Of a DNA stretch of 64,000 nt, positions 1-64,000 are shown piece after piece. This stretch comes from an uncultured Hyphomicrobiales bacterium (GTDB lineage Bacteria; Pseudomonadota; Alphaproteobacteria; Rhizobiales; Beijerinckiaceae): contig CAIZEI010000035.1 in NCBI GenBank assembly GCA_903931945.1, positions 1 through 64,000 of the forward strand, read 5' to 3'. Made by a program: the position numbers and the translations under genes. The notes beneath the pieces were generated by a model that saw only the letters and a program-made list of their open reading frames with translations, was not told the origin of the DNA and did no database searches. Numbering within the stretch: position 1 is the first letter of the stretch; each line of letters begins with the position of its first letter.

Positions 1-543
1 AAACTGCGTGTCTTCGCGCAGCTTGCGATCCAGCGCCGCCAGCGGCTCATCCAGCAACAAAAGGCGGGGGCGTTTGGCCAATGCGCGCGCCAGCGCCACG
101 CGCTGTCGTTGTCCGCCCGACAATTGATCCGGGCGACGGCGGTTCAAGCCGCCGAGTTGCACGAGTTGTAGCATTTCCTCGACGCGCGCCGCCACATCGG
201 CGCGTTTCATGCCTTCGCGCTCCAGTCCGAACGCAATGTTGCTTTCGACGTTCATATGCGGAAACAAGGCGTAGGATTGAAACACCATATTGACCGGTCG
301 GCGATGCGGAGGCGTGGTGACGATATCGCGCCCATCGAGCAGAATAGATCCGGTATCGGGCGTCTCAAAGCCTGCCACAAGCCGCATCAATGTCGTCTTG
401 CCGCATCCCGAGGGGCCGAGCAAGGCGAAGAACGATCCCCGCGCAATATCCAGCGACACGCCGTCCAGCGCTTTCACATCGCCATAGCTGCGAGTCAGGG
501 ATCTCAGCGACAGCAATGGCCGCGTGTGATCAGGATCGGTCAC
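1..543 (-). CDS. ABC transporter ATP-binding protein, PotA/FbpC type (C-terminus off window)
   Basis: ATPase subunit of an importer of the spermidine/putrescine, iron or thiamine type. 181 codons are visible and the rest runs off the left edge. The GTG start at 543 is supported by a GGGAG box about 9 bases upstream and lies 2 bases after the stop of the Crp-like gene. In order the protein shows a Walker A (GPSGCGKTT), a Q-loop (FQSYALFPHM), the signature LSGGQRQRVALARAL, and Walker B with D-loop (LLLDEPLAALD). These spacings match the PotA/PotG/FbpC branch. The C-terminal regulatory domain that separates substrates is not in view, so the substrate is unknown. Permease and binding protein would be expected to the left. 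Confidence 0.93.
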   Translation of the reverse strand, partial: MTDPDHTRPLLSLRSLTRSYGDVKALDGVSLDIARGSFFALLGPSGCGKTTLMRLVAGFETPDTGSILLDGRDIVTTPPHRRPVNMVFQSYALFPHMNVESNIAFGLEREGMKRADVAARVEEMLQLVQLGGLNRRRPDQLSGGQRQRVALARALAKRPRLLLLDEPLAALDRKLREDTQF

Positions 544-545
544 CC

Positions 546-1235
546 CTAATCTCCCGACTCGCGCGCCAGCGCAATGCGCGCCTCAAGAACCCTGGGTTTA
601 AGAACGACAAGTCCGCCGCGCAGTTTTTCGACAAGGCCTTCGCGCGCCATGGCTGAAAGCTCGCGCGAAACCTGCTCGCGGCGACATCCGATGCGCGCTG
701 CAAAATCGTGATGAAAAGGCGGCGGCGATACGATGCGCTCGCCCGCGTGGCCTGCACGGGGCTGGGATAGCCGCAGAATTTCCGAATACAGGCGATGGCG
801 AAGATCCAGAACCGTTTGTTCGGCAAGGCGACTGTCGAGTTCGCGCACCCGGCTGGCCAGCAGTCGCAAAATCGTGTCGCAACACACCGGCGAGGCAAAG
901 AGGATTTCGCGAAACGTCAGCGCCGGCATGACGCAAAGCTCCGCCCGCGTCAGGGCCGTGACATTGGCGGTGCGCTTTTCGCCGTCGATCGCAGCCAACT
1001 CGCCGAAGAACTGCTCCGCCCGGAAATCGGCAAGGATAATTTCTTTTCCGGCAGGCGTTCGAATCAGCACGCGCACCTCGCCCGACAGAATGAAATAAAC
1101 TTCGGAACTGTCGTCCTCATAGTCGATGACCAATTCGCGTTCATCATAGCGGCGCCAGGCGCAACGCCGGTCGAACCTGGCAAAGTCGATGCCCGCTTCC
1201 TTGAAGAACGGGATTTGTGCGAGCGACGGCATCAT
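546..1235 (-). CDS. Crp/Fnr-family transcriptional regulator
   Basis: About 229 residues. The N-terminal half is a cyclic-nucleotide-binding-like barrel with the motif FGELAAIDGEKRTANV, where the Gly-Glu and Arg-Thr pair resemble the phosphate-binding cassette of true cNMP binders. The C-terminal third is a winged helix with a recognition helix near RREQVSRELSAM. No N-terminal cysteine cluster for an Fnr-type Fe-S centre is seen. The start is chosen at the ATG pair 1235/1232, where the domain begins, with a CGGGG box upstream; a GTG at 1265 would add 10 residues. It sits 2 bases before the ABC ATPase and close behind folD, so it probably controls the transporter. The effector is unknown. Confidence 0.85.
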   Translation of the reverse strand: MMPSLAQIPFFKEAGIDFARFDRRCAWRRYDERELVIDYEDDSSEVYFILSGEVRVLIRTPAGKEIILADFRAEQFFGELAAIDGEKRTANVTALTRAELCVMPALTFREILFASPVCCDTILRLLASRVRELDSRLAEQTVLDLRHRLYSEILRLSQPRAGHAGERIVSPPPFHHDFAARIGCRREQVSRELSAMAREGLVEKLRGGLVVLKPRVLEARIALARESGD

Positions 1236-1272
1236 CGAAACCCCGAGTTCACCGCAGTCTCCCACAATCCCG

Positions 1273-2232
1273 TCAGCTTTGCGAAGACCGACGCGCCGAT
1301 TGCAGCGTGTTGGCCATCAGCATGGCGATGGTCATCGGTCCGGCGCCGCCGGGTACGGGCGTGATCGCGCCAGCGCGGCGCTGGGCGCTGGCAAAGGCGA
1401 CATCGCCCACCAGTCGCGTGCGGGGTTTGCCCTGCGCATTGAGACCTTCGGCGGGAACGCGATTAATCCCGACATCGATCACGATGGCGCCAGGTTTGAT
1501 CCAGTCGCCGTGGATCATTTCGGGTCGTCCGACGGCCGCCACAAGAATGTCCGCGCGCGCGACAACGCCCGGCAGATCGCGCGTGCGCGAATGCGCGATG
1601 GTGACTGTGCAATTGCGCGCCAGCAGCAATTGCGCCATCGGCTTGCCAACAATGTTGGAGCGACCGACGACCACAGCTTCAAGTCCGGCGAGGTCGAGGC
1701 CAAGCGCCTGCGCAGCGCGATCGATCAGGATGAGCGCGCCCGCTGGCGTGCAGGGCGCAAACGCGCGTGCCATTTCTCCAATCGCAATCAGACCTGCATT
1801 CACCGGATGGAAACCGTCGACATCCTTTGCAGGCGAAATCGCTTCCAGAATTTCTGCCGCATGGATATGCTGGGGCAAAGGCAATTGTACAAGTATGCCG
1901 TGAATGGCGGGGTCGGCGTTCAACTGCTGGACGAGCGCAAGCACGTCAGCCTGTGCGGCCGACGCCGGCAGGGTGTGCTGAACCGAATGAAAGCCGCAGG
2001 ATTTGGCGGCCTTGCCCTTGGCGCCAACATAGACCTGACTTGCGGGGTCTTCTCCCACGAGCACGACCGCCAGACCCGGCGTTATCCCGGCGTCCGCGAC
2101 CAGTTTTGCCGCCCCTGCCGCGGTCGCATCAAGCACACCCTGCGATATCAGCTTGCCATCGATTATCATCCCGCCGCCATCGGGCGATGTGCGGAGGCCG
2201 GACGCGTCGGGAGGCGTAAGCGTATCGTTCAT
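1273..2232 (-). CDS. folD: FolD: methylene-tetrahydrofolate dehydrogenase / methenyl-tetrahydrofolate cyclohydrolase
   Basis: Bifunctional cytosolic enzyme interconverting 5,10-methylene-THF, methenyl-THF and 10-formyl-THF with NADP. Family hallmarks are all present: the catalytic YxxxK (Y68, K72 in this numbering), [15 protein letters not shown], the dinucleotide-binding [10 protein letters not shown], and the C-terminal [10 protein letters not shown]. The ATG at 2232 gives 319 residues, about 20 more than usual. An internal ATG at 2169 begins exactly where FolD proteins normally start (MIIDGK) and may be the true start; neither has a strong ribosome site. The gene heads a minus-strand group with the Crp-like regulator and the ABC ATPase. 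Confidence 0.96.
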
Positions 2233-2299
2233 GGCTGATTCCAGGGACTTGGGCGCATGGCTCTCATGGCAGAAGCGCCCGACGGCGCCAAGCGCCGTG

Positions 2300-3181
2300 T
2301 CATAATTTGACCGACCAAGTGGCCGCGTGGCGCCGCCTCTCTCCGGGCGACAGATGGATCATGGAGGGTTTTTGCGCGAGGTCTTCGACAAAATCCTCGG
2401 GGTCGCCGTATCCCGTCCAGGTTTCGATGCACAGGAATGGCGCGCCCGGACGAGACCACAAGACCAGATGGCGAAAACCTTCCATGGCCACCCGCAGCGA
2501 TTGCCCGCCCGGCCCGCGCCACTCAAGCCCCCGGCTGGCGCAATCGAGAAAGCACAGGGCTTCGCTCTCAAACGTCTGCGGCGTTAGCGTCAGCCTCCGT
2601 CCCCCTTCCAGAACAACCGGGCGCGTGCGTTTTGAAAACAATCCGCCTGGCGCAATCATCGGGATATCCTGTCGTTCTACTTCGTCAAACTGGATATCAT
2701 CTTTCTGCATTGCGCCAGAAACAAAAGGCCACCGGAACCCGGGGTGCAGGCCGAAGGCGTAGGGCATCGTCCGCTCGCCTGAATTGTTGACATATGTCTC
2801 GATTTCGAGCGCCGCTTCCCGCAACCTGTAGCTGATCGAAAGTTCAAAACTGTAAGGATATTGCGCCCGCGTGCGGGCGTTATCGCAAAGCACGAGGCGA
2901 ACAAAATCCGGCCGCCGTTCCACCAATTCAAAATCTTCGAACCGCGCGAAACCATGCAGACCCAGCGGATAAGTCTTGCCGCTGATGCGAACCTCGCCAT
3001 TGCGCGTCCAGCCGCAAACCGGGAACAGGACCGGCGCAGTCTCATCCCAGATCGCAGGATCGGGCGTCCACAGAAGATCGACGCCGCCGGCGCGCCATGT
3101 CAAAGCCTGCGCGCCATGCGTTGCAATCGCGGCGCGCGCGGCGCCGCAGACCAGTTCAATCGCGGTCGATGCGCGCGCCAT
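2300..3181 (-). CDS. aldose 1-epimerase family protein
   Basis: 293 residues, the usual length for the LacX-like, bacterial mutarotase-related branch. Visible family signatures are an internal [10 protein letters not shown] block, the LHPGFRWPF block carrying the catalytic-type histidine, and a C-terminal [14 protein letters not shown] followed by LSPGE. Members act on free or phosphorylated hexoses, catalysing anomer interconversion, and no signal peptide is seen, so it should be cytosolic. Its neighbours say little: folD follows on the same strand and a Tat-exported hydrolase is divergent. The sugar specificity is not readable from the sequence. Confidence 0.87.
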
Positions 3182-3255
3182 TTGTGTCCTGTCGATAGGT
3201 TCGCCAATCCCGCCTTTGGGTGATACCCTGATTCCACATCAACGGGGAGAACGCC

Positions 3256-4254
3256 ATGGTCGCAAAACTCAACACAGACGTCAGCCGCCGCGCCATTCTG
3301 TCGGGCGGCGCGCTCGCAGCCGCCACCGCCCTGCCCGCCTCGGCGGAGGTGAACAACGGAGAAATCGTCGCCGAAGACCATTGGGCGCAGCAGGGCGACG
3401 TCAAGCTCTATCTTTATCGCAAGCGTGTGGTGGGCGACGGCCCCGATAACAAGCCGGCGCTCTTCCTCGTCCACGGCTCGTCTTTTTCGGGCCGGGGCGG
3501 CTTCGATCTGCAGGTTCCCGGCCTGCCGAATTATTCTTTCATGGACGAATTCGCGCGTCGCGGTTTTGACGTCTGGACCATGGACTTCGAAAACTATGGG
3601 CGCTCCACGCGCGGCACAAACAACAATGCCGACATCATGACCGGCGTCGGCAATATGGAAGCTGCTTTTCCGGTGGTTGAAGCGGTCACCGGGCAAAAAT
3701 CGATTCGCGTGAAAGGCCAGTCCTCGGGCGCCATACGCGCCGGCGTTTTCGCCATGCGCAATCCGGATCGGGTTGAGCGGCTGATTCTCGACGCATTCAC
3801 CTGGACGGGCGAAGGCGCGCCTGAAATCATGCGTCGCCGCCACGATGTCGCAACCTATCAGGCGAGCCTGACGCGCACGGCGACACAGGCGACGTTCCGC
3901 GGCATCTTTACCCGCGACGATCCCTCAACCTTCGAGGCGCCGGTTCCAGACGCCCTCGCCGCCTACGAATTGCAATATGGCGATCAGGTGCCAAACGGCA
4001 CCTATATCGACATGGCCATCCACATGCCGATGGTCGATCCTGCCAAACTCCTCTGCCCGGTGATGATGCATCGCGCCGAAACCGACGGCAACGCGACAGA
4101 CGCCGAGTTGCTGGAGTTTTTCGGCAAGCTGCCCAACCCCGACAAGCAATTCGTCAAGTTGCGGGGGATCGCGCATGTCGCCGTGCTCGGCAAGAACCGC
4201 GCCCGGGTGTGGCACGCCATGGGCGCGTTCCTGACGCTGCCGGGACTGGCTTAG
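3256..4254 (+). CDS. Tat-exported alpha/beta hydrolase
   Basis: 332 residues. The N-terminus carries a twin-arginine signal (SRRAILSGG followed by an Ala-rich segment ending near ALPASA), so the enzyme should be exported folded. The body is an alpha/beta hydrolase: oxyanion-region motif LVHGSSFSGRGG, nucleophile elbow GQSSG, and a C-terminal histidine in GIAHVAVLG. A GGGGAG box lies 6 bases before the ATG. It is transcribed alone and divergent from the epimerase gene. Likely substrates are esters or amides, but no specific family name can be assigned. A second hydrolase with a Met/Ala-rich leader sits at 59337-60284. Confidence 0.87.
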   Translation: MVAKLNTDVSRRAILSGGALAAATALPASAEVNNGEIVAEDHWAQQGDVKLYLYRKRVVGDGPDNKPALFLVHGSSFSGRGGFDLQVPGLPNYSFMDEFARRGFDVWTMDFENYGRSTRGTNNNADIMTGVGNMEAAFPVVEAVTGQKSIRVKGQSSGAIRAGVFAMRNPDRVERLILDAFTWTGEGAPEIMRRRHDVATYQASLTRTATQATFRGIFTRDDPSTFEAPVPDALAAYELQYGDQVPNGTYIDMAIHMPMVDPAKLLCPVMMHRAETDGNATDAELLEFFGKLPNPDKQFVKLRGIAHVAVLGKNRARVWHAMGAFLTLPGLA

Positions 4255-4267
4255 GCCGGACGCCAAG

Positions 4268-4325
4268 GCGCGGTCCTTCTCTCGCTCCTGGCGGGAGAAG
4301 GGGCCGACAGGCCAGATGAGGGCGA
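4268..4325 (+). repeat. REP-like palindrome with tail, left copy
   Basis: A palindromic core (CCTTCTC ... GGGAGAAGG) is followed by a tail reading GGCCGACAGGCCAGATGAGGG. The same element lies inverted at 5121-5178. It sits 14 bases after the hydrolase stop and upstream of the orphan gene. It may form a transcript hairpin and act as a terminator. Confidence 0.75.
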
Positions 4326-4398
4326 GCCCAATGTTCAATCACTGATTTGATTGATCGTTTCATTCAGGACCCAACCGCGACGATAGGATCATTGAAAA

Positions 4399-5067
4399 AT
4401 GGCTCAACTGGCGGATTGGCTCGATCAAGCCATGGCAGCACAGCTGACGCCGCTGGGTTTCCAGCGGGTCCGTTTGCGCAAATGGGTTCGCGCGGAGAAG
4501 CCGCACATTCACGAGGTATTCGAGTTTTATGTTTTGAAAAGCTCTGCAAATACGCCACGCTGGGGGTTCTCCCTTCCTTTTGCGCCACGCGCCGATGATT
4601 TGTCGCTGGCTTCGAAAGGAACGCCGAAGACCGCGCGCATGGATATCTGCTACGATCCTATCTGGCGCAACGATGGCGTTGTGCCAGATTGGTGCTCGCT
4701 TTTTCATATTCCGGATTGGCAGGAAACGACCGAAGCGCGCGTATCGCGTGTCGTCGCGATGTCTGTCCAGCGCGCGCAGGATTATTTCGCCCGCGTTCAT
4801 TCGCTGGGGGACATCGTGGAAATATTCAAAGAAGAACAGGACGCGCTTGAGGCGATGCTGCGCAAGAATCCGGAAAGAAAAGTCTGGAGTATGCGCGATC
4901 TGGCATGGGGGTTGGCGATGATCGCCCGCGGAGATCCGCAAGATGGAGAAATGTTGATATCGAAATTTTGCGAAACCTTTGGCTTTGAGGCCAATGACTC
5001 ACGAATTGAGCGTGCCCGACAACGAGCTCGAACGATTTGGGACAGCAACTCCGAGGGTGCGAAGTAG
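4399..5067 (+). CDS. hypothetical protein, orphan between inverted repeats
   Basis: 222 residues, not recognised with confidence. The first 60 residues have the pattern 'LxPLGFxR...W.R......EF..LK.S...WGFSLPF', which recalls small DUF4304-like proteins, but this is only a resemblance. There is no signal peptide or membrane segment and the composition is ordinary for a soluble protein rich in Trp and Arg. It has no operon partner. It is bracketed by two inverted copies of a REP-like element (4268-4325 and 5121-5178) whose tails face the gene. The ATG at 4399 has only a weak AGGA about 10 bases upstream. Confidence 0.7.
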   Translation: MAQLADWLDQAMAAQLTPLGFQRVRLRKWVRAEKPHIHEVFEFYVLKSSANTPRWGFSLPFAPRADDLSLASKGTPKTARMDICYDPIWRNDGVVPDWCSLFHIPDWQETTEARVSRVVAMSVQRAQDYFARVHSLGDIVEIFKEEQDALEAMLRKNPERKVWSMRDLAWGLAMIARGDPQDGEMLISKFCETFGFEANDSRIERARQRARTIWDSNSEGAK

Positions 5068-5120
5068 GTCGGGCGAGGACCTTGAGTGGGATGCAGCAAT
5101 CGAAGGTTTGCGCTGTTGCG

Positions 5121-5178
5121 CGACCCTCATCCGGTCTGTCGGCCACCTTCTCCTGTTTCACAGGAGAAGGACCGCGCG
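5121..5178 (-). repeat. REP-like palindrome with tail, right copy (inverted)
   Basis: Reverse-complement counterpart of the element at 4268-4325: tail CCCTCATCCGGTCTGTCGGCC followed by the palindrome CCTTCTCC ... GGAGAAGG and then ACCGCGCG, which is also matched outside the left copy. It lies between the convergent orphan gene and the cytochrome c gene and could serve as a bidirectional terminator. Confidence 0.75.
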
Positions 5179-5188
5179 CTCGAAAAAG

Positions 5189-5545
5189 CTACTTGCTCTT
5201 TGTGACATAAAGCAACGGCAAGTCCTTGGCCTGCGGCGGCTCCGGCATGGCTTCCAGATATGCATAAATATCAGAAGCCGTTGCGTCTGGCATGATCGCT
5301 TCTTCGTAGGGCGCCATGGCGGAGGCCGGGTGGCGCAACTGATGCAGGAACTGGTCGAATGTGAGCTTGGTGCGGGATATTTGCGGTCCCGTCAGCAAGG
5401 CGCCCTGCCCGCCATAGCCATGGCATTGCCAGCAGCCATCGTTGTCGAAATGCTTTTTGCCGTTGGCAGCGTCTGCAGCCCAGGAGGAGGCTGCCGGCAT
5501 GGCGAAAAAGGCAAGCGCGGCAAGCGCGATTTTTCCAATGTTCAT
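5189..5545 (-). CDS. small periplasmic cytochrome c, partner of TPP enzyme 1
   Basis: 118 residues. A Sec signal peptide (MNIGKIALAALAFF...SSWAA) precedes a class I cytochrome c domain with one haem site, CWQCH, near residue 38. A methionine in ASAMAPY is the likely second axial ligand. It follows the TPP-enzyme gene by 11 bases and is the last gene of a four-gene minus-strand run. The paralogue at 7543-7899 has the same length and the same DGCWQCH, LTGP and FLHQLR blocks. The repeated pairing suggests that it takes electrons from, or is otherwise functionally coupled to, the neighbouring enzyme; this is inference. Confidence 0.9.
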   Translation of the reverse strand: MNIGKIALAALAFFAMPAASSWAADAANGKKHFDNDGCWQCHGYGGQGALLTGPQISRTKLTFDQFLHQLRHPASAMAPYEEAIMPDATASDIYAYLEAMPEPPQAKDLPLLYVTKSK

Positions 5546-5556
5546 GGCTGTTTCCC

Positions 5557-7494
5557 CTAGCGCGGCTGCATCACGGCGTCGATCAGCACGGGCTGACCGG
5601 ATTTCATGGCGTCAAGTCCGCGTTTGATCGCGGGCCCAAGATCCTTCGGATCGGTGATCGGTCCGATGCCCACAGCGCCATAGCCCTCGGCAATCCTGGC
5701 GTAGCTGATGTTGGGATCGCGCATGGTCGTGCCAATGACCGCGTTCTCGACGCCGCGATTGTGCCGGTTGGCCATGTGCTGGATGTGCATGACCTCCTGA
5801 TGATAGGCGCGATTGTTCTGGATTATGGTGAGATAGGGAATCTTGTGATGCGCCGCTGTCCATAACGTATGCGGCGCCATGTTGAATTCGCCATCGCCGG
5901 TGATCGAGATCGCCGTGCGTCCGCCTGCATCGCGATGCGCCAGCGCGCCGCCGAGCGCTGCAACCGGTTGATAGCCGACGCCGCCGCCGCCCGAACCGCC
6001 CATGAATTGATAGCTCTTCTCGATGGGCCAGAGCCGGTGCGGCCAGTTCGACGAAAAGCCGCCGTCCGAGAGCAGCGCCCAGTCAAGGTCCTTCACCTGA
6101 TTATAGAGTTCGGCATACATGCGCGCGGACGAAATCGGGCCGAGGTCCCATGCGACCGCAGCCTCCGCGCGGGCGCGGTCGGCCAGGCCCTTGTAGGCTG
6201 CCAGCAGCTTTTGTCCCCGCGCTTCGAACGCGGATTTACGGTCGCCGATCTCGCGCTGCACCGCCTCGATCAAATAAGGCATTGAAGCCTCGCCATCGGC
6301 AGTGATCGACACATCAGCGGCGCTGTAGCGCTGGAAATCCTGATAGTTGGCGCGCACCATCAGGTCATGCGTGGAAATCGCAATGACCTTGGCGCCGGGC
6401 CTGGCTTTTGATGCGAAGGTGCGCTCAATCTGGTCGCGAACTCGCGTCAACTGACCGAAGAGGTCCGAGGGCTCCAGCGCGAGAATGCAATCGGCCTGCG
6501 CCAGCAACGGCCCCGAACGCTCCCATTGTGAGAGATAATGGGTCGTGGGGAAATTCATGCGACCGCGATTTTCAACGACTGGCGCCTGCAACAGTTCCGC
6601 AAGCCTGACAAGATCGTTGACGCCCTTCTGCGTGCGCGCATAGCGATCCACGAGAATGACGGGGTTTTCAGCCGCGACCAGCAATTTGGCGGCATCGCGC
6701 AACGCGTTGGGATCGGCGGCGACCTGCGTGGGATGATTGAGTTTGGGGATGCTGAGTTTGGCGTTGGCCGCTTTCGTCAGCGCCATTTCCTGCAACTTGC
6801 CATCGGCGGTGATCAACACGGGCGCCTGCGGCTGCGATGTCGCGAGCTGATAGGCGCGCACAGTGGATTCAGCAAACCCTTGCAACGACCATGGATAATC
6901 GTCCCATTTGGTGAAGTCGCGCACAGTTGCGGCGCCGTCCTGCACCGTATGATACCATTCGATGCCGGGGCGGCGATCTTCGATCGGGCCAGCGCTCGCC
7001 GTAAACACGATGATCGGCACGCGGTCGCACCAGGCATTGTAAAGCGCCATCGCGGAATGCTGCGTGCCAACAGTGCCATGCACCATGGCGGCCATCGGTT
7101 TGCCCGCCACCTTCGCATAGCCATGGCCCATTCCAACCGAGACTTCTTCATGCAGGCACGTCAGCCATTCCGGCTTGCTGTTCTTGCCGTAGTTGATGAA
7201 GCTTTCCTGCAAGCCCCGGAACGTCGAGCCGGGGCAGGCCGCCATATACTCGATGCCCAGCGTCTTGCAGACATCGACCATGAAATCGGAACCGGTCTTT
7301 TCCGTCGTCAGCTTCTCTTCCTCGCCGGGCGGCTGCGTTTCAGCGGCCATTTGTGCGGCTGTCGGCGCCGCCGCCTTGGGCGCGGCGGGCGCCGTTTGCG
7401 CGCGCGCGGTCGTTTCCGCAGCGATGGTTGCGCTGCCTGCAACGGCGGCCCCTTTCAAAAACCCGCGCCTGTCGACGTTCCCTGTCCCTGACAT
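5557..7494 (-). CDS. Tat-exported thiamine-diphosphate-dependent enzyme 1 (COG0028-like)
   Basis: 645 residues from the ATG at 7494, chosen because AGGGAG lies 6 bases upstream; ATGs further upstream are poorly placed. A Tat signal (VDRRGFLKG then an Ala-rich stretch) and a Pro/Ala linker precede a full acetolactate-synthase / benzoylformate-decarboxylase-like fold. The activating glutamate lies in CLHEEVSVGMGHGYA. The TPP-Mg site is GDG at about 533-535 with the paired asparagines of IIQNNRAYHQ. These enzymes are normally cytosolic, so export is unusual; Tat would carry the folded, cofactor-loaded protein. The gene is followed 11 bases later by a cytochrome c. Substrate is unknown: a 2-oxo acid decarboxylase or cytochrome-linked oxidase is the simplest guess. 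Confidence 0.88.
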   Translation of the reverse strand: MSGTGNVDRRGFLKGAAVAGSATIAAETTARAQTAPAAPKAAAPTAAQMAAETQPPGEEEKLTTEKTGSDFMVDVCKTLGIEYMAACPGSTFRGLQESFINYGKNSKPEWLTCLHEEVSVGMGHGYAKVAGKPMAAMVHGTVGTQHSAMALYNAWCDRVPIIVFTASAGPIEDRRPGIEWYHTVQDGAATVRDFTKWDDYPWSLQGFAESTVRAYQLATSQPQAPVLITADGKLQEMALTKAANAKLSIPKLNHPTQVAADPNALRDAAKLLVAAENPVILVDRYARTQKGVNDLVRLAELLQAPVVENRGRMNFPTTHYLSQWERSGPLLAQADCILALEPSDLFGQLTRVRDQIERTFASKARPGAKVIAISTHDLMVRANYQDFQRYSAADVSITADGEASMPYLIEAVQREIGDRKSAFEARGQKLLAAYKGLADRARAEAAVAWDLGPISSARMYAELYNQVKDLDWALLSDGGFSSNWPHRLWPIEKSYQFMGGSGGGGVGYQPVAALGGALAHRDAGGRTAISITGDGEFNMAPHTLWTAAHHKIPYLTIIQNNRAYHQEVMHIQHMANRHNRGVENAVIGTTMRDPNISYARIAEGYGAVGIGPITDPKDLGPAIKRGLDAMKSGQPVLIDAVMQPR

Positions 7495-7542
7495 TGCCAT
7501 CTCCCTGATCGACTCCGCGCAAGATGCGCTCAAATTCGCAAA

Positions 7543-7899
7543 TTATTTCACGCCCATCGTCTGCAACAACGGCAGATTTTCGAGCTTGGGCGGTTCGGGC
7601 TGCGACTTCAACCAGGCATAGATATCCGCCGCCGTCTGGTCTGACAAAACAGCGGCTTCATAGGGCGCCATTTCAGACGCCGGCTGCCGCAACTGATGCA
7701 GGAACGCCTCGAACGGCAGCGCCGTGCGCGCCAGTCGCGGTCCGGTCAAAGCTGCGCCAATGCCGCCGTAATTATGGCATTGCCAGCATCCGTCGCTCAC
7801 AAAATGCGCTGCGCCATTGCGCACATCGCCCGCCGGCGCGTCCTGCGCCTGAGCCGATCCCGCGATCACAAGAGCCGCTATCATAACAAGCTTTTTCAT
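7543..7899 (-). CDS. small periplasmic cytochrome c, partner of TPP enzyme 2
   Basis: 118 residues with a short Sec signal (MKKLVMIAALVIAGSAQA) and a class I cytochrome c domain. The haem site is CWQCH and the likely axial methionine is in ASEMAPYEAA. It starts 12 bases after the TPP enzyme 2 stop, preceded by a GGGGGGAG ribosome site. It is a close paralogue of the cytochrome at 5189-5545. The next gene, TPP enzyme 1, begins about 48 bases downstream, so the four genes are probably one transcript. Confidence 0.9.
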   Translation of the reverse strand: MKKLVMIAALVIAGSAQAQDAPAGDVRNGAAHFVSDGCWQCHNYGGIGAALTGPRLARTALPFEAFLHQLRQPASEMAPYEAAVLSDQTAADIYAWLKSQPEPPKLENLPLLQTMGVK

Positions 7900-7911
7900 C
7901 GGTCTCCCCCC

Positions 7912-9849
7912 TCAACCGCGTGGTTGCATGACAGCGTCGATCAGCACAGGCTGGCCGGCCTTGACTGCAGCAACGCCTTTTTTCAATGCAGCGCCGAGGT
8001 CATTGGGATCGGTGATCGGTCCGATGCCAACTGCGCCATAGCTTTCCGCCAGTTTGGCGTAGTTGACATTGGGATCGGTCATCGTTGTTCCGATGACGGC
8101 GCTTTGCACATTGCGGTTATGCCTGTTGGCCATGCGCTGGATATGCATGACCTCCTGATGGTAGGCGCGATTGTTCTGGATGATCGCCAGCATGGGAATG
8201 CGGTGATGCGCCGCGGTCCACATGACGTGCGGGGCCATATTGAAATTACCGTCGCCAATGATCGATATCGGCAGACGCCCGCCCGCGTCCTTGTGCGCCA
8301 GCGACGCGCCAAGCGCTGCGACTGGCTCGTATCCGACCCCCGAGCCGCCGGATGAACCGATATACTGATAGTGCTTTTCCATTGGCCACAACCGGTGCTG
8401 CCAGTTGCCGGAATAATTGTTGGGCGTCGTGAAGGCCCAGTCCTCGTTCTTGACCGCCTCCCACAATTCGGCAAACAGCCTCGCGCCGCTGATGGGGGTG
8501 GAGTTCCACGTCAGGGCCGCGTCCGCGCGCGCGCGTGCTGCAAAACCCTTGTAGGTTTGCAGCATTTTTTGTCCGCGCGCATCGAACGCCGGTTTGCGAT
8601 CGCCGATCTCCTTCAGCACAGCCTCGATCAACCAGGGCATCGAGGCTTCCGGATCGGCGGTGATGGACAGGTCCGCCGGGCTGTAGCGCTGGAAATCCTG
8701 ATAATTGGCGCGCACCATCAGGTCATGCGTGCCGATATTGATGACCTTGGTCGTCTGCCGAATTTTCAGTCCGGTCTTGCGTTCGAGCTGATCGGTCATC
8801 TTGTTGAGCTGGCCGTAGATATCCTGCGGCTCCAACGAAAGCACGCAATCGGATTGCGCCAGCAGGGCGCCGCCGCGCGCAGACTGGCAAAGATAATGCG
8901 TGGTCGGCATGTTCATGCGGTTCTGCTGGTCGACCACGGGCGCCTGAAGCGCTTCGGCCAGACGCACCAGATCGTCCATGCCTTTTTGTGAACGCGCATA
9001 GCGGTCGGCAAAAATCACCGGATTTTCAGCGGCGACCAGCATCTTCGCCGCTTCGCGCAGCGCGTTGGGATCGGCCGCCGCCTGCGTGGGATGATTGAGT
9101 TTTGGAATGGAAAGTTTGGCGTTGGCCGCCTTCGAAAGCTCCATTTCCTGCAGTTTGCCGTCGGCGGTGATCAACACCGGCGCCTGCGGCTGCGAAGTCG
9201 CGAGTTGATAGGCGCGCACAGTGGATTCAGCAAACCCTTGCAACGACCAGGGGTAATCGTCCCATTTGGTGAAATCGCGCACCGTGGCCGCGCCGTCCTG
9301 CACCGTGTGCATCCATTCGACGCCGGGTCGGCGGTCTTCAATTGGGCCAGCGCTCGCTGTGAACAGAATGATCGGCACGCGGTCGCACCAGGCGTTGTAG
9401 ATCGCCATTGCTGCGTGTTGCGTGCCCACGGTTCCATGCACCATGGCCGCCATTGGCTTGCCGGCCACCTTGGCGTAGCCATGCGCCATGCCGACGGAGA
9501 CTTCCTCATGCATGCAGGTCAGCCATTCCGGCTGCTTGTTGGCGCCGTAATTGATGAAGCTTTCCTGCAAACCGCGAAAGGTCGAGCCCGGACAGGCCGC
9601 CATGTAGTCGATGTTCAAAGTCTTGCAGACATCGACCATGAAGTCGGAGCCGGATTTCTCCTCGGTCAGTTTTTCGGCCTCGCCGGGATGGTCATTTTCT
9701 GAAGCGAGTTGAGCGGCGCTCGGGGGCGCAGCTTTGGGGACGGCAGGCGCCGTCGCCTGCGCGCGCGCCTCTCCAGCCACGCCCGCGCCGCCCGCGACAG
9801 CCGCGCCCTTCAGAAATCCGCGCCGGTCCAAATTCGGCTTGCCTGACAT
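7912..9849 (-). CDS. Tat-exported thiamine-diphosphate-dependent enzyme 2 (COG0028-like)
   Basis: 645 residues, exactly the length of enzyme 1, from the ATG at 9849 with AGGGGGCGG just upstream; a longer reading from 9918 lacks such support. The Tat signal is LDRRGFLKG. The activating glutamate is E115 in MHEEVSVGMAHGYA, and the TPP-Mg site is GDG at 532-534 followed by IIQNNRAYHQEVMHIQ. Most of the chain is near identical to enzyme 1, including the block MVHGTVGTQH. Differences concentrate in the middle domain and around the Trp-rich region before GDG, which could alter the substrate range. It is the first gene of the four-gene run; no promoter was identified. Confidence 0.88.
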   Translation of the reverse strand: MSGKPNLDRRGFLKGAAVAGGAGVAGEARAQATAPAVPKAAPPSAAQLASENDHPGEAEKLTEEKSGSDFMVDVCKTLNIDYMAACPGSTFRGLQESFINYGANKQPEWLTCMHEEVSVGMAHGYAKVAGKPMAAMVHGTVGTQHAAMAIYNAWCDRVPIILFTASAGPIEDRRPGVEWMHTVQDGAATVRDFTKWDDYPWSLQGFAESTVRAYQLATSQPQAPVLITADGKLQEMELSKAANAKLSIPKLNHPTQAAADPNALREAAKMLVAAENPVIFADRYARSQKGMDDLVRLAEALQAPVVDQQNRMNMPTTHYLCQSARGGALLAQSDCVLSLEPQDIYGQLNKMTDQLERKTGLKIRQTTKVINIGTHDLMVRANYQDFQRYSPADLSITADPEASMPWLIEAVLKEIGDRKPAFDARGQKMLQTYKGFAARARADAALTWNSTPISGARLFAELWEAVKNEDWAFTTPNNYSGNWQHRLWPMEKHYQYIGSSGGSGVGYEPVAALGASLAHKDAGGRLPISIIGDGNFNMAPHVMWTAAHHRIPMLAIIQNNRAYHQEVMHIQRMANRHNRNVQSAVIGTTMTDPNVNYAKLAESYGAVGIGPITDPNDLGAALKKGVAAVKAGQPVLIDAVMQPRG

Positions 9850-10021
9850 TTCCGCCCCCTGATTGAATTTCGTTCCCTGGCGCGACTTTGAACTTTTGGC
9901 GAGGCCGGCGCAACCCAAATTCGCAGGACCGTAAACTGGCGCGGCTCAAGCTATTGCCACCGCCAGCGCGCTCGCGGTACTCTGCGCTGGCGCCGCCACA
10001 TTTTTGACATGCTGTGGCACG

Positions 10022-12955
10022 ATGCGAAGATTGACTATCGCAACTGGTTTTTGGCGGGCGCGGCCCGGAAATTTACGGGGTCCCGTGCGTCGGCTGCTGT
10101 GTACGCTTGTTTATGTTTTGATGGCCATGAGCGGCTTGAGAACCGCGGGGGCTGTTGAATCCTATCGAATCCCGCCCGACTCGCCAGCCATCGACCTGAC
10201 CAACGTGGTTTCCCGCAATTTCTCGCAGGGCGACAAATTGCAGGTGTCCACCGCGCCCGACGCAGGCGGCGTCGTCCGGCGCATCGAGGTGGACGCAGCC
10301 AAGCCGGGCAGCCAGCCAGCCTGGATTGTGTTTGCGCTTACCAACGATACCGATGACCAGATGGAGCGTTTGCTGGTGGCGCCGCATTACCGGCTTGTCG
10401 GATCGGGCGTCGTAACGCCGGATCTGGGCTCCGTCCGCGTCACCGCAATCACCGCCAGTCAGGGATTTCCGCCCGAATCCGAAGAAGGCGACGACGCCGA
10501 CATTTTTCGGCTGACGCTCGATCCTGGCACGACGGTCACCTATGTCGCTGAAATGGCGACGCCCAATCTCCCGCAACTCTATTTATGGGAGCCTGACGCC
10601 TACAAGGACAAGGAGGCGAGCCTCACCCTCTTCAAGGGCATTGTCATTGGCGTCGCGGGCCTGCTGGCCATGTTTCTGACTGTCATTTTTGTGGTCAAGG
10701 GCGCGGTCATTTTTCCCGCATCCGCCGCTCTCGCGTGGTCTGTGCTGATCTATGTCTGCATCGACTTCGGCTTCTGGCAGAAAATATTCGGCTCCACCGA
10801 CGGCGCCGACCGGGTCTGGCGCGCGGGGGCTGAAACCTTCCTGGCGGCGACGCTATCGGTCTTCCTGTTCGCCTATCTCAACCTTTCAAGCTGGCATGTG
10901 CGCGCGTCTTATCTGGTGGGGGGCTGGCTGCTGTTGCTCGCCTGCCTTCTGGCGCTTGCCTTCTACGATCCAGCCTCTGCAGCGGGCGTTGCGCGTATCT
11001 CGCTCGCAACGGTCGCTGTCGTCGGTTTCATCCTTGTGCTCTATATGGCGGTGCATGGCCATGACCGGGCGATCATGCTGATTCCGACATGGTTCCTGCT
11101 GTTGATGTGGGTTTGTGCGGCGGGCGCCACTGTCACCGGATTTTTTACCAATGATCTCGTGTCCCCGGCGCTGATCGGCGGCCTCGCCCTGATCGTGATG
11201 CTGATCGGCTTTACAATCATGCAGATCGCGTTTGCGGGAGGAGGGCTGGCGGCGGGCGTTATTACAGACGCCGAGCGAAAGGCTCTCGCGCTCACTGGCT
11301 CCGGCGATATTGTGTTCGACTGGGACGTCACGGCGGACCATCTGTATGTCAGCCCCGACGCCGAGCAACATCTCGGCCTCAAACGCGGATCGCTGGGCGG
11401 GCCCGCATCGAGCTGGTTCGACTTTCTTCATCCCTTCGACCGCGACCGCTATCAGGCCTGTCTCGATACGGTGCTGGAGCAACGCCGCGGTCGGATCAAT
11501 CTCGATCTGCGATTGAGGGGCTCGGACGGGCATTACCTCTGGTTTCGCCTCAAGGCGCGCCCCGTCGTCAATTCAGAAGGCGATGTCGCGCGCGTTATCG
11601 GCGCCATGGCGGATGTCACCGAATCCAAACACGCCGAGGAACGGCTATTGCAGGATTCAGTGCATGACAATCTGACCGGTTTGCCACACCGCGAACTTTT
11701 CTTCGATCGTCTGGACTCTGTCATACGACAGGCGGCAGGCGGCGGTCCAAAACCGGCGGTCCTCGCCATCGATCTCGACCGGTTCCGCGACATCAACATC
11801 GCAGCAGGCGTCGCAGCGGGCGATTCAATCCTTCTCACGGCCTCGCGCCGGCTGGGCCGCCAGATCAAGCCGCAGGATACGCTGGCCCGCATTTCCAGCG
11901 ACCAGTTCGGCATTATCGTCACATCGACGCAGGACGTCGCCGCCATCATGCAACTGGCCGACACGGTGCGGCGCGCGCTGGCGACGCCGGTCACATTCAA
12001 CGAGCATGAGATTGCCGTTACCGCGTCCGTTGGCATGGCGCTCTACGATTCGCAGAACCACCCCAAAGCCGCCGATATCTTCAAAGACGCCGAGGTTGCG
12101 CTGTCGCAGGCCAAACGCCTTGGCGGCAATCGCGTCGAAGTGTTCCGCGCGGGGATGCGGACACAACGCACAGATCGGCTGGCGCTTGAGGCCGATCTGC
12201 GAAAGGCCCTGTCGCGCGGCGAAATGAAAGTCTATTTCCAGCCAATCGTGCGGCTGGACGATCGCACCATTGCGGGGTTCGAGGCCCTGCTGCGCTGGGA
12301 CCATCCCAAACATGGACGCCTCGGCCCCGCTGATTTTATTCCGCTGGCAGAAGAGTCCGGCCTGATCGTCAACCTGGGGCTTATGGCGCTTGACCGCACA
12401 GCGCGCGAACTTGCAATCTGGCAACGCGCGCTCGACGTCGATCCGCCGATTTTCGCCAGCGTCAACATTTCCTCACGGCAGTTGCTGCGCCACGATCTGC
12501 TGAACGACGTTAAAACGGTTCTGACCAGATATAGTGTGAAACCCGGTTCGCTGAAGCTCGAACTCACCGAAAGTCTGGTGATGGAAAACCCCGAATACGC
12601 CGCCCAGATGCTGACACGCATTCGCGATCTTGGAGCCGGGCTTTCGCTCGATGATTTTGGCGCCGGTTATTCGTCCCTGGCCTATCTGCAGCGCTTCCCG
12701 TTTGACACGATCAAGATCGATCGCATGTTCGTGCATCCCACCGAAACCGGAGAGCGACCGACGCTGCTGCGTTCGATTGTATCTCTGGCGCATGATCTGG
12801 GTATGGAAGTGGTCGCCGAAGGGGCCGAGACGGAAAGCGACGTCATCGAGCTCTATCAGCTTGGTTGCGAGTTCGCGCAAGGATTTGCGTTCGGTCAGCC
12901 GATGTCGGCGCTCGACGCCCGCAAACTGCTCGGCGCCGATGTGAACGCCGCCTGA
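10022..12955 (+). CDS. membrane PAS / degenerate GGDEF / EAL cyclic-di-GMP protein
   Basis: About 977 residues; the start is uncertain (TTG at 10004 or ATG at 10022, neither with a clear ribosome site). Order: signal segment, a periplasmic beta-rich domain of about 150 residues, seven or eight membrane helices (about 205-405) in a 7TMR-DISM-like layout, a PAS domain (about 415-540), GGDEF domain, EAL domain. The GGDEF signature is replaced by SSDQF near residue 624, so cyclase activity is not expected. The EAL domain keeps EALLRW, the ELTES glutamate, [10 protein letters not shown] and VVAEGAE, as in active c-di-GMP phosphodiesterases. It is transcribed alone and its periplasmic ligand is unknown. 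Confidence 0.92.
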
Positions 12956-12980
12956 GCAATCAAAGCCACCGCAAAATGAA

Positions 12981-13007
12981 ACGCCCGCAGTCAGAATCTG
13001 CGGGCGT
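12981..13007. terminator. bidirectional hairpin terminator
   Basis: A 10-bp perfect stem (ACGCCCGCAG / CTGCGGGCGT) with a 7-base loop lies between the convergent EAL-protein and SoxD-like genes. Confidence 0.75.
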
Positions 13008-13031
13008 TCGCGTATGCGCCGACTGATACAG

Positions 13032-13595
13032 TTAAATCCGGTCGGGGAACTTGACGATGAAATTGTCGTGGTTCGGCATTTTCACCTGCGGCAGGGTCTT
13101 GGCGTCCATGACCGCATTCGCGTCAATGAGCTTGTTTTCCGCCAGAATATAGGCGACCAGATTGTAGGTGTCCTCATCGCTCAGCGTATGCGGCGTCGGC
13201 CAGGGCATGGCGCGGCGGATATAATCATACAGCGTCGTTGAATAGGCCCAGAAGTCCTTGATGGTCTTGTTGGCCTCGATGCCCTGCCCCTGCAATTTTT
13301 CGTCAGTGACCAGCGCCGCATTCTTGCCGCCCTTGCCGCCATCGCCATGGCACTGGTTGCAGCCCTTGTCGACGAACACCTTCGCGCCAACCGCCGCTGT
13401 GCCGGAGCCCGGCGGCAGGTTGGTTCCATCGGGCAGGATCGTGATGTCCCATGGTTTGACATCGGCTTCCGTTATGGGCTGCCCGAGACCTGGACGGGCG
13501 CCAAGCCCGTTCTTGCCATCGTCGGCGGCCAGCGCCATGGCGCCAGCGCCCGCCAGCAAGAGCGCAGCCAGAGAGATAACCTTAGGCATAGACAT
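13032..13595 (-). CDS. SoxD/SorB-like cytochrome c subunit of sulfite/sulfane dehydrogenase
   Basis: 187 residues with a Sec signal (LAALLLAGAGAMALA) and one haem site, CNQCH, near residue 85. A methionine in RRAMPWPTPH is a plausible axial ligand. Its start overlaps the end of the SoxC-like gene by 14 bases, with a GGGAGAG box before the ATG, which indicates translational coupling. The family role is to accept electrons from the molybdenum subunit in the periplasm. Classical SoxD (about 400 residues) has two haem domains; this protein has one and is nearer in size to a SorB-type subunit. Confidence 0.85.
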   Translation of the reverse strand: MSMPKVISLAALLLAGAGAMALAADDGKNGLGARPGLGQPITEADVKPWDITILPDGTNLPPGSGTAAVGAKVFVDKGCNQCHGDGGKGGKNAALVTDEKLQGQGIEANKTIKDFWAYSTTLYDYIRRAMPWPTPHTLSDEDTYNLVAYILAENKLIDANAVMDAKTLPQVKMPNHDNFIVKFPDRI

Positions 13596-14916
13596 GCGCG
13601 ATCTCTCCCTTGGCGTTGATGCCCCAGCTCGTGAGGCTGTTGTAGTGCTGGCTGTAGAAGCCCATCATATTGGTCGCAGGCTTCAGCGTTTGCCCACGCT
13701 CTTTCACAAAATCAGCGCGCAGCGGCTGGATATTGCCGCCATCGTCGATCGCGCGGCTGGTCAGCGTCGCTGGCGAGCCATCCCAGCGCCACGGAATATG
13801 GAACCGCGTGAACGCCTTGTGCATGGTCGGCCCCTGCACGGCGGCGTCCGCCCAGCTCTTGCCGCCGTCAGCCGAAACCATGACGCGCTCGATACGTCCG
13901 GTGCCGGAATAGGCGACGCCGGAAATTTCGTAATAACCCGGATCCTTCAATGACTGGCCGAAAGACGGGCTGGTGATGAAGGATTTCACCTCGTTGACGA
14001 AATAGAACTTGTAGGCCGTGTAATCCGGCAGGATCGGCGAATAGTTTCGCGCCTCGTAATAGCTCATCGCCGGCTGATCGGTGATCTTGATGCGCCGCAC
14101 GTATTTGGTATTCATGTTGCCTTCCCAGCCCGGCAGCAGCAGGCGCACGGGATAGCCCTGTTCAGCCATCAGACGCTCGCCGTTCTGATACAGCACGAGA
14201 ATCGCGTCATCCCAGGCCTTTTTCAGCGGCACCGACCGCGTGAGCAAGGGGGTGTCGGCGCCTTCGGGCAGCATCCATACCGCTTTCGGATCGACGCCGA
14301 CTTCGTCCAGCAGCGTCGACAGCAGCACGCCTGTCCACTCCGAGTTGGAAACAAGGCCGTGCAGATATTGCAGGTCCTTCTGAATGGGCTCGTTCGAGAA
14401 CATCAGCGAGGAATTGCCGCCGCATTCGACGAATGTCTGGCGCGTCACCATCGGATAACGCATCAGTTTGTCCATGGTGAAGACCATCGGCTGCTTCACC
14501 ATTCCGTGGATGACCAGCTTGTGCTGTTCCGGGTCGATATCGGGAATGCCATTGTGCAGAATCGTGAAATGCAGGTGGCTCGGGGTAATCGATCCGCTCA
14601 AACGATGATGCGGCGTACGCGCATGTTGCGTGCGCGGTTCACCCTTCGGATTGGACAGGATGCGAACCGTATCCTTTTCAAATTTGGAGCGCCTGCCTGT
14701 GGCCTCGACAGTCGTGCCCTGGTGCATGCTCCATTCGGCGTTTTGCAGGGGCTCGGCGGCCGCGCCCGTTGCTCCGGAGGCCGCGCTGACGCCTGCTGCG
14801 CCAGCCAGCATCAGACCGCGCCCGAGCAGCGCGCGCCGATGCAGCAGGCCGTTGCCCGCCACGAATTCATCCGGCGCGGACCAGCCCGCTCCGCCCCGCT
14901 TTCTGAGGATGCCCAT
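13582..14916 (-). CDS. soxC: SoxC-like sulfite/sulfane dehydrogenase molybdopterin subunit
   Basis: 444 residues, normal for SoxC. A Tat signal (LLHRRALLGRG followed by an Ala/Gly-rich stretch) is visible after a short leader. The sulfite-oxidase molybdopterin domain carries the Mo-ligating cysteine in VECGGNSS, a LLPGWEGNM block and the moco-dimerisation domain at the C-terminus (GVAYSGTGRIERVMVSADGG). The product is periplasmic and should oxidise sulfite or a protein-bound sulfane, passing electrons to the overlapping cytochrome. None of soxXYZAB is in the window, so it may work as a stand-alone sulfite dehydrogenase. GGGAGAG precedes the ATG. Confidence 0.88.
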   Translation of the reverse strand: MGILRKRGGAGWSAPDEFVAGNGLLHRRALLGRGLMLAGAAGVSAASGATGAAAEPLQNAEWSMHQGTTVEATGRRSKFEKDTVRILSNPKGEPRTQHARTPHHRLSGSITPSHLHFTILHNGIPDIDPEQHKLVIHGMVKQPMVFTMDKLMRYPMVTRQTFVECGGNSSLMFSNEPIQKDLQYLHGLVSNSEWTGVLLSTLLDEVGVDPKAVWMLPEGADTPLLTRSVPLKKAWDDAILVLYQNGERLMAEQGYPVRLLLPGWEGNMNTKYVRRIKITDQPAMSYYEARNYSPILPDYTAYKFYFVNEVKSFITSPSFGQSLKDPGYYEISGVAYSGTGRIERVMVSADGGKSWADAAVQGPTMHKAFTRFHIPWRWDGSPATLTSRAIDDGGNIQPLRADFVKERGQTLKPATNMMGFYSQHYNSLTSWGINAKGEIAHVYA

Positions 14917-15016
14917 GTTTCTCTCCCTTGCGCGCGAATGACATATTCATGCCGCGCATAGTTACGTGCAGATATTGCGATGCTTCGCGCAAAAAGTCCA
15001 GCCGCCGCGCGTGCCG

Positions 15017-15388
15017 CTATTTCACCCGCGACCAGACCGCGCTCTTGCAGATCAGCCCGGCAAGCACGCAGCCCGCCGTCGTCAATGTGTCGCCCGAGAC
15101 GCTCATATTGCCGGAATAGGTATTGCCGTCTTCCGGGTTGAAGGCGCGACCTGTCCAGGCGTCCGCGCCCGACGGCTTCATGTCGAAGAATATTTGCTGG
15201 CCGACGTGGGCGGGATTGTCCTTGTCGCGCAGCCATACGATATGACCGCACAGGGCTGCGCCGCAGGGCGCAATGGCGACACGCGAGCTACCGGTGTCGC
15301 GCAACCAGATTCCCCACGCGCCCTCCGCCGCCAGACAGGGACTGACAGCGGCGATGAGCGCAATCCCCCAAAAAAGCGATTTGGCCAA
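15017..15388 (-). CDS. secreted DUF2147-family protein
   Basis: 123 residues from a TTG start at 15388, chosen because CGGGAGG lies 6 bases upstream and a signal peptide (KSLFWGIALIAAVSPCLAA) begins there. A longer reading from 15472 would run into the MFS gene. The mature part shows the DUF2147 pattern: GIWLRDTGSSRV, then CGAALCGHIVWL, a GNTYSGNMSVSGD block and a C-terminal GCVLAGLICKSAVWSR. Family members are small exported beta-rich proteins of unknown function. It begins 15 bases after the MFS stop and is probably cotranscribed with it. Confidence 0.82.
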   Translation of the reverse strand: MAKSLFWGIALIAAVSPCLAAEGAWGIWLRDTGSSRVAIAPCGAALCGHIVWLRDKDNPAHVGQQIFFDMKPSGADAWTGRAFNPEDGNTYSGNMSVSGDTLTTAGCVLAGLICKSAVWSRVK

Positions 15389-15402
15389 GCGCGCCTCCCG
15401 TT

Positions 15403-16656
15403 TCAGGTAAACGCCTGACTGTTGGGTTGCGGCTTGAACCTGTATTCGCCAAGCGTGAACAGCGACGCGCACACCAGCGCCATGATGACCATGTAAATTG
15501 TCAAAATCGGGATGTAGGATTTGTAGGCGTCGTAGGTCCAGCCGCTAATCGCCGGGCCGAAGCCGGTGCCCAGATTGAACGCCGCGAAAATGACGCCGTA
15601 AATCTTGCCATAGCTGCGCTGGCCGAAATAGCGGCTCAACATGAAACCCATAATGTCGATTTCCGCGCCAATGCCGCAACCGCAAAGAACAGCGCCGGCG
15701 ATGGCCAGGCTGCCGGTCGCGCCGCTCGCAAGAATTCCCATGCCGATGATCGACAAGCCGAAGAAACACAGCGCGACAAACGGCCCCCAGAAGCGATCGA
15801 GGAACCAGCCCGACAACATGCGACCCAGAATGATCGCGATGCCGGCGGCCTGCACGGCCTTGATCGCCTCGGGTGGCGGCGTCTTGCGGTCGATCAGCAT
15901 CGGCACAACATGGGTGATGGTGCCGTTGATCGCCAGCACCGCGAATGTAAATGCGAGCAGCAGCACCCAGAACCGGTAATCGCGCACCGCCTGTGCGAGC
16001 GACATGCCCGGGAGGTGATCCGTATTGACACGGCCATTCTGCACGAGATCGGGTCTATCGCGCACAAACAGCAAATTGGGAATGAAGGCCATCACAAGAA
16101 TGGCGACAGCAAGACCCATATAGGCGCCGCGCCAGCCGTAATCGACCATCAGCGTGCTCGCCAGCCAGGGCACGAAGACAACGCCGGCGCCCACGCCAGC
16201 GCAGGCGATGCCCAGCGCCAATCCGCGCTCCCTGTCGAACCACTGTGTCACAGCCGTAGAATAGCCGACCGGCGTCTGCGCCGCGCTAAACAGGCCCGCC
16301 AGAGCGAACTGGGCGAAAATCAATGGCACAGAGGCCGTCATGCGCGAAAACATAAACACGGCGAAAGCGAACATCAGGATGCCGATCATCTGCACCTTGC
16401 GGACGCCAAAACGGTCAAGCCCCCAGCCCATGAACAGGACGGCGATGGCGGTGAAAACGCCGTTCGCCGAGAGTCCGCCGGCAAAATCGCCGCGCGAGAG
16501 CCCGAGTTCCTGCGTCACCGGCGTCACAAAAACGCCGAACGCGAAAATATTGATGGCGCCCGAACCCACCAGCAGCGAGCAGAACGAAGCGGCGACAATC
16601 CACCAGCGATTGCCGAATATCCCGCCGCGCGGCAGAACGATTGCATCCTGGGACAT
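15403..16656 (-). CDS. MFS transporter, oxalate/formate-antiporter-like
   Basis: 417 residues from the ATG at 16656, preceded by GGGGGAGGGG; the upstream ATG at 16692 lacks such a site. Twelve hydrophobic segments in two halves joined by a hydrophilic loop (VRDRPDLVQNGRVN) are visible. The cytosolic loop-2/3 motif of the superfamily reads GWGLDRFGVRKV. The overall pattern resembles the monocarboxylate/OFA branch, which moves small organic acids across the inner membrane. The substrate is not assignable. It is followed by the DUF2147 gene. Confidence 0.88.
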   Translation of the reverse strand: MSQDAIVLPRGGIFGNRWWIVAASFCSLLVGSGAINIFAFGVFVTPVTQELGLSRGDFAGGLSANGVFTAIAVLFMGWGLDRFGVRKVQMIGILMFAFAVFMFSRMTASVPLIFAQFALAGLFSAAQTPVGYSTAVTQWFDRERGLALGIACAGVGAGVVFVPWLASTLMVDYGWRGAYMGLAVAILVMAFIPNLLFVRDRPDLVQNGRVNTDHLPGMSLAQAVRDYRFWVLLLAFTFAVLAINGTITHVVPMLIDRKTPPPEAIKAVQAAGIAIILGRMLSGWFLDRFWGPFVALCFFGLSIIGMGILASGATGSLAIAGAVLCGCGIGAEIDIMGFMLSRYFGQRSYGKIYGVIFAAFNLGTGFGPAISGWTYDAYKSYIPILTIYMVIMALVCASLFTLGEYRFKPQPNSQAFT

Positions 16657-16733
16657 GGTCCCCTCCCCCAGATTTGTTTTTCGCGCCCCCACCCCGGCAA
16701 CGCTGAGCCAAAGTTAGCGCGCCGCAGTCCCCA

Positions 16734-18353
16734 ATGGCAAGCGCGCCGATTCATTGGTCCTTCACCCGCGCCAGCTATCGTCCGGGGATGCAGATCGCCC
16801 CGGGACAAACGCAATTCTGGACTCCGCCGCTGGCTTGCGCCTTCCTTTGCGCGCTCGCCGTCGCCATGGCCGGACGCCATTTTCTGATGGCCAATACGGA
16901 CGTGTCGTGGCTGATCACGGTCGCTGAAAAAATGCTGGATGGCGCGCGGCTCTATGTCGATGTGCAAGAGCCCAATCCACCCATGTCGATCTATATCTAC
17001 CTGCCTGCGGTCGCGCTCGGACGCCTGACAGGCCTGCCGCCTGAAACCGCGCTCGATGAGTTGATATTCGCAACAGGGTTCGCCAGCGTTCTGTGGTCTG
17101 CTCGATTGCAGCCGCAGGACTCGTTCCCGGCTACGACCAGCGAGCGGCGGTTTTTGGCGCCCGTCGCTTTTGCCGTTCTAACCATTCTGCCTGCGGTCAA
17201 TTTTGGCCAGCGCGAACATATCGCGCTGATCGCCTTTCTGCCCTGGCTTGCACTGACAATCCGCCGCGCGCAGAACGGTGTCGCCACGATGACGATGATC
17301 GTCGTTGCAGGTCTCTGTGGCGGGCTGGTTCTGTCCATCAAGCCGCATTTCGCTTTGGCTTTTGCGGCTTCGGCCTGCGTTGCGGCGGCGTCTGCGAGGT
17401 CGTGGCGGATCCTTTTTGCGCCGGAGAATTTCATCGCCGGCGCGATCGTCATTCTCTATCTCGCGCATATCCCGATGTTCTATCCCGCCTATGGTCATGA
17501 TCTCAGGCCGATCATTGAACTCTATCTTTCTGTGCGCACGCCGATTTCCGGCATGTTGTTCGGCGCATTCCCCGCACTTGCGCTGGAAGTTGTTGCGCTA
17601 GGGGCCTTTCTTGCGCTGACCCACAACAAAGCCGCGCTCGCGCCCTGGATTCTGACGATGGCTGCAGCCATCGCCGGCTTTGCGGCGGCCGCAATCGCAC
17701 AGGGCAAGGGATGGCCGTATCATTTCCTGCCAGCGCTCGCCCTGACGACGTTTCTGCTATGCGGACTTGCCGCGCAACGTCCTGCGACAGGCCGCATGGA
17801 CGCTTTGCTGGCGGCGGTCGCCGCAGCGTTTTTCATTCAATCCTGGCGCTGGGAAGCGATCGGCATCGACATGGCGCCGGTCAACGAAAAAATCCTTGCA
17901 TTGAAAAGCCATCCCCGAATCATGACGATGGCTTCCGATCCGGCGATCAGTTTTCCCACCACGCGCGCAGTCGGCGGCGTCTGGGCCGATCAGGCGTTTA
18001 CTGGATGGGTTCCATATTACGCGGCCGGCATTGCAGCCAGCGACGGATTCGATCCGGCCCGCCTGCCTGCATTGCGATCCCTTGTCGAGACGCAGCGACG
18101 CGCGCTGGCGAGCGATTTGCGCAATCGCCGCATTGATATCCTGCTGATCGAGCGCAAGCCCTTCGATTATCTGGACTGGGGACGACGCGATCCCGAAGTA
18201 TCTGGTCTTCTCGATTGCTTTGCGCGGCGCGGGTCCACCACGGTCGGAGACCCCGACCAGCCTGGCGGCGGCGTCGAAGTCGAGGTCCGGGCAAAGGAAA
18301 CTGCGCCGCCGGCTGAAGGCGGATGTTCGTCGAGCGCGGGCAGCGCGCGCTGA
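16734..18353 (+). CDS. polytopic membrane protein, GT-C glycosyltransferase-like
   Basis: 539 residues with ten or more hydrophobic helices in the first 370 residues and a soluble C-terminal part. An early loop contains TDVSWLITVAEKMLDG followed by VDVQEPNPP, reminiscent of the acidic first-loop motif of GT-C lipid-linked sugar transferases. No catalytic assignment can be made safely. The annotated ATG at 16734 has no ribosome site; an in-frame ATG at 16788 begins nearer the first helix. It is divergent from the MFS gene and alone in orientation before a secreted-protein / ubiA pair. Confidence 0.72.
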   Translation: MASAPIHWSFTRASYRPGMQIAPGQTQFWTPPLACAFLCALAVAMAGRHFLMANTDVSWLITVAEKMLDGARLYVDVQEPNPPMSIYIYLPAVALGRLTGLPPETALDELIFATGFASVLWSARLQPQDSFPATTSERRFLAPVAFAVLTILPAVNFGQREHIALIAFLPWLALTIRRAQNGVATMTMIVVAGLCGGLVLSIKPHFALAFAASACVAAASARSWRILFAPENFIAGAIVILYLAHIPMFYPAYGHDLRPIIELYLSVRTPISGMLFGAFPALALEVVALGAFLALTHNKAALAPWILTMAAAIAGFAAAAIAQGKGWPYHFLPALALTTFLLCGLAAQRPATGRMDALLAAVAAAFFIQSWRWEAIGIDMAPVNEKILALKSHPRIMTMASDPAISFPTTRAVGGVWADQAFTGWVPYYAAGIAASDGFDPARLPALRSLVETQRRALASDLRNRRIDILLIERKPFDYLDWGRRDPEVSGLLDCFARRGSTTVGDPDQPGGGVEVEVRAKETAPPAEGGCSSSAGSAR

Positions 18354-18453
18354 AATGGCTCGAATTTCCCCTGTTTTCCAGCCTTCCGATCGGCGCTTGA
18401 GGCTGCGCGCGTGACTTGGTACAAGCGTGCGGGGCCAGACTGCGGAAAACAAA

Positions 18454-19053
18454 ATGAATTTTAGCCAAACCATACGTTTCGCGCGATGCGGAGCATTCGT
18501 GAGCGCTCTTGCGGTCGCCGCCAGCGGCGTTGCAGGCGGCGCACGGGCGCAATCGCTCGCCGCGCCGTCCTATGGCGGAGGCGCTGGCGGCGCATCGCAA
18601 ATCCCGGGGCTCAGCCAGCCGCCTGCTCTCAGCCAGCCCCCGGCGCTCACCATGCCCGATGCGCTCAGCGCGCCGCCGGCCGCCGCGGAGCCGCCGCCCG
18701 GCTGCCAGGAAAACATGCAAAAGTATTCCGAGAAGCGCAATGCGCAGATGGAAGCCATCAACGCCCTCTCCAAGTCCAGCAAGGGCAAGGGGATTGATCC
18801 AATCGCCGCTTGCCCGAAGTTCCGGACGCTGGTGTCAATCGAAACGCAGATGCGGAGCTGGGCGCTGAAAAACAAGGAATCCTGTGGCATTCCCGAACAA
18901 ATTCTCGATCAGATGAAAGAAGGCTTCGCCAAGACGCCCATGTATGCACAGCGCGCCTGCGCCGCCGCCGAGCAGGCCAGACGCAATGCGGAAGGCGGCG
19001 GCGGCCCCGTTCAGGCGCAACCCTCTGTCAAATTGCCCAGCGGCCCCTTGTGA
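18454..19053 (+). CDS. secreted hypothetical protein with Pro-rich linker
   Basis: 199 residues from the ATG at 18454; a GTG at 18427 is possible. A Sec signal (SALAVAASGVAGGARA) is followed by a low-complexity region repeating LSQPPAL and rich in Pro/Ala. A conserved-looking helical domain follows with four cysteines (PPPGCQE, AACPKF, KESCGIP, QRACAAA), which could make two disulfides in the periplasm. No family was recognised. Its stop overlaps the likely GTG start of ubiA by GTGA, so translation of the two is probably coupled. Confidence 0.75.
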   Translation: MNFSQTIRFARCGAFVSALAVAASGVAGGARAQSLAAPSYGGGAGGASQIPGLSQPPALSQPPALTMPDALSAPPAAAEPPPGCQENMQKYSEKRNAQMEAINALSKSSKGKGIDPIAACPKFRTLVSIETQMRSWALKNKESCGIPEQILDQMKEGFAKTPMYAQRACAAAEQARRNAEGGGGPVQAQPSVKLPSGPL

Positions 19054-20012
19054 TCGTTCCGGCGGGGCCCCCGGAAGACCCGGCCCTGCCGGATGCTTTG
19101 CCGGATTCCATTAACAGTCGCTGGTTGCGGCTGGCGCCCGACAAGTGGCGTCCATTCATTGAACTGGCGCGCATCGACCGCCCCATCGGCTGGCAATTGC
19201 TGCTGCTGCCCTGCTGGCAATCCACGGCTCTGGCCGGGATTGCGGCGGCCTCTGCGCCGCGCCTCGATTTTCTTCTGCTGTTTTTAGTGGGCGCAGTGGC
19301 GATGCGCGGGGCGGGCTCGACCTATAATGATATTATCGACCGCCGGATTGACGCTGGCGTCGAGCGGACGCGCGGGCGTCCGCTGCCTTCGGGCCGGGTC
19401 AGCCTGCGCGCCGCCAAATGCTTCCTCGTCGCCGAAGCGGCGATTGGCGCGCTGGTTCTGTTTACTTTCAACGGCTTCACAATTGCGCTCGGGCTCGGCT
19501 CGCTGGCGATCGTCGCCATCTATCCATTCATGAAACGCGTGACCTCGTGGCCCCAGCTGGTGCTCGGTTTTGCATTCGCCTATGGCGGGTTGATGGGATG
19601 GGCGGCGGCTTTTGCCTCGCTCGCTGCGCCCGCGTTGCTGCTCTACGCCAGCGCGATCTGCTGGACGATTGGCTATGACACAATTTACGCGATGCAGGAC
19701 GCCCGCGACGATGCGATCATCGGCGTGCGCTCAACCGCGCGATTGTTCGGCGGACATGTCAAGGCAGGCGTCAGCGCGTTTTATGCGTTGTCTGTCGCCT
19801 GCGCTCTGGGCGCGATCTCCAGCGCGACCGGCGGCGCTTTGGCCTATGCCGGCCTTGCCGCCTTCGCGGCGCATCTGATCTGGCAGGTCTTCGCTATCAA
19901 CGCCGGCGATTCCGGGCGCGCGCTGATGTTGTTTCGCGCCAATCGCGACGCCGGTTTGTTATTATTCGCAGGCCTAGCCGCAGACGCCATCGCCAAAGCC
20001 GCAACAATCTGA
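19050..20012 (+). CDS. ubiA: 4-hydroxybenzoate polyprenyltransferase UbiA
   Basis: Inner-membrane prenyltransferase of ubiquinone biosynthesis. Both Mg-diphosphate aspartate motifs are present: NDIIDRRIDAGVERT with RPLPSG after it, and YDTIYAMQDARDD. About eight hydrophobic helices follow. The open frame continues upstream to 18810 but that part overlaps the preceding gene. The GTG at 19050 sharing GTGA with the upstream stop gives 320 residues, normal for the family, so it was chosen. It has no other ubiquinone genes beside it. Confidence 0.93.
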   Translation: MIVPAGPPEDPALPDALPDSINSRWLRLAPDKWRPFIELARIDRPIGWQLLLLPCWQSTALAGIAAASAPRLDFLLLFLVGAVAMRGAGSTYNDIIDRRIDAGVERTRGRPLPSGRVSLRAAKCFLVAEAAIGALVLFTFNGFTIALGLGSLAIVAIYPFMKRVTSWPQLVLGFAFAYGGLMGWAAAFASLAAPALLLYASAICWTIGYDTIYAMQDARDDAIIGVRSTARLFGGHVKAGVSAFYALSVACALGAISSATGGALAYAGLAAFAAHLIWQVFAINAGDSGRALMLFRANRDAGLLLFAGLAADAIAKAATI

Positions 20013-20287
20013 GCATGGCTCCCGATCGCCCGGCATTGCAGGACTTTCAAAGACCTTCGGCGTTGTTCGCGTCCCTGCGGACAGGTCGCATTCCTAACAT
20101 TGGCCGCGAAGCCGGGGCCCAGGTTTCTGACGGACCGTCCAGCAATCTGCGCGGACGCAGATGCCATTCGCGGCTCCACCCGTGTTGACGCGCGCCCTTC
20201 AAACTTTGCGGTCCCATCCTGCCGAGAGCCGACAAAAAGCTCCCCCCCGGCGCGCCCTGACGAAAATCGGCCATCGGTGTGTCTCCC

Positions 20288-20809
20288 CTAACTGGCGATC
20301 AGATCGTGTCCGTTGACGCCGGCGCCTCTTGGCGCGGCCGCGCCCGCTTTGCGCAACAACCGCCGCCGGCTGCGGCGGGCCGCCATAACCGCGCCCCTGC
20401 GTCTGGGGGCGCCGGCGCGTCCGAGTAAAACGCCACCAAGGCTCCGCTCGGCGCTTTCGAGCTGGCCCGGCTCGCTCTCGATGAATTTCGGAAGGCTGAA
20501 AAACGCGGCCCAGGATTTCCAGACCGCGACAATCTCGCTGTCGTCGGAAGCCTCCAGCAGCGTCACCGAAAAATCCCGGTCGGCGTGCCAGAGGCTGACG
20601 CGATAGGAGTCCCGCCCGGTCGATGTCCGGTTGAGCGCGAGCACCACCCCGCGATAGCAGCGCACGGGAACGTTGATCCGCATCCGCACGCCGGCGACGC
20701 CGCGCGCGATAATGATGTGGGAGCGTTCGATGAAAATCTCCCGCTCGCGTCCGTCCGCGCGCGCGTCGCACTGACGAATCGGGGTGCTGTGGATAAGTTG
20801 CGCTTGCAT
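20288..20809 (-). CDS. DUF6101-like protein
   Basis: 173 residues. The block CDARADGREREIFIERSHIIIAR, a central VPVRCYRGVVLAL segment and YRVSLWHADRDFSVTL match the pattern I know from DUF6101 proteins of Hyphomicrobiales. The C-terminal 50 residues are a basic, Arg/Ala-rich tail. There is no signal peptide. The function of the family is unknown. It is alone on this strand between ubiA and the porin. The 275 bases before it (20013-20287) hold no gene I can support. Confidence 0.72.
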   Translation of the reverse strand: MQAQLIHSTPIRQCDARADGREREIFIERSHIIIARGVAGVRMRINVPVRCYRGVVLALNRTSTGRDSYRVSLWHADRDFSVTLLEASDDSEIVAVWKSWAAFFSLPKFIESEPGQLESAERSLGGVLLGRAGAPRRRGAVMAARRSRRRLLRKAGAAAPRGAGVNGHDLIAS

Positions 20810-21154
20810 GACGGGTCCTGTTCAACGCCGGGAGGTTGTCCTCTTTGCGCCAACATGCCCGGCCCAGCCCCGATTTCCCCTAAAAAATGCGGTGAATCAA
20901 AGGTATATCCTGCCGTTTCGGCAGCTATAGATGACGCGCCATTGCGTCGATGATTCAAATTTTATGATTCACGCGGCGCCGGGCGCGCGGTTGTGACAAA
21001 TATATCACGTGTGTGAAAAACGCGATCCCGGTGCATATTTCTCTTTCGCAGGATGTTAAAACTTTGTAATGTATGCCCAGGTTCGGTTGCCATGCTGCTC
21101 GAATCGGGGCAGTCTGCCTGTTGAATATACGGAATCAGGTTTGGGGGACTTTAT
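20810..21154 (+). other. long leader region upstream of the porin gene
   Basis: 345 bases without a gene between divergent genes. The stretch 20930-21075 is clearly more AT-rich than its surroundings, as expected for a promoter region of a strongly expressed outer-membrane protein. A broken palindrome TGTGA-N8-TCACG lies at about 20993-21010. A GGGGGA ribosome site is seen 8 bases before the porin ATG. I could not assign -35 and -10 boxes with confidence. Confidence 0.4.
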
Positions 21155-22780
21155 ATGAATAACGTCAGGAATGTGCTGCTTGGGTCAGCCGCAGCCATCG
21201 TCGCCGCGAGCGCCGCCTCCGCCGCCGATCTGCCCTCGCGCAAGTCGGAACCCGCCAGCTACGTGAAGATTTGCGACGCCTATGGCGAAGGCTTCTTTTT
21301 CATTCCCGGCACGGACACCTGCCTGCACATTGGCGGTCTTGCGCGCGCTGAATATGGCTATGGTTCGCCGAGCAATATCTACACGCTTGCGAGCTATTCG
21401 GCCACTGGCGGCACCAATGCCGCAACGCAGCTCTTGGGCGGCGTAGCATCCGGCAAGAATATAAGCTTCATTCCCTCCAACGTGCTCGACGTGTCCGGGT
21501 TCCAGGGCCGCGGTCTTATTTCCGCCGACGCCCGCACGGCGACAGGTTACGGCGTAGCCCGCACTTATGTCTCCATTCGCGCGCTGAACGGCACCGGCAT
21601 CTATACCGGCGCGGACAATTACGCGACCGGCTCTTTCACCGGTCAGGCAGGCGGCGTGGCGCTGACGCTCGAACAGGCGATCGTTCAGTTTGCAGGCTTC
21701 ACCTTTGGTCGCACAACGCGCGACGTTTTCTCCTTCATGCCCGGCGTTCCGCTCGGATCATTCTCGCAATCGAGCTATGCCGGCGCGACCAACGTACTCG
21801 CCTATCAGACCACGTTCGGCGGCGGCTTTTCTGGCTCCATTGCTCTTGAAGACCGCTCCGGCCAGAGCTCATCGACTGCGCCTGGCTATATCGACTTTGG
21901 CCCAGGCGGCGCCGTCGCGCCTGCGGGTTCCTTCACCGGCGCCGCCAGCACAGTCGGCGGCGCTGTCACCAACGGGCCTTTGACCTATCCGGCCCTTGCC
22001 GCCAACCTCCGCGTCGAACAGAGCTGGGGCGCCGCGCAGGTGATGGCCCTCACCCAGCAGAACTCGGCTTCGACAGCCTACGCCACCGGCGCCGCTGGTT
22101 CGCCGAACGTGACCCTCACCAAGCAAGGCTATGCCGTCGGCGCCGGTCTGAAAATCAACCTGCCGATGATCGCGCCGGGCGATGTGATCCACGCCACGGC
22201 GGCCTATGCCGATGGCGACATCGTGCAGCTCCAGAGCTTCGGCTCGTCGGCGGTGACCTCGGGCTTCGGTCGTGAAGTTGGCGGCCTGATGCGTCAGGAT
22301 CGCGACCTCTATGTCATGCCGTCAGGGGCGGCCTGTACAGCAACCACGATGAACGCCGGCTGCTTTAACACCGAGTCGACAAAAGGCTGGTCGACAGCGG
22401 TCTACTTTAACCATTTCTGGACGCCAACCCTCCGGCAGTGGGTGTTCTTCTCCTACCTGACCATGACGCCGGGAACGCAGACCCGGAATACCGACTGGAC
22501 CCTCGGCGGCTTGAGCAAGTTCTCGTTGACCCGCATTGGCACGCAGACCGTCTGGTCGCCCGTCAAGGATATGGATATCGCGGGTGAAATTGAGTTCGTT
22601 AAACTGGACCAGAAATTCGCTGCAACGTCCGTCGCCAATGGCGGAACGGGTATCGCGACCTGTCAGGCTGGTGGCCCCGGCTTTGGCTCGGCCGCCTGTA
22701 ATAACCTCAAAATCGGCGGGCCGAATTCAGCTGGCGGAAGCGACATTGAGGCGCGTATGCGCGTCGAGCGCCGCTTCTGA
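21155..22780 (+). CDS. outer-membrane porin, Hyphomicrobiales porin_2 type
   Basis: 541 residues. A Sec signal (LLGSAAAIVAASAASA) is followed by ADLPSRKSEP and then VKICDAYGEGFFFIPGTDTCLHIGG, the typical N-terminal strand with a cysteine pair of porins in this order. The remainder is a beta-barrel pattern rich in Gly, Ser, Thr and aromatic residues, ending in RMRVERRF with the C-terminal Phe needed for barrel assembly. The mature chain is somewhat longer than the common 400-500 residues, with extended Gly/Ala-rich loops. It forms a diffusion channel for small solutes and is followed by a strong terminator. Confidence 0.93.
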   Translation: MNNVRNVLLGSAAAIVAASAASAADLPSRKSEPASYVKICDAYGEGFFFIPGTDTCLHIGGLARAEYGYGSPSNIYTLASYSATGGTNAATQLLGGVASGKNISFIPSNVLDVSGFQGRGLISADARTATGYGVARTYVSIRALNGTGIYTGADNYATGSFTGQAGGVALTLEQAIVQFAGFTFGRTTRDVFSFMPGVPLGSFSQSSYAGATNVLAYQTTFGGGFSGSIALEDRSGQSSSTAPGYIDFGPGGAVAPAGSFTGAASTVGGAVTNGPLTYPALAANLRVEQSWGAAQVMALTQQNSASTAYATGAAGSPNVTLTKQGYAVGAGLKINLPMIAPGDVIHATAAYADGDIVQLQSFGSSAVTSGFGREVGGLMRQDRDLYVMPSGAACTATTMNAGCFNTESTKGWSTAVYFNHFWTPTLRQWVFFSYLTMTPGTQTRNTDWTLGGLSKFSLTRIGTQTVWSPVKDMDIAGEIEFVKLDQKFAATSVANGGTGIATCQAGGPGFGSAACNNLKIGGPNSAGGSDIEARMRVERRF

Positions 22781-22806
22781 TTTTCCCGTTTCTTCCTGAC
22801 TTCATC

Positions 22807-22832
22807 AACCCCGGCCTTGCGCCGGGGTTTTT
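22807..22832 (+). terminator. rho-independent terminator of the porin gene
   Basis: A 9-bp stem (AACCCCGGC / GCCGGGGTT) with a 5-base loop followed by a T run, 27 bases after the porin stop. Confidence 0.9.
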
Positions 22833-22908
22833 GTTTGGTCCGGTTCCGTCTTGCCGACGGGACCCGCGCGGGCGCATAGTGCGCGTTCCCTCAAACGACG
22901 AGCTTGCC

Positions 22909-23610
22909 ATGATCGATCTTTATTATTGGCCAACGCCCAATGGGCATAAAATCACGATCTTCCTGGAAGAGACGGGCCTCGCCTATCAAATCAAGCCGGT
23001 GAATATCGGCAAGGGCGAGCAGTTCCAGCCGGATTTTCTGAAAATATCGCCGAACAACCGGATGCCCGCCATTGTCGACCACCAGCCTTTGGGTGGCGGC
23101 GATCCGATTTCGGTGTTCGAATCCGGAGCCATCCTCGTCTATCTCGCAGAAAAAACCGGCCAATACCTGCCTGCGGCGGCGCGCGGCAAAGCCAATGTGC
23201 TGCAATGGTTGTTCTGGCAGATGGGCGGACTTGGCCCAATGGCCGGACAAAACAACCATTTTGCCCATTACGCGCCCGAAAAGATCCCCTACGCCATCGA
23301 TCGTTATGTCAAGGAGGTCAACCGCCTCTATGGCGTTATGGACCGCCAATTGGCCCATACGCCGTTTCTTGCCGGCGATTATTCCATCGCCGACATGGCG
23401 TCCTATCCCTGGACAACCATGTGGGAACGGCAGGGGCAAAATATTGCTGACTTTCCGAATCTTGAGCGCTGGCAGAACGCGATCAAAGGGCGCCCGGCGA
23501 CCGAACGCGCCTATGCCAAGGCGGCGCTCTATCGCAATGAGGGCATGACCGAGGAGGCAAAGAAAATCCTGTTCGGACAGACTGCGGCCAGCGTCGCTCC
23601 GAAGGGCTGA
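22909..23610 (+). CDS. yfcG: glutathione S-transferase family, YfcG-type disulfide-bond oxidoreductase
   Basis: 233 residues from the ATG at 22909, where the sequence MIDLYYWPTPNGHKITIFLEE begins in the same way as E. coli YfcG. The N-terminal thioredoxin fold shows PNNRMPAIVDH and FESGAILVYLAEKTG, the glutathione-binding segments. The C-terminal helical domain has WLFWQMGGLGPMAGQN and YSIADM. Nu-class enzymes of this kind act as GSH-dependent disulfide reductases in the cytosol. The frame is open upstream to 22831 but that part contains the porin terminator. It is monocistronic with a hairpin after it. Confidence 0.92.
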   Translation: MIDLYYWPTPNGHKITIFLEETGLAYQIKPVNIGKGEQFQPDFLKISPNNRMPAIVDHQPLGGGDPISVFESGAILVYLAEKTGQYLPAAARGKANVLQWLFWQMGGLGPMAGQNNHFAHYAPEKIPYAIDRYVKEVNRLYGVMDRQLAHTPFLAGDYSIADMASYPWTTMWERQGQNIADFPNLERWQNAIKGRPATERAYAKAALYRNEGMTEEAKKILFGQTAASVAPKG

Positions 23611-23616
23611 GCGGCT

Positions 23617-23653
23617 GACTCGCCTCCCCGCTCCAAAGTGCGGGGAGGGGAGT
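23617..23653. terminator. bidirectional hairpin terminator
   Basis: Inverted arms ACTCGCCTCCCCG and CGGGGAGGGGAGT around a 10-base loop, between the convergent GST gene and Bug-protein gene. Confidence 0.75.
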
Positions 23654-23662
23654 CACACCACC

Positions 23663-24766
23663 CTACTTATAGCTCGCGATATCGTTTTGCAGCGTTTCGA
23701 TCACGGCTGCGGGCGTGGACGCCAGCCCGCCGAAAATAGCCGCGCCCTTGCCAGAATCGACATAGCTATAGGGAACGCCATTGGTCTCGCGCGTCTGCTG
23801 CAAAAATTCAGGATCGTTGGCGGCCTGCGTAAATGCGGCCCGCAGTTCGCTCACGGCGGCCTGCGGCGACCCCGCCGGCGCAAACATCGCGTAGGTCAAT
23901 TCGCCTGCTTCCTGCGTCAGCCAATTGAGCGCATCCCAGGTGGCGCCCTCCGGAGCCCGGCTGAAAATCTGCCGGTAAAGATCGGGAAACGCCGGCATAT
24001 CATCAATGCCAGCGACCCGATCAAACGCGCCATCCGGCCTCACAGGCGTGAGATAGGCCACGCCGATGCCTTCGCCCGATTTGATGAAAGCGCCATTGCG
24101 GCCCCGGAAGGTCGAAATCGCGGTGGAGTGAAACTGCACTTCGTTCCGCTGCAGGGCGAGAAAAACGTCCGCGCCTCCGCGATACCCCAGGACATAGCGA
24201 TGCCGGACGCCCAGCACGTTGAGCGCGAGATGCGGCAATATCCCGGAGTAATCGCTGGCGTTCAGGGCGCCAAGCGCAATGCCGTCGGCTTTCACGATAT
24301 CGGCGGGTTTTTTCATTCCGCCTGGAATGATGTCGGTCCGGCCATAAAGCACACGGATATCGCCGACGCCGCCCAGATATTCAAACTGGTCGTAACGCGC
24401 CCGGAGGCTGGTCGCATGGGTCGCCTGCAACAATGGATCCCACGGGCCGAACAGCAGCGTCAGGCCATCGGGCTTTGCCCGTTCGGCAAGATAATTGGTG
24501 GCGACGATCGCTGCGCCGCCCGGCATGTTCTGCACCGCAATCGATGGACTGCCGGCAAGATGTTTGATGAGATAGCGTGAGAATTGCCGCGTCAGCGTAT
24601 CGACAGTGCCGCCCGCGTCCACTCCGACCAGAATGGTGATGGTCTTGCCCGCGTAGTAGGTTTGGGCAAATGCCGCACGCGGCGCCAGTGCGAGCAGTAT
24701 GCAAAGCAGAAGAGCCGACGCCACACGAGTGGCGACCTGCATCTTCCGTGACCCGGCAAAGATCAT
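23663..24766 (-). CDS. Bug/TctC-type periplasmic solute-binding protein
   Basis: 367 residues. A Sec signal (VASALLLCILLALAPRAAFA) precedes YYAGKTITILVGVDAGGTVDTLTRQ, the standard start of tripartite tricarboxylate-type binding proteins, and a VQNMPGGAAIVATNYLAE block. These proteins bind organic acids such as carboxylates or aromatic acids in the periplasm. Its ATG overlaps the stop of the Fe-S subunit gene by ATGA, so it belongs to the molybdoenzyme operon. No TctA/TctB membrane partner lies nearby. The context suggests that it captures the substrate of the enzyme, or a precursor of it. Confidence 0.88.
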   Translation of the reverse strand: MIFAGSRKMQVATRVASALLLCILLALAPRAAFAQTYYAGKTITILVGVDAGGTVDTLTRQFSRYLIKHLAGSPSIAVQNMPGGAAIVATNYLAERAKPDGLTLLFGPWDPLLQATHATSLRARYDQFEYLGGVGDIRVLYGRTDIIPGGMKKPADIVKADGIALGALNASDYSGILPHLALNVLGVRHRYVLGYRGGADVFLALQRNEVQFHSTAISTFRGRNGAFIKSGEGIGVAYLTPVRPDGAFDRVAGIDDMPAFPDLYRQIFSRAPEGATWDALNWLTQEAGELTYAMFAPAGSPQAAVSELRAAFTQAANDPEFLQQTRETNGVPYSYVDSGKGAAIFGGLASTPAAVIETLQNDIASYK

Positions 24767-25593
24767 ATCCTGATTTCCCCCAGGCTGACGCTGCCGTCTT
24801 TCAATTCCGCATCAACGCGCTTGCCGCCGGCGATTTCGACGCCATAGGCGCCCGAATTTTCGGACAAGCCGTCGAATTTAAAATCGCCGTAATTGTCCGT
24901 CGTTTGCCGCGCGATCTCCCTGCCGTCTTTCGACAGCACAACCACCGCGCCCTCCACGCATTCGACCAAGCCTGCAACACTCTTCGAAACACTGCCGCCG
25001 ATAAACGCGGTTTTGAATGGCGCGAGGTTGCGATACCAGACGCGCGGTTTGGTTCCCAGCTCTTCCTTCATGCGCTCAAGGCCCTCGGCTTTTGCCTTCG
25101 CCGCCATCGCGGAATCGTCGAGCTTGACCGCCTTCATCGCGCCGGTCGGACAGACCTGCCCACCGCGCGGCTGTTTCCAGCCGTTGTCAAGCAAATGCGC
25201 GTCGAAATTCCAGTGCTGCGGAATCTGCAAGTCCTCGTTCCACCAGACATGGCCATAGGGGCAACTCTCGACGATCTGCCTTTGCCCCTTCGATTTCACC
25301 GGATCGATGATCACAACGCCATCGGGGCGCTTGGTTATGGCGCCATTGCTTGCCGCCTTGATGCAAGGCGCATCATCGCAATGATTGCACATGGTGGGCA
25401 CATAGGCGATGTCAATCATCGTGCCCTGCCCGCGCTCTTTCTGCAAAATATCAATCCAGCGATGTCCATGCTTGGGCATCGGCGCGGCGTAACCCTTGAA
25501 CTGGTTGTCGACATATTCGTCCGACGTCGCCAGCGTACACAAATGACAATTCGTGCATTCCGCAACATCGATAATCATGTTCCACTTGGACAT
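24763..25593 (-). CDS. Fe-S subunit of a transhydroxylase-like molybdoenzyme
   Basis: 276 residues, the size of the small subunit of pyrogallol-phloroglucinol transhydroxylase. The N-terminal ferredoxin part has C13, C16 and C19, then CNHCDDAPC, a single cysteine in ESCPYG and a single one in QVCPTG: eight ligands, enough for two [4Fe-4S] clusters. The C-terminal 80 residues form an Ig-like/carboxypeptidase-regulatory-like domain (VVVLSKDGREIARQTTDNYG, then GDFKF-type strands), also found in the transhydroxylase. The block ELGTKPRVWYRNLAPF between the two matches that family closely. The four cysteines expected for a third cluster are absent. No signal peptide, so cytosolic. Confidence 0.9.
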   Translation of the reverse strand: MSKWNMIIDVAECTNCHLCTLATSDEYVDNQFKGYAAPMPKHGHRWIDILQKERGQGTMIDIAYVPTMCNHCDDAPCIKAASNGAITKRPDGVVIIDPVKSKGQRQIVESCPYGHVWWNEDLQIPQHWNFDAHLLDNGWKQPRGGQVCPTGAMKAVKLDDSAMAAKAKAEGLERMKEELGTKPRVWYRNLAPFKTAFIGGSVSKSVAGLVECVEGAVVVLSKDGREIARQTTDNYGDFKFDGLSENSGAYGVEIAGGKRVDAELKDGSVSLGEIRI

Positions 25594-25604
25594 ATTTTTC
25601 GCTC

Positions 25605-28600
25605 TTACTTGGCTGCAACGAATTCGGCGACGCGCGCATGAACCATGGGCGTGGCGGGCGGCGAATCCTTCGCAAAGGCCTCGGACATATGCTCGATTCT
25701 GCCATCCCAGACTTCAACTTCCACCAGCGAATTGGCGCCCGCCAGCGAATGCGTGGATTTGGTCTGCGTGCGATGCGGCGTCAGCAGATTGAGGCACCCG
25801 CCGCGATCGATGGATTTTCCTGGCTCGCCCATCGGCGCGTAGATTGCGCAGGATTCATACCCATGCACTGTGCCGCGCGCGAGCCGCGCCGTTGGCAAGG
25901 CCGCGCAAAGCACCGCGCCACGGTCGTTATAGACCTTGACGAGATCATGTTTCCTGATGCCCCGCGCCGCCGCATCCTCCGGATTCAAACGGATGATCCA
26001 GTAGTACCAGTTATCGACCTTCACACGGTGGTCGTCGATGTTGAGCAGGAAGGAATCCTTGCCGTCGCCTTGCGTATGAAAACTGTACTTGGAATGTGGC
26101 GTCACCAGTTGAAGCGGGAATTTTTCGAACATCGCCCCCGAATGCATCCCCTCCCATGAGGGTTCGTATTTAACGATTGGCGGTCGCTCGGGATCGCCGG
26201 CCCTGATGAGCGAATTGCATTCGAATTCGAGTTTGCCCGACTGCGTCTGCAAACCCTTGAGATATTCACCCGAATAATCGGAGGGCAACGGCAACGGTTC
26301 CGGAACGTCTTTCGCGCGGTTTTCCCAGAACCAGCGGAACGACACCGGCGCGCGCAGTTTTTCCTTCTCGGTCGGGACGACGAAATAGCCTTTCTTGATG
26401 AACTTCTTCCATGAAATATGCTTGGGCAGGTCGGACGCCTCGAACTGGCGTTTGACCCAGTCGATTTCATTCATGCCCTCGTTGAAATAGTTCGCAAGTC
26501 CCAGCTTTTTGCAGATTTCGGTGAAAATCCAGTAGTCGGATTTCGACTCGCCGAGCGGCTTGATCGCCGGCGCCTGAAAAATGACCACGCGATTGTTGAC
26601 CTGCTGCTGGCCGTGATGGCCATAGCCGCCCAGCGCCGCCCATTCCGAGATATCCACGCGCTCGAAATTGGTGCAGGCGGGAAGGATCAAATCTGCAAAT
26701 TTCGCCTCGCCTTCCATCCAGATGGACTGGTTGACAACAAATTCGAGATTTTCCGACTGATACATTTTGACGTGACGATTGGTATTGTTCATCGTCGCAA
26801 TCATGGAGCCGCCGTATTTATACAGCATCCGCACCGGCGCATGGCCGGCAGCGGGATAATTGACCTTTGCGAACTGATGCTCGATGGACTTGCCGTTCCA
26901 CAGATAGCCCTCCGCCTTGCCCTCCAGAATCGCCTCCGGCATGAAAATGCGCGGAATCTTCTGGTTGGAAGTGTTCATCGTCGGGAGCTGCGGCATCCGT
27001 TGATAAAGCTCGACTGGCAGCGACGTGCCCTCGATATCGCCGGACATGCCGCCTTCGGCATAGCCCGGAAAATAGAAATTCAGATCGACCGGGCAGCCCC
27101 ATTGCAGATTGCCCATGTTGACGCCGGGCTTGCCAAGCCCCTGCATGGCGATCAGGCACACCATCACCCGCGCCCATTGAATGCCCGTCTGGTTACGGCA
27201 GGCGCCGCCGTGGCCGTTGCCCCAGCCGCCGGGAGCCAGATAGGTGCGCTTTGAGGCCCATTCGCGGGCGAGCGCACGCACATCTTTCGCCGGCACGCCT
27301 GTTTCGGCTTCCTGCCATTCGGGCGTTTTGGGCACTCCATCCTCATCGCCGAGAAGATAGGCTTTCCATTTGTCGAAGCCGACGGTGTGGGTGGAGACGT
27401 AGTCTTTGTCGTAAAGGTCTTCCTTGATCCACACATAGGCGATCGCCATCGCCATAGCCGGAGAGGTCGTCGGACGCGGCGCCATCCATTTGCCGGGCAG
27501 GAATTGCGCCGAAGAATTGTAGAAGGGATCGATGTGCACGACCTTGATGCCGAGCTTGGGGTCCTTCAGCCACTGGCGGCGCACGGTCCCTTCCTGCGCG
27601 CCATAGGAGCCGGACGTTGTCTCCGGGTCTGCGGACCAGAACACGATCATCTCGGAATTTTGCAGGCAATCCTCGACCGTGCCGTAGGTCTCCGATTGAC
27701 CGACTCGGAGCGAATAGCCCCAGTGATGCGCGGCGCCCCAGTACCAGCCCTCCCACGAATCGGGATTGTGATGCACGGCGGTATGGCCAACGGCATTGCG
27801 GAATCGATAGAGCGCGCTGAGATAATATCCGATATTGCCCCAGGTATGGTGCGAACCGTGCGAGACCGCCATCACGCCAGGTCCATAGGTGCGCTTGGTG
27901 CGCTTGATCTCGGAGGAGACAAGCTCCAGCGCCTCCTCCCATGAGATGCGAACATAGCCTGACTTGCCGCGGTTTTGCGGATTGCGTTCACCGCTGGGAT
28001 CGAAATCGACCCGCTTCATCGGATACAGACAACGATCCGGCGAATAGACCATGGCCTTGGAATTCTGCCCGTGCGGGGCAAGCGTGGTGCGGCGCGGCGG
28101 CGTCAGCTTGACGCCTTTGGCCTCTATCGTCCAGGGCTGGGGATCGCTGTCATCAAAATCGATTGACGTGGTGCGGATGATTTTGCCGTCTTTCACATAG
28201 ACAAACAACGGCCCGCCATTGGCCATGTTGCAATAGCGCATGGAGCCATCGGCCTGCGGGATACCCATGTCCCAGCCAATGCTCTGCGTCAGCATGATGG
28301 TCTGCGCGAACCAGTTCAGCAGGCCGTCATCGCCCTGCACGGTCATGGTGAAATCTTTTTGCGCGTTGATCTGGTCGAGCCAGTTGAAGGGCGGCGTCAG
28401 CAGGCTGGCGGCGATTTTGGCGTTCTTGAAGGCGATTGTGACATCCGGTTTGGGGTGAATGCCAAAACCCGAGGTAATCTTGCCGCCCCTGAATTGATAC
28501 CAGCGGCCAAGCTCCTCGTCCTTCGCCACCATCTGCGCGATGACATCGTGTTCCTTGATCCGCGCGGCGAATTCGGGATATTTGCGCGCGGTGTATTTCA

Positions 28601-28655
28601 GCACATGGACGAGGCCGAAAAGGATAACCCGGAGTTGGCCAGATGCGATGGACAT
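25605..28655 (-). CDS. pyrogallol-phloroglucinol transhydroxylase-like molybdopterin enzyme with N-terminal extra domain
   Basis: 1016 residues from the ATG at 28655, which has GGAGG upstream. Residues from about 145 onward follow the large subunit of Pelobacter acidigallici transhydroxylase (DMSO reductase family): [64 protein letters not shown]. All four active-site residues I recall for that enzyme are kept: His269, Asp299, the Mo ligand Ser300, and Tyr532. Resorcinol hydroxylase RhL is a related alternative. Residues 1-140 are extra and resemble an SCP2 lipid-binding fold ([23 protein letters not shown]). There is no Fe-S motif or Tat signal at the N-terminus. It is the first gene of an operon with the Fe-S subunit and a Bug protein. 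Confidence 0.9.
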
Positions 28656-28917
28656 GTTCCCTCCAAAACGGCATGCGCGAAGGGCGCGCGCCGTCTGCGA
28701 CGTGGTGAAATGCGGCTGGATCAGCCTCTGCGACCTGTCTAGCGCCAGCGCGCCACGCAAGCAACCAAGGGTGGGGTTGCGTCAAACGCAGGGCTTGGCG
28801 CGGGACCGATCCCCACGGCCTCGCAACAATCGATTTCTCCATCCGCGCCAAATCGCGATAGACTTTCTCCACAGTCCGGCGCCAACTTTGCCGCAGAAGC
28901 CGCCTGAGGAAACGTCG

Positions 28918-29709
28918 ATGCGCAAACGTCTCGCAATTCTGACGAGCCTGGCTCTGGCCTGCCCGCCAGCGCTGGCGCAAAGCGACGCGGGGCCGGCGAC
29001 CCCCGCTGACGATTTTCTGGCCGGGCGCAGCCTGAAATGTGAGGGCTGCGACCTGCAAAATCAGGATTTTCAAAACGGCAATTTCAAGCGCGCCAGGCTC
29101 AGCCGGGCCAATCTGGCCGGCGCCAACTTCTTTGGCGCGAGCCTTTTTCGCGCCAATCTCCAGCACGCAGATTTTTCCAACGCCAGAATGGCTGGCGCCG
29201 ATCTCGACAAGATCGACGCCAAATGGGCCATCTTCAAAAGCGCGGATCTGCATGACGCCTTGATGTTCGAGGCGGATTTGTCCGCCGCCGATCTGTCGGG
29301 CGCCGATTTCACCAGCGCGAGGATGGGAAATGCGCGGCTGACGCAGGCCGATTTGCGCGGCGCGAAGTTGAATGGCGCAGACCTCCGGGGCGCGCGCCTT
29401 GTCGGCGCAAGATTTGCGGGCGCCTCCCTGCGCTCGGCGACCCTCAATCAACTGAACCTGCGCGAAGCCGATTTGCATGGCGTTGATTTAACCGTTGCCG
29501 ATTTGATCGAAGCCGATCTGACGGGCGCCAATCTCAACGGCGCGCAATTGGCAGGCGTCAATTTCATGCGCGCCAATCTGCATGGCGCGGACCTGCGCAA
29601 CGCCAATCTCGAAGGCGCCAATCTCCAATACGCAATTCTCAGCGACGCGCAGCTGGAAGGCGCCAATCTTGACGCGGCCATCCTGCCCGATGGCAAGCAC
29701 AAGGAATAA
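28918..29709 (+). CDS. secreted pentapeptide-repeat protein
   Basis: 263 residues from the ATG at 28918 with TGAGGAAA upstream; the open frame extends further up without support. A Sec signal (LAILTSLALACPPALA) is followed by LKCEGCDLQNQDF, with a possible disulfide pair, and then about 38 near-continuous pentapeptide repeats of the A(D/N)Lxx type up to residue 255. These fold as a right-handed quadrilateral beta-helix. Export is less common than cytosolic forms. No DNA-gyrase-protection or other function can be inferred. It is alone on its strand, facing away from the molybdoenzyme operon. Confidence 0.88.
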   Translation: MRKRLAILTSLALACPPALAQSDAGPATPADDFLAGRSLKCEGCDLQNQDFQNGNFKRARLSRANLAGANFFGASLFRANLQHADFSNARMAGADLDKIDAKWAIFKSADLHDALMFEADLSAADLSGADFTSARMGNARLTQADLRGAKLNGADLRGARLVGARFAGASLRSATLNQLNLREADLHGVDLTVADLIEADLTGANLNGAQLAGVNFMRANLHGADLRNANLEGANLQYAILSDAQLEGANLDAAILPDGKHKE

Positions 29710-29757
29710 GCCTCCACTTATTTGAGTTCGGGCAATTGGGCGACGGACCATACGTCT

Positions 29758-29810
29758 CGCCCTCATCCTAAGGAGCGTGCGAAGCACGCGTCTCGAAGGA
29801 TGAGGAGGCC
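29758..29810. repeat. palindromic intergenic repeat (CCTCATCCT...AGGATGAGG)
   Basis: Outer arms CCTCATCCT and AGGATGAGG enclose an inner palindrome GCGTGC-GAA-GCACGC. Elements of this form are abundant between genes in Hyphomicrobiales. It lies between convergent genes and may terminate both. Only one copy is in the window. Confidence 0.8.
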
Positions 29811-29827
29811 TTCAGTCGATTGCCCTG

Positions 29828-30544
29828 CTATTTTGCGGCAAAATCGGGAGATCTGATTTCCACACGGGTCCAGCTGTCGAATTGTCCGGGCCGATAGACT
29901 TTCGTGACCGGATCGAGATCCGCCTGGCCGGGACGCCGCAACAACTGCGCCTGCACCCGAATATCCCGCTCGCCATCATTCTTTCGGCATGTTTGCTTGA
30001 TGAATACGCCGCCAACCGGCGTCTCGCCTTCGCCGGGTGGAAAATCCACGCAGGCCCAGCCCTCAGGGCCATAGCGCTCCATAACGGCATATCGCAGCAT
30101 ATGCGCCATGCGCCGTTCGGGCCCATCGCCACGCGGATCGCTGACAAACCTGATGCCGCGTGCAACGCCCGCATCATCGAACAGAACTGACAACAATACA
30201 GGATGGCCGGCAACGCGCGTGCCCTGGCGATGCGTGTAGGTCGGATCGTCAATCGCCTTGCCAATATATTCCTCATCATCGTCAAAACGGACAGCGACCT
30301 CGCGCAGGCCATCCGATTCAGGCTTGCACTTTTGATATTCGCTCCAGTCCTCGACCGGCTGGCGCGCCGGACCGCCATTGCCGCCACAGGCAAATTCGCC
30401 AAACCCATCGGTGGACATGGCTGCAGCGGACAGACCTAATTTCAAGCCATGAATTTCGCCCAACTCTCCGGGCGTCTGCGCCTGCGCCGCACGACCGCTC
30501 GCCGCAACGAGGATCATCGCCAGCGCCAGAACCAGCGCGCGCAT
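29828..30544 (-). CDS. secreted protein of unknown function in a PQQ-dehydrogenase operon
   Basis: 238 residues from the ATG at 30544, two bases after the cytochrome c stop. A signal peptide (MRALVLALAMILVAASGRAAQA) precedes a domain with LGEIHGLKLGLSAAAM, ACGGNGGPARQP, FDDAGVARGIRFVSDPRG and a C-terminal VTKVYRPGQFDSWTRVEIRSP. Four mature cysteines suggest disulfides. No family was recognised; it has no haem motif and is not obviously an XoxJ-type binding protein. As third gene after a PQQ dehydrogenase and its cytochrome, it may be a periplasmic accessory or assembly factor. Confidence 0.72.
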   Translation of the reverse strand: MRALVLALAMILVAASGRAAQAQTPGELGEIHGLKLGLSAAAMSTDGFGEFACGGNGGPARQPVEDWSEYQKCKPESDGLREVAVRFDDDEEYIGKAIDDPTYTHRQGTRVAGHPVLLSVLFDDAGVARGIRFVSDPRGDGPERRMAHMLRYAVMERYGPEGWACVDFPPGEGETPVGGVFIKQTCRKNDGERDIRVQAQLLRRPGQADLDPVTKVYRPGQFDSWTRVEIRSPDFAAK

Positions 30545-30546
30545 TG

Positions 30547-31077
30547 TTATTTTTTCAGGGGCTCGCACTGCCTGGTGTCCTTGCCCCAAAAATCCACACA
30601 CTCGTCGTAATCGGGATCGCCCCGGCCAACCACTTTTGCAAAAACATAGGCGACAACGGCATTGATTTCGCCCGCCTGCAAATACTGGTTGGGTTCAGGC
30701 GGCATAGAGCCGCCGGCCTGTTCACGCGTCATGCCGTAACAGCGCCTGTCGGTATAGGCGAACTTGTCATGGAAAGGCATTTCGGTCGCTGGGCGTCCGC
30801 ATTTGACGGTCATCGCGAGCTGATCCGGCGTCAATTGCGTTTTACGCAGCGACAGCGCATTGCCGCCATAACCCTGATCTCCTGTCCCGTCCCATTTATG
30901 GCAATACTGGCAGCGCGCCTTGGTCTTGAAAATTTCTTTGCCAAATTCAATCGTGCGCGCATCTTCAGCTGCTGGCGTCTGAGCCTGCGCGCCGACGCTG
31001 AAAACACCCGAACAAACGACAGACGCGACGAGGATATAACCCGCCCCGCGCGCAAATCGACCCCGGCCCCATTTCAT
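30547..31077 (-). CDS. periplasmic cytochrome c linked to PQQ dehydrogenase
   Basis: 176 residues from the ATG at 31077 with AGGGCAGG upstream; a GTG at 31104 would add nine. After a signal peptide ending near SVGAQA there is one haem site, CQYCHKWDGTGDQGYGG. Candidate axial methionines are in ATEMPFHD and GGSMPPEPNQ. Extra cysteines (VKCGRP, RRCYGM, DECVDF, RQCEPL) point to disulfides. It begins shortly after the PQQ-dehydrogenase stop and is the likely physiological electron acceptor, the position taken by XoxG or cytochrome cL in methanol dehydrogenase operons. Confidence 0.88.
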   Translation of the reverse strand: MKWGRGRFARGAGYILVASVVCSGVFSVGAQAQTPAAEDARTIEFGKEIFKTKARCQYCHKWDGTGDQGYGGNALSLRKTQLTPDQLAMTVKCGRPATEMPFHDKFAYTDRRCYGMTREQAGGSMPPEPNQYLQAGEINAVVAYVFAKVVGRGDPDYDECVDFWGKDTRQCEPLKK

Positions 31078-31109
31078 AAGCCTGCCCTTAAAATAAGCCG
31101 CCACGACGC

Positions 31110-32882
31110 CTAGAGCGTAAAGACGTTGAGCATCGAACAGGCGCCCTGATCTTTCAGCGCAGCGGGTTTGGGACGCAGCCAGTGCGGCCCTGCCAGAACT
31201 GCGAGATATTGCTTGCCGTTGATCGCATAGGTGATCGGCGGCGCCATGATGCCGCAGCCGACGTTGAAGCTCCAGGCTTCTTTCAGCGTCTTTGAATCAT
31301 AGGCGGTGATTTCGCCATCCATATGCCCGGTGAACACCAAACCGCCAGCCGTCGCCAGAACGCCCGACCAGTTCGGCCATTGCAGCTTCACCTTGCTCTT
31401 GATTTCGCCCGTCACCGGATCAAGGGCCGACAGACTGCCATACAGCGGCTCATCGGCAGGATAGTTGGCGCTGCCAGCCGTAAATCGGTCGCGCGGTTTG
31501 GCTGTGCCGCCCTGATCGACAAAATCGGGTTGCGGTTTGCCTTCCAGCATGTTGCAGCCCTCGGCGGAGGGCACATACATCAAATTCAAGTCAGGATTGT
31601 AGGCCGCCGGCTCCCAGTTCTTGCCGCCCGAAGTCACGGGACATTTCAGGGCGCCTTTCGGATTGGCCCGCGTCGGATGGCTGTTCACCACATAGGGCTG
31701 CACATCGAGCGTCGGATCGTATTCGAGCGGTTTTCCCGTCTTGGGGTCGAGCCCCTTTGACCACGTCAACCTGTCCACATATTGACGACCGCCGACAAAC
31801 GAACCATTCACAGCATCAAGCGAATAATAAAATCCATTGCGCGCGGCATGGGTCACCAACTTGCGTTGGGAGCCATTGACGGCGACATCGATAATCGGAT
31901 GCTCGCTGATTTCATCGAAATCGTAAGGGTCGTTCGGTGTGTACTGAAAACCCCACTTGATCTTGCCATCGGCGGGGCTAAGGGCCAGCACGCTCGCCGC
32001 CCATTTGTTGTCTCCGGGGCGATATTCAGGATCGTAGTCGGGGCCGGCGTTGCCAATGCCCTGGTAGAATGTGTCAGCGCTCGAATCGTAGGTCGCGGTG
32101 ACCCAGACCGAGCCGCCGCCGTGCATCCAGTGGTCTTTGCCATCCTTCCAGGTTTCATTGCCCGGCTCACCCTTCCCTGGAATCGTATAGGTCCGCCAAA
32201 CCTGTTTGCCAGTATTGAGATCCGTTGCGTCGATCCAGCCGCGAATGCCGAACTCGCCGCCCGCCGAGCCGGTGATGGCCAGGTCCCGCAAAATAAGCGG
32301 CGCCGCGGTGATCGTTTCGCCCAGCGCGGGGTCTGCAATCTTGCGTTCCCACACAACCTCGCCCGTCGCGCGGTTAATTGCGAACATGCGGCCATCGAGC
32401 GAGATGGAAATCACCTTGTCTTTCCAGAGCGCGACACCGCGATTGTTGACGCCGCAGCACGCGACATCGCCCGCCCAGGCGCGGTCGATGCCGGGATCCA
32501 TCTTCCACTTGATATCCGCCTTGCGCCCGGACGTGAGATCGATGGCGTAGACCTCGCCCCAGCCATTGGGCACATACATCATGCCGTCATCCACAATCGG
32601 CGTCGCCTCAAGATTGCCGTTGGCGTAGCGCCCGCCCGATTCCAGACCGCCGAGGGCCAGCACCTGCGTCAAATGCAGTTTTCCAACAGAGGCGGCATTG
32701 ATTTCGTTCAGCGTGGAATAGCGATGACCCTGAAAATTCTTGTGATGCAGCAGCCAGTTTTGCGGCTCCTTGTCGGCATTCAGGGCGCGCTCGAAGGTCA
32801 TGTCGGCAGCCAGCGCCGGAACCATCGCCGACGTCGCCCAAAGCGCCGCAGCGATGACGCCCCCCGAACGGTGTTTTGACAT
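31110..32882 (-). CDS. PQQ-dependent alcohol dehydrogenase with lanthanide-type DxD signature
   Basis: 590 residues from the ATG at 32882 with GGGAGG upstream. A signal peptide (VIAAALWATSAMVPALAA) precedes an eight-bladed quinoprotein propeller. The vicinal disulfide pair over PQQ is C142-C143 (DVACCGVN). Metal ligands in family positions are E210 (GGEFGIRG) and N278, and the catalytic aspartate D321 is followed two residues later by D323 (PYDFDE). That second aspartate marks lanthanide-using XoxF and PedH-type enzymes, while calcium enzymes have another residue there. The enzyme oxidises primary alcohols or aldehydes in the periplasm. The sequence is not close enough to classical XoxF to claim methanol as substrate. 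Confidence 0.9.
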   Translation of the reverse strand: MSKHRSGGVIAAALWATSAMVPALAADMTFERALNADKEPQNWLLHHKNFQGHRYSTLNEINAASVGKLHLTQVLALGGLESGGRYANGNLEATPIVDDGMMYVPNGWGEVYAIDLTSGRKADIKWKMDPGIDRAWAGDVACCGVNNRGVALWKDKVISISLDGRMFAINRATGEVVWERKIADPALGETITAAPLILRDLAITGSAGGEFGIRGWIDATDLNTGKQVWRTYTIPGKGEPGNETWKDGKDHWMHGGGSVWVTATYDSSADTFYQGIGNAGPDYDPEYRPGDNKWAASVLALSPADGKIKWGFQYTPNDPYDFDEISEHPIIDVAVNGSQRKLVTHAARNGFYYSLDAVNGSFVGGRQYVDRLTWSKGLDPKTGKPLEYDPTLDVQPYVVNSHPTRANPKGALKCPVTSGGKNWEPAAYNPDLNLMYVPSAEGCNMLEGKPQPDFVDQGGTAKPRDRFTAGSANYPADEPLYGSLSALDPVTGEIKSKVKLQWPNWSGVLATAGGLVFTGHMDGEITAYDSKTLKEAWSFNVGCGIMAPPITYAINGKQYLAVLAGPHWLRPKPAALKDQGACSMLNVFTL

Positions 32883-33062
32883 GCTCAACCTCCCTGATGG
32901 CGACTTCGACCGCCGTACCGCGCTGCCTGGCCGGCGCACGCTTTTTGCTCGTTGCCAAAGTGCGGTCATTTTCACCCGCCGTCAACAGTGCCGGGCCACG
33001 CGCCCATTTCCCTCGCGCTGAAAATTGGTTTAGCAGTTTCCTGCTTTGCCGGAGGCCTGCCC

Positions 33063-33833
33063 ATGCCCAATTGCATCATCGTCGAAACCCATGGTCCTGT
33101 GGGTCTGATCCGCCTCAATCGCCCGCAAGCGCTGAATGCGCTCAATGATGAATTGATGGCCGAATTGAACGCTGCGCTTGACGCTTTCGAAGCGGACAAC
33201 GCCATCGGCTGCATGGTCGTCACCGGCTCGGAGAAAGCCTTCGCCGCCGGCGCCGACATCAAGGCGATGCAATCCAAAACGTTCATTGAGGTCTATCTTG
33301 GCGACTTCATCTCCAAATGGGACCCGGCAGGCCAGCGGCGCAAGCCGATGATCGCGGCAGTCGCAGGCTTTGCATTGGGCGGGGGTTGCGAACTCGCGAT
33401 GATGTGCGATTTCATCATCGCCGCCGACACAGCCAAATTTGGCCAGCCGGAAATCAGGCTCGGCGTCATTCCCGGCTCTGGCGGCACGCAGCGCCTCGCG
33501 CGCTTTGTTGGCAAATCCAAAGCCATGGACCTCTGCCTGACAGGCCGGATGATGGACGCGGCTGAGGCTGAACGGTGTGGCCTCGTCTCGCGCATCGTGC
33601 CGGCCGCCGAGCTCGTCGACGAAGCCTTGAAAGCCGCCGCAACCATCGCCTCAATGTCGCGCGCCTCAGTTCTGATGACCAAGGAATGCGTCAACCGCGC
33701 CTTCGAAACGACGCTCGCCGAGGGTATCAAATTCGAACGCCGATTGTTTCATTCGTTGTTCGCCACCAACGACCAGAAAGAAGGCATGGCCGCCTTCGCC
33801 GAAAAGCGCCCAGCAAAATTCACAAATAGCTGA
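33063..33833 (+). CDS. enoyl-CoA hydratase/isomerase family protein
   Basis: 256 residues from the ATG at 33063 with GGAGG upstream. Crotonase-fold signatures are complete: [11 protein letters not shown] (oxyanion hole), [15 protein letters not shown] with the first catalytic Glu, and [19 protein letters not shown] with the second. Possession of both glutamates indicates true syn-hydration of 2-enoyl-CoA. It is cytosolic. It leads a plus-strand group with a DapA-like protein 9 bases later and a Bug binding protein, so it may belong to a dedicated acid-degradation route rather than general beta-oxidation. Confidence 0.94.
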
Positions 33834-33842
33834 GAACGGATC

Positions 33843-34724
33843 ATGCCAGCACCCATCCGCGGCGTTGTCGCCGCCATCGCAACGCCGGTCACAGAGGAGC
33901 GCAAGCCCGATATTCCGCGCTTTCTTGGACTTGCGCATCACCTGCTCGATAACGGCTGCGACGGACTGAACGTGCTTGGCACCACCGGCGAAGCGACCTC
34001 CTTTTCGCGCGCGCAGCGCATGGAGGTCATGCTGGCCGCGGCAAAAGAGCTTGACGCCTCGCGTCTGATGGTGGGCACGGGCGCAGCGTCCCTCGACGAC
34101 GCCTGCGCGCTGACGCGCTTTGCTGGCGAACTCGGCTTTGGCGCGGCCCTGGTGCTGCCGCCGTTCTACTACAAGGGCGTCGGCGACGACGGCGTTATCG
34201 CTTATATCGAAGCGCTGATCGAGGCGAGCGCGGCGGCGCCTGCGCCGATCTTTCTCTACCACTACCCCGCGCTGTCGGGCGTGCCCTATACGCCAGAACT
34301 CGTGGGAAAACTGATCCAGCGCTTTCACGATCGCGTCACGGGGTTGAAAGATTCCTCCGGCGACCTGCCCTATGAACGCGCGCTGGCCGCGCGCCATCAG
34401 GGTTTTCAGGTCTTCCCGGCGAACGAGGCGACATTGCTCGAAAGCCGCAGCGGGATATTTGCCGGCTGCATTTCGGCGACCGCCAATCTCAACGCCGATC
34501 TCTGCGCCAAAGTCTGGCGCAACGGCGACGCAACGGCGCTGGATCGCGCCATGAAAATTCGCAAATTGTTCGATGGCAAGCCGCTTGTCGCCGGCGTCAA
34601 GGCCGGGTTAGCGGCCATCCATAACGATCCCGCGATAGCGGTTCCCATGCCGCCGCTGACAGCATGGGGGGCGGAGGATGCATCCGCACTGGCGCACGAT
34701 ATGGCTGCGGCGCGTGCGATATAG
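33843..34724 (+). CDS. dihydrodipicolinate synthase (DapA) family lyase/aldolase
   Basis: 293 residues, normal for the family. The (beta/alpha)8 hallmarks are GTTGE (46-50), the catalytic Tyr139 in LYHYPALSG and the Schiff-base Lys169 in GLKDSSGD. Class I pyruvate aldolases and hydratase-aldolases of sugar-acid and aromatic catabolism share these features. The setting between an enoyl-CoA hydratase and a binding protein argues for a catabolic aldolase or lyase rather than lysine synthesis. The substrate is not identifiable. Confidence 0.9.
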   Translation: MPAPIRGVVAAIATPVTEERKPDIPRFLGLAHHLLDNGCDGLNVLGTTGEATSFSRAQRMEVMLAAAKELDASRLMVGTGAASLDDACALTRFAGELGFGAALVLPPFYYKGVGDDGVIAYIEALIEASAAAPAPIFLYHYPALSGVPYTPELVGKLIQRFHDRVTGLKDSSGDLPYERALAARHQGFQVFPANEATLLESRSGIFAGCISATANLNADLCAKVWRNGDATALDRAMKIRKLFDGKPLVAGVKAGLAAIHNDPAIAVPMPPLTAWGAEDASALAHDMAAARAI

Positions 34725-34745
34725 TATTATTCAGGGAGAAAATCC

Positions 34746-35756
34746 ATGCGACGTCATCGCACGCTAGCCGCCGCATTGCTCGCGATTTTTGCGCCTTCGG
34801 TGGGCCACGCCCAGTCTGTCGCCGATTTTTACCGCGGCAAAACGCTGAACGTCCTCGTTGGCGTCAGCGCAGGCGGCGAATATGATTTTCTCGCGCGGCT
34901 GGTCGCCCGGTTCATCGGCAAACACATTCCCGGCAATCCCGCTGTCGTATCGAGCAATATGGTCGGCGCTGGCGGCATTACCGAAGCCAATTATCTCTAC
35001 AATGTCGCCCCCAAAGACGGCACATTCATCGGCATGATCCAGAACGCCTTGCCGACCATGCAGGCCGTTGGCGTTCCCGGTCCGCAATTCGATTCCGCCA
35101 GATTCAACTGGGTCGGCTCCATCTCGCCAACCGTTGAAACGCTCGCGCTCTGGCATACAAGCGGCGTGACAAATATCGAGGAAGCGCGGCAGAGAGAAAT
35201 CATCATTGGCGCAGTGGGCCATGGCGGCATCACCTACACATTTCCTGTGATGATGAACGAATTTGCCGGCACCAAATTCAAGATCGTTGTTGGCTATCCC
35301 GGCGGCAACGATGTCAACGTTGCAATGGAGCGCGGCGAGGTCGCGGGCCGCAACAACACCTGGTCGAGCTGGAAGACCACCAAGCGCAAATGGCTGGATG
35401 AAAAAACGATTTCCATTCTGGCCTATGAAGGCCCGAAACCCGTCGATCTCAATGGAATTCCATCGCTCGAAGACCTGGCGAAAACGGACGCTGACCGGCA
35501 GGCGATACGCCTGATCGCGGCTGGCACACGCTATGGGCGCCCGCTCGCCGCAGCGCCCGGCGTTCCGGCGGATCGCATCGAGGCCTTGCGCGCCGCCTTC
35601 ATGGAAACCATGAAAGACCCCGAGTTTCTGAAAGAAGCCGCGGCAAATTCGATCGACGTCGACCCGGTCAGTGGCGAGGCCATGCGCAAGGTTTCCGAAG
35701 AACTGATCGCGACGCCGCAAGCCATCAAGGACCGCGCTCGCCCCATGGTGGAGTGA
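34746..35756 (+). CDS. Bug/TctC-type periplasmic solute-binding protein
   Basis: 336 residues with a Sec signal (TLAAALLAIFAPSVGHA). The family start YRGKTLNVLVGVSAGGEYDFLAR is followed by SSNMVGAGGITEANYLYNVAPKDG. A GGGAG box lies before the ATG. It is 21 bases after the DapA-like gene and is probably cotranscribed with it and the enoyl-CoA hydratase. No TctA/TctB genes lie beside it, as is frequent for orphan Bug proteins. It resembles the one at 60382-61404 more than the one at 23663-24766, sharing LYNVAPKDGT and YGRPLAA. Confidence 0.88.
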   Translation: MRRHRTLAAALLAIFAPSVGHAQSVADFYRGKTLNVLVGVSAGGEYDFLARLVARFIGKHIPGNPAVVSSNMVGAGGITEANYLYNVAPKDGTFIGMIQNALPTMQAVGVPGPQFDSARFNWVGSISPTVETLALWHTSGVTNIEEARQREIIIGAVGHGGITYTFPVMMNEFAGTKFKIVVGYPGGNDVNVAMERGEVAGRNNTWSSWKTTKRKWLDEKTISILAYEGPKPVDLNGIPSLEDLAKTDADRQAIRLIAAGTRYGRPLAAAPGVPADRIEALRAAFMETMKDPEFLKEAAANSIDVDPVSGEAMRKVSEELIATPQAIKDRARPMVE

Positions 35757-35766
35757 GCGCCCGGCC

Positions 35767-36921
35767 TCAATAGGTCTTCAGAATGTGCCGCGCGATGACC
35801 ATTTTCATCACTTCGGTCGCGCCTTCCGTGATGCGATAGCTGCGCTGCTGGCGCCACATGCGCTCGATCGGCAGGTCAGTCGTCAGCGCAATGCCGCCAT
35901 GGATCTGCATACAGCGATCGGCGACCTTGAACGCCATTTCATCGGCGAAGGTCTTGGCGATATAGGCGTCGTTGCGCACATCTTCGCCTTTATCCATCTT
36001 GCAGGCGGCTTCCCACACCATCAGCCGCGCGGCCTTGATGTCAATGTAGGAATCGACCAGCATCCACTGGATTGACTGGCGCTGGGACAATGGTTGGCCA
36101 AACGTCACGCGCTGCTTGGCGTAGCTTGCCGCCATTTCCAGACAACGCTCGGCGACGCCGACGGCGCGGGCGCCATGATGCAGACGCCCGACGCCCAGCC
36201 ATTTTTGTCCGAATTTGAAGCCCTCGCCTTCGGCCCCAACGCGCTGGCTTGCAGGCACGCGCACATTGTTGAAATGGATTTCGCAGGGCCGGTCGCCCAT
36301 CATGGTTTTGAAGCGCGCGGTGATCTTAACGCCCGGCGTATCCATATCGACAAGAAAGCACGAAATGCCGCCGCGCGAACCCTTGGCGCGATCCGTCGCC
36401 GCCATGAGCTGAATGAAAGACGCATGCGCAGCGCCCGTAATGAACCGCTTGGTTCCGTTGATGACGTAGTCATCGCCATCGCGCACGGCTGTGGTGCGCA
36501 TCGAACCGGGGTCAGATCCCGCCTCCGGTTCGGTCTGACCGAAACAGGCGGTCTTTTCACCGCGCAAGACCGGATAGAGATAGCGCTGTTTCAGCTCCTC
36601 CGGCAGGTCGTACAGAATCGCGCGCACGCTTGGCCCCGTGATGCTCGAATGGCGCGCGGGGATTGCAACCGTGCGCGCCAGTTCTTCCCAGATGATGCAG
36701 CGCGCCATGATGCCGAGCCCCTGCCCGCCGTATTCCTCCGGCACGTCATACATCCACAGTCCGAGATCCTTCATGCCCTTCTGGAATTTTTCCAGCCATT
36801 CGGGCTTCAACTCTTCTTCTTCCGTGACGCTTTCGCGCTCGACCGGGATCATCTCCTTGTCGACATAACGTCGGATGTTCTCGCGCAACATCCTGAGTTC
36901 TTCGGGCAGTGTGAAATCCAT
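35767..36921 (-). CDS. acyl-CoA dehydrogenase family protein
   Basis: 384 residues. Visible hallmarks: ACFGQTEPEAGSDPGSM for FAD and substrate binding, FITGAAHASFI, KWLGVGRLHHGARAVG, QRQSIQWMLVDS, and a C-terminal IHGGIALTTDLPIERMWR followed by RITEGATEVMK, where the usual catalytic glutamate lies. The enzyme oxidises an acyl-CoA to the 2-enoyl-CoA and passes electrons to ETF. It starts 15 bases after the ADP-forming acyl-CoA ligase on the same strand, so activation and first oxidation of an acid are encoded together. It is convergent with the enoyl-CoA hydratase operon. Confidence 0.93.
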   Translation of the reverse strand: MDFTLPEELRMLRENIRRYVDKEMIPVERESVTEEEELKPEWLEKFQKGMKDLGLWMYDVPEEYGGQGLGIMARCIIWEELARTVAIPARHSSITGPSVRAILYDLPEELKQRYLYPVLRGEKTACFGQTEPEAGSDPGSMRTTAVRDGDDYVINGTKRFITGAAHASFIQLMAATDRAKGSRGGISCFLVDMDTPGVKITARFKTMMGDRPCEIHFNNVRVPASQRVGAEGEGFKFGQKWLGVGRLHHGARAVGVAERCLEMAASYAKQRVTFGQPLSQRQSIQWMLVDSYIDIKAARLMVWEAACKMDKGEDVRNDAYIAKTFADEMAFKVADRCMQIHGGIALTTDLPIERMWRQQRSYRITEGATEVMKMVIARHILKTY

Positions 36922-36936
36922 TTAATGTCTCCAGGA

Positions 36937-39033
36937 TTATGTTTGAGATGACGTGCGGATATCGACTGCGCGAACGCCTTCGCCTTTGGGCAATACAATA
37001 ATGGGATTGATCTCGATATCATCGAGCAAATGGCGATGATCGAGGAAGTAATCGCCGAGCCCCTTGACTGCTCGCGCCAGCGCTTCGACATCGCAGGCAG
37101 GCGCCCCGCGCCAGCCCGCCAGAAGTTTCGACACTTTCAGTTCGCCGAGCATGTCGCGAACCTCTGCTTCGCTGACCGGCAGCAGGCGGAAGGACGTATC
37201 CTTCAAAAGTTCAACCATGACGCCGCCCGCGCCCAGCAGCAGCACAGGCCCATACATTGGATCGTTGCGCGCGCCGACGATCATCTCGACGCCCTTCGCC
37301 ATTTCCTGAATGAGGAAGCCTTCAATTGCAGCGCCCGGCGCGTGAGCGCGCAAGGCCGCCGCAAGCGCCGCAGCTTCCGCCGCGACTTCGCCCTCCGATT
37401 TCAAGTTGAGTTTCACCCCGCCTATTTCCGTCTTGTGCGTAAATTCGGGCGAGACAATTTTGAGCGCGACAGGAAAACCGATTTTTGCTGCAGCGGCGCC
37501 AGCTTCCGCAGGGGTCCTCGCCAGGGCGCTTTTCGGCGGCGTCACGCCATGCCGGACCAGCTCCGCATTCAACCCTTCGCCGGCAACCGAACCCGCGCCG
37601 CCTCTGGGCGCGGACAGTGGAACGAGCTTGCGGCCAACCCGCGCGCCATACCATGCAAGCGCGCCAAGCGCGCGAATGGTCGGCGGCAGCGCCTGCAGGA
37701 AGGGAAAGCCCACTGCGTCCTGAAAATCGAGCCCTGACGGGGGAAACATATAATTCATGCGCGCAAAGGCCAGCACCGGCTTGTCCGTCGCCGCCAGAAT
37801 GGTTTTCAACGTGGCGACGTCGGGGCTGCGCTTGCCGCTCGGCAAAACCTGCGCCCAGGCAAGCATATCGACATTCGGATCTCTGGCGACGGCGATGCAC
37901 ATCTCGGCCGCATTTGCGTCGGTCGAGGGAATGCCGGCATCGAGCGGATTTTTGATTGCGAGTTCGGCAGGCACCAGATGACGGATCGCCGCCTTGGTCG
38001 CCTCAGTGAAATCAGGCGCCGACGTCACCGGATTTTCCTCAATATAATCGTGCAGAAGATCGACCGTGCCGCCCGATGTCGTCACCCAACCCACGCGATG
38101 GCCTTTGGGCCAGCGGCAGGGCTGAAACGCCAAAAGGGTTTCGACCATATCGTCAAGCGAATGGCAGGCGACAATGCCGTGCCGTTCGCACATGGCCGAA
38201 AACACCTCATAATCGCCGGCAATCGCGCCAGTGTGCGACAACGAGGCGTCGCGCGACTTTTGTGATTTGCCTGTCTTGATGGCGACGATCGGCTTTCCCG
38301 CCGCCAGCGCGCGCGCCGCCGCCCGCATGAACACCTGTGGACGCCTGATGCCCTCAATGAACAGGGCGATGACTTTGGTATGGTCGTCGTCGATGAAAAA
38401 GTCGATGAAATCGGCCAGATCAAGATCGATTTCGTTGCCGCTGGAAAACATCGTCGAAAATTTGACGCCGCGCGCCGCCGCCGTTTGCACGAGAAATTGC
38501 AGCGTGCCGCCCGATTGCGAAATGCAGGAGACATTGCCGACTGGAACTTTGATGAGTTCGGGATTGGGATAGCCGAAAAAACGTTCGCGCAAGGAATTGC
38601 CGCCCATGCAATTGGGCCCGTTGACGACAAGCCCGGAGCGCTCGACCAGCGCGCGCAAGGCGGCGCCGCGCGCCACGACTTCGGGATTCACCCCTTCGCC
38701 GATATTGCCGGCGTAGATTGTACAGCTTTTCAGCCCTGCAGCGACGCCGCCTTCCAGCACATCCTGCACGGCGGGAGCTGGCACAATGATCAGCGCGTGT
38801 TCAACGCGTTCTGGCAACGACGCCAGATCCGGGTAGCATTTTTCGCCGAAAACCTCGGTTTGGCGGGGATTGACGAGAAACACCTTGCCCGGAAATTCAG
38901 AGGCTTTCAGCAATCCGTGAATTTGTCGCGGCCATGCTGCGCGATCCGATGCGCCAATGATGGCGACATTTTTCGGACGCAAGACGGGAATGGGCGATTT
39001 GAATGTGTCGCGCGGGTTGGCCGGCAAGGGCAA
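36937..39033 (-). CDS. ADP-forming acyl-CoA ligase (acetyl-CoA synthetase alpha/beta fusion)
   Basis: About 698 residues from a TTG at 39033 preceded by GGAGG at 7 bases; a TTG at 39093 would add 20. Domain order is CoA-binding Rossmann (KNVAIIGASDRAAWP), the CoA-ligase domain with the phosphorylated histidine in SLSHTGAIAGD, and an ATP-grasp domain at the C-terminus (VALKIVSPEFTHKTEIGGV, MIVGARNDPMYGPVLLLGAGG). Members convert an organic acid plus ATP and CoA to acyl-CoA, ADP and phosphate. Coupled with the downstream acyl-CoA dehydrogenase it would start beta-oxidation-like breakdown. The acid is unknown. Confidence 0.88.
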   Translation of the reverse strand: MPLPANPRDTFKSPIPVLRPKNVAIIGASDRAAWPRQIHGLLKASEFPGKVFLVNPRQTEVFGEKCYPDLASLPERVEHALIIVPAPAVQDVLEGGVAAGLKSCTIYAGNIGEGVNPEVVARGAALRALVERSGLVVNGPNCMGGNSLRERFFGYPNPELIKVPVGNVSCISQSGGTLQFLVQTAAARGVKFSTMFSSGNEIDLDLADFIDFFIDDDHTKVIALFIEGIRRPQVFMRAAARALAAGKPIVAIKTGKSQKSRDASLSHTGAIAGDYEVFSAMCERHGIVACHSLDDMVETLLAFQPCRWPKGHRVGWVTTSGGTVDLLHDYIEENPVTSAPDFTEATKAAIRHLVPAELAIKNPLDAGIPSTDANAAEMCIAVARDPNVDMLAWAQVLPSGKRSPDVATLKTILAATDKPVLAFARMNYMFPPSGLDFQDAVGFPFLQALPPTIRALGALAWYGARVGRKLVPLSAPRGGAGSVAGEGLNAELVRHGVTPPKSALARTPAEAGAAAAKIGFPVALKIVSPEFTHKTEIGGVKLNLKSEGEVAAEAAALAAALRAHAPGAAIEGFLIQEMAKGVEMIVGARNDPMYGPVLLLGAGGVMVELLKDTSFRLLPVSEAEVRDMLGELKVSKLLAGWRGAPACDVEALARAVKGLGDYFLDHRHLLDDIEINPIIVLPKGEGVRAVDIRTSSQT

Positions 39034-39172
39034 GGGCGTTCCTCCAAGAAAACGGGTTCGCGGCACAATTCCCGAAGCCGCGTGTGAAATCAACCTGTTT
39101 TGCTGAGAGCCCGGCAGTCAGGCGACCGCCGGCAAGCGCCCCAACATACTTGTTACAGATTTCGGCCAGTCG

Positions 39173-39586
39173 CTACACCTCCACGACCACGTAATCCTTC
39201 TCGCGCGCGACCTCGAAACGATCGGCGGCGTATGGTCCTTTTGCGAGTTCTTCGCCGTGCTCGACATGGACGCTGAACTGCCGGGCGCGCACGGATTTGG
39301 GGTCGCAATAGGATTGCCCCGTGCGCAATTCGAATTCCCAGCCATGATAGGGGCAGCGCAGGAATTCGTTTTCCCGCGCAAGCCGGTATTCGCCCGGGCG
39401 TGACGACAGGGCCAGACCCGTCACATATCCTTCAATCAAAGGTCCGCCGCCATGCGGGCAGCGGTTGGCGAGCGCAAACATTTCACCCGCAATATTGAAA
39501 ACGGCAATCTCGCGGCCGCCGGCATTCACGAGCTTGCGCTGTCCCGGCTGCAATTCATCCGCAGAAGCGACAACGTGTTTTGTCAT
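39173..39586 (-). CDS. Rieske-type [2Fe-2S] ferredoxin, module 2
   Basis: 137 residues from the ATG at 39586, overlapping the amidohydrolase stop by ATGA. The Rieske ligands are CPHGGG and CPYHGW, separated by a loop containing SRPGEYRLARENEF, with the GQSYCDP strand after. No signal peptide is present. The protein resembles ferredoxins feeding aromatic-ring dioxygenases, but no oxygenase alpha subunit lies in the window. It is a paralogue of the Rieske protein at 45163-45582, which has the same overlap with the same kind of amidohydrolase. It ends the nine-gene operon. Confidence 0.92.
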   Translation of the reverse strand: MTKHVVASADELQPGQRKLVNAGGREIAVFNIAGEMFALANRCPHGGGPLIEGYVTGLALSSRPGEYRLARENEFLRCPYHGWEFELRTGQSYCDPKSVRARQFSVHVEHGEELAKGPYAADRFEVAREKDYVVVEV

Positions 39587-40677
39587 AGCCGGTACAAAGC
39601 CCGCGCGTTGTCGCCAAACAGTTGCGAGCGCTGCGCATCGGTCATCGCGAATTTGATGCAATAGCGGGGATCGTCATAATCCCAATGGGGATAATCTGTC
39701 GAAAACATCAGACGGTCCCAACCGATCCAGTCAATGATTTCGGGGAGATGCACGGGATTCTCGGGTTCTTCCATCGGCTGGGTCGCAAACCAGAAATGCT
39801 CGCGCACATATTCGGACGGCGGGCGTTTGAGATGGGGAACCTCGTGCCGCATTCGCTCCCAGTGGCGATCCATGCGCCAGCACATCGCCGGAATCCAGGT
39901 GAAGCCGCTTTCGATCAAAGCAACTTTCAGTCGCGGGAATCGCTCGAACACGCCCTCAAACACCATGCTGACCAGATTGCCATGCATGTTCGTGCCAAAC
40001 GCATAGTGTTCCTGCATGTAAAAGGTCGGCCATCCCGAGCCGGTCGAGGGATGCGCGCCATTGGCCGCGGGGTGAAGCCCCAGCGGCAGGTCGCATTCCT
40101 GCGCCGCCTCGTAGATGGGCCAATAGCGCTTGCGTCCCAGCGGCTCGATCGAGCGTGGCGAGAGAATCACCTGCCGGAAGGACGGATCGCCCGCCCGCGC
40201 GCGAATTTCCTGCGCGGCAAAGTCGGGGTCGTCCTGCGGCACGACAACGCCCGCGCGCAGGCGCGGCTCCTTGCGCACCCAATCCTCAATCTGCCAGTCG
40301 TTGACCGCATGCGACAGCGCGCGGGCATAGTCCGTATTGCGCTCTTCCATGCCGCCCTTGCTGAGCGACACCAGCATCCCGATCTCGACGCCTGCGGGGT
40401 CAAGATGCTGACGTTGCATCAAGGCAAGATCAGAGCCCGGCGGCCCGCCGCGTTCAGGATAGGCGTCGGCGCGCTGGCCGGCGGCCATCATACGCGGATG
40501 CGCCTGCATCGAGGAAAGCCCCTGTCTGATATGCGGACCGATGGATTTGGCGTGCTCGATCCAGCGCGCGCCCATATAGGGAAACAAATCGGCGAGCGAA
40601 CGCTGAACGGGATGAATATCGCAATCGACAAAAGACAGCGTCTGGCTTGCTTTCACATCAAGAAGTGGCGCGTTCAT
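39583..40677 (-). CDS. amidohydrolase family protein (COG2159), type A, module 2
   Basis: 364 residues of the ACMSD / 2-hydroxybenzoate-decarboxylase-like branch. The metal motif DxH is in VDCDIHPVQ, a second histidine in LGLHPAANG, and the aspartate in FSTDYPHWDYDD. Family members decarboxylate or hydrolyse aromatic and related acids using Zn or Mn. Its start overlaps the type B amidohydrolase stop by 20 bases and its end overlaps the Rieske start, so the three are translationally coupled. It resembles the protein at 45579-46700 more than its direct neighbour, sharing a GSDLA.MQ.QHLD block. Confidence 0.9.
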   Translation of the reverse strand: MNAPLLDVKASQTLSFVDCDIHPVQRSLADLFPYMGARWIEHAKSIGPHIRQGLSSMQAHPRMMAAGQRADAYPERGGPPGSDLALMQRQHLDPAGVEIGMLVSLSKGGMEERNTDYARALSHAVNDWQIEDWVRKEPRLRAGVVVPQDDPDFAAQEIRARAGDPSFRQVILSPRSIEPLGRKRYWPIYEAAQECDLPLGLHPAANGAHPSTGSGWPTFYMQEHYAFGTNMHGNLVSMVFEGVFERFPRLKVALIESGFTWIPAMCWRMDRHWERMRHEVPHLKRPPSEYVREHFWFATQPMEEPENPVHLPEIIDWIGWDRLMFSTDYPHWDYDDPRYCIKFAMTDAQRSQLFGDNARALYRL

Positions 40678-41767
40678 GCCCCGTCTCCTGTGCTGCCGCG
40701 AATTCCGCCTGCAAACGCGGGTAACTCGCGATGGGATTTTCTATCATGATTTTGCGAATCAGATTATCCGGCAATCCATCGGGGAGGATTTCCAGGCCCT
40801 TGAATTGCGCATGGGGATAGTCGCTGGAAAACAGCAGCATATCGTCGCAATCGATATGCGCGAGCACGCGTTTCAGCATGGCGCCATCGGGCGGGGCGTC
40901 AACAGGTTGCAGACTTAATCGCACGCGTTCGCGCAGAACCTCGGCAGGCATGCGGTCGAGCCACGGCGCCTCCTGCCGCACCCCGCGCCATTCCTTGTTC
41001 AGGCGCCAGAGCAAGGTCGGCAACCAGGTGAAGCCGCTTTCGAGGCAAACCAGTTTCAGATTTGGACACGCGTTGAAGACGCCTTCAGCCAGAAAACTGA
41101 CAATCGCATTTTCAAACGCAGTGCTCTGCGCCACGTAGTCCTCAACATAGTAGGACGGCCAGCCAGAGCCCGTCGGCGCATGACGATAGGCTGAGCCGGC
41201 GTGCAAGGCGAGAGAAAGGCCATGTTTTTCGCAAGCTCGATAGATCGGCCAGAGCTGCCGTTTACCCGGCAATGTATCGCCCATGACGAGCATCAACACC
41301 TGCACGAAGCGCTTGTCAGCCGCCACGCGCTCGATTTCGCGAACGGCGTGTTCCGCGCTTTGCGCCACCACCAGAATGGAACCGCGCAAACGCGGCTCAT
41401 GATCGAGCCAGTCGCGCGCCATGTGGTCGTTGACAGCCGAGCACAGCACCGCCGCCATATCGTCATTGTAGAGCGCCACAGCGCCATGCAGGATCGATGC
41501 GATGGCAATGCGCGTTCCAAATGGAGTCAAAGCCTCGCGTCGCAATTTGTCGAGCGGCGTTTCGCTCGCACGCACATCGCGCCAGTCCTCGCGCATGCCC
41601 AGCGGTGTCTGCGCAGGAAAGCTCGTCAGCGCAAAATCCATTCTGTCGATACGTCGCGTGACGAACTGCTCGCGCCAGAATGCATCGACATAGGGCATCA
41701 ACGTCGCCATGCCCGGCAGCGGCAGATGCAAATCGCAATCGATAGCGCCGGAAAAGAGGACTTTCAT
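40658..41767 (-). CDS. amidohydrolase family protein (COG2159), type B, module 2
   Basis: 369 residues. DxH is in AIDCDLHLPLPG, a later histidine in LALHAGSAY and the aspartate in FSSDYPHAQF. The segment GKRQLWPIYRACEKHGL and the ESGFTWLPTLLWRLNK block are shared with the type B protein at 46929-48050 and set both apart from type A. The ATG overlaps the GNAT stop by ATGA. A and B types adjacent and coupled suggest a heteromeric enzyme or two sequential steps. The substrate is unknown. Confidence 0.89.
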   Translation of the reverse strand: MKVLFSGAIDCDLHLPLPGMATLMPYVDAFWREQFVTRRIDRMDFALTSFPAQTPLGMREDWRDVRASETPLDKLRREALTPFGTRIAIASILHGAVALYNDDMAAVLCSAVNDHMARDWLDHEPRLRGSILVVAQSAEHAVREIERVAADKRFVQVLMLVMGDTLPGKRQLWPIYRACEKHGLSLALHAGSAYRHAPTGSGWPSYYVEDYVAQSTAFENAIVSFLAEGVFNACPNLKLVCLESGFTWLPTLLWRLNKEWRGVRQEAPWLDRMPAEVLRERVRLSLQPVDAPPDGAMLKRVLAHIDCDDMLLFSSDYPHAQFKGLEILPDGLPDNLIRKIMIENPIASYPRLQAEFAAAQETGHERATS

Positions 41768-42276
41768 AGGTTCCTGCCTGTGGCGGGATCATCCTCCAGA
41801 GAGCGAAACATCACAAGCGCTTCAATATAGCCAAGTTCGGGGTGCCGGAACGCGCGGGGCAACCGCCCCGCAATTGCAAACCCCAGACGCCGCCACAAGT
41901 CCACCGCGCGCGTGTTGGCGGACACGACGAAGTTAAATTGCATTGCGCGGAAGCCGGCGGCCCTGGCGACTTTCAACGAATGTTCGCACATGGCGCGCGC
42001 GACGCCGCGGCCTTCAAACCCCTGCGCAACCATATAGCCGCAATTGGCGACATGCGCGCCGCCGCCCGATTGATTGGCGCGCAAATAATACGTTCCCACC
42101 ATCGCCCCGCCCTCGATGGCCACAAACACGCGATGCCCCCGCGCCAACCAATAGTCGAGCGCGTCGGCGCGGGTCATTTCCACAGGCAACGCATAAGTCT
42201 CGCCCGCGCGAATGACAGGCTTGAGAATGGCCCAAACGCTGTCCTCGTCGCCCGCAACGGCGGCCCGAATTTCCAT
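41764..42276 (-). CDS. GNAT-family N-acetyltransferase
   Basis: 170 residues forming a complete GNAT domain: N-terminal MEIRAAVAGDEDSVW, the acetyl-CoA-binding segment in GYMVAQGFEGRGVARAMCEH with the Q/RxxGxG/A signature, and the FNFVVSANTRAVDLWRRLGF C-terminal block. It lies between the ABC ATPase gene, which ends 9 bases upstream, and the type B amidohydrolase, so it is inside the operon. It may acetylate an amine intermediate or toxic by-product of the pathway; this is inference. Confidence 0.88.
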   Translation of the reverse strand: MEIRAAVAGDEDSVWAILKPVIRAGETYALPVEMTRADALDYWLARGHRVFVAIEGGAMVGTYYLRANQSGGGAHVANCGYMVAQGFEGRGVARAMCEHSLKVARAAGFRAMQFNFVVSANTRAVDLWRRLGFAIAGRLPRAFRHPELGYIEALVMFRSLEDDPATGRNL

Positions 42277-42285
42277 GCGCCGCCC

Positions 42286-43374
42286 CTATGTCGCCATCGC
42301 CCAGGCTGCGGCCTCGTCCGCAACCAGCGTGATGTTCGAACCCACAGCCGGGTGCGCAAAGGCTGAAATATCGACGTTCAATGGCCCCGCCGCCGTTTTG
42401 ACGCTGAGCGAACGCTGCGCGCCGCGAAACACCGAAGCAGTCACTTCGCCCTTCCACGACATGGCGGGCGCATCGCCATCCGAAATCCGCATGTTTTCGG
42501 GACGCAACATCACCGAAACGACCGTTCCGGGCGAAAATCCCTCGCTCGCCTGACATTGGCCCGACCAGCCATCGCCCTCGACATCGATCGAAAAGAGGCC
42601 ATCAGCGAGTGGCCGCGAGGCTCGCGCCGTAGCGGCGATCAAATTCGGAGACCCGAAAAACTCCGCGACGCCCCTGTTGTTCGGTCGGCGGTATATTTCC
42701 TCCGGCGCGCCGATTTGCAGGATGCGCCCTTTGCTCATCACCACAACGCGATCCGACAGCGCCATCGCTTCGGTCTGGTCATGGGTGACGTAAAGACTGG
42801 TAATTCCGAGCCGCTTTTGCAGGGCGCGAAACTCATCCCCCGTTTGCGTTCGCAATCGCGCATCGAGATTCGAAAGCGGTTCATCCAGCAACAGCACGCG
42901 CGGCTCAAACACCAGCGCGCGCGCGATGGCGACGCGCTGCTGCTGTCCGCCTGACAACGCGGGCGCGGGACGCGCGGCGAAGGAGTCCATCTCCACGAGT
43001 TTCAGCGCCAACTTCACGCGCTGACTGATTTCATCCTTCGGGCGTCGCCGGATTCGCAGGGGATAGGCGACGTTGTCGAACACCGTCATGTGGGGCCAGA
43101 TGGCGTAGGACTGAAACACCATGCCAAGCCGGCGCTTTTCCGGCGGCATGAAAGCCCCGCGCGCGGCGTCGCTGACGACCTCATCATCGATGACAATGCG
43201 CCCGCCTGTATTCTGTTCGAGCCCGGCGACCATGCGCAGCGTCGTCGTCTTGCCGCAACCGGACGCGCCAAGCAGCGTCACAAACTCGCCCGACGCGGCT
43301 TCAAGATCGACCCCGTCGACGGCGGCGAAATCGCCGAAATGGCGGCTGACATTCTGAAGCGAAATCGATGCCAT
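42286..43374 (-). CDS. ABC transporter ATP-binding protein, FbpC/PotA type
   Basis: 362 residues from the ATG at 43374; the open frame extends upstream only inside the permease gene. Motifs in order: GASGCGKTTTLRM (Walker A), FQSYAIWPHM (Q-loop), LSGGQQQRVAIARAL (signature), LLLDEPLSNLDARLR (Walker B/D-loop), VTHDQTEAM (H-loop). A C-terminal TOBE/OB-like domain of about 120 residues follows (SVMLRPENMRIS). The gene is 14 bases after the fused permease. Together with the divergent binding protein at 48197 it completes an importer of the iron(III)/thiamine/2-aminoethylphosphonate class. Confidence 0.94.
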   Translation of the reverse strand: MASISLQNVSRHFGDFAAVDGVDLEAASGEFVTLLGASGCGKTTTLRMVAGLEQNTGGRIVIDDEVVSDAARGAFMPPEKRRLGMVFQSYAIWPHMTVFDNVAYPLRIRRRPKDEISQRVKLALKLVEMDSFAARPAPALSGGQQQRVAIARALVFEPRVLLLDEPLSNLDARLRTQTGDEFRALQKRLGITSLYVTHDQTEAMALSDRVVVMSKGRILQIGAPEEIYRRPNNRGVAEFFGSPNLIAATARASRPLADGLFSIDVEGDGWSGQCQASEGFSPGTVVSVMLRPENMRISDGDAPAMSWKGEVTASVFRGAQRSLSVKTAAGPLNVDISAFAHPAVGSNITLVADEAAAWAMAT

Positions 43375-43388
43375 GCCTGAAGATTTCC

Positions 43389-45143
43389 CTACACGCCGAG
43401 CGTCGTGACATAACGCTGAAGAATTTTGATCTGGACATAACGAAATAAAATCACGAGCAGCATCATCATCAGACCGATGACGCTGACCTGTTCGGCAAGC
43501 CCGTTGGCCCAGAGCTTCATCAGCACCACCGACAACACTTCGGATCCGACCGAATACAGCAGCACGGACGCGGATAATTCGCGCATAATGCCGAAGAAGG
43601 TCAAGACCCAGCCCACCGCGAACGACGGCCAGGCCAGCGCAACCAGAATGCGCGACAGCGTCTGGAAGAAACTCGCGCCATGCACGCGCGAACATTCTTC
43701 AAGATCAAAGGAAAGCTGCGCATAGGCGCCCGTCATGACGCGCGTGGCGACAGGCGTTCCAAGCGCAAGATAGGCCAGCAACAACGCCCAGATCGTCCCG
43801 TAAATGGGAATCGGGCCCGGAAGCATCGCGAAAGCCCAAAGAAAGCCGATGCCCAGCACCATGCCCGGCATCATCCACGGCAGCCAGGCGAGCGCATCGA
43901 TCACGCGACGACCCCGCCATTTCGTGCGCACCGAAATATAGGCGACAACAGCGCCGAGGGCCATCGTCAGCGTTGCGCCGCCAAGGCCGAGCAACATGGT
44001 GTTGGAAATGGCGCGCCAGATTTCACTGGACGAAAACACCGCCCGATAGTGCTCCAGCGTCAGCATGTCCCACTGGTAGAACCCGAAAAAGCGAAAGAAC
44101 GAGCCAATGAACAATTGGCTGACAGGCAAAACCACGGTGATGAAAAAGAACAGAACGCAAAACCCGAACGTCGCCCAGCGCCATTTGCCGAGTTTCATCA
44201 CGCTCGGCGAATAGCCCTTGCCCGTCACTGTCGTAAAGCTGCGCCCGCGCAACAGGCGCCATTGCGCAATCACAAGCGCAAACATCAATATCATCACTCC
44301 AAAACCGATCGCTGTCGCGTACTGATAATCCGGCGTCGCGTGATGGTTGATCGAATTGTACATTTCGGTCGTGATCACAGTGATTTTCGCCGGCGCGCCA
44401 AAGAACAGGGGCGATTCAAAATTCTCCATGCCGCGAATGAAACTGAGGATGAAGGCGTTTGTCAGCGCCGGCAGCATCAGCATCAGCGTGATGCCGCCAA
44501 ACGTGCGCAGGCGTGACGCGCCGCACATGCGCGAGGATTCTTCAAGAGCCGGGTCCATCGCGCGAAAGACATCGACGATGAACAGAAACAGGAACGGCGT
44601 GGAATACTGGACCATGTGCCAGACAACGCCGCCCCATGAATAGACGTTGATGGGCGAATAATTGACGCCAGTCGCCCACTTGAACAGCTGATTGAGCAGC
44701 CCCACCTGGGGATTGCCAAGCATCGCCCAGGCCATCGCTGTGAGAATAGGCGGAATGAAAAACGGCAACGTGATCAACACTTCAAGCTTGTCGCGGCAGG
44801 GCGTATCTGTGCGCGCGATAATCCAAGCGAGAAACACCGCGAGGGTCAGCGACGGTATTGTTTTGCCGAGCGATATCCCGACTGTATTGAGCAGAATGCC
44901 GAGCGCTTCCTTGCTCAGCAATTGCCTGTAGCCATTCAGGTTATATTCGCCCGCCATGCCCGGCGGCGTCGAATGCAGGCTGCCGTAAAACAGCATTGCA
45001 AAAGGATAGATCGTCAGAAAGGACAGCAGCAGGATGATCGCCAGCACGCCGATCCCGCGCCCCGACGCCCATCGGCTCCACAGGCCAGCGCTTGCGGGTC
45101 GCTCAGCGCGACCGGCCTGCAAAGGCGCAACGATCTCGCTCAT
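43389..45143 (-). CDS. ABC transporter permease, fused double-domain (FbpB/ThiP-like)
   Basis: 584 residues with about 12 transmembrane helices in two similar halves. Each half has an EAA-type loop: SSRMCGASRLRTFGGITLML in the first and CSRVHGASFFQTLSRILVAL in the second, both with the conserved Gly that docks on the ATPase. Fused permeases of this size are usual in the FbpB/ThiP/PhnU group. It lies between a Rieske gene (19-base gap) and the ATPase gene, inside the amidohydrolase operon. That placement suggests that the imported molecule is the amidohydrolase substrate. Confidence 0.93.
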   Translation of the reverse strand: MSEIVAPLQAGRAERPASAGLWSRWASGRGIGVLAIILLLSFLTIYPFAMLFYGSLHSTPPGMAGEYNLNGYRQLLSKEALGILLNTVGISLGKTIPSLTLAVFLAWIIARTDTPCRDKLEVLITLPFFIPPILTAMAWAMLGNPQVGLLNQLFKWATGVNYSPINVYSWGGVVWHMVQYSTPFLFLFIVDVFRAMDPALEESSRMCGASRLRTFGGITLMLMLPALTNAFILSFIRGMENFESPLFFGAPAKITVITTEMYNSINHHATPDYQYATAIGFGVMILMFALVIAQWRLLRGRSFTTVTGKGYSPSVMKLGKWRWATFGFCVLFFFITVVLPVSQLFIGSFFRFFGFYQWDMLTLEHYRAVFSSSEIWRAISNTMLLGLGGATLTMALGAVVAYISVRTKWRGRRVIDALAWLPWMMPGMVLGIGFLWAFAMLPGPIPIYGTIWALLLAYLALGTPVATRVMTGAYAQLSFDLEECSRVHGASFFQTLSRILVALAWPSFAVGWVLTFFGIMRELSASVLLYSVGSEVLSVVLMKLWANGLAEQVSVIGLMMMLLVILFRYVQIKILQRYVTTLGV

Positions 45144-45162
45144 TTCGTCTCTTCTCGCGCGC

Positions 45163-45582
45163 TCACAGGTCGATCACGACATAGTTTTCTTCAACCCGCA
45201 CCGCATAGGTCTCCGCGACATACGGTCCTTTGATCAATGCTGCGCCCGGCTCGATGGAGGCTTCATAGGCGCGCACGCGCGTGTTCGCCGGGTCACACCA
45301 GGATTGTCCGGTGCGAATGTCAAACTCCCATCCATGCCATGAGCATTTAACGAATTCGCCGTCGCGCGACAGGCGATATTTGCCGGGCTCGTCGGCTTCG
45401 GCCAGACCGATGATCCTGCCGGCGCAAAGCGAACCGCTTTCATGCGGGCACTTGTCGCCGAGCGCGAAAAAGTCGCCGGCAATGTTGAACAGCGCGATGT
45501 CGCGGCCCGCAATAGCGACTTTCTTGCGCGATCCGGGCGGAATTTCATCGACCCGCGCCGCTATATGTCTTGTCTTGCTCAT
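45163..45582 (-). CDS. Rieske-type [2Fe-2S] ferredoxin, module 1
   Basis: 139 residues from the ATG at 45582, overlapping the type A amidohydrolase stop by ATGA. Rieske ligands are CPHESG and CSWHGW, followed by GQSWCDPANTRVRAYEA. The second motif has Ser-Trp where the paralogue at 39173-39586 has Pro-Tyr; the cysteine and histidine ligands are kept. No signal peptide is seen. The permease gene follows after 19 bases. Its oxygenase or reductase partner is not in the window. Confidence 0.92.
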   Translation of the reverse strand: MSKTRHIAARVDEIPPGSRKKVAIAGRDIALFNIAGDFFALGDKCPHESGSLCAGRIIGLAEADEPGKYRLSRDGEFVKCSWHGWEFDIRTGQSWCDPANTRVRAYEASIEPGAALIKGPYVAETYAVRVEENYVVIDL

Positions 45583-46700
45583 TTCAGGCCATACAGCTCC
45601 CTGGCGTTGCCGGACAATACGCGCTTCAGTTTTTCTTCGCCGATGCGCAATTTGCCGATCACAAATTTCGGCTCGTCGAAATCCCAATGAGGATAGTCGG
45701 TCGAGAACATGATGCGGTCAAAACCCACCATTTCGAACATTTCAATGAGGTCCGCGCCGTCGTCGGGTTCATCCAGCGGCTGCGTCGTCATCCAGAAGTG
45801 ATCATGAACATATTCCGATGGCAGCCGCCTGAGGTGCGGCGCCTCGCTTTTCAGCCGCTTCCAATGTTTATCGAGACGCCATTTCAAGGACGGCGCCCAG
45901 GCGACGCCGCCTTCCACCAGCACAACCTTCAACGCCGGGAATTGCTCGAATACGCCCTCGATCACCATCGACGTGATCAGGCTCAGCATACCGGTCACAT
46001 TGGTGTGCTGCTCCTCGATGTAATAGGAGGGCCAGCCGCTCGCAGTCGGCGCATATCCATTGACGCCTCCCACATGCAGCGCGAGCGGCAGCTTATACGC
46101 GCAGGCCGCCTCGTAGATCGGCCAGTATTTGCGCCGTCCCTGCGGCTCAAGGCTTTTGGGCGGCAGCATGATCTGCGCAAAACGCGTGTCGCCGGCGCGC
46201 TTTTCGATCTCGGCGATGGCGAATGGCGGATGCTCCTGCGTGACGACAATCGACGCGCGCAATCGCTTGTCGCGCTCGACCCAATGGGCGATCTGCCAAT
46301 CGTTCACTGCGCCAGCCAGCGCCGCGCCATATTCAAGATTGCGCTGATTGCCGGGGCCGCGGTTGAGCGGCATCAACATGCCGAATTCCACATTGTTGGC
46401 GTCCAGATGCTGCTTTTGCATGAAGGCAAGATCGGAGCCGGGAAGCCCGCCTGTCGGCGGCCATGAGTCGGCGCGCGCGACATCGGGCGCCATCCGGGGA
46501 TGCGACAGGGTGTCCGCGAGTGCCTGCCGGTAGAGACCGCTGTAGGTTTTGGCGTAATCGCGCCAGCGCTCAGGGAGAAACTGAAGCACATCCTGCGGGC
46601 TCGCCGCTTGCGGATGAATATCGCAATCGATCACGCCGAGCTGCGCCTCGCGCGCGCCGACGCGCTGAGGCGCGGGTCGGTCGAGCAGGTCTTGAGTCAT
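45579..46700 (-). CDS. amidohydrolase family protein (COG2159), type A, module 1
   Basis: 373 residues from the ATG at 46700, where the homology begins; a longer reading runs into an upstream repeat. DxH in VIDCDIHPQ, a later histidine in LALHVGGVNGY and aspartate in FSTDYPHWDFDEP. It shares with the other type A protein the blocks GLPGSDLAFMQKQHLD and AVNDWQI. It ends in ATGA overlap with the Rieske gene, as in module 2. Relatives include ACMSD and gamma-resorcylate decarboxylase-like enzymes, so decarboxylation of an aromatic or heterocyclic acid is plausible. Confidence 0.89.
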   Translation of the reverse strand: MTQDLLDRPAPQRVGAREAQLGVIDCDIHPQAASPQDVLQFLPERWRDYAKTYSGLYRQALADTLSHPRMAPDVARADSWPPTGGLPGSDLAFMQKQHLDANNVEFGMLMPLNRGPGNQRNLEYGAALAGAVNDWQIAHWVERDKRLRASIVVTQEHPPFAIAEIEKRAGDTRFAQIMLPPKSLEPQGRRKYWPIYEAACAYKLPLALHVGGVNGYAPTASGWPSYYIEEQHTNVTGMLSLITSMVIEGVFEQFPALKVVLVEGGVAWAPSLKWRLDKHWKRLKSEAPHLRRLPSEYVHDHFWMTTQPLDEPDDGADLIEMFEMVGFDRIMFSTDYPHWDFDEPKFVIGKLRIGEEKLKRVLSGNARELYGLK

Positions 46701-46726
46701 GGAAGCCCCGCAACACATGCGTAAGA

Positions 46727-46893
46727 ACTCCCTCTCGCCGCTCGCGGGGAGAGGGCCGGGGCGAGGGGCCGGGAGGCAACGAACGAACCGAGAAATATGT
46801 TGCACGATCCAGAATTGCGCGCGGCGTCGAAGCGCGGACGCAAAACCATGCCCCTCAACCTAACCCTCTCGCCGCTCGCGGGGAGAGAGGGAA
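46727..46893. repeat. inverted pair of REP-like palindromes (REPIN-like)
   Basis: Two copies of the palindrome CCCTCTCGCCGCTCGCGGGG lie at about 46730 and 46864. The first is followed by a tail GGCCGGGGCGAGGGGC, the second is preceded by the near-complement GCCCCTCAACCTAA, so the full units are inverted with tails inward. They fill most of the 228-base gap between the type B and type A genes of module 1 and may attenuate or stabilise the transcript. Confidence 0.75.
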
Positions 46894-46928
46894 CATATCC
46901 GCCATGCGCTGCGGAGACGCGCAAACTT

Positions 46929-48050
46929 TCATGTCAGGCTCCCATTCAGCCGTGGATAAGTCGCCATCGCGTTTTCGTAGAGCACCTTGCGCGCGAGCGG
47001 ACTGTTGCGATCGAGCGGCAAGGCCTCCGTTCCCTCGTAATGCCAATGCGGATAATCGGTCGAAAACAGCAGCATTTCATCACTGTCGAGCATTTCGCAA
47101 AACCGCTCCAGCCGCCGCGCGCCATCCGGTTCGTCGAAGGGCTGCGTCGTCAAGCGGATGTGATCGCGCACAATGTCCTTGGGCGGGCGTTTGACCCATG
47201 GAATTTCGGCGCGAACGCCTCGCCAGGTCTTGTTGAAACGCCACAGGCAGGCGGGGAGCCATGTCACGCCCGATTCCTGAAACACCACTTTCAGGTCGGG
47301 AAATTTGGCGAACACGCCTTCGCTGACAAGGCTCAGGACAGCGCTTTCGAACGCAAACGCCTGCGCCACATAATCTTCGAGAAAATATGAGCCAAAACCA
47401 TTTGCCATCATCGGGTGATGGTAGGCGCCGCCAGCATGAACGCCAATCGGCAGGCCATATTTTTCAGCTGCGCGGAAAATCGGCCAGTTGTGGCGTTTGC
47501 CGAGCGGCGTTTCGCCTGCAACCAGCATCGTGACCTGCACGAAACGCCTGTCCCCCGACCGTCGCTCAATCTCTTCGGCTGCAAGCTCCGGGTTGCCCAG
47601 CGGCACGACAATGGATGCGCGCAAGCGCGGTTCGTGCGCCAACCATTCCGCCGCAATCCAGTCATTCACCGCAGTGCAAACGACGGCGGACATATCTTCG
47701 CTGTGCAGGACCGCCCCGCCCCAAAGGCAGGTCGCAATCGCGGTTTGCACGCCAAACCCATCCAGCACCGCCGAGCGCAGCATGGCAAGATCGGCGCCCG
47801 GCTTACCCTGCGCAGGTCGCCAATCCGGTCGACCGGAAATCGGAGAATTGGGCGCCTCACTGGTCAACGACCAGCTCAACCTGTCAATTCCCCGGTTGAG
47901 AAACTGCTGCCGCCAATAGGCGTCGAGATAGGGCATGATCGAATTGATGGCGGGCACGACAATATGCGCATCGCAATCAATCGCGGGATGTCCGAAAACG
48001 CTTGCGCGCTCGCCGGCGCGTTCAGCTGTCGCTCCCCTCGACATATCCAT
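46929..48050 (-). CDS. amidohydrolase family protein (COG2159), type B, module 1
   Basis: 373 residues from the ATG at 48050, preceded by GGGAAGGGA. DxH in AIDCDAHIVVP, a later histidine in IGVHAGGAYHH and the aspartate in FSTDYPHWHYEG. It shares GKRHNWPIFRAAEKYGL and ESGVTWLPACLWRFNK with the type B protein at 40658-41767. It is the first gene of the nine-gene minus-strand operon and divergent from the binding-protein gene, so the 146-base gap 48051-48196 should hold both promoters. It is separated from the type A gene by a REP pair. Confidence 0.89.
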   Translation of the reverse strand: MDMSRGATAERAGERASVFGHPAIDCDAHIVVPAINSIMPYLDAYWRQQFLNRGIDRLSWSLTSEAPNSPISGRPDWRPAQGKPGADLAMLRSAVLDGFGVQTAIATCLWGGAVLHSEDMSAVVCTAVNDWIAAEWLAHEPRLRASIVVPLGNPELAAEEIERRSGDRRFVQVTMLVAGETPLGKRHNWPIFRAAEKYGLPIGVHAGGAYHHPMMANGFGSYFLEDYVAQAFAFESAVLSLVSEGVFAKFPDLKVVFQESGVTWLPACLWRFNKTWRGVRAEIPWVKRPPKDIVRDHIRLTTQPFDEPDGARRLERFCEMLDSDEMLLFSTDYPHWHYEGTEALPLDRNSPLARKVLYENAMATYPRLNGSLT

Positions 48051-48196
48051 TCCCTTCCCGCCCGCACAAAAAAGCTTCGCGCGTTCGCGTGCAATCATCT
48101 AGAACTACCACATTTCAGCTAATACAGGTCAAGAATGCGCAGCGTCAAAACGCAGCGCGGAATTAACTGGCGCGAACCCGCCCCCGGAGAGGAAAA

Positions 48197-49210
48197 ATGA
48201 CCAGGACCATCGTCCGAACGTTATCTGCATGTGTCGCCGCCATCGGGTGCGTCAGTATTGGCGACGCAGACGAATGGGACAGCGTTGTCGCCGCCGCACA
48301 AAAGGAAGGGACCGTGTCCGTCTATCACGCGCAACTTGGCGCGCCCCACTGGAAGTCTGTGGTCAAGGCGTTTCAGGACAAATACGGCATTCAGGTTCAG
48401 GAGTTTGACGCGCGCGCCAGCGAAATGACAGAGAGAATCCGGACCGAACAGACCTCGAACCATTTCGTCGCCGATGCCGAATTTCACGGCGACTCCTCGA
48501 TTATCCAGCAGCGCCAGACCAATTTTGTCGCAGAGCTCGGCGAAATCCCCAACGCCGCCAGTTTACGCGCGCCCTTCGCACGCGACACATGGCAGGTTCC
48601 CGCCTGGACGCAAATCGTCTGCATGCTTGTCAACACCAACATGGTAAAGGCGGACGAGGAACCCCGGCAATGGAAGGATCTGCTTGACGCCCGATGGACA
48701 GGGAAAATTCTCACAGACGACATGCGCGCAGTCGGCAGCGGGCAGACTGTGTTCGCGCTGCTCTACCTTAAATATGGCGAGGACTTTCTTAAACAGCTGA
48801 TCGCCCAGAATATGGGCGTCGGACGCGATTTGCAGGACGATTCCCGCAAGATTGCGCGCGGCGAATACCCCATATTCATCAACCAGATCATTGCCTTTGC
48901 AACACCGCTCAAAGGCCTGCCGGTCAAGGTCGTCATTCCCGCCGATGGATGCCCGTTTACGCCTATTCAGGGCGCCATTCTGCGCGGCGCGCCGCACCCG
49001 AACGCGGGGCGTTTGTTCATCAATCACCTGCTCGACAGGCAATCGCAAGTCACCTACGCGAACGCCGGAATGGGCGTTGTGACGCAGGGCGTTGCCGAGG
49101 GCCTGACTGACCCGGACGCAAAACGCTTCGCTGCGGCGAAGTTGATGGGCTCCATTCCCTTTGCGGAGCGTGAAAAGATGCTCCAGCGCGCAACAGACAT
49201 GTTCAAATGA
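48197..49210 (+). CDS. ABC transporter solute-binding protein, FbpA/iron(III)-type fold
   Basis: 337 residues. A signal peptide (TLSACVAAIGCVSIGDA) precedes EWDSVVAAAQKEGTVSVYHA, the usual start of type 2 periplasmic binding proteins in the iron/thiamine/phosphonate group. Later blocks include RTEQTSNHFVADAEFHGD, DLLDARWTGKILTDD and a C-terminal NHLLDRQSQVTYANAG. The paired tyrosines that bind ferric ion in FbpA are not evident, so an organic ligand is more likely. GGAGAGG lies just before the ATG. It is divergent from the operon that holds its permease and ATPase. Confidence 0.9.
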   Translation: MTRTIVRTLSACVAAIGCVSIGDADEWDSVVAAAQKEGTVSVYHAQLGAPHWKSVVKAFQDKYGIQVQEFDARASEMTERIRTEQTSNHFVADAEFHGDSSIIQQRQTNFVAELGEIPNAASLRAPFARDTWQVPAWTQIVCMLVNTNMVKADEEPRQWKDLLDARWTGKILTDDMRAVGSGQTVFALLYLKYGEDFLKQLIAQNMGVGRDLQDDSRKIARGEYPIFINQIIAFATPLKGLPVKVVIPADGCPFTPIQGAILRGAPHPNAGRLFINHLLDRQSQVTYANAGMGVVTQGVAEGLTDPDAKRFAAAKLMGSIPFAEREKMLQRATDMFK

Positions 49211-49355
49211 AAGGGGCCTCTGTGACGCCTGGCGCGGCGCGCAGACGTAATTTTGAGAATGCCTGCAACAGCGCTTGTTTGCCGCCGCCATTTAAGGCAA
49301 TCTCCCTCGCGAAACCGCCCGCCAGAGGGCGACAACCAAAATCGGGAGGATGAGC

Positions 49356-51122
49356 ATGAGCGCCTTGCGCCGCAACGCCCTGTTGGCGAGTGTCTTTATC
49401 TGCGCCGGGCTGACATGCGCTGGCGCCGCCGACTATCGGCCTGTCACCTCTGACATGCTCGCCAATCCCCCGCCCGAAGACTGGCTGCAAATCAGCCGCA
49501 CCTATGACGAGCAGCGCTTCAGCCCGCTCGACCAGATCAACAAAACCAATGTCGCGCGGCTGCAAATGGCGTTTGCGCGCGGCCTGCCCGCCGGGACGCA
49601 GGAATCGACGCCCATCGTGCATGACGGCGTGATGTATATGATCGAACCCGGCGCCAATCTGCTTGCGATCGACGCCACCACCGGCGATGAAATCTGGGAA
49701 TACAAGCGCGATTACACCAAGGACACCGACGGCAAGCGGAACAGCCCGCTGCTGTCGCGCGCCAAGGCGCTCGCCATGTGGGAGGACATGATCTATTTCG
49801 CCGCGCCCGATGGCTACGTTGTTGCCGTGGACGCGAAGTCAGGCAAGCTGCGCTGGGAAACGAAGGTCTACGATCTCTCCACAAAGACAGACCATTCCGG
49901 CGGCGTCATCGTCGCCGATGGCAAGGTCATCAGCAACCGCACCTGCTCGACGCGGGCGGGCTGTTTCATCGCCGCGCATGACGCCAAGACCGGCAAGGAA
50001 TTGTGGAAGTTCTTCAACACCGCCGGCAAGGGCGAGCCGGGCGGCGACACCTGGGCGGACATGGAGACCGAGCAGCGCGTCGCGTCCTCCTGGGGCCTGC
50101 CGGGCTCCTATGATCCCAAGGCGCGCGTGCTGTACTGGGCGATTTCCAATCCCATTCCCTACACCCGCCTCAAGCGCCACAACGGCAAGGCCGATGCTGT
50201 GTCCTATGACTCGCCATCCGAGCTTTACAGCAACAGCACCATCGCCCTCGACATCGATACGGGCAAACTCATCTGGTATTATCAGCACCTCCCCGGCGAC
50301 GACTGGGATTCCGACCATATCCACGAACGCACGCTGATCCACACGAAAGTCGCCGCCGATCCGAAATTCGTCAAATGGATCAACCCGGCGATTCCCAAAG
50401 GCGACGAACGCGATATTGTCGTCGAGGTTGCGGAGGCCGGCGATGTCTTCGCCATCGACAAAAAGACCGGCGAGTTCCTCTGGGCCAATCCGTTTCCCTA
50501 CGATGTGCCGAACGTCAACATGACCTCCATCGACGTGAAAACAGGCAAGACCCACATCAACGACGTCTCGGTGTTCAAGAAAGATGGCGACCGCATGGTT
50601 GGCTGCTTCCAGAACACGCGCTCCTACTGGGCGACGAGCTACGATCCGAAGAACAATTCGCTGTACGTGCCATTCCAGGACGCCTGTCTCGACATGACCG
50701 CCGACACGACCAAACCGCTCGGCTTTGGTCCGCGCTTTGGCGTGCGGCGTGAAGGCGTGCCGGCGGACAAGTTCATGGGCATGATGAAAATCAATATGTC
50801 CACGGGCGAAATGAAGCGCATTTTTTCGCAGGCGGCGCCCGGCAATGGTTCAGCCCTGACGACGGCGGGAGACCTTCTGTTCTGGGGCGATCTCAATCGC
50901 CGTTTCCGCGCGCTCGACCCCGAAAACGGGCATGTGCTGTGGGAAGCGCTGGTGGGCGGCCCGGTGATGACCTCGACGATCACTTACGCAGTCAACGGCA
51001 AGCAATATGTCGCGATTTTTACGGGCGAAGGCCAGTCGGGCTCGCGCAGCGTGCTGGACATGGCGCCTAGCATCAAGCCGGTGCATGGCGCCAACGGGCT
51101 TTACGTCTTCGCATTGCCGTAG
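49356..51122 (+). CDS. divergent PQQ-dependent dehydrogenase
   Basis: 588 residues from the ATG at 49356, with GGGAGG 6 bases upstream; the ATG at 49350 touches that box. A signal peptide (LLASVFICAGLTCAGA) is followed by an eight-bladed quinoprotein propeller (INKTNVARLQMAF, STPIVHDGVMYM, AVNGKQYVAIFTG). It differs from standard members: the vicinal cysteine pair is replaced by two cysteines five residues apart (C197-STRAG-C203), and the usual metal-binding Glu is not seen in that segment. The aspartates D318 and D320 (DDWDSDH) keep the DxD arrangement of lanthanide enzymes. No cytochrome gene is adjacent. It may be cotranscribed with the binding protein 146 bases upstream. Confidence 0.86.
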   Translation: MSALRRNALLASVFICAGLTCAGAADYRPVTSDMLANPPPEDWLQISRTYDEQRFSPLDQINKTNVARLQMAFARGLPAGTQESTPIVHDGVMYMIEPGANLLAIDATTGDEIWEYKRDYTKDTDGKRNSPLLSRAKALAMWEDMIYFAAPDGYVVAVDAKSGKLRWETKVYDLSTKTDHSGGVIVADGKVISNRTCSTRAGCFIAAHDAKTGKELWKFFNTAGKGEPGGDTWADMETEQRVASSWGLPGSYDPKARVLYWAISNPIPYTRLKRHNGKADAVSYDSPSELYSNSTIALDIDTGKLIWYYQHLPGDDWDSDHIHERTLIHTKVAADPKFVKWINPAIPKGDERDIVVEVAEAGDVFAIDKKTGEFLWANPFPYDVPNVNMTSIDVKTGKTHINDVSVFKKDGDRMVGCFQNTRSYWATSYDPKNNSLYVPFQDACLDMTADTTKPLGFGPRFGVRREGVPADKFMGMMKINMSTGEMKRIFSQAAPGNGSALTTAGDLLFWGDLNRRFRALDPENGHVLWEALVGGPVMTSTITYAVNGKQYVAIFTGEGQSGSRSVLDMAPSIKPVHGANGLYVFALP

Positions 51123-51226
51123 AGCGTTTTCAAGCGAAGCGGGAACCGGTTCGCGTTAAGAAAACACGTTAATAAAGGACTCCGGAGCCATTTCCGATCG
51201 GATTTCATCAGATCGGAAATAGCTCC
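51120..51226 (+). repeat. dispersed intergenic repeat, copy 1
   Basis: Begins TAGAGCGTTTTCAAGCGAAG, continues with CCGGTTCGCGTTAAGAAAAC, and ends in a palindrome around GATCGGATTTCATCAGATC. The inverted counterpart is at 58584-58680. Its first three bases are the TAG stop codon of the PQQ dehydrogenase gene. A hairpin at 51191-51221 (TTTCCGATC / GATCGGAAA) could terminate transcription. Confidence 0.85.
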
Positions 51227-51329
51227 AGCCCCCTCGACAGATCAGGGCCCATGCTCTATAGGCAGCCCCTCAATTGATAACAGCGTCGCGAAACGCTCGC
51301 CATCAGGCGAAACCGCAAGGACTTAGGAC

Positions 51330-51749
51330 ATGGTTGATATCATTAAAGAAATCGACGCCGAACAGATGACGGCGTTGAACCCCACGATCCCTGAATTCGC
51401 CCCTGGCGACACGGTCATCGTGAATGTGAAGGTGAAGGAAGGCGAGCGCAGCCGCGTGCAGGCCTATGAAGGCGTCTGCATTGCCCGCAATGGCGGCGGC
51501 ATCAACGAGAATTTCACCGTCCGCAAAATTTCCTATGGCGAGGGCGTTGAGCGCGTATTCCCGCTGTTCTCGCCGAACATCGACTCGATCAAGGTCGTCC
51601 GTCGCGGCAAGGTGCGGCGCGCCAAGCTGTATTATCTGCGCGATCGTCGCGGCAAGTCGGCGCGTATCGCCGAAAAAATGGACAGCGCCGCCGAGCGCGC
51701 CGAAAAGGCGACGGCCAAGGCCAACGCCAAGGCTGCGAAAAAGGCCTGA
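51330..51749 (+). CDS. rplS: 50S ribosomal protein L19
   Basis: 139 residues. The L19 core is unmistakable: [26 protein letters not shown], the [30 protein letters not shown] stretch and [26 protein letters not shown] (each seen in full). A C-terminal Ala/Lys-rich tail of about 25 residues is common in Alphaproteobacteria. It sits at the interface of the two ribosomal subunits. In related genomes it often follows trmD and precedes leuC within a few kilobases; here trmD is not upstream and a PQQ dehydrogenase is. A terminator follows the gene. Confidence 0.98.
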
Positions 51750-51783
51750 TCTTCGCATTTTGCAAACTGCGTTTTGTTCAATG

Positions 51784-51810
51784 AAAACGCTGCCTTCGGG
51801 CGGCGTTTTT
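51784..51810 (+). terminator. rho-independent terminator of rplS
   Basis: Stem AACGCTGCC / GGGCGGCGTT with a TTCG tetraloop followed by a T run, about 35 bases after the rplS stop and just before cutA. Confidence 0.88.
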
Positions 51811-51824
51811 GCTATGGAAAGGGG

Positions 51825-52139
51825 ATGACGGCATTTTCCATCATCCTCACCACAGCCTCGTCTGAGGCGACTGTGGAAGCAATCACCGCCCGGCTGCTCG
51901 GCGAAAAGCTCGCAGCCTGCGTGCAGGTTTTGCCGATTTCCAGCGCCTATCTCTGGCAGGGCACGATCGCGCGGGAAAATGAAAAACTGCTGCTGATCAA
52001 GGCGAAAACCCCGGACTGGCCGGACATCGAAACCGCCATCCGCGCCGTCCACGATTACCAGACGCCGGAAATTTTACGAATTGATATGGCGGATGCGTCA
52101 CAGGCGTATCTGGAGTGGATAACGGCTGTGACGCGGTGA
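51825..52139 (+). CDS. cutA: CutA1 divalent-cation tolerance protein
   Basis: 104 residues from the ATG at 51825, preceded by GGAAAGGGG; the open frame begins earlier but only through the rplS terminator. The family pattern is complete: LTTASSEATVEAITARLLGEKLAACVQVLPISSAYLWQG (seen as a whole), then NEKLLLIKAKTP and a C-terminal HDYQTPEILRIDMADASQAYLEWI. CutA forms trimers of ferredoxin-like fold and has been linked to copper tolerance and protein homeostasis. It lies 75 bases downstream of rplS. Confidence 0.94.
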   Translation: MTAFSIILTTASSEATVEAITARLLGEKLAACVQVLPISSAYLWQGTIARENEKLLLIKAKTPDWPDIETAIRAVHDYQTPEILRIDMADASQAYLEWITAVTR

Positions 52140-52607
52140 AGGGGACTGGCGGCGGCAGGCAAGGATTCCGAGAAATCTTGTCAGGCCCGGTTCGTCCACA
52201 GGTTGTGCAACTGGAAAGAAATGTCTGAATTTTCGGCGCCGAATGGTGCGCGCGCAAACCCTCCCCCCAAAGCGATCCGAAATGGGTCGCGTTCGGCGAT
52301 CCTATGGGGAGAGGATTGGCGCCCCCGATTTTTTGATCCGTTCACCTGGTTTTCGCCTCGTAAATCGGCCAGCCCCGGGCCGGCTGATGCTCTCAGTATT
52401 GGCGGGCTGGCGCGTGGAGGATGATCTCCTCCACCCGCGCACAGGCGAAAGCCAGGCCCGCTCTAAGTCGCGCGTCCAGCGCATGGGGCGACCGCTCGAA
52501 ATATCGGCGGCGGTTCTTACCGCCGGGGGCCCCTGTCCTTCCACTCCAGGGTGACGGTTCTTTAAGTTATTGATAGGATGAATTTATTTATATAGGGAAG
52601 TCAGCTA
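52140..52607. other. gene-free stretch before an AT-rich patch
   Basis: 468 bases with no coding region I can support. Short frames are open here but have no family features or start signals. The first 400 bases are GC-rich; the last 45 bases change abruptly to AT-rich DNA that carries an AGGGAAG ribosome site for the next gene. Confidence 0.6.
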
Positions 52608-53306
52608 ATGCATCTTCATTTAAAAGAGCTTTTCACCAAGCGTTTTTATTTTTTTATGGCTGTCGTGGTGACAGCAATCGTTTCTTATGGATTTGGGCGC
52701 GCAATTGACACACGATTGTTAAATCCGCCCTCGCCAAGGCCAGCAATTCTTTACGTCCATACTTTTGTATTTTCAATTTGGATTATATTGTTTCTTGTTC
52801 AAACTGGACTTTTGCAAGCACGAAATATTCGTTCACACAAACTCATTGGATTGTTCAGTTTACCAATTGGGGGATTGCTACCAATTATCGGCATCTGGGT
52901 GGCGATTGTGATGTCCCGTTTCAACATCTCTCAGGGAGCCCACGACCAAGCTACGGCTTTATTGGTGCCGTTCTTCGATATGGCGCTATTCACGGTTCTT
53001 TTTGGGTTGGCCGTCTATTGGCGCAAAAGCCCGGAATTTCATAAACGGATGATGTTCCTTGCTGCTGCCAGCCTCACTGTCGCTGCCTTTGCACGATTTC
53101 CAAATTATCTCGTGCCGAAGGGCTGGTTCGATCTGGGCTTTGACGCTTTGGTTTTATTGGGCATCGGTCGTGATCTGTGGATCGAGAAGCGCATTCACAA
53201 GGTTTATTTGATCTGCTTGCCGACAATCATCGTTGGCCAGCTTGCAACCGAGGTGGTGCGAAGGACCCCTTGGTGGATTGGCGTTGCAAATGAAATTCTG
53301 AGGTGA
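52608..53306 (+). CDS. integral membrane protein of unknown function, AT-rich gene
   Basis: 232 residues with six predicted membrane helices (for example FFMAVVVTAIVSYGFG, LYVHTFVFSIWIILFLVQ, LIGLFSLPIGGLLPIIGIW, LLVPFFDMALFTVLFGLAV). A short conserved-looking HKL segment follows helix 2 and a HKRMM segment follows helix 4. No family was recognised. The codon usage and base composition are clearly more AT-rich than the neighbours, with A/T-ending codons common, which suggests recent acquisition. AGGGAAG sits 8 bases before the ATG. The 180 bases after it hold no supported gene. Confidence 0.78.
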   Translation: MHLHLKELFTKRFYFFMAVVVTAIVSYGFGRAIDTRLLNPPSPRPAILYVHTFVFSIWIILFLVQTGLLQARNIRSHKLIGLFSLPIGGLLPIIGIWVAIVMSRFNISQGAHDQATALLVPFFDMALFTVLFGLAVYWRKSPEFHKRMMFLAAASLTVAAFARFPNYLVPKGWFDLGFDALVLLGIGRDLWIEKRIHKVYLICLPTIIVGQLATEVVRRTPWWIGVANEILR

Positions 53307-53485
53307 AACGCCAAGAGCTGAGCTCAAGATTCATTGATCAGAGGCCTTGGACTTGGGCTGCCAGGATGCGGAGGGCCGACATGAAGGTGGGCGCGCACCG
53401 GCAGCAGCGGTTGTGAGCACGCCGCCAGCGCCTGAATATACTGAACTTGTTTTCGATTTCGGTGCGCTTCCTGCAAAGCGTACGA

Positions 53486-54697
53486 TCATGTTGAATCTGG
53501 TTGCTGGGGTTGGACTTCGACGGGAAGCAGGCAAGATCGCGTTGGGGCCGCGATTCGCGTCAGGGATGCTGCTTTGTCAGGAACAACCGGGATAATGGCG
53601 TTCCTCCTAAATGGCGTGACGATGGACAGGCATGCTACCCCTTTGATTGCAAGAACGAGCCGCGGGCGAAGCGACATCGCCGGCTTTTCCACCAAGGACC
53701 AGGATAGGTACGCAAATGCGCTCGAAATGAGCAGAGTCGCGATTGTGACAGTCCATAGTGGTTGTTCGGGGAAGAACTTGATTATCGCCTGCGTTATCGG
53801 CCAAGCCGTTACATACACTCCGTAGGAGAGGTCAGTTCGATTTGTAAATCTCCGCAGCCATCCAGTGGGCAGGTCCGCGAAAAAAAGGACCAGTGCTCCG
53901 GTGAACACGATGGATAGCAGGCGCTCCACGCCTCCACCGAGGCTCAACCAGAGACAAACGCCGATGCTTGCGACCATCCACAATGACGGGCGCAATCGAT
54001 CAGCATATTTCCAGGACAGGGCGCCAAGGCCAAAAGCAAACCAGAAACGAGCAAGATGGCCCAGAGTTGCCTCCGATCGGCCCGCTGCGGTGATCATTAT
54101 TAAGCCGGCTGCGGCGACCGTCGAAATCTCCAGCAACCGGGTACTAGCAAGCTTTTTGCGACCGCCTGAACAGATTGCGCCGACCGCAATGAGACCGTAA
54201 CAAATTACTTCATATTTCAGGGTCCACGTCGAACCATTAGCCACCGGCAAATGTGGGTTCCCAATAAAGAGGCCAGGCAAGTTCATTCCTCCGGCCATTA
54301 GGAAAGAGGCTTTCGTGATATATTCCGCCCATGCGGGGTTCACGAAATAGGCGGCAATCGTTGCGTCACCAAGGACCGGAGCAACGCCAAGCGCTAGAAT
54401 TGCCGATATGACCATGAGCGCCGGCCAAATACGCAATACCCTTGCCGCGAAAAACTCCACATATGAATCGGCGCGAGCGAGGCTGGCTGCGATCGTAAAA
54501 CCCGAGATAAAAAAGAAAGCGTGCAACGCATGGTCACTGAAAGAATAGACCATCACGCTGGCCAGCGGTTCGGCCTCCTCCGTACCGATCTTTAGGAGCC
54601 CGCAATGGGACACAAGCACGGCACATGCGGCCGTTAAGCGCAAGAGATTGAGATTGTTGGCTCCGGGTAGCAGACTATCGCCGATGCTTGACCGCAT
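53486..54697 (-). CDS. acyltransferase-3 (OafA-like) family membrane protein
   Basis: 403 residues with about ten membrane helices. N-terminal features of the family are present: NNLNLLRLTAACAVLVSHCGL with the conserved Arg and His, and ALHAFFFISGFTIAASL in the second helix region. A later YVEFFAARVLRIWPAL also matches. These enzymes transfer acyl groups to surface sugars, peptidoglycan or lipids at the inner membrane. The last 50 residues are an unusual basic, low-complexity tail. Codon use is less GC-biased than the core genes around it, in keeping with the adjacent AT-rich gene. Confidence 0.87.
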   Translation of the reverse strand: MRSSIGDSLLPGANNLNLLRLTAACAVLVSHCGLLKIGTEEAEPLASVMVYSFSDHALHAFFFISGFTIAASLARADSYVEFFAARVLRIWPALMVISAILALGVAPVLGDATIAAYFVNPAWAEYITKASFLMAGGMNLPGLFIGNPHLPVANGSTWTLKYEVICYGLIAVGAICSGGRKKLASTRLLEISTVAAAGLIMITAAGRSEATLGHLARFWFAFGLGALSWKYADRLRPSLWMVASIGVCLWLSLGGGVERLLSIVFTGALVLFFADLPTGWLRRFTNRTDLSYGVYVTAWPITQAIIKFFPEQPLWTVTIATLLISSAFAYLSWSLVEKPAMSLRPRLVLAIKGVACLSIVTPFRRNAIIPVVPDKAASLTRIAAPTRSCLLPVEVQPQQPDST

Positions 54698-55046
54698 TTT
54701 TTCGCCGATTCACCCTTGCGTGCCAAATTGGGACGAGTTGGAGTTTCAGAACGCACGCTGCAATCGCCGTGCCGTAAGTCGTTCCATTGAGGGCCCCGTT
54801 AGAGCGCGGTACGCCTCATCGCCAGGTAATTTCGGCTGTTTCAGGGTAGGCCGGACGCAGTGCGCAAAGGGCTGCATATGATGCAAATGGCGCATCAACA
54901 ACAACGACGGATCGCCAAAAAAATCCGCCTGCGACGATTGTTTTCCAAGCTATCGCGGCGATCCCTGAATTTCGGCCGTCCCGCTTGCCCTGACCGCAAC
55001 GAACGTCGGGTTCAGCGGCCGGAATCCAACGCCCCCTGGCCCCCCG
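54698..55046. other. gene-free stretch
   Basis: 349 bases with no coding region, repeat or hairpin that I can support. It presumably holds the promoter of the acyltransferase gene at its left end. Confidence 0.55.
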
Positions 55047-55451
55047 TCAAAGCGGCGCGTTGAGCATCCAGCGGTGCCCGAAAGGGTCGCGCACGACGGC
55101 AAACCGTGTGCCCCAGAATGAGTTGGTCGGCTGCGCCTCGCCCTTCGCGCCAAGCCCCGTAGCGCGCGAAAACGTTTCGTCCACCTCGGCGGCGCTTGAA
55201 AATTCGAGGCTGACCGACATGGTGACGGGTTCGCCGGGAATGGGCGTGCGGCAAGACCCGAATTCGGGAAACGCGTCCGACAACATGACCGAGCCGCCGT
55301 TGATTTCCAGCTCGCAATGGAGAATGCGCAGGCCATCAAGCGCGGGCATGACAGCCTTCTGCCGCGCGCCAAACACCGCAATATAATGCGCGATGGCCGC
55401 GGCGGCGGGCGATACCGTGAGATAGGGGGCGACTTTCGGACGGTCTGACAC
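55047..55451 (-). CDS. VOC/PhnB-like glyoxalase-fold protein
   Basis: 134 residues from a GTG at 55451, supported by AGGAGA 6 bases upstream. PhnB-type features: KVAPYLTVSPAAAAIAHYIAVFGA at the start, LHCELEINGGSVMLSDAFPEFG, then FWGTRFAVVRDPFGHRWMLN at the end. These small proteins form paired beta-alpha-beta-beta-beta modules; the family includes demethylubiquinone methyltransferase-related and metal-dependent members, and no reaction can be given. The same frame stays open far upstream through leuC, but only as an antisense artefact. It is divergent from leuC. Confidence 0.88.
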   Translation of the reverse strand: MSDRPKVAPYLTVSPAAAAIAHYIAVFGARQKAVMPALDGLRILHCELEINGGSVMLSDAFPEFGSCRTPIPGEPVTMSVSLEFSSAAEVDETFSRATGLGAKGEAQPTNSFWGTRFAVVRDPFGHRWMLNAPL

Positions 55452-55595
55452 GGCGGTCTCCTGATGGCGGCGCTTGCGCCAGACATAGCCTGACGCCACT
55501 GGCGCGCAAGACCTCTTTGCTCTTTGCGCCGATGGCTGTAAAGACAACGCGAAATCCATTCCATCCACGCGCCGCTTCGCGGCTGGGAGAAACCG

Positions 55596-57008
55596 ATGTC
55601 GACGACAGTAGCCCGTACGCTTTATGACAAGATCTGGGACGACCATGTGGTCGAGGCTGACGCCGACGGGACCACGACGCTGTATATCGATCGCCACCTC
55701 GTGCATGAAGTCACCAGCCCGCAGGCGTTCGAAGGTCTGCGCCTGTCCGGTCGCAAGGTGCGTGCGCCAGAAAAGACGCTGCTGGTTGTCGATCACAACA
55801 TCCCCACCACTGATCGCACCAAGCGCATCGATGATGATGAAAGCCGCGCGCAGATCGAATATCTCGCAGAAAACGCGAAGATTTTCGGGCTCGAATATTA
55901 TGATGGCCTCGATATCAGGCAGGGGATTTGTCATATCATCGGGCCGGAGCAGGCGTTCACTCTGCCTGGGGTCACGATGGTCTGCGGGGATAGCCACACA
56001 GCGACGCATGGCGCCTTTGGCGCGCTGGCGCATGGCATCGGCACGTCGGAAGTCGAGCATGTGCTCGCCACCCAGACGCTGATCCAGAAGAAATCGAAAA
56101 ACATGCGCGTGACGGTGAACGGCAAGGCGCCCGCCCACATCACCGCCAAGGATATCATTCTGGCCATCATCGGCCAAATCGGCACCGCCGGCGGCACCGG
56201 CAGCGTGATTGAATACGCCGGCGAGGCCATCACGGATTTGTCGATGGAAGGCCGCATGACGGTCTGCAACATGTCCATTGAAGCTGGCGCGCGCGCTGGC
56301 CTGATCGCGCCCGACGAGAAGACATTCGAGTATCTCAAGGGTCGCCCGAAGGCGCCAAAGGGCGCGCAATGGGAACAAGCGGTCGCCTTCTGGAAAACAT
56401 TGAAATCCGACGAAGGCGCGCATTTTGATATCGAGGTGGAACTCGACGCCGCCAATCTGCCGCCGCTCGTCACCTGGGGCACCAGCCCTGAAAACGTGAT
56501 TTCCATCACCGGAACCGTGCCGCGTGTCGAAGATGGCGCCACTGAGGGCAAGCGCAATTCGATCCAGCGCGCGCTTGACTACATGGGCCTGAAGGGCGGC
56601 GAAAAAATCTCGGAGCTCCCTATCCAGCGCGTCTTCATCGGCTCGTGCACCAATGGCCGCATCGAGGACATGCGCGCCGCCGCCACGATCGCCAAAGGCA
56701 AGAAGGTCGCCGCTGGCGTCAATGCGATGGTTGTGCCGGGCTCCGGTCTTGTGAAGGCGCAGGCGGAAGCTGAAGGCCTCGACAAGCTGTTCATCGAGGC
56801 GGGCTTTGAATGGCGCGAGCCCGGCTGCTCGATGTGCCTTGCGATGAACCCGGACAAGCTTGCGCCGGGCGAGCGCTGCGCCTCCACCTCGAACCGCAAT
56901 TTCGAGGGTCGTCAAGGTTTTAAGGGCCGCACACATCTCGTCTCCCCGGCCATGGCCGCTGCAGCGGCGATTGCGGGGCGCTTTGTGGATGTGCGGGAGA
57001 TCTCGTAA
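55596..57008 (+). CDS. leuC: 3-isopropylmalate dehydratase large subunit
   Basis: 470 residues, normal for LeuC. It catalyses the isomerisation of 2- to 3-isopropylmalate in leucine synthesis with LeuD. The [4Fe-4S] cysteines are in [14 protein letters not shown] and [11 protein letters not shown], and the active-site [27 protein letters not shown] block is intact. GGGAGA lies before the ATG. leuD is not adjacent but 1.7 kb downstream, after a glyoxalase-like gene, a metallopeptidase and a MarR-type regulator; split leuC/leuD is usual in this order. Confidence 0.98.
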
Positions 57009-57029
57009 GTCACTGACAGGAGGACTTCC

Positions 57030-57491
57030 ATGGCCCAGATCAGACACATCGCCATCGCAAGCGACCACCCCGGAAAGTCCGCTGATTTTTACAAAAAGGC
57101 CTTCGGCTTTCGCGAGGTGTCGCGCCATGGGTTCGACCCCGCCAAACCCGATGAGGCGCCGCGCCCCTGCACCGTCGTGCTGACCGACGGGCACATCAGC
57201 ATCGCTTTCCTGAAGCTTGGCAAGGATCAGATTGGCGTCGGTCTCGACTACACCGGCCTGCACCACATCGGCATGGTCGTCGACGATCTCGACAGCTGGA
57301 CGGGACATCTGGAAAGCCTCGGCGCGCCGAACATCACCACGCTCGTAGACATGCCGAAAACCGCGCATACCGAGATCAAGTTCCGCGCGCCCGACAATGT
57401 GGTCTTCGACATTTCGCCCTCGCCCTGGCCGGGCGCAGCGCCGGTCAAACCTGAAGATATGGCGCAACCCCGAAAACAGGCTGCGGAATAA
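57030..57491 (+). CDS. VOC-superfamily (glyoxalase/dioxygenase fold) protein
   Basis: 153 residues. The first module starts IRHIAIASDHPGKSADFYKKAFGFREV, and the second has LHHIGMVVDDLDSW followed by TEIKFRAPDNVVFDIS. Histidines at the start of each module and glutamates in the closing strands could form the metal site of lyases or extradiol-type dioxygenases. AGGAGG precedes the ATG. It begins 21 bases after leuC and ends 2 bases before the metallopeptidase gene, so the three are likely one transcript. The substrate is unknown. Confidence 0.88.
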   Translation: MAQIRHIAIASDHPGKSADFYKKAFGFREVSRHGFDPAKPDEAPRPCTVVLTDGHISIAFLKLGKDQIGVGLDYTGLHHIGMVVDDLDSWTGHLESLGAPNITTLVDMPKTAHTEIKFRAPDNVVFDISPSPWPGAAPVKPEDMAQPRKQAAE

Positions 57492-57493
57492 TC

Positions 57494-57910
57494 ATGGAGC
57501 GAGCATCTCCGTTTGCTGAGATGAAATCTCCCGATCTGCCGGACATCGAAGCTCTGGCGGATGCGGCCTACGCCGGGCTGCCCCAACATGTCCACGCGCT
57601 GTGCGAAAGGCTGGTCATTCGTGTCGCCGAGTTTCCCGACGAGGAAACGCTCAACGAGATGGAATGCGAAACCGAATTCGATCTGCTCGGCCTGTTTCAG
57701 GGGCGCGGACTGCCGCAGAGCGGCGCGACACCCGACACCGGCGAATTTCCGAACACGATCTGGCTGTATCGCCGTCCGATTCTGGACTTCTGGGCCGAGC
57801 ATGACGAAACGCTGGGCGCGATTGTCAGCCATGTGTTGATCCACGAAATCGGCCACCATTTCGGATTTTCAGACGAAGATATGGAAGCGCTTGAACAAAG
57901 CGCAGACTGA
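57494..57910 (+). CDS. minigluzincin-like metallopeptidase family protein
   Basis: 138 residues of the small zincin family (PF06262-type). The metal motif HEIGHHFGFSDEDM supplies HExxH plus the downstream acidic residues typical of the group. The N-terminal half reads ALADAAYAGLPQHVHALCERLVIRVAEFP, also typical, and FPNTIWLYRRPILDFW precedes the catalytic helix. No signal peptide is present, so it should be cytosolic. Proteins of this kind are fold-level peptidases whose natural substrates are unknown. It is the third gene after leuC. Confidence 0.9.
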   Translation: MERASPFAEMKSPDLPDIEALADAAYAGLPQHVHALCERLVIRVAEFPDEETLNEMECETEFDLLGLFQGRGLPQSGATPDTGEFPNTIWLYRRPILDFWAEHDETLGAIVSHVLIHEIGHHFGFSDEDMEALEQSAD

Positions 57911-57913
57911 TGT

Positions 57914-58477
57914 TCAGGCCTTTTCATAGGCGACGCAAAGTCGCGCAGCCTCCTCGGCATCAAGCATAACGTCAAATCGACGACAGTGCCCGCCGGCGTC
58001 CGCGTCCCGATCAAAATAAGCGCAACCGTGGCAGGGCTGGAACGCCGGGCGCGTCCCCTCGTCCAGAAGCTCGTCCAGCAAGCGCGCGAGTCCCTGCCCC
58101 AGAGCCACCAGATGCAGGGGTTGCAAACCGGCCAGGACGCTGGCGACAGTCGCAACGGGATCATTCTCAAGCGCGGTGCGCCCTTTTTCTGTCAGTTCGA
58201 GAATGCAGCCGCGTTTATCGCGCGGGTCCGCTGCGCGTGAAGCCAGCCCCTTGCGCTCCAGCGCCATAATGGTCTGCGAGGCCGTGCCCCGCGTTGTCGC
58301 AATCCAGGCGGCGACGGCGCTGGGCGAGCGTGAAAAGCGGTTGGCGCTGGCGAGGCAGCGCAAAGCCGCCCATTGCGCCGGGTTCAGATCGCCTTCGCTT
58401 TCGCGCTCGCGCAAGAGCCGGTTGACTCGCTCCAGCGAGCGGCAGGCGCGCAATGCGGCCGGGGAAATGGAATTCAT
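57914..58477 (-). CDS. MarR-family regulator with C-terminal cysteine motif
   Basis: 187 residues from the ATG at 58477; the frame is open upstream to 58615. The winged-helix core shows LNPAQWAALRCLASANRFSRSPSAVAAWI, TTRGTASQTIMALERKGLASRAADPRDKRGCILELTEKG, the standard MarR recognition helix and wing. After the dimerisation helix there is an added tail with four cysteines spaced C149-x2-C152-x12-C165-x15-C181. This could bind a metal or Fe-S cluster, making a redox or metal sensor. It is convergent with the metallopeptidase gene, and its target is unknown. Confidence 0.87.
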   Translation of the reverse strand: MNSISPAALRACRSLERVNRLLRERESEGDLNPAQWAALRCLASANRFSRSPSAVAAWIATTRGTASQTIMALERKGLASRAADPRDKRGCILELTEKGRTALENDPVATVASVLAGLQPLHLVALGQGLARLLDELLDEGTRPAFQPCHGCAYFDRDADAGGHCRRFDVMLDAEEAARLCVAYEKA

Positions 58478-58583
58478 GTGAAATCCTAGCGAGTCCATAC
58501 TTAAAAAGGCATTAACCGGCGTTCCCCGGGCACGTCGGCGGCGCGCGACCCGCCCTTCCCTCGCCAGACCTCCCTTGCTTGAG

Positions 58584-58680
58584 TCATGATCTGATGGAAT
58601 CAGATCGGGGCTCAAGACTCCTTGTTTTAGCGCGTTTTCTTAACGCGAACCGGCTTCCACTTCGCTTGAAAACGCTCTAG
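58584..58680 (-). repeat. dispersed intergenic repeat, copy 2 (inverted)
   Basis: Read on the minus strand it begins CTAGAGCGTTTTCAAGCGAA, continues CCGGTTCGCGTTAAGAAAAC, and ends in the palindrome GATCTGATTCCATCAGATC, matching copy 1 at 51120-51226. It lies in the gap between the MarR-type regulator and leuD, upstream of the leuD ribosome site. Confidence 0.85.
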
Positions 58681-58726
58681 AAGACGGCAGACACAATCAT
58701 GGGCTTCGGCCCCGGCAGGATCGATC

Positions 58727-59332
58727 ATGGACAAGTTTACAAAGCTCGAAGGCGTCGCTGCGCCGATGAAAATTCGCAACATCGACACCGACATGATCAT
58801 CCCCAAGCAGTATCTGAAAACCATCAAGCGCACAGGACTTGGCAAGGGCCTGTTTTCCGAGATGCGCTACAAGGACGACGGCTCGGAGAACCCTGATTTC
58901 GTCCTCAACAAACCGGCCTATCGCCATGCCAAAATCATCGTCGCCGAAGACAATTTCGGGTGCGGTTCCTCGCGCGAACATGCGCCCTGGGCGTTGCTCG
59001 ATTTTGGCGTGCGCTGCGTGATTTCAACCAGCTTCGCTGATATCTTCTTCAACAATTGTTTCCAGAACGGCGTGCTGCCAATCAAGGTGTCGAAAGAAGA
59101 CCTCGACAAATTGATGGACGACGCCGAACGCGGGTCCAACGCCACCTTGTCGGTGGATCTTGAAAGCCAGGAAATTCGTGGCCCGGATGGCGGCGTGGTG
59201 AAATTCGATATCGACCCTTTCCGCAAGCATTGCATGTTGAACGGGCTCGACGATATCGGCCTGACCATGACCAAGGCGAAGTCGCTCGACAGTTACGAGG
59301 CGAAGAAAAAGGCCGAGCACCCCTGGGTGTGA
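58727..59332 (+). CDS. leuD: 3-isopropylmalate dehydratase small subunit
   Basis: 201 residues, standard length. It forms the swivelling domain of the LeuCD isomerase. The family start [28 protein letters not shown] is followed by ILVAE-like [22 protein letters not shown] and by [18 protein letters not shown], with the substrate-recognition loop in the expected place. A GGCAGG box precedes the ATG. It is transcribed from its own promoter region, which contains a dispersed repeat, rather than directly behind leuC. leuB is not in the window. Confidence 0.98.
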
Positions 59333-59336
59333 CACC

Positions 59337-60284
59337 CTATTTGATGGTCTGGCCGACAAATTCGATCACCGCCCGATTGAAAGCTGCGGGCTGTTCCCAA
59401 TAGGCGGAATGTCCGCATTCGGGAAAAATCTGCATCTCTGCGCCCGGCACATGGGCAGCTGCGATGCGCATCAAGGCTGGCGGCGCGTAAAGGTCCGCCG
59501 CGCCCGCCAGAAACAGCGTGGGCGTCGTTATGGCGCCCAGAGTCGACCAGTTGAAGGCGTTGGCGTTCTTCGGCCCCATGCGATTGCCGGCGAGCGACTT
59601 TTTCTCAAGCTCGATCCAGGCTTTGACACCCGCCGGATTGGCGGCGCGATAGGAGGGCCCGAGTTCGCGGAACTCCGGCGGCATCTCCTCAAATCCCTTT
59701 GTTGCGACAGAGGCGTTCGCCCTGAGATACTCAGGATCCGACATATTGCCCAGCGAGCCGCCCGAGACCACCGCAGCCAGCAGCCGGTCCGCGTGCGACA
59801 TGGCGAAATCGAGAGTCACGGTGCAGCCCGCCGCTGAAGCCACGGCGGCAAATTTTTTCAGTCCCAGAAAATTCGCCAGCGCCAGCAGATCCTCGCTGGC
59901 GACACCGGCATTTGTGGGATCGGCGGCATCCGAGCCAAAATAGCCCCGCCTGGAATAGCCGATGACGCGAAATCCCGCCGCCGCCAGCGCAGGCTGCTGG
60001 TAGGGCCAGAACAAGGCGCTGCCCGTTGCAGGATGGACCAGGATGACCGGGACGCCATCGCCGCCGGTGTCCCAATAAAAGAGTTTTGTTCCCGGCAAAG
60101 CAGCCAGGCCCTCTTTTGCAGGCGCTTGCACGGGAATTGGAACGGGCGCGAAGAGGGTTTCCGGGATGGCTGCGCGGACGGGCTTCGAAGACATCAAAAA
60201 AGCTCCTGCAGAGGCCATGCCGACGGAAAACACAAAGTCGCGCCCTCTCCACTGCCCGCGCGCGGCGTGATTTCGAGCGCCCAT
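59337..60284 (-). CDS. alpha/beta hydrolase, exported, atypical nucleophile elbow
   Basis: 315 residues from the ATG at 60284 with GAGGAGG upstream; the longer open frame reaches into the divergent gene. An N-terminal hydrophobic segment (FVFSVGMASAGAFLMSS after Arg residues) looks like a signal peptide. The body has LVHPATGSALFWPYQQPAL and GYSRRGYFGSDAA, and a C-terminal ECGHSAYWEQPAAFNR with the catalytic histidine. The nucleophile elbow reads VASAAG instead of GxSxG, so both flanking glycines are replaced, although Ser is kept. It is convergent with leuD with only four bases between stops. Confidence 0.84.
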   Translation of the reverse strand: MGARNHAARGQWRGRDFVFSVGMASAGAFLMSSKPVRAAIPETLFAPVPIPVQAPAKEGLAALPGTKLFYWDTGGDGVPVILVHPATGSALFWPYQQPALAAAGFRVIGYSRRGYFGSDAADPTNAGVASEDLLALANFLGLKKFAAVASAAGCTVTLDFAMSHADRLLAAVVSGGSLGNMSDPEYLRANASVATKGFEEMPPEFRELGPSYRAANPAGVKAWIELEKKSLAGNRMGPKNANAFNWSTLGAITTPTLFLAGAADLYAPPALMRIAAAHVPGAEMQIFPECGHSAYWEQPAAFNRAVIEFVGQTIK

Positions 60285-60381
60285 GGCTTCCTCCTCTTTT
60301 TGCAATCGTACACGAATCCCCGAGCGCGGAAAGTCTGTTCCTTCCTCGGTTATCATGCTTAAATCCTTCAGGGAGAAACGC

Positions 60382-61404
60382 ATGATCGCCACAAAAATCG
60401 TGATCGCTATGGCTGCGGTGATCGCCGCAGCTCCGGCGCGCGGGCAAACGCCTTCCGGCGGCCACACCCAGCCATTGAGCCTCGTCATCGGCACAAGCGC
60501 AGGCGGCGGTTATGACCTTTACGGTCGCCTCGCGGCGCGCCATCTCGGGCGTTTCTTGCCGGGCGAACCGGCCGTCATCGCCTCCAACATGCCCGGCGCC
60601 GGACAATTGATCATGGCGAACTGGCTCTACAATGTCGCCCCGAAAGACGGGACGGTCATCGGCCAGGTGCCGACCACCACCGCGTTCGATGGTTTGCTCG
60701 GCAACAGCCAGGCGCATTATGACGCAACGAAATTCAGCTGGATTGGCAGTCTCGACGGTTACATAACCGTGGCGGCCGTCTGGGCGGAAACGCCCATCAA
60801 AACCGCATGCGACTTTCTGACGCAAAAGGTTGTGCTGGGCGGCGGCGCGCCTGCATCCGATGTCACAATCTGGCCCAAGCTCGTCAACAGTCTGCTGGAC
60901 GCCCGGCTCGAAACCATCGCCGGCTATATCGGCACGGCGCAAATCACGCTCGCTATCGAACGAGGCGAAGTGCAGGGGATGCTGGGCGCCGACTGGCATG
61001 GCATCGAACTCAGCAAACCCGATTGGGTGCGCGACAAGAAAATCCGCATTCCCTTGCAGTTTGTCGCCGAGCGCTCGCCCGATTTACCCGACACGCCAAC
61101 GCCGCAAGAAATTGTCGATACGCAAAAAGCGCGGCAAATCCTGCCCTTGTTTTATGCGCGCCAAAAATATGGCCGCCCGCTCGCTGCGCCGCCAGGAACG
61201 CCGCCGCAAAAACTCGCTGAATTGCGCAAAGCCTTCTGGTCCATGGCGCATGATCCGCAGTTTCTCGCCGACGCCGCAAAATCCGGTGCGACGATTGACG
61301 CGGCGCGCGGCGAGGATATTCAGGCGCTGGCGGAAAACTTCTCTGCAACGCCGCCAGATCTATTGGCGCAAGCCACAGCCGAGCTCCAGAAAGCCAGCCA
61401 ATAG
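60382..61404 (+). CDS. Bug/TctC-type periplasmic solute-binding protein
   Basis: 340 residues from the ATG at 60382, with AGGGAG upstream. A Sec signal (IVIAMAAVIAAAPARG) is followed by LSLVIGTSAGGGYDLYGRLAARHLGRFLPG and SNMPGAGQLIMANWLYNVAPKDGT, the family ligand-binding loops. It is divergent from the exported hydrolase and about 120 bases before the M16 peptidase pair. No membrane partner genes are present. It is closest in the window to the Bug protein at 34746-35756. Confidence 0.88.
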   Translation: MIATKIVIAMAAVIAAAPARGQTPSGGHTQPLSLVIGTSAGGGYDLYGRLAARHLGRFLPGEPAVIASNMPGAGQLIMANWLYNVAPKDGTVIGQVPTTTAFDGLLGNSQAHYDATKFSWIGSLDGYITVAAVWAETPIKTACDFLTQKVVLGGGAPASDVTIWPKLVNSLLDARLETIAGYIGTAQITLAIERGEVQGMLGADWHGIELSKPDWVRDKKIRIPLQFVAERSPDLPDTPTPQEIVDTQKARQILPLFYARQKYGRPLAAPPGTPPQKLAELRKAFWSMAHDPQFLADAAKSGATIDAARGEDIQALAENFSATPPDLLAQATAELQKASQ

Positions 61405-61487
61405 GCGGCGTTTATCGCCATTGGCCGCAGGCCCGGCCAGCGCCCGCCATTGTCTTTTCTCATTCGTCAGGCATAGTCTGCGCCAGC

Positions 61488-61523
61488 CGCGACAAGGAGA
61501 GGCTTCGCGACAAGGAGAGGCTT
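61488..61523 (+). repeat. perfect 18-bp tandem duplication carrying the ribosome site
   Basis: CGCGACAAGGAGAGGCTT occurs twice head to tail directly before the GTG start of the M16 gene, giving two AAGGAGAGG boxes 18 bases apart. Only the second is at a useful distance from the start at 61525. Confidence 0.9.
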
Positions 61524-61524
61524 T

Positions 61525-62910
61525 GTGACAGCGCCATTCACCACTGTATTGCTAACCTTATTATTGAGCTTTTCCGCCGTTTCCGGGCAGGCTTCCGCCA
61601 GTCCGGAGGCGCAGGTGGCCGACAATGTTTTTGTCGTGCCTGACGCCAAGGCGAAGGTTGTCACATTGTGGATGATTGTTCACGCCGGTTGTGAGGACGA
61701 AGAGGGCGGGCAATGCCATGGGCTGGCGCACTATCTCGAACATTTGATGTTCCTTGGCCGCAGCGGCGAGCACAGTGAAAACCAGTCGTTGTTTTTCGCG
61801 GCGGGTCAGACCAATGCATTTACGTCGATGCTCGCGACTTCCTACTATCAATCCGTCCCTGCCAAAGCGGAGTCAATCGGGCCAGATCTTGAACAACTTT
61901 TCCAGCTGTTCTCGGAACGGCTGGCGAAAATTGAGCCTCCGCTGAAGGCCGCTGACCGCGAGCGCAACGTTGTCCTGCAAGAATTCAACTTCCGGCTGAG
62001 CGACAGTTTCCGCGTACGATTTAACAATGCGGTCAATGCGCGCCTGCTGCCGGGCCACCCGTTCAGTCAGGCGGTCATCGGCAGCAAGGATGATATCGCC
62101 GCCTATACAGTCGAGCGCGCGCAGGCCTTCCACCAACGCTGGTATGCCAAAAATAACGCGTCCTTCATCGTTTACGGTCCCGTCGACCCTGCGCTTGTGA
62201 AACAGCTTGCAAGCAAATACCTCGACCCCTTGCCCGAAAAGACAATCCCGGGGCGCAGTTGGCTCGACGCCCGCCGAACGTTCGCGCCCATGGACGAGGG
62301 CGCAAACGGGGCAGACGAATCCGTCGTCCGTCCGGAAATCCAGTTCGAAAAGATCGTGCGTTTTGAGGAGCCATTTCCGCAGCAGACCCGAGCGGCGAAA
62401 GCCATCCTGTTCGACTATCTCAACAGCGAAATCACAGGCAGCCTCTCCGATGCGCTGGTTGAAGACAAGAAACTCGCGACACACATCAGCGCGGATCGTT
62501 CATCGATTGGCGATGGCGCCATGTGGTTTACAACCTACGGAACCCTTGAGGACGGCGTTGCGCCGCAAACCCTGAAAACGGCGATCCTGGATTATTACGA
62601 GCAACTGGCGAAAACAGGCCTGGACGCCCGGGTCATCGAACGCCTGAAAAAGCGTCGCCTCAGGGAAATCGCGGATATCGCCGCCGACCCCAAGAAAACA
62701 CTGACATCGCTGCAGTCCTGGCTCTCCAGCAATGGCAAATACCAGGATTGGCAAGACAGCGCCCGGAACTTTGAAGCCGTGACCCCTCAATCGATCACGC
62801 CACTCCTGCAAGCGATGGCGGGGCCGGGCCGCCAACTCTTTGGAACCATGGCGCCCGCCGGAATCGCCGACAATGCCGCCGCTGCGCCCGGGGGAAATCG
62901 CATCCCATGA
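61525..62910 (+). CDS. M16 zinc peptidase, catalytic subunit
   Basis: 461 residues from a GTG at 61525, preceded by AAGGAGAGG. A signal peptide (TVLLTLLLSFSAVSGQASA) implies a periplasmic protein. The inverted zinc motif HxxEH is H69-YL-E72-H73 in GLAHYLEHLMFLG, and the third ligand is likely the glutamate in RNVVLQEFNF. The length corresponds to one M16B half. The stop overlaps the start of the second M16 gene by ATGA, as in two-subunit pitrilysin/PqqL-type pairs. Confidence 0.92.
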   Translation: MTAPFTTVLLTLLLSFSAVSGQASASPEAQVADNVFVVPDAKAKVVTLWMIVHAGCEDEEGGQCHGLAHYLEHLMFLGRSGEHSENQSLFFAAGQTNAFTSMLATSYYQSVPAKAESIGPDLEQLFQLFSERLAKIEPPLKAADRERNVVLQEFNFRLSDSFRVRFNNAVNARLLPGHPFSQAVIGSKDDIAAYTVERAQAFHQRWYAKNNASFIVYGPVDPALVKQLASKYLDPLPEKTIPGRSWLDARRTFAPMDEGANGADESVVRPEIQFEKIVRFEEPFPQQTRAAKAILFDYLNSEITGSLSDALVEDKKLATHISADRSSIGDGAMWFTTYGTLEDGVAPQTLKTAILDYYEQLAKTGLDARVIERLKKRRLREIADIAADPKKTLTSLQSWLSSNGKYQDWQDSARNFEAVTPQSITPLLQAMAGPGRQLFGTMAPAGIADNAAAAPGGNRIP

Positions 62911-64000
62911 ATGTGAAAACGAATCTCATTGCGCTGGCGGCGGGCGCCCTGCTGGCCTGTTTGTCCGCGCCCGCCGGCGCTACAGAGACTTTCACGCAGG
63001 CGACATCGCCCGGCGGCATCCCGTTCTGGTATCTGCAACGAGCCGACACGCCGATGAACGTCCTGTACGCCGGTTTTGCCGACGGCTTTGCACTGGCCCA
63101 TCCCGATAAAATCGCCACGCCGATTGTCGGCTCGAGTCTCCTGCGTTATGGGCCGGCGGGCAGGTCGTCCGGCGATTACAGCGAAGCGTTGAAAGATGTT
63201 GAGGCCCATTGCGGCGTCTCGCCATCGCCGATGTTCACAACCTTTCAGGTCGAGTCGGAACCTGGCGATTTCGCAGACGCGCTCGATCTGTGTTTCCAGA
63301 TGTTGACCAAACCGGCGCTACGAAGCGCCGACATCGAAAAGATCCGGCAATCGGCAATCGCCGGACGCCAACGAACGATGGACAATCGCGAAGCTCTCGC
63401 GGCGCTGCTGCTGCGGAGGGTCACGCAAGCCGATAGTCCTTTCGGCGCCTGGAGCGAACCTGCGTCTATCGCCGCCGTCACGCCCGAAGACGTCGATCTC
63501 TGGCGGCGCGAAATTTTTGCACGCGCCAATCTGACGATCGTTGCTGTGGGCGCCGCCGCGGCAGGCGCATTCGGGCCGCTGGTCGACAAAGCCTTCGGTC
63601 AGTTGCCGGAAACGGGTTCGCCCGGCCCGCAGACGCCGCCAACGCCCGCTTTTCCTGCCAAAACCATCGTTCTTGAACGCGAAGGTTCGCAAACAGCCGT
63701 TGTGCTCGAAGGCCCGCTCGATCTTGCCCAGGGCGAGGGGCCTGTGGCGCTGATCGGCGGCAATGCGCTTGGCGGCGGCCTCGATCGCCGCCTGTCGAAG
63801 GCGGTGCGCGGCGAACTGGGCGCCACATATGGAATTTCCGCCGGTCTGGGACAGATCACGCCGCGGCAACGAACCTTTTCAATCCGCTCGGCGATGTCCA
63901 ATGAGCTTGCCGCCGCCGGATTGAAACGCAGCCGCGAGGTCTACGAGACCTGGCGGACCGGCGGGATCACCGAAGATGAAGCGGCTTCGGCGCGCGAACA
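62907..64000 (+). CDS. M16 peptidase-like, non-catalytic partner (C-terminus off window)
   Basis: 364 codons are visible. A signal peptide (LIALAAGALLACLSAPAGA) precedes an M16 fold that lacks the HxxEH zinc motif at the usual place. The C-terminal half keeps the R...Y pair (KAVRGELGATYGISAG) that in non-catalytic subunits completes the active site of the partner. ATGA overlap with the upstream gene ensures equal synthesis. By family knowledge the two proteins form a heterodimer that degrades peptides in the periplasm. The gene continues past the right edge. Confidence 0.88.
   Translation, partial: MNVKTNLIALAAGALLACLSAPAGATETFTQATSPGGIPFWYLQRADTPMNVLYAGFADGFALAHPDKIATPIVGSSLLRYGPAGRSSGDYSEALKDVEAHCGVSPSPMFTTFQVESEPGDFADALDLCFQMLTKPALRSADIEKIRQSAIAGRQRTMDNREALAALLLRRVTQADSPFGAWSEPASIAAVTPEDVDLWRREIFARANLTIVAVGAAAAGAFGPLVDKAFGQLPETGSPGPQTPPTPAFPAKTIVLEREGSQTAVVLEGPLDLAQGEGPVALIGGNALGGGLDRRLSKAVRGELGATYGISAGLGQITPRQRTFSIRSAMSNELAAAGLKRSREVYETWRTGGITEDEAASARE

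Follow-up and report, generated by a model that had tools for sequence, protein, structure and literature searches.

Tandem pairs of genes for putative Tat-exported ThDP enzymes and small c-type cytochromes in an uncultured Hyphomicrobiales bacterium: candidates for a periplasmic dehydrogenase

Gene arrangement

The window analysed here is a stretch of 64,000 nucleotides from an uncultured Hyphomicrobiales bacterium, the genome of which is available as 5.0 Mb in 203 contigs. Four genes, of which TPP-B is the first, occupy positions 5189-9849 on the minus strand in the order TPP-B, cyt-B, TPP-A, cyt-A (Table 1). The stop codon of TPP-B is separated from cyt-B by 12 nt and that of TPP-A from cyt-A by 11 nt, and the two pairs lie 48 nt apart. 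A re-check of the four open reading frames (ORFs) confirmed the coordinates, lengths and spacing that had been given in a preliminary description of this DNA. A promoter and terminator scan gave results near background.

Table 1. Features of the two gene pairs (positions in the window).
Feature	Position	Strand	Description	Evidence
TPP-B (P0004)	7912..9849	minus	Tat-signal ThDP enzyme, 645 aa	three ThDP domains above Pfam cut-offs, catalytic residues conserved
TPP-B signal region	9751..9849	minus	putative twin-arginine signal region, DRRGFLKGAAVAGG..., end approximate	Pfam TAT_signal 19.9 bits, cut-off 22.7
cyt-B (P0003)	7543..7899	minus	118 aa, Sec-type leader and monohaem cytochrome c, CWQCH	Cytochrome_CBB3 35.5 bits, cut-off 27
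TPP-A (P0002)	5557..7494	minus	Tat-signal ThDP enzyme, 645 aa	Pfam, AlphaFold model
TPP-A signal region	7396..7494	minus	putative twin-arginine signal region, DRRGFLKGAAVAGS..., end approximate	Pfam TAT_signal 17.0 bits, below cut-off 22.7
cyt-A (P0001)	5189..5545	minus	118 aa, Sec-type leader and monohaem cytochrome c, CWQCH	Cytochrome_CBB3 35.7 bits, cut-off 27

Both enzymes have the N, M and C TPP_enzyme domains of Pfam above the cut-offs. Their PYR, TH3 and PP domains, together with Glu116 and the DG..NN residues, place them in COG0028, i.e. the ThDP POX-decarboxylase superfamily. Each cytochrome has a hydrophobic leader and a single CWQCH motif, with an M-A-P-Y motif further downstream that presumably supplies the axial Met.

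TPP-A and TPP-B are 76% identical, cyt-A and cyt-B 60% over 96 aa. The paralogues of the window (dN 0.17, dS 1.07) are under purifying selection, judging from their sequences. A related locus, L009, also carries two modules; the second of these is the counterpart of TPP-A and cyt-A, the first that of TPP-B and cyt-B. As enzyme and cytochrome pair alike, the modules of the window and of L009 were duplicated as units. Two further loci (L036 and L057) have three modules in tandem.

The putative Tat signal

A DRRGFLKGAAVAG stretch is found at the N-terminus of each ThDP enzyme of the window. The preliminary description called the Tat signal clear. The TAT_signal model matches both enzymes only below its cut-off (Table 1), and our assignment relies on RRGFLKG, on a hydrophobic stretch and on the recurrence of the motif in relatives. 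Residues 1-34 of TPP-A have a pLDDT below 50 in the AlphaFold model.

We note that Tat assignment was made by motif. The RRxF pattern overlooked two proteins of the same genome, C54 (RRKL, the fifth Tat-ThDP gene) and C91 (RRGLL, the third module), and one relative (L070, 991 bits) was placed in the Tat-A group, the Tat-signal clade of the window enzymes, without a readable RR. In four of the 38 rows counted as Tat-less, an RR occurs upstream, in sequence that is untranslated or an unlikely part of the protein; no signal peptide accompanies it, and these rows stayed in the Tat-less group. The conservation of the motif in all 53 rows of alignment A2 is no evidence, since the motif was the criterion by which 51 of the rows had been added.

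The sub-threshold Pfam scores would also fit a misread N-terminus, in which case the enzyme would be cytoplasmic and the cytochrome a passenger. This is very improbable in our view, given that 99 of the 104 ORFs of the family, counting fragments, contain RRxF, that no comparable leader was seen in the Tat-less relatives and that c-type cytochromes work outside the cytoplasm.

Distribution and persistence of the pairing

In one scan of genome contigs, 201 loci encoding relatives were confirmed, and the best 80 of these were kept. These come from many Alphaproteobacteria and Acidobacteria, and from one beta-, one gamma- and two 'Delta'proteobacterial genomes. Most are metagenome-assembled genomes (MAGs); Bradyrhizobium dw_411 is one relative-bearing genome that is not marked as such. 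Among near genomes the family was found in 25 of 61 at E <= 1e-120, all in the window's own genus, i.e. in 25 of the 37 genomes searched there (own genome included) and in none of the 24 that belong to other genera within the order. In an even draw across the phylum the Tat clade was present in one genome of 398, namely the window's own, the second match (G296) being Tat-less. In the phylum of an acidobacterial member, 6 of 199 genomes had a family match at E <= 1e-200, the centre genome included. Since no more than 3 or 6 candidates were scored for each genome in the even draws, members may have been missed in these figures. The distribution of the family is patchy.

Two records illustrate the arrangement outside the window. 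On plasmid p3 of Caballeronia zhejiangensis, WP_244808613.1 is followed after 8 nt by the c-type cytochrome WP_244808614.1; in this annotated record the enzyme is called merely a 'thiamine pyrophosphate-binding protein'. In Novosphingobium sp. KACC 22771, which is unannotated, the ORFs have the same order as in the window pair.

The preliminary description had made its reading depend on whether the adjacency recurs in other genomes, and it does. Of 116 testable Tat-A members, 111 are followed by a CxxCH ORF that lies on the same strand at a distance of 20-330 nt, compared with 1 of 37 among the closest Tat-less relatives (distinct, C-terminally complete members of the fetched loci, six fragments having been dropped). 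The single Tat-less positive (L156/L174) owes its cytochrome to an adjoining pair of another lineage, Tat-B. The five Tat-A exceptions are of different kinds. L025 has no CxxCH ORF of at least 60 aa in the approximately 16 kb fetched, and the sole one in L022, of 70 aa and at a distance of about 6 kb, is probably spurious. In L139 the cytochrome is present on the opposite strand, in L143 the enzyme is the first of two ThDP genes with one cytochrome between them, and in L221 the CxxCH motif is at 457 nt. A CLGCH ORF upstream of one Tat-less gene (L161) was left out of the count. No fused ThDP-cytochrome protein was flagged among the ORFs examined for Tat leaders and cytochromes.

The Fisher p-value of this contrast (2e-28) is inflated, as kin are treated as independent and the tree contains only two independent contrasts. 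The strength of the pairing therefore lies in its persistence and not in the p-value. A mirror-tree comparison of 98 enzyme-cytochrome pairs gave r = 0.68, relatedness being uncontrolled, and the highest of 500 permutations was 0.09.

Phylogeny and a second lineage

In a quick LG+G4 tree of 80 rows, Tat-A forms one clade (SH-aLRT 100) that is nested among Tat-less proteins, the nesting having SH-aLRT values of only 90 and 84. The six Tat-B rows of the tree form a separate clade (SH-aLRT 100). Two changes are required for Tat on this tree. The quick tree carries a long-branch warning between Tat-B and the C54 protein. Tat-B consists of C83 (L179/L214), a distant Tat-ThDP enzyme of the window's genome that scores 194 bits against the family profile, and six relatives. 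A small cytochrome is encoded upstream in 7/7 of these and a further one downstream in 5/7.

The window's genome has 22 ThDP N-domain matches, five of which have a Tat-like leader. A cytochrome gene adjoins four of these five; the remaining one stops about 30 nt short of a contig edge. The other 17 matches, two of them contig-edge stubs, have no CxxCH ORF within 330 nt downstream.

Genomic neighbourhood

As regards INDEPENDENCE of context, no conserved neighbour was seen apart from the pair itself. Greedily called ORFs of 64 loci were clustered (E 1e-12, 28% identity, half coverage), and the ThDP gene (59 loci) and the cytochrome (31 loci as called) were alone in being widely common, the next-largest neighbour clusters comprising at most 7 loci. 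No larger conserved operon was found in this way.

From 242 neighbours picked, 231 were shorter than 900 aa and 174 were given to Pfam; 57, mostly short or doubtful ORFs, were excluded by hand. The tallies that follow refer to 25 of 62 families (A3) and 25 of 67 families among the matches listed. TctC was found in 5/86 neighbours in A3 and 1/88 in A4, luciferase-like proteins in 5/86, and FAD_binding_3 in 1/86 in A3 and 5/88 in A4, which is at most a hint of catabolism. A PQQ dehydrogenase gene adjoins the third module of the window's genome (L119), and other modules adjoin TctC receptors and FAD or luciferase-like monooxygenases. The PQQ family accounts for 2/88 neighbours in A4 and is absent from A3 among the 25 of 62 families listed.

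Active site and fold

The catalytic positions were compared in 102 full-length members. At position 116 the activating Glu is present in 101 and replaced by Asp in one; Asp534, Gly535, Asn560 and Asn561 are invariant. The preliminary description had reported intact Glu, GDG and NN motifs. The GDG is indeed present in both window enzymes, and across the clade its first Gly is not conserved, i.e. only the DG is retained.

Ser90 (99/102), His139 (102/102) and His319 (101/102) are conserved as well. In HMMER alignments with BFD chains, Ser90, Glu116, His139 and His319 correspond to BFD Ser26, Glu47, His70 and His281. An excerpt of PMC6028569 states that Ser26, His70 and His281 bind the substrate and that Ser26 hydrogen-bonds its carboxylate. 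According to the same excerpt, BFD accepts many changes at these three positions, so the conservation of Ser90, His139 and His319 is only suggestive of the substrate.

Glu567 is invariant (102/102); the position is Asp in 22/24 Tat-less relatives and Pro in 6/6 Tat-B proteins. It aligns with residue 479 of E. coli Gcl in a register check. Table 1 of PMC13327070 places AcHACL E493, PDC E473, POX Ile480, BFD Leu461, Gcl Ile479 and an AHAS Val at this position, where the Glu of PDC and AcHACL protonates the carbanion, as the available part of that paper describes. Glu567 would thus count against simple oxidation and suit aldehyde formation, and it makes a straightforward repeat of the pyruvate oxidase reaction less likely. 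It is to be added that BFD also protonates and yet has Leu there.

The AlphaFold model of TPP-A (mean pLDDT 86.5, pTM 0.85) has fold matches to BbmA, 2-hydroxyacyl-CoA lyases (HACL), benzaldehyde lyase and BFD. A G-M-x-G segment in the central domain of E. coli PoxB, IlvI and Gcl, which we take to be the FAD-binding loop, is deleted in the alignment with the Tat-ThDP enzymes, and an internal flavin is therefore unlikely. An FAD oxidase like PoxB was rejected on the same grounds. No Amino_oxidase or other FAD domain was found among the Pfam matches, the domains over cut-off being those of ThDP enzymes.

Since Glu567 sits at a protonating position, non-oxidative decarboxylation and aldehyde oxidation both retain some probability. 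In the former case, the enzyme would be a periplasmic 2-oxo acid decarboxylase or C-C lyase in which Glu567 protonates the carbanion and the aldehyde is released, and the cytochrome would serve another periplasmic dehydrogenase acting on this aldehyde, e.g. a PQQ or an aldehyde dehydrogenase. Glu567 at the PDC E473/AcHACL E493 position, the full BFD-like residue set and the PQQ dehydrogenase gene beside the third module all agree with such a reaction. Nevertheless, we think it unlikely: no dehydrogenase family was seen to recur among the neighbour families listed, the PQQ family being as rare as given above; the cytochrome follows the ThDP gene in 111/116; and the Tat-less relatives, which mostly have the shorter acid Asp, lack a cytochrome.

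In the latter case, the enzyme would be a ThDP aldehyde:cytochrome c dehydrogenase. Glu567 would deprotonate the aldehyde-ThDP adduct, i.e. the reverse of the protonation in PDC, and the cytochrome would oxidise the carbanion. An invariant Glu567 beside a redox partner fits this, as does the L119 neighbour, since the products of PQQ dehydrogenases can be periplasmic aldehydes. Ser90 speaks against it and favours a 2-oxo acid: it is kept in the Tat clade whereas 21/24 Tat-less relatives have Ala, and in BFD the corresponding residue forms a hydrogen bond with the carboxylate of the substrate (PMC6028569, in part). We hold an aldehyde to be a rather unlikely substrate. This is a sub-case of the dehydrogenase proposed below with another substrate class, and the two judgements overlap.

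Comparison with known families

Neither enzyme reaches the cut-off of a curated NCBIfam model among the matches listed. The best match, near full length, is NF006203 (PRK08327; 241.7 and 261.8 bits, cut-off 456), a thiamine pyrophosphate-requiring protein family with no stated function. The BFD model NF005485 gives 135 and 134 bits against a cut-off of 493. BFD nevertheless provides the best PDB matches by sequence (1bfd, 4q9d) and shares the fold, the counterparts of Ser26, Glu47, His70 and His281 and the absence of the FAD loop, at 23% identity to 1bfd in the fold alignment. It differs in having Leu461 in place of Glu567; moreover, BFD is cytosolic and, unlike the Tat-ThDP pair, has no known cytochrome partner.

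Pyruvate oxidase and PoxB belong to the same superfamily, have no Tat signal, and carry Ile (POX) or Val (PoxB) at the Glu567 position. Pyruvate oxidase is FAD-dependent and oxidises the carbanion, and PoxB feeds respiration. 2-Hydroxyacyl-CoA lyase and PDC are a lyase and a decarboxylase without a known cytochrome partner; the actinobacterial lyase and bacterial PDC have Glu at the carbanion-protonating position, as the enzymes of the Tat-A clade do.

The closest likeness in gene arrangement is found among flavoproteins. NicA2 and Pnao with CycN also combine a Tat-signal cofactor enzyme with an adjacent gene for a Sec-type cytochrome c, and their clades, like the ThDP family, hold relatives without either feature (PMC12224317, in part). 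They contain flavin, belong to an unrelated family and have had cytochrome reduction measured; for the ThDP pairs, which share the Tat signal (by motif) and the adjoining cytochrome c gene, reduction would be expected by analogy. In the available part of PMC12224317, Tat plus an operonic CytC gene predicts a cytochrome-using dehydrogenase among flavoprotein amine oxidoreductases, kinetics confirm many of these, and flavoproteins with Tat that lack a CytC gene reacted with O2.

Proposed function

Because Tat-plus-CytC flavoproteins behave in this way, we propose by analogy, and consider it probable, that each pair encodes a two-gene periplasmic ThDP:cytochrome c dehydrogenase. The points in its favour are the adjacency (111/116 versus 1/37), the second lineage, the two changes for Tat on the tree, the active-site residues, the missing FAD loop, the duplication of modules as units, the flavoprotein precedent and the fact that no third gene family was seen to recur widely; against it count L022 and L025, which have no credible cytochrome in the approximately 16 kb fetched, the sub-threshold Pfam score for Tat, the small number of independent contrasts and the reaction of Tat-only flavoproteins with O2, in addition to Glu567. 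The preliminary description had suggested export and electron delivery to the cytochrome, and both are predictions that comparative genomics and the flavoprotein precedent support (PMC12224317, in part). Its further suggestion, that the enzyme would oxidise either a 2-oxo acid or an aldehyde, agrees with the BFD-like site without an FAD loop, and Glu567 is unexpected in a plain 2-oxo acid oxidase.

In the proposed dehydrogenase, the ThDP enzyme would take up ThDP and Mg2+ while folding in the cytoplasm, Tat would export it in the folded state, and the cytochrome would travel via Sec and receive its haem in the periplasm. The enzyme would join ThDP to a small carbonyl substrate and form the C2alpha-carbanion/enamine. 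The substrate would most likely be a 2-oxo acid, bound through Ser90, His139 and His319, or possibly an aldehyde deprotonated by Glu567. Two electrons would pass singly to the dedicated cytochrome c and not to FAD, lipoate or an Fe-S cluster. Finally, the acyl-ThDP would be hydrolysed to the acid and the electrons would enter the respiratory chain. Transfer from a ThDP carbanion to a one-electron acceptor has precedents in ferricyanide assays and in the radical intermediates of PFOR.

A wider reading, which we offer tentatively as falling somewhat short of probable, is that the pairs represent a class, as yet without a name, of ThDP:cytochrome c oxidoreductases that are flavin-free and in which electrons would go from the enamine straight to a periplasmic c-type haem. 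Such a class would have been invented at least twice, each time by export of a ThDP enzyme and its pairing with a dedicated cytochrome.

Significance

ThDP enzymes are textbook cytosolic proteins, and their known electron acceptors are FAD, lipoamide and Fe-S clusters. Among the matches listed from the open-access full-text literature, none described a ThDP enzyme that is exported and has a cytochrome as its partner, in agreement with the preliminary description, which knew of no characterised enzyme with this arrangement. We regard the superfamily and the design of export plus cytochrome as known, and their combination as new.

The pairing spans Acidobacteria and several proteobacterial classes. 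If the proposed function is true, a flavin-free ThDP enzyme that is exported and served by a cytochrome of its own would open a new electron route from carbonyl substrates to respiration. It would also offer a simple two-protein system in which the one-electron oxidation of the ThDP enamine could be followed by visible spectroscopy, and it would allow bacteria to oxidise organic acids without importing them.

Variation of the partner cytochromes and copies of the module

A short tail behind the haem domain, ending in I/L-P-L-L, is common to the partner cytochromes (78 out of 98, using a loose pattern), and this tail is a candidate docking peptide. Some partner cytochromes, at positions 6740-7360 of locus L230 and in the cytochrome ORF of L084, carry two haem motifs instead of one. 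The ThDP-cytochrome module is also found in tandem runs of three, in loci L036 and L057. The genome of the window itself contains a third copy (L119), in which a gene for a BD-FAE-type esterase lies upstream of the module and a PQQ dehydrogenase gene follows its cytochrome directly, in convergent orientation.

Features discussed in the text
Feature	Location	Strand	Remark
Alpha/beta hydrolase	window 3256-4254	+	Abhydrolase_1 over Pfam cut-off
7TM-PAS-GGDEF-EAL protein	window 10004-12955	+	divergent from module
Cytochrome C-terminal tail (example)	window 5189-5260
Third module copy	L119, contig C91, about 3044-8846
Another Tat-ThDP enzyme	L175 (genome G463), ThDP ORF 5944-7867

Genes flanking the module

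The window hydrolase has a Tat-like leader of its own (SRRAILSGG) and is convergent to the module, with an unassigned 222-residue ORF between them. Since Abhydrolase_1 was found in 3 of 88 neighbour proteins of relatives, in one of the two sets checked against Pfam, a link between hydrolase and module is not clear.

Other Tat-ThDP enzymes

No CxxCH ORF was found in the 700 nt downstream of the L175 enzyme; an ORF about 1.6 kb upstream resembles, by eye, PQQ beta-propeller proteins. A distant second Tat-ThDP lineage with small cytochromes on its flanks occurs in the same genome as the window (L179/L214, contig C83), in L215-L219 and in L174. In its active site Ala replaces His139 (equivalent to BFD His70) and Pro replaces Glu567 (the carbanion-protonating position of PDC and AcHACL), and therefore, judging from these residues, this lineage probably catalyses a different reaction from that of the module enzyme.
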